DNA of 7,768 bases, taken from assembly GCA_030615035.1 (NCBI GenBank), contig JAUXAC010000035.1, positions 1 through 7,768 of the forward strand, read 5' to 3'. The stretch comes from Dehalococcoidia bacterium (lineage in GTDB: Bacteria; Chloroflexota; Dehalococcoidia; Dehalococcoidales; RBG-16-60-22). Numbering within the stretch: the first letter of the stretch is position 1; each line of letters begins with the position of its first letter. Made by a program: the position numbers and the translations under genes. Positions 1 through 7,768 of this stretch are shown here, piece after piece. The notes beneath the pieces are model-generated. The model was not told the origin of the DNA and made no database searches. It worked only from the letters and a program-made list of their open reading frames with translations.

Positions 1-129
1 CCCAATAAGCAGGGCCCTGGTGACAACCCTGAAAATCTTATACGCGATTATAATAAAGATAAAAAACCCTACGAATAGCAGTATTATCTGCGGCTGCATG
101 AACTGCCCCAGGGCTTCAGCAATAGCCAT
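1..129 (-). CDS. N-terminal part of an unrecognised membrane protein (runs off left edge)
   Basis: An open frame starts at ATG 129 and runs leftward without a stop to base 1, giving 43 residues. It begins MAIAEALGQF and has one strongly hydrophobic stretch at about residues 15-30 (rich in I, L, F, V), followed by basic residues (K31, R34, R38). This suggests a single N-terminal membrane anchor with its C-terminal side in the cytoplasm, or the first of several helices. No family can be named from this fragment. It lies 30 nt after the isopentenyl phosphate kinase stop, on the same strand. No Shine-Dalgarno is seen close to the ATG, but a TATA-like box lies about 25 nt upstream, so it may start its own leaderless transcript. 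A role linked to isoprenoids is only suggested by position. Confidence 0.6.
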   Translation of the reverse strand, partial: MAIAEALGQFMQPQIILLFVGFFIFIIIAYKIFRVVTRALLIG

Positions 130-149
130 GGTATAATATTGTCCCCGGG

Positions 150-157
150 ATTTTAAA
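150..157 (-). promoter_or_regulatory. TATA-like box for the membrane protein gene at 129
   Basis: On the minus strand this reads TTTAAAAT, a good match to the archaeal TATA consensus. Its centre is about 24.5 nt from the A of the ATG at 129. Archaeal transcription normally starts about 25 nt from the box centre, so the mRNA would begin at or very near the ATG (leaderless). The box starts 3 nt after the stop codon of the upstream kinase gene. It is supported by two other boxes in the window with nearly the same distance to a start codon. Confidence 0.45.
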
Positions 158-159
158 GC

Positions 160-954
160 TTAGAAAGAGATTTCAGTTCCTATGCCTTTTCCGCCATTCA
201 GCAGGTTATAGACATTTCCCTCTTTTGTTATATTAAAGATAACAACCTTGGTGTCCTTCAGGTTCTCCCTAAGCTTCAGAAGTTTTCCTCTCATACCTCC
301 AGTAACATCCGTGGTTCTTGCCTCCCCAACCTTCTCCAGAATCCCGTCAAAATTATCATTATCAATCCTCTTTATCAGCTCTGCCTTGGGGTTTGCCTTG
401 GGCTCATCCGTAAAGATTCCGTCCACGTCTGTTCCCAGTAAAACCCCATCCGGATTGAATTTCTTTGCAAGAAATGCGATTATGGCATCCCCGCTCACGA
501 CGCTCGCGTTCAGCTTTTTATCCGGGACCATCTGCCCGTAAAGCACGGGTATCTTTCCCTCAGCAATGGCTCTTTCAACCCCCTCCATATTAAATTCAAC
601 AATTTTCTTTTGCTCCTGGACAATCAGCCCATTGGGGTCCATCCCAACTGCCTCCAATCCCGCCTGGTTCAATATCCTTACAACCAGGGTGTTCAAAAAA
701 TTACAGTCCTTTATTGTCTTGGCAAGCCCCTCCTTCTGCCTTTCAGTAAAAACACCATTATCAATATCATATTCCTTGACATTGGTGTGTCCAAAGGGTC
801 CTGCACCATGCACAAGAATAAGCCTGAAATCTTCCTCCCTTGCCTTTTTTATCTCTCCTGCAATCCTTCCTATAACATCTTCCTTTGCTTTCAATTTATT
901 CTCATCCTTAAAGGTAATACTGCTTCCGCCTATTTTCAGTATAAACAAATCCAT
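160..954 (-). CDS. ipk: Isopentenyl phosphate kinase
   Basis: This enzyme phosphorylates isopentenyl phosphate with ATP to give isopentenyl diphosphate (EC 2.7.4.26), the last step of the archaeal modified mevalonate pathway; it is cytosolic. The 264-residue product has the amino-acid kinase fold signatures in order: KIGGSS at 7-12 (phosphate-binding glycines and Lys7), HGAGPFGH at 49-56, SGDAI at 154-158, TDVDGIF at 175-181, and TGGMRGK at 218-224. The histidine ending the HGxGxFGH motif (His56) is the family hallmark that binds the substrate phosphate and separates IPK from glutamate or acetylglutamate kinases. Length is normal for archaeal IPK. The start is ATG 954, because GAGTGA lies 4 nt upstream; a TTG at 975 would put that site inside the gene. 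It is the last gene of the cluster, 4 nt after the dehydratase small subunit. Confidence 0.95.
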   Translation of the reverse strand: MDLFILKIGGSSITFKDENKLKAKEDVIGRIAGEIKKAREEDFRLILVHGAGPFGHTNVKEYDIDNGVFTERQKEGLAKTIKDCNFLNTLVVRILNQAGLEAVGMDPNGLIVQEQKKIVEFNMEGVERAIAEGKIPVLYGQMVPDKKLNASVVSGDAIIAFLAKKFNPDGVLLGTDVDGIFTDEPKANPKAELIKRIDNDNFDGILEKVGEARTTDVTGGMRGKLLKLRENLKDTKVVIFNITKEGNVYNLLNGGKGIGTEISF

Positions 955-958
955 AGTA

Positions 959-964
959 TCACTC
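959..964 (-). promoter_or_regulatory. Shine-Dalgarno site for isopentenyl phosphate kinase
   Basis: The minus strand reads GAGTGA, then TACT, then ATG. The site consists of the last Glu codon and the TGA stop of the dehydratase small subunit. Its distance fixes the kinase start at 954 instead of the TTG at 975 upstream. Confidence 0.7.
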
Positions 965-1348
965 TGTCCTGACAATTCCCTGCTCTCCGTCCACTTCCAC
1001 GGTCATCCCGTCCTTCAGCTGGGATATGTCAATCCTGTCCACGCAGGGTATTTCAGAAATAATCACCCCGACTGCAACAATGGTCTCGCATTCCTTATTG
1101 ATTATCGCTGCGGGTGCGGTCCCGGCCTTTTTCATTCGGTAAAGGGTGTAGGAGCCCACAGTGGAGCCCTTGCCCTGTGGGAAGACCAGAATCTTGCTCT
1201 TAACACTCTTGCCCTCCAGGGGATGGCCCTTCTCCACAACCACCCCTGTATCCGGCTCCACTCCGCCATAGAAGCTTATGCCCTCTGAGGAAACCAGAAT
1301 CTCTCCCTTTACATTTCCCTTGCAGATTTTCCTACCCTTTAATTCCAT
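959..1348 (-). CDS. Phosphomevalonate dehydratase small subunit (aconitase X swivel domain, DUF126)
   Basis: This is the small subunit of the aconitase-X type enzyme that dehydrates (R)-mevalonate 5-phosphate to trans-anhydromevalonate 5-phosphate (EC 4.2.1.182). The 129-residue product carries family signatures: SFYGGVEPDTG at 25-35, HPLEGKSV at 42-49, and FPQGKGSTVGSY at 56-67, whose Ser residues correspond to the substrate-binding serine loop of aconitase swivel domains, followed by GTAPAAII at 76-83. Length fits the small subunits seen when large and small chains are separate genes. ATG 1348 is preferred because AGGTGA lies 5 nt upstream; the longer TTG frame from 1366 would overlap the large subunit by 17 nt and include that site. 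The large subunit stop is 1 nt away (TGATATG), so the two are probably translationally coupled, as expected for a 1:1 complex. Confidence 0.93.
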   Translation of the reverse strand: MELKGRKICKGNVKGEILVSSEGISFYGGVEPDTGVVVEKGHPLEGKSVKSKILVFPQGKGSTVGSYTLYRMKKAGTAPAAIINKECETIVAVGVIISEIPCVDRIDISQLKDGMTVEVDGEQGIVRTE

Positions 1349-1349
1349 A

Positions 1350-2525
1350 TCATTCACCTGTAGCAATCTCTACGCACTCCTCCAGGCTGCAGAACCTGGT
1401 CTTGAAATCATTCTTCCCCCTCCCGTAGAACACCCCTTTTGCGGAATTTGTGGCAGCGCCCTTGAACCTTCCCTTCAGGGGTGCCACGGCAAGGCAGGTG
1501 TCGCATGCGAATTTTGCGCCTGCCTCCTCTATGATTTTGGTGTATCCTGCCTGGTCAGCCATCCTCTTAACAGGCCTTGCAGTGCATATCCAGAATTCCT
1601 TCTTGACCTTCTTGCCTTTCAGAAGCCCCGCAATCTCTGCAATCTCCTTCAGGGTGCAATGGGGGCACCCAATGGAGACAAAATCTATCTCCTCTGCATC
1701 ACTGAGCTCCTCTTTGGCCTTTTCAATATCCTCCTGAGTCACCTCAATTTTCTCCTCCGGAACCTTGGTTCTGTTGGGGGTTATGCCCTCCATATAGAAC
1801 AGTGCAGTCCCGCCATATGTTGCAATGCTCGCCGAGAAGCTCTTCAGCTCCTCTGTCCTTGCGTTCTTTATGCCCCTTATCAGGGGAATCCTGTTCTTTA
1901 TCCTGTCACCAATGACCTTGCCCAGGGCCCCAAAGTCTGTTATGTCCCTGATGTCAGTTTTCACATCAACCAGGACCTGCGCTTGCCTGTTTTCATCCAG
2001 ATGCATCCCGAACTCAGGGGTCCTGCCTGTCAGGGCCGAGGCCAGGGCAGAGGGCCCTCCCTCCCTGTTAGTCCTGGCTCCCAGGACAGAGTTCGCAAAG
2101 CACACTGCAGAGGACTCTGCCCAGGCAATGTGCTCCCCGAACCTCGGCAGATTCCCGATAAGATAGGGTGTGCATGTGCAGGTGGTTATAATACCCATCT
2201 TCTTGAAAGCCTCAATCACGAGCCCCTGCTTCTCTGCAAAATCCTCGGAAATTCCCAGGTTCTTCCAGTTCTCCATATCCATTCCAGCAGGATTTAGTGT
2301 GGTCAGCACCCTGACCCTCCCGTCCTTTGCCATATCTGCCAGGAACTCCAGGCCTGCATCCCCAAGGTTGGAATAGCTCACCCCTGCAATCTGCACAGAG
2401 CCCACATCTATAAGCTTCTCAGCTCCGAATATCTCCCCCAGGGCTGTCAGAATCTCCATGCTCTTTTTCACAGCGTTTCCATGCTTGCCTTCCAGCATCT
2501 CCTTCTCTTCCTGCGTCAATTCCAT
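1350..2525 (-). CDS. Phosphomevalonate dehydratase large subunit (aconitase X catalytic domain)
   Basis: This is the catalytic, iron-sulfur subunit of phosphomevalonate dehydratase in the modified mevalonate pathway. It has 391 residues, normal for AcnX catalytic subunits. Recognisable blocks are the N-terminal LTQEEKEMLEGKHG (3-16), YLIGNLPRFGEHIAWAESSA (121-140), NSVLGARTNREGGPSAL (145-161), GCPHC (286-290), and the C-terminal SAKGVFYGRG (361-370), typical of aconitase X and absent from ordinary aconitases. Likely cluster-binding cysteines are among Cys116/Cys118, Cys287/Cys290 and Cys341/Cys344; which three act cannot be assigned here. Some AcnX proteins act on cis-3-hydroxyproline in bacteria. 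Here the neighbouring mevalonate kinase, decarboxylase and IPK make the phosphomevalonate role much more likely. The ATG at 2525 is 4 nt after the decarboxylase stop and has GGAGTGA just upstream. Confidence 0.94.
   Translation of the reverse strand: MELTQEEKEMLEGKHGNAVKKSMEILTALGEIFGAEKLIDVGSVQIAGVSYSNLGDAGLEFLADMAKDGRVRVLTTLNPAGMDMENWKNLGISEDFAEKQGLVIEAFKKMGIITTCTCTPYLIGNLPRFGEHIAWAESSAVCFANSVLGARTNREGGPSALASALTGRTPEFGMHLDENRQAQVLVDVKTDIRDITDFGALGKVIGDRIKNRIPLIRGIKNARTEELKSFSASIATYGGTALFYMEGITPNRTKVPEEKIEVTQEDIEKAKEELSDAEEIDFVSIGCPHCTLKEIAEIAGLLKGKKVKKEFWICTARPVKRMADQAGYTKIIEEAGAKFACDTCLAVAPLKGRFKGAATNSAKGVFYGRGKNDFKTRFCSLEECVEIATGE
1354..1359 (-). promoter_or_regulatory. Shine-Dalgarno site for the dehydratase small subunit
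   Basis: The minus strand reads AGGTGA with a 5-nt spacer to ATG 1348. It lies in the last codons of the large subunit gene (Gly-Glu-stop) and is the reason to prefer ATG 1348 over TTG 1366. Confidence 0.75.
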
Positions 2526-2529
2526 TCAA

Positions 2530-2536
2530 TCACTCC
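2530..2536 (-). promoter_or_regulatory. Shine-Dalgarno site for the dehydratase large subunit
   Basis: The minus strand reads GGAGTGA, 4 nt before ATG 2525. It contains the final Glu codon and TGA stop of the decarboxylase gene, so ribosome stopping and starting occur at the same place. Confidence 0.7.
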
Positions 2537-3831
2537 AAGAAATCCTTAACATTCACCTTCGGGAACTCCACCCTTCCAAAGCTCTTCCCTTTTGCAACCA
2601 GGGGCTTTGTGAGGTCAAACCCCATTTTGTATGTCATCTTGGTCCCGGGCTCCCCGCTCGGGTCAAGACTGGAACCTGGTTCCCTGCCCTTGATGAATAT
2701 GTCCTGGTCGCCCTGGAACCTTGTGGCCATTGCCCATTCCACCTCCAGGGGCTCAAGGATATTGATATCCTTATCCACTACAAAGGCATGCTTCATGCTT
2801 GAGTGCCCTGCGAATGCAGCCTCCAGGGCATTCTTCCCATCATCCTCATTCTGCTTGTCTATCTTGATAATCCCATGCAGCCAGGAGCAGCCGCCGGGGT
2901 TTATGCTCACATCCAGGCACTTTACGCCTGCCTCATTCACCTTCCTGAATATGGTGGGCTCCCTTGGCATCCCCATAAGTATCTTGTGCTCCAAACAGCC
3001 TGGCAATAGGGCCTGCCATATGGCATCCCTCCGGTGCGTGATCTTCTTCATAGTGAACACAGGCTCCTGCCTCACAACGTCCTGGGTTTCTGTCAGGTCC
3101 ACAAAGGGCCCCTCATCTGCCTTCTCCTCCAGGGATATGCTTCCTTCCAGGACCCATTCACAGTCCGCTGGTACGTATGCATCAAAGGTCTTTGCCTTCA
3201 CCACTTTTAATGGTTCCAGTGTGTTAGCTATCTCCATTTCATCCTTCCCCTTCTCCACGCTGGTTGCTGCAGCAAGCAGGATATTGGGCGAATTCCCGAT
3301 ACAGACAGCAATGTCCAGTTTCTTCTGGTCCTGCAGGAACTGGTCAAAATGTCTCTTGCCCACAATCCTGACAGAAAACTTGTCCTTCCCAATCTGCATC
3401 ATCCTGTGGAAATCCAGGTTCTGCCCAAACTCAGGATGCTTTGCAACCACAACCCCGGAGCTTATATAATTTCCACCATCGTTCTGGCAATGGAACAGAA
3501 TGGGTATCCTGTCCAAATCCACTTCCATCCCCACCTCCTGGCAGGGAGCATTCTTCACCACCTCTGGTTTGGAGGGATTGTCTATCGCCTCAATCATCTT
3601 CGGGATGAGCCCCTCAGGCTTTATGCCAAGGTATTTTGCAATGAGTTCTTTACTGGAAAAGACATTCCCAACAACCCTAAAATCAGACTCCTTTATCTTA
3701 TTGAACAGAACAACCCTGTCCTCCAGTGCCTTGAGCAGGCCGGAAGCTTCCAGCTTTTTGGAAACCGACTTATCAATCACCTGGAGCTTTCCCTCATTCC
3801 TGAGCTTCTCTATGAAATCCCTGAAACCCAT
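2530..3831 (-). CDS. UbiD-family anhydromevalonate phosphate decarboxylase
   Basis: The predicted enzyme removes CO2 from trans-anhydromevalonate 5-phosphate to give isopentenyl phosphate (EC 4.1.1.126), using prenylated FMN. The 433-residue product has UbiD family blocks: FRDFIEKLRNEG at 3-14, the NDGGNYISSG cofactor region at 117-126, FHRMM at 141-145, GKRHF at 158-162, and EGPFVD at 240-245. By family comparison, the catalytic triad would be Arg155, Glu240 and Asp245 (the last position is Glu or Asp in this family), and His161 and Glu225 are probable metal ligands. UbiD proteins act on many substrates; the assignment to anhydromevalonate phosphate rests on the cluster. ATG 3831 is chosen because AGGTGG lies 8 nt upstream. 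The GTG at 3843, which opens the frame further, lies within that site. ubiX stops 2 nt before, so enzyme and cofactor maker are coupled. Confidence 0.93.
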   Translation of the reverse strand: MGFRDFIEKLRNEGKLQVIDKSVSKKLEASGLLKALEDRVVLFNKIKESDFRVVGNVFSSKELIAKYLGIKPEGLIPKMIEAIDNPSKPEVVKNAPCQEVGMEVDLDRIPILFHCQNDGGNYISSGVVVAKHPEFGQNLDFHRMMQIGKDKFSVRIVGKRHFDQFLQDQKKLDIAVCIGNSPNILLAAATSVEKGKDEMEIANTLEPLKVVKAKTFDAYVPADCEWVLEGSISLEEKADEGPFVDLTETQDVVRQEPVFTMKKITHRRDAIWQALLPGCLEHKILMGMPREPTIFRKVNEAGVKCLDVSINPGGCSWLHGIIKIDKQNEDDGKNALEAAFAGHSSMKHAFVVDKDINILEPLEVEWAMATRFQGDQDIFIKGREPGSSLDPSGEPGTKMTYKMGFDLTKPLVAKGKSFGRVEFPKVNVKDFLE

Positions 3832-3833
3832 AA

Positions 3834-4385
3834 TTATTTCCACCTTTTAAACTTTTTATTGTTTACCCCAAGCGCATCCAATACCTTCCCTGTCATGAAA
3901 TCCAGCATATCCTGGATGCCTTCTGGTTTATGATATAATCCAGGGCTCAGGGGCATTACAATCCCCCCGTAATGGGCTATCTTTCTCATGTTCTCCAGGC
4001 AGGGCCCGCTCAGTGGGGTTTCCCTGATGCACACCACCAGCCTCTTTCTCATCTTGAGCATATTGTCCGCTGCCCTGGTTATCAGGGTCCCTGAATGCGC
4101 GCTTGCAATCTTAGAAGCTGTCTTGACAGTAGCGGGTATCACCACCATTCCGTCCACCAAAAAGCTTGAACTCGATATTGGCGCTGCCATGTCCTTGTTG
4201 TCAAAGCATTTGGTGGCCAGCTTCTTGACATCCTCTGGGCTCTGGCTGGTCTCCTCCCTTACCAGCTTCTCCGCCCACTCGGACAGAACCAGGTATGTTT
4301 CAACCCCGGCTTCCTTTAGAGCTTTCAGTACCTCTATCCCATACCGGATTCCGGATGCCCCGCATACTGCAACAATGATTCTCAT
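3834..4385 (-). CDS. ubiX: Flavin prenyltransferase (makes prenylated FMN for the UbiD-type enzyme)
   Basis: This enzyme joins dimethylallyl phosphate to FMN, forming the prenylated FMN that UbiD-family decarboxylases require (EC 2.5.1.129). The 183-residue product has the flavoprotein fold and UbiX/Pad1 motifs: GASG at 9-12 (flavin binding), SSSSFLVDGMVVIPAT at 71-86, RAADNMLK at 104-111, RETPLS at 121-126 (conserved Arg/Glu of the active site), PLSPGLY at 145-151 (conserved Tyr151), and LDALG at 169-173 near the C terminus. Length is typical. It sits directly upstream of the UbiD-family gene, and its final codons (Arg-Trp-Lys-stop) contain that gene's Shine-Dalgarno. No Shine-Dalgarno precedes its own ATG; a strong TATA box about 25 nt upstream implies a leaderless mRNA that starts the five-gene operon. 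Confidence 0.94.
   Translation of the reverse strand: MRIIVAVCGASGIRYGIEVLKALKEAGVETYLVLSEWAEKLVREETSQSPEDVKKLATKCFDNKDMAAPISSSSFLVDGMVVIPATVKTASKIASAHSGTLITRAADNMLKMRKRLVVCIRETPLSGPCLENMRKIAHYGGIVMPLSPGLYHKPEGIQDMLDFMTGKVLDALGVNNKKFKRWK
3840..3845 (-). promoter_or_regulatory. Shine-Dalgarno site for the UbiD-type decarboxylase
   Basis: The minus strand reads AGGTGG, inside the last codons of ubiX, with 8 nt to ATG 3831. It contains the alternative GTG codon at 3843, which makes that codon an unlikely start. Confidence 0.72.
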
Positions 4386-4450
4386 ACGCTTAGAAATTGT
4401 ACTATATATTTAAAGGCATGCTGAAACAGCTTCGTCAAAGGCAGAACAAG
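4386..4450. other. Intergenic spacer between mevalonate kinase and ubiX
   Basis: This 65-nt gap is the longest non-coding stretch in the window. It holds the ubiX promoter (TTTAAATA on the minus strand) and, closer to the kinase stop, a very short inverted repeat (GCTG-TTT-CAGC on the minus strand) with no following T-run. That is too weak to call a terminator, so read-through from the kinase gene into ubiX remains possible. Confidence 0.6.
4407..4414 (-). promoter_or_regulatory. TATA box of the ubiX-UbiD-dehydratase-IPK operon
   Basis: The minus strand reads TTTAAATA followed by TATA, a near-perfect archaeal TATA box. Its centre is about 25.5 nt from the A of the ubiX ATG (4385), which places the start of transcription at or next to the start codon. 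The sequence between them has no Shine-Dalgarno, so the first gene is probably translated from a leaderless mRNA. Confidence 0.7.
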
Positions 4451-5383
4451 CTATCCGATAGTGGTCCTGAGGGTCTTGAATCCAGCATCCTCCAGCGCCT
4501 TTACCACCCTCTCCTGCACCTCTGCCCCTGGGGTGAGTGCAACTATAAACCCGCCCCTTCCTGTCCCGGTAAGCTTGGCCCCTATTGCCCCATTCTCCTT
4601 TGCAATCCTAATCAGGTTCTCCAGCTCGTCACAGGAGACCCCCATCTTCCTCAGGAACTCCTGGTTCTTATCCATCAGCATACCAACGGATGACCAGTCA
4701 GAATTCCTTACGGCACCCAATGCCTGGTTGTAGACCTCCCTGTATTCCCTGCATATACCATCAAACCATTCCCTGTTCCCTTCTTTTTTCCTTCTGACAT
4801 CATCCACCACGACCTTGGTCTCCTGGGTTATGCCAGTGCTTGCCATCACAATCTCCACAGGATTGGCGACAGAAAGCCTTTCAATCTTGTTGGGCCCTCC
4901 CAGGAGGTTCTTCTCAAAGGTTATGAACCCGCCGAATACAGAGCAGGTGTTGTCAATCCCTGAGGGGGTCCCAGCTCCTGCCTCCTCTGCAATGTAGGCA
5001 GCCTGGTTTATCTTTTCATCGTCCATCCCCAGCCCTAGCATCTGGTTCAGGGCCCTGCTTATGCTTGCTGCCAGGGCAGCGCTCGCACCCACGCCAGAGG
5101 AGCAGAGCAGATTGCCGGAAAGCGTAATCTTTACAGGCTTCCTGTCCAGGTCCAGATTGAAGTGCCTAATCAGCGCCTTCAGCTGCCTTTGAATCTCCTC
5201 CCCCTTTTTTTTCTTATATCCAGGGACCTCAGGCCTGTTGTCCACAAACTCAAATTTCCCAGCCTCTTCCACTCTTGCAATGGTCTTGTTGCCTATGCCA
5301 GAGGCTATCCCAGGAATACCATACACTACAAAATGCTCTCCAAACAGTATTACCTTTCCGAACCCAGAACCCTCAAATGCCAT
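4451..5383 (-). CDS. mvk: Mevalonate kinase (GHMP kinase family)
   Basis: This enzyme phosphorylates mevalonate with ATP to mevalonate 5-phosphate (EC 2.7.1.36), the first step encoded in this cluster; it is cytosolic. The 310-residue product shows GHMP kinase motifs in order: GKVILFGEHFVVYG at 9-22 (Lys10, Glu16-His17), the ATP-binding loop SSGVGASAA at 95-103, GTPSGIDN at 138-145 with the likely catalytic Asp144, and KLTGTGRGG at 270-278. The EHFVVYG form of the first motif is characteristic of mevalonate kinases, as against homoserine or galactokinases. Length is standard for archaea. ATG 5383 is chosen over the in-frame TTG at 5389 because it matches the usual N-terminal distance to motif 1 and lies about 25 nt from a TATA-like box; no Shine-Dalgarno is present. 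The stop (TAG) is 65 nt before ubiX. Confidence 0.95.
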   Translation of the reverse strand: MAFEGSGFGKVILFGEHFVVYGIPGIASGIGNKTIARVEEAGKFEFVDNRPEVPGYKKKKGEEIQRQLKALIRHFNLDLDRKPVKITLSGNLLCSSGVGASAALAASISRALNQMLGLGMDDEKINQAAYIAEEAGAGTPSGIDNTCSVFGGFITFEKNLLGGPNKIERLSVANPVEIVMASTGITQETKVVVDDVRRKKEGNREWFDGICREYREVYNQALGAVRNSDWSSVGMLMDKNQEFLRKMGVSCDELENLIRIAKENGAIGAKLTGTGRGGFIVALTPGAEVQERVVKALEDAGFKTLRTTIG

Positions 5384-5403
5384 ATTCAAATTTGGGCGAA
5401 AGG

Positions 5404-5411
5404 CTTAAAAA
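5404..5411. promoter_or_regulatory. Divergent promoter core: TATA-like box usable on both strands
   Basis: The plus strand reads CTTAAAAA and the minus strand TTTTTAAG. On the minus strand the box centre is about 24.5 nt from the mevalonate kinase ATG at 5383, giving a leaderless start. On the plus strand, about 25 nt downstream lies position 5432-5434, just before the AAGGTG site of the methyltransferase gene, giving a leader of roughly 10-13 nt. The purine-rich GCGAAAGG immediately upstream on the plus strand could serve as a TFB recognition element. An alternative AT-rich block at 5413-5424 could instead serve the plus strand. Confidence 0.45.
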
Positions 5412-5432
5412 GGTTATTATGTTATTACTGCT

Positions 5433-5438
5433 AAGGTG
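5433..5438 (+). promoter_or_regulatory. Shine-Dalgarno site for the methyltransferase
   Basis: AAGGTG lies 5 nt before ATG 5444. It supports this start over the in-frame ATG at 5453 (Met4). It is unusual in this window as a first gene of a transcript with a Shine-Dalgarno. Confidence 0.6.
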
Positions 5439-5443
5439 TTATA

Positions 5444-6523
5444 ATGTCTGAGATGTTCAGGATGGATGACAGTAATATGCCTCTAAGGTTAGGAAGCGCT
5501 TTGAGGGTTCCCAGCTATGCATATCCCAATTGGGGAATCCCGGAAGGGGCATACAGGATAGAGAGCGACACTGCTTATACCAGCGAATGGAGGGAGGGTT
5601 CCCCAAAGCAGATGCAGTATGTAATAGACGCTGTTTTAGAGGCAGGCTTTGATAACAACTCCCAGATTCTCAGGGATTCCTGCGCAAGGGTGGTTGCTGC
5701 CAAGGTCAGGAATCTGGCGCAGAGCCCCAAGAGGAGGGAGAGGATAAACTACATGGATGTAGGCGCAGGGGTAAGCACAATCAATGTTTTTGACGCAATA
5801 GATGACAATTACAAGGAAAGGGTCTTCTTCACCCTGATGGAGCCCTCTGAGAAAAGGGTTGAAGATACAGCCTCACATCTGTCGAAAAAGGGCTTGAAGA
5901 GGAACAAGGACTACAGGGTTATTGTTGCCCCGGACCAGCACCTCCTCGCCTTTGTAAAGTCAAGGAGCCAGGACATCGTCTCCTATGTGGCAAGCCTCCA
6001 TCACCACTCCTACACAGACACCACTGCAAAGACAGTGAATGTGGTGATGAAGAAGAAGGGCCAGCTTGTGGTGTCAGACTGGCACAACCCTGAATGGGAG
6101 CATCCAAACAGGGTATACAAGGCCCTAAAAGAGGATTTTGATACTGAGGAATTTGGCTGGGAAAGAAAGGAAATAGATTTGGCACTATTTGCAAGAACCT
6201 TTCCCAAGGCCTATGAGGAAGCACCTGAGCTCTCACCCCTGGACCACGGCTCCTACATGCAGATAAGGAAGTTCTGGCAGGGATATGCCAGGATAAGGAA
6301 AAAGGCAATAGATACAGGGGAGTTTGATGTGAATGATGATATTCTGATGCTTGAGGCCCATGTGCCGGTGGAGAGGCAGAACGAGGTCCTAAGGAATGCA
6401 GGGTTCATGATAAGCCCCAAATTCGTGGAAGATTTAAACGGACAGGACAATATTAAGGACAACCCGGAGCAGCTGCTCAATGACAGCAGGCTCCTGATGA
6501 CAACGGTTGCATACAAGCAGTAG
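5444..6523 (+). CDS. Class I SAM-dependent methyltransferase, substrate unknown
   Basis: The 359-residue product has a Rossmann-type methyltransferase core: motif I MDVGAGVST at 104-112 (SAM-binding glycine loop), an acidic residue ending strand 2 at Glu133 (LMEPS), motif IV-like DIVSYVASLHHHS at 177-189, and a strand-5 segment GQLVVSDWHNP at 206-216. Before the core is an extension of about 100 residues, rich in Tyr, Trp and Pro at first (22-50) and then helical, which may be a substrate lid or dimer domain. After the core (about 225-310) comes another mostly helical insertion, then a C-terminal strand region with NAGF at 318-321, as in many small-molecule methyltransferases. The substrate cannot be named. 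His186-188 and His214 are possible active-site residues. It is first in a two-gene plus-strand unit with the HAD hydrolase (8 nt gap), divergent from mevalonate kinase. Confidence 0.8.
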   Translation: MSEMFRMDDSNMPLRLGSALRVPSYAYPNWGIPEGAYRIESDTAYTSEWREGSPKQMQYVIDAVLEAGFDNNSQILRDSCARVVAAKVRNLAQSPKRRERINYMDVGAGVSTINVFDAIDDNYKERVFFTLMEPSEKRVEDTASHLSKKGLKRNKDYRVIVAPDQHLLAFVKSRSQDIVSYVASLHHHSYTDTTAKTVNVVMKKKGQLVVSDWHNPEWEHPNRVYKALKEDFDTEEFGWERKEIDLALFARTFPKAYEEAPELSPLDHGSYMQIRKFWQGYARIRKKAIDTGEFDVNDDILMLEAHVPVERQNEVLRNAGFMISPKFVEDLNGQDNIKDNPEQLLNDSRLLMTTVAYKQ

Positions 6524-6527
6524 GTGA
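6522..6527 (+). promoter_or_regulatory. Shine-Dalgarno site for the HAD hydrolase
   Basis: AGGTGA overlaps the TAG stop of the methyltransferase and lies 4 nt before ATG 6532. This links translation of the two genes. Confidence 0.72.
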
Positions 6528-6531
6528 GAAA

Positions 6532-7218
6532 ATGAAGTCCGTACTACTTGATGTGGACGGCGCACTGATTGACAGCGTGCCTGAGCTCTATCGAACAACA
6601 TGTAAGATGTGGCAGGATTTATACTCCCAGCCATTCCCTTTGAACGAAGAAAGATTCACTGCCGAGAGACCCAACATAACAACCATGCTGGATTACTTCT
6701 CCATAATCAATGGAATTCTGGAGGAAATGGAGTATGACGATGAAATCATATCAGCCCCTGAGCTAAAGCAAGCCTTCTATGATAAGCGCAAGGAAAGGAT
6801 GGCAACAAGCAGGGATGAATGGATTGCTGAAAACACGCTATATGACGGCGTCCCAGAGATGCTGGCTGAGCTGCAGGCAATGGGGATAATCAATGCTGTT
6901 GTTTCCTCAAAGAACGAGGGTGCAATAAGGGAGCTTTTCAAATACCATGATATATCCAAATATTTCAAAACAATTGTGGCCCTGGAAAAGGGCGGGAGGA
7001 CCGAACAGTTCAGGCTTGCCCTCGACAACCTGGGCATCCAGCCGCAGGACACAATAGCATACGATGACCAGGGGAAGAACCTGATTGTGGCAAGGGATAT
7101 GGGTATAGTCCCTGTTGGAGCCCCGCAGGGATACGCAAAGCCAGGCGAGCTTGATGAATTTGAGTGCGCAACAATAGCAGAATTCCCTGCAGCTGCAAAA
7201 AGAATTTTCAACCTTTAA
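6532..7218 (+). CDS. HAD-superfamily hydrolase (phosphoglycolate-phosphatase-like) with altered motifs
   Basis: The 228-residue product resembles HAD phosphatases of the subfamily with an alpha-helical cap between motifs I and II. Motif I is [10 protein letters not shown] (5-14), with nucleophile Asp7 and acid/base Asp9, but the usual Thr of DxDGT is Ala11. The cap region spans about 18-100 and includes the acidic stretch EEMEYDDE (64-71). Motif II is VVSSK with Ser125. A lysine for motif III is probably Lys153. Motif IV is YDDQGKN (177-183), where the usual GDxxxD becomes DDxxxN, so the last metal-binding Asp is Asn183. The two changes could lower activity or alter substrate; activity is uncertain. 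The C-terminal [11 protein letters not shown] (191-201) is typical of the family. It is probably co-transcribed with the methyltransferase. A run of six T at 7260-7265, inside the opposing Nudix gene, is a possible transcript end. Confidence 0.83.
7208..7218. other. Convergent 3' overlap of the HAD and Nudix genes
   Basis: The stop of the plus-strand HAD gene (TAA at 7216-7218) lies inside the minus-strand Nudix gene, and the Nudix stop (TGA, bases 7210-7208) lies inside the HAD gene, an 11-bp tail-to-tail overlap. There is no room for intergenic terminators, so the two transcripts must overlap as antisense RNA at their 3' ends. Confidence 0.85.
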
Positions 7219-7615
7219 CTTCTTTCAGAATCCTTTCTGTATAATTCGTCAATTTCAGCTTTTTTGCCTCTTCCAGTGTAAACCATCTAAATTCAGCAGC
7301 ATCGCTTCCTGCCATTATCTCTCCAATGACCCTTCCCCTGAAGGCATGACACCTGTGTTTATGTGCCACACCACCAACCCTTTCTTCACCTTCCGGGACA
7401 TCATGCACAAAAACAAAGAACGGTTTTTTCTCTGTTTCCACACCACCAACCTCTTCATTGGCTTCCCTTTGTGCAGCCTGCTCCGGGGTCTCGCCGGGGT
7501 CCACATGCCCTCCGGGTGTTGCCCACAAACCCTTTTGAGGAGGGGTGCCTCTCTTTATAAGTAGTATCTTTCCGTCCTTCTCAATAAGATTTGTAGCAGT
7601 ATTTTGCAGAATCAT
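7208..7615 (-). CDS. Nudix hydrolase (MutT-like)
   Basis: The 135-residue product contains a complete Nudix box at residues 36-58: Gly36, Glu42, Arg50-Glu51, Glu54-Glu55 and Gly57 occupy the Gx5Ex7REUxEExGU positions, so it should bind Mg2+ and cleave a nucleoside diphosphate linked to another moiety, or a related diphosphate. Upstream, [21 protein letters not shown] (16-36) is the usual MutT-type opening strand and loop. Near the C terminus, [13 protein letters not shown] (108-120) matches the E-x-x-W-F/hx-x-x-E-h block that closes many Nudix domains. Substrate is unknown; it lacks the Cys and His motifs of type I isopentenyl diphosphate isomerase. Its ATG overlaps the stop of the gene before it (ATGA), so it is the second or later gene of a minus-strand operon entering from the right edge. 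A GGGAGG about 14 nt upstream is farther than usual for a Shine-Dalgarno. Confidence 0.9.
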
Positions 7616-7768
7616 ATGTCAAACGAAAGCCTCCCGTATTTTATCCTGATTTTGTAGCCGGAATCCTTCAGGGTATGGAGCTTGAAGGAGCCGAACCGGT
7701 GCTTCCGGAACATATGGGAAACCATTGCCTTTACAAGGACAACGCTGCTGACTATCTTTATGGTTATC
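7612..7768 (-). CDS. C-terminal fragment of an unrecognised basic protein (enters from right edge)
   Basis: An open minus-strand frame runs from the right edge to the TGA at 7614-7612, giving 51 complete codons. The fragment ends with [13 protein letters not shown] and is rich in Lys, Arg and His, with a moderately hydrophobic segment near its visible start ([12 protein letters not shown]) followed by FRKHRFGSF. The other two minus frames do not extend through it in a plausible way: one hits a stop at 7643-7641. The 4-bp ATGA overlap with the Nudix start supports it as a real gene end. No family can be recognised from this part. Confidence 0.6.

What the first reader, a model, noticed from the sequence alone, without database searches (positions are those of the whole stretch)
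160..5383. Complete mevalonate-to-IPP modified mevalonate pathway in one locus
Six adjacent same-strand genes encode mevalonate kinase, flavin prenyltransferase, UbiD-type decarboxylase, both phosphomevalonate dehydratase subunits and isopentenyl phosphate kinase. The pathway is known from archaea (aconitase X / UbiD / IPK route), but to my knowledge these genes are often dispersed. Having every lower-pathway step plus the cofactor maker together is a strong functional link and makes this a compact natural version of the route. Gene order does not follow reaction order: the decarboxylase precedes the dehydratase. IPP isomerase, HMG-CoA synthase and HMG-CoA reductase are not in the window.
Basis: partly seen in the sequence, partly recalled or inferred. 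Interest (0 to 1): 0.72.

Follow-up and report, generated by a model that had tools for sequence, protein, structure and literature searches.

The report
Swappable mevalonate routes at one locus
In a tiny uncultured archaeon, one chromosome slot for making membrane-lipid building blocks appears to hold either of two different enzyme routes, this window being the version with the archaeal route, next to an unstudied methyltransferase-like gene that is found beside such genes whichever route is present.

Summary
The six genes are really there: a tight minus-strand run (4451-5383 down to 160-954) for mevalonate kinase, flavin prenyltransferase, UbiD decarboxylase, both phosphomevalonate dehydratase subunits and isopentenyl phosphate kinase. 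The dehydratase keeps its substrate and Fe-S residues. The clustering itself is ordinary: the same order on one strand occurs in 20 of 21 AcnX-bearing genomes sampled from the phylum of a Diapherotrites genome.

The surprise is the surroundings. The window (a whole contig) and contig C32 of genome G230 share exactly 141 identical bases at both ends and differ from the next base on: the signature of two arms of one assembly-graph bubble. The G230 arm carries the classical route (PMK, MVK, MVD); the window arm the archaeal route. So one population seems to hold two lower mevalonate routes as alleles of one locus. The methyltransferase-like gene at 5444-6523 is in both arms (80% identical); its family lies within about 1.3 kb of lower mevalonate genes in 21 of 21 strong matches among 156 genomes, beside classical, Thermoplasma-like or archaeal routes. 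No reads or graph were available; enzyme activities are inferred.

The parts
1..141 (.). left end, identical base for base to bases 1-141 of G230:C32 (L187); holds the start (ATG 129-127, minus strand) of a membrane-type protein that runs off the window
   Evidence: blastn and prefix comparison; tblastn 43 of 43 residues identical; 'membrane-type' read by eye from the residues
160..954 (-). isopentenyl phosphate kinase (IPK)
   Evidence: NF040647 222.8 bits, cut-off 120; PDB IPK chain E 8e-39; GAGPFGH motif (the role of its His is recalled)
959..1348 (-). phosphomevalonate dehydratase (aconitase X) small subunit
   Evidence: PF01989 117.8 bits; PRK03955 186.5 over cut-off 163; GKGST motif shared with 7cnr_B
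1350..2525 (-). phosphomevalonate dehydratase (aconitase X) large subunit
   Evidence: PF04412 525.5 bits; 3 of 3 Cys of TkAcnX-L and 10 of 10 of its substrate-site residues named in the passages of PMC8184944 are conserved
2530..3831 (-). UbiD-family decarboxylase, presumed anhydromevalonate phosphate decarboxylase
   Evidence: TIGR00148 361 bits, cut-off 245; in 22 of 22 related genomes the only UbiD, on the same contig as AcnX
3834..4385 (-). flavin prenyltransferase UbiX
   Evidence: TIGR00421 216 bits, cut-off 109
4403..4414 (-). possible TATA box (TTTAAATATATA) ahead of UbiX
   Evidence: read by eye in the 65-base gap; inference only
4451..5383 (-). mevalonate kinase, of the lineage found with the six-gene archaeal-route block
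   Evidence: TIGR00549 205 bits, cut-off 163; in an 8-row group (SH-aLRT 99) with L003, L009, L012, L014, L019, L020, L026; one clade with the L187 kinase rejected, p-AU 4e-48
5404..5411 (-). possible TATA box (TTTTTAAG) ahead of MVK
   Evidence: read by eye in the 60-base gap; inference only
5444..6523 (+). methyltransferase-like protein (359 aa) linked to mevalonate loci
   Evidence: 85 proteins in the family search; AlphaFold2 pLDDT 94.7, class I SAM methyltransferase fold; next to mevalonate genes in 21 of 21 strong matches
6532..7218 (+). HAD-family phosphatase-like protein
   Evidence: PF13419 62.9 bits
7208..7615 (-). NUDIX hydrolase, MutT-like
   Evidence: PF00293 86.8 bits; 47% identical to a NUDIX gene upstream of MVK in L009
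7628..7768 (.). right end, identical base for base to bases 5434-5574 of G230:C32 (L187); 3' part of a minus-strand gene whose stop is at 7612-7614

Best explanation
The window is one complete version of a mevalonate locus in an Aenigmatarchaeota-like archaeon. Its minus-strand run works as one or two transcripts that turn mevalonate into IPP by the archaeal route: MVK makes mevalonate 5-phosphate, the two-subunit aconitase X dehydrates it, the UbiD enzyme, using prenylated FMN made by UbiX, decarboxylates it to isopentenyl phosphate, and IPK makes IPP. In other cells of the same population the same chromosome slot, with identical flanks, holds the classical route instead (PMK, a different MVK, MVD). 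The two routes are therefore alternative alleles exchanged as whole blocks by recombination; the archaeal-route block MVK-UbiX-UbiD-AcnXL-AcnXS-IPK has the order typical of Diapherotrites and seems to have brought its own MVK. A methyltransferase-like protein is kept in both versions and probably acts on a product or intermediate common to the routes. Shown: gene content, residues, order, identical ends, tree positions, recurrence. Inferred: enzyme activities, transcription, that both arms exist as strains, the direction of exchange, and the methyltransferase's substrate.
For: Gene identities and residues. The window is a whole contig of 7,768 bases (its own protein's entry). Window and G230:C32 share exactly 141 bases at the left end and exactly 141 at the right, with divergence at once inside; neither 141-mer occurs in any other locus held, nor in the G230 contigs. 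The L187 proteins pass curated cut-offs for PMK (234 vs 166), MVK (251 vs 163) and MVD (299 vs 171). Tetranucleotide correlation window-L187 0.919, and 0.904-0.925 for 7 of the 13 other readable G230 contigs of at least 5 kb; best of 159 other loci 0.811. The methyltransferase-like protein is 80% identical between the arms, MVK only 56% and placed in different clades. The same family stands beside classical (14), Thermoplasma-like (5) and archaeal (2) route genes in 21 genomes.
Against: No reads, coverage or assembly graph were available, so a chimeric arm or two copies inside one genome are not excluded, and nothing is known of the flanks beyond 141 bases. The flanking contigs were not found: of 60 further G230 contigs fetched 37 read N, and most of that genome was not fetched. 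G230 is fragmented and may be a mixed bin; 6 of its 13 other contigs of at least 5 kb correlate with the window only at 0.48-0.84. UbiD groups with Aenigmatarchaeota L009 and L034, while AcnXL, MVK and IPK reject such a clade, so the block may be a mosaic rather than one transfer. The methyltransferase-like family is not a constant part of mevalonate loci: it was found in 24 of 156 genomes and in only 2 of the 19 AcnX-bearing genomes of the 57-genome sample. No enzyme has been assayed.
Confidence: 0.74

Rival explanations
1. Both versions lie in one genome: a duplicated or two-copy locus whose flanks repeat, giving the cell both routes at once.
For: Would also give identical contig ends. [quoted passage not shown]
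Against: The two genes common to both arms differ by 20% (methyltransferase-like) and 44% (MVK) in protein sequence while the ends are 100% identical, which a duplication does not explain without gene conversion of the flanks. AcnX and UbiD are single-copy in 22 of 22 related genomes, though G230 is not one of those 22.
Confidence: 0.13
2. The shared ends are an assembly artefact: one arm was joined to the flanks of another organism through chimeric reads.
For: No read data were seen; G230 is fragmented and may be mixed.
Against: It would need false joins at both ends. The window's tetranucleotide make-up fits L187 and 7 other G230 contigs better than any of 159 other loci, and both arms carry related methyltransferase-like genes in the same orientation next to MVK.
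Confidence: 0.1
3. Nothing beyond an ordinary archaeal mevalonate operon: the neighbouring genes and the sister contig say nothing about function or exchange.
For: Same six-gene block and order in 20 of 21 genomes with AcnX in the phylum of G003 and in 19 of the 80 best loci. Most AcnX loci of the Aenigmatarchaeota sample lack the methyltransferase-like gene (17 of 19 genomes).
Against: Identical ends with a different route inside and the 21 of 21 linkage of the methyltransferase-like family need a further explanation.
Confidence: 0.1

Closest known systems
Archaeal modified mevalonate pathway (AcnX-type phosphomevalonate dehydratase / anhydromevalonate phosphate decarboxylase / IPK), proven in Aeropyrum pernix
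   Same: All enzyme types present; AcnX cluster ligands and named substrate-site residues conserved
   Different: All lower-pathway genes plus UbiX in one block; the mevalonate kinase is nearest in the PDB to chain 2hfs (E 8e-59), all other chains being at 6e-31 or weaker (2hfs is recalled as a kinetoplastid enzyme)
Classical (eukaryote-type) mevalonate locus of Aenigmatarchaeota, e.g. G230:C32
   Same: Same 141-base ends, same methyltransferase-like gene beside MVK in the same orientation
   Different: PMK and MVD in place of UbiX, UbiD, AcnXL, AcnXS and IPK; different MVK lineage
Diapherotrites-type mevalonate supercluster HMGR-HMGS-thiolase-DUF35-MVK-UbiX-UbiD-AcnXL-AcnXS-IPK (often with type 2 IPP isomerase)
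   Same: Identical order and strand of the six lower genes
   Different: In the window a divergent methyltransferase-like/HAD pair and a NUDIX gene stand ahead of MVK instead of the upper-pathway genes

Membership tests
Archaeal modified mevalonate pathway | Type IIb aconitase X with three Cys ligands and the mevalonate-5-phosphate-binding residues | tested here: met
   C118, C287, C344 and G48, V49, S50, N53, N78, E137, S138, S139, K363, Y367 align to the TkAcnX-L residues named in passages of PMC8184944; small-subunit GKGST conserved
Archaeal modified mevalonate pathway | UbiD-family anhydromevalonate phosphate decarboxylase | tested here: inconclusive
   UbiD family certain; the only UbiD, and on the AcnX contig, in 22 of 22 relatives; substrate not tested; no tree with the A. 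pernix enzyme was made
Archaeal modified mevalonate pathway | Isopentenyl phosphate kinase | tested here: met
   NF040647 equivalog over cut-off
Archaeal modified mevalonate pathway | Conversion of mevalonate 5-phosphate to isopentenyl phosphate | not testable with these tools
   needs an enzyme assay
[quoted passage not shown]
   NF051439: large subunit 301, small subunit 88, cut-off 700 set for the fused protein; nearest PDB chain is TkAcnX, 377 bits, against 222 for type I
Two arms of one assembly-graph bubble (alternative alleles) | Two contigs with identical ends of one fixed length on both sides and different interiors | tested here: met
   141 and 141 bases exactly
Two arms of one assembly-graph bubble (alternative alleles) | Reads joining each arm to the common flanks | not testable with these tools
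   no reads or graph available
Class I SAM-dependent methyltransferase (gene 5444-6523) | Rossmann-type methyltransferase fold with glycine motif I | tested here: met
Class I SAM-dependent methyltransferase (gene 5444-6523) | Pfam methyltransferase domain over gathering score | tested here: not met
   PF08242 21.1 bits, cut-off 30; family profile against PDB sequences: no match at E 0.01

The most novel reading that the evidence does not exclude
In Aenigmatarchaeota the mevalonate locus is an exchange slot: whole isofunctional routes (classical, Thermoplasma-like, archaeal) are swapped in and out between fixed flanks, even among strains of one population, while an uncharacterised methyltransferase that modifies a common isoprenoid precursor stays in place.
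Probability: 0.5. Interest if true: 0.85.

Novelty: new variant of a known kind. Interest (0 to 1): 0.7.

Why it matters
The mevalonate routes are used as lineage markers in debates on the origin of archaeal membranes (for example PMC11052028). If strains that share their flanks carry different routes at one locus, route type is a transferable allele rather than a marker of descent, and the cost and benefit of each route (ATP use, oxygen-sensitive Fe-S and prenyl-FMN enzymes) can be compared within one population. The linked methyltransferase-like family is a concrete, testable candidate for a new isoprenoid-modifying step.

Tried and rejected
Own genome: none held. Transfer to bacteria: three loci titled Falkowbacteria or Chloroflexi (L019, L020, L026) carry the block; the genomes of two of them (G013, G014) were drawn in the phylum of the Diapherotrites genome G003, so their titles are probably wrong; L026 (G016) was not settled. 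NUDIX gene as an IPP isomerase: rejected on score. Same HAD gene as in L009: similarity not significant (E 0.026). Left and right partial genes: the left fragment was translated out of frame, corrected; neither fragment matched a locus until G230:C32 was held. A simple 'whole block from one donor' history: the gene trees disagree (one clade of window with L009 and L034: AcnXL p-AU 0.004, MVK 2e-5; window with L009 alone for IPK 2e-51; UbiX 0.42 and AcnXS 0.71 not rejected; the group was named after seeing the UbiD tree). Trees with the A. pernix enzymes were not made. The first end-overlap count was an artefact of N runs and was redone. A single-sequence fold of the methyltransferase-like protein was asked for once and not collected. 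That neither the methyltransferase link nor within-population route alleles were seen in print rests on searches of open-licence papers only.
Full report
WHAT IS IN THE WINDOW. Nine complete genes and two cut ones. On the minus strand: IPK 160-954, AcnX small 959-1348, AcnX large 1350-2525, UbiD 2530-3831, UbiX 3834-4385, MVK 4451-5383; on the plus strand a methyltransferase-like gene 5444-6523 and a HAD phosphatase-like gene 6532-7218; on the minus strand a NUDIX gene 7208-7615. The six pathway proteins each pass a curated cut-off (observation check). Neighbouring genes of the run lie 1-4 bases apart except for 65 bases between MVK and UbiX; TATA-like stretches lie about 18-29 bases ahead of MVK and of UbiX (read by eye), so two transcripts are possible.

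RESIDUES. Against the T. kodakarensis dehydratase (7cnr), its three Cys and the ten large-subunit residues named for the mevalonate 5-phosphate site in PMC8184944 (passages) are identical in the window, and the small-subunit GKGST motif is shared. PMC10040528 (passages) reports for A. pernix that mutants of the three Cys keep under 4% of the activity. The hydroxyproline dehydratase model is far below its cut-off. The catalytic residues of UbiD were not mapped.

HOW COMMON IS THE CLUSTER. Among the 80 best AcnX loci of public genomes, kept for similarity and so not a fair sample, 19 have the six genes in the window's order on one strand. Phylum samples: phylum of the Diapherotrites genome G003, AcnX over cut-off in 21 of 53 genomes; all six genes together in 21 of 21, in the window's order on one strand in 20 of 21. 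Phylum of the Aenigmatarchaeota genome G006, AcnX in 19 of 57; all six within the fetched stretch in 16 of 19 (of the other three, one is on a 7 kb contig), all on one strand in 13, in the window's order in 1. Thermoproteota (phylum of G118, a Bathyarchaeota title), AcnX over cut-off in 36 of 41 genomes, 39 loci; all six in 0 of 39, UbiD beside AcnX in 28 of 39. The search profiles came from DPANN- and Asgard-rich alignments, so distant MVK, UbiX or IPK may be missed in Thermoproteota. In 14 of the 21 loci of the G003 phylum HMGR, HMGS, thiolase and DUF35 lie upstream on the same strand within the fetched stretch (thiolase and DUF35 named by eye); several of the other seven are cut by contig or fetch ends. 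In 22 chosen related genomes HMGR and HMGS were each found in 21, type 2 IPP isomerase over cut-off in 15 and type 1 over cut-off in 3. Clustering of mevalonate genes is stated in print (PMC11052028; abstract, part of section 3 and passages seen).

THE SISTER CONTIG. A search with the methyltransferase-like protein gave 85 database proteins; where the source name gives a phylum it is Aenigmarchaeota. A search of 156 genomes of that phylum found 24 with a match (21 at 144 bits or more; the others 57, 21 and 20 bits). One of them, G230, holds it on contig C32 (L187, 5,574 bases). That contig and the window have identical first 141 bases and identical last 141 bases, and differ from the next base on. 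Such equal shared ends are what a de Bruijn assembler with k = 141 leaves on two paths between the same two nodes (recalled, including that 141 is a usual setting). Inside, L187 has PMK, MVK, the methyltransferase-like gene, a NUDIX gene, a 173-residue gene without NCBIfam match, and MVD; PMK, MVK and MVD pass their curated cut-offs. The window has the archaeal route instead. The switch points fall 12 bases ahead of the start codon of the left flanking gene and in the last codons of the right one. Tetranucleotide make-up ties the window to L187 (0.919) and to 7 of 13 other readable G230 contigs of at least 5 kb (0.904-0.925); the other six give 0.48-0.84; the best of 159 other loci gives 0.811.

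WHERE THE PARTS COME FROM. The methyltransferase-like genes of window and L187 lie in one 13-row clade (100/100). So the window's MVK seems to have come with the archaeal-route block. UbiD groups with Aenigmatarchaeota L009 and L034 (100), while AcnXL, MVK and IPK reject such a clade and UbiX and AcnXS do not: the block is probably a mosaic.

READING. One mevalonate locus with two alternative route alleles in one population is the best-supported explanation (0.74). Rivals are a two-copy locus, an assembly artefact, or an ordinary cluster. Read mapping across the two 141-base ends would decide. A 2021 study says that Aenigmarchaeota genomes cannot make membranes de novo for lack of mevalonate genes (PMC8407114, passage), and a comparative study found the pathway in 20.0% of Aenigmarchaeota (PMC8407392, passage); AcnX in 19 of 57 sampled genomes, and HMGR plus HMGS in G006, G015 and G019, show that the first statement does not hold for the whole phylum.

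Noticed in passing
L003, L014, L135, L139 and others (phylum of G003): Co-directional cluster for nearly the whole pathway from acetyl-CoA to IPP/DMAPP: HMGR-HMGS-thiolase-DUF35-MVK-UbiX-UbiD-AcnXL-AcnXS-IPK, often with type 2 IPP isomerase downstream.
   Followed up: partly
L019, L020, L138 between UbiD and AcnXL; L127 between MVK and UbiD; L034 5411-6025 between MVK and UbiX: Phosphatase-like genes recur inside mevalonate clusters: relatives of the window's HAD gene at 30-59 bits, and in L034 an ORF that looks by eye like a histidine phosphatase.
   Followed up: partly
L183 2892-4076, relatives in L188, L190, L198, L199: A protein of roughly 370-400 residues without Pfam or NCBIfam match (tested for L183) recurs next to the methyltransferase-like gene.
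   Followed up: no
window 4451-5383: The mevalonate kinase is much nearer to PDB chain 2hfs (recalled as a kinetoplastid enzyme) than to any other solved chain.
   Followed up: no
L019, L020, L026: Contigs titled as Falkowbacteria or Chloroflexi carry archaeal mevalonate clusters; the genomes of L019 and L020 were drawn in the phylum of a Diapherotrites genome, so the titles look wrong.
   Followed up: partly
L009 8877-11436: An Aenigmatarchaeota locus adds a NUDIX gene and a geranylgeranyl-reductase-like gene (named by eye) between AcnXS and an IPK that does not group with the window's.
   Followed up: partly
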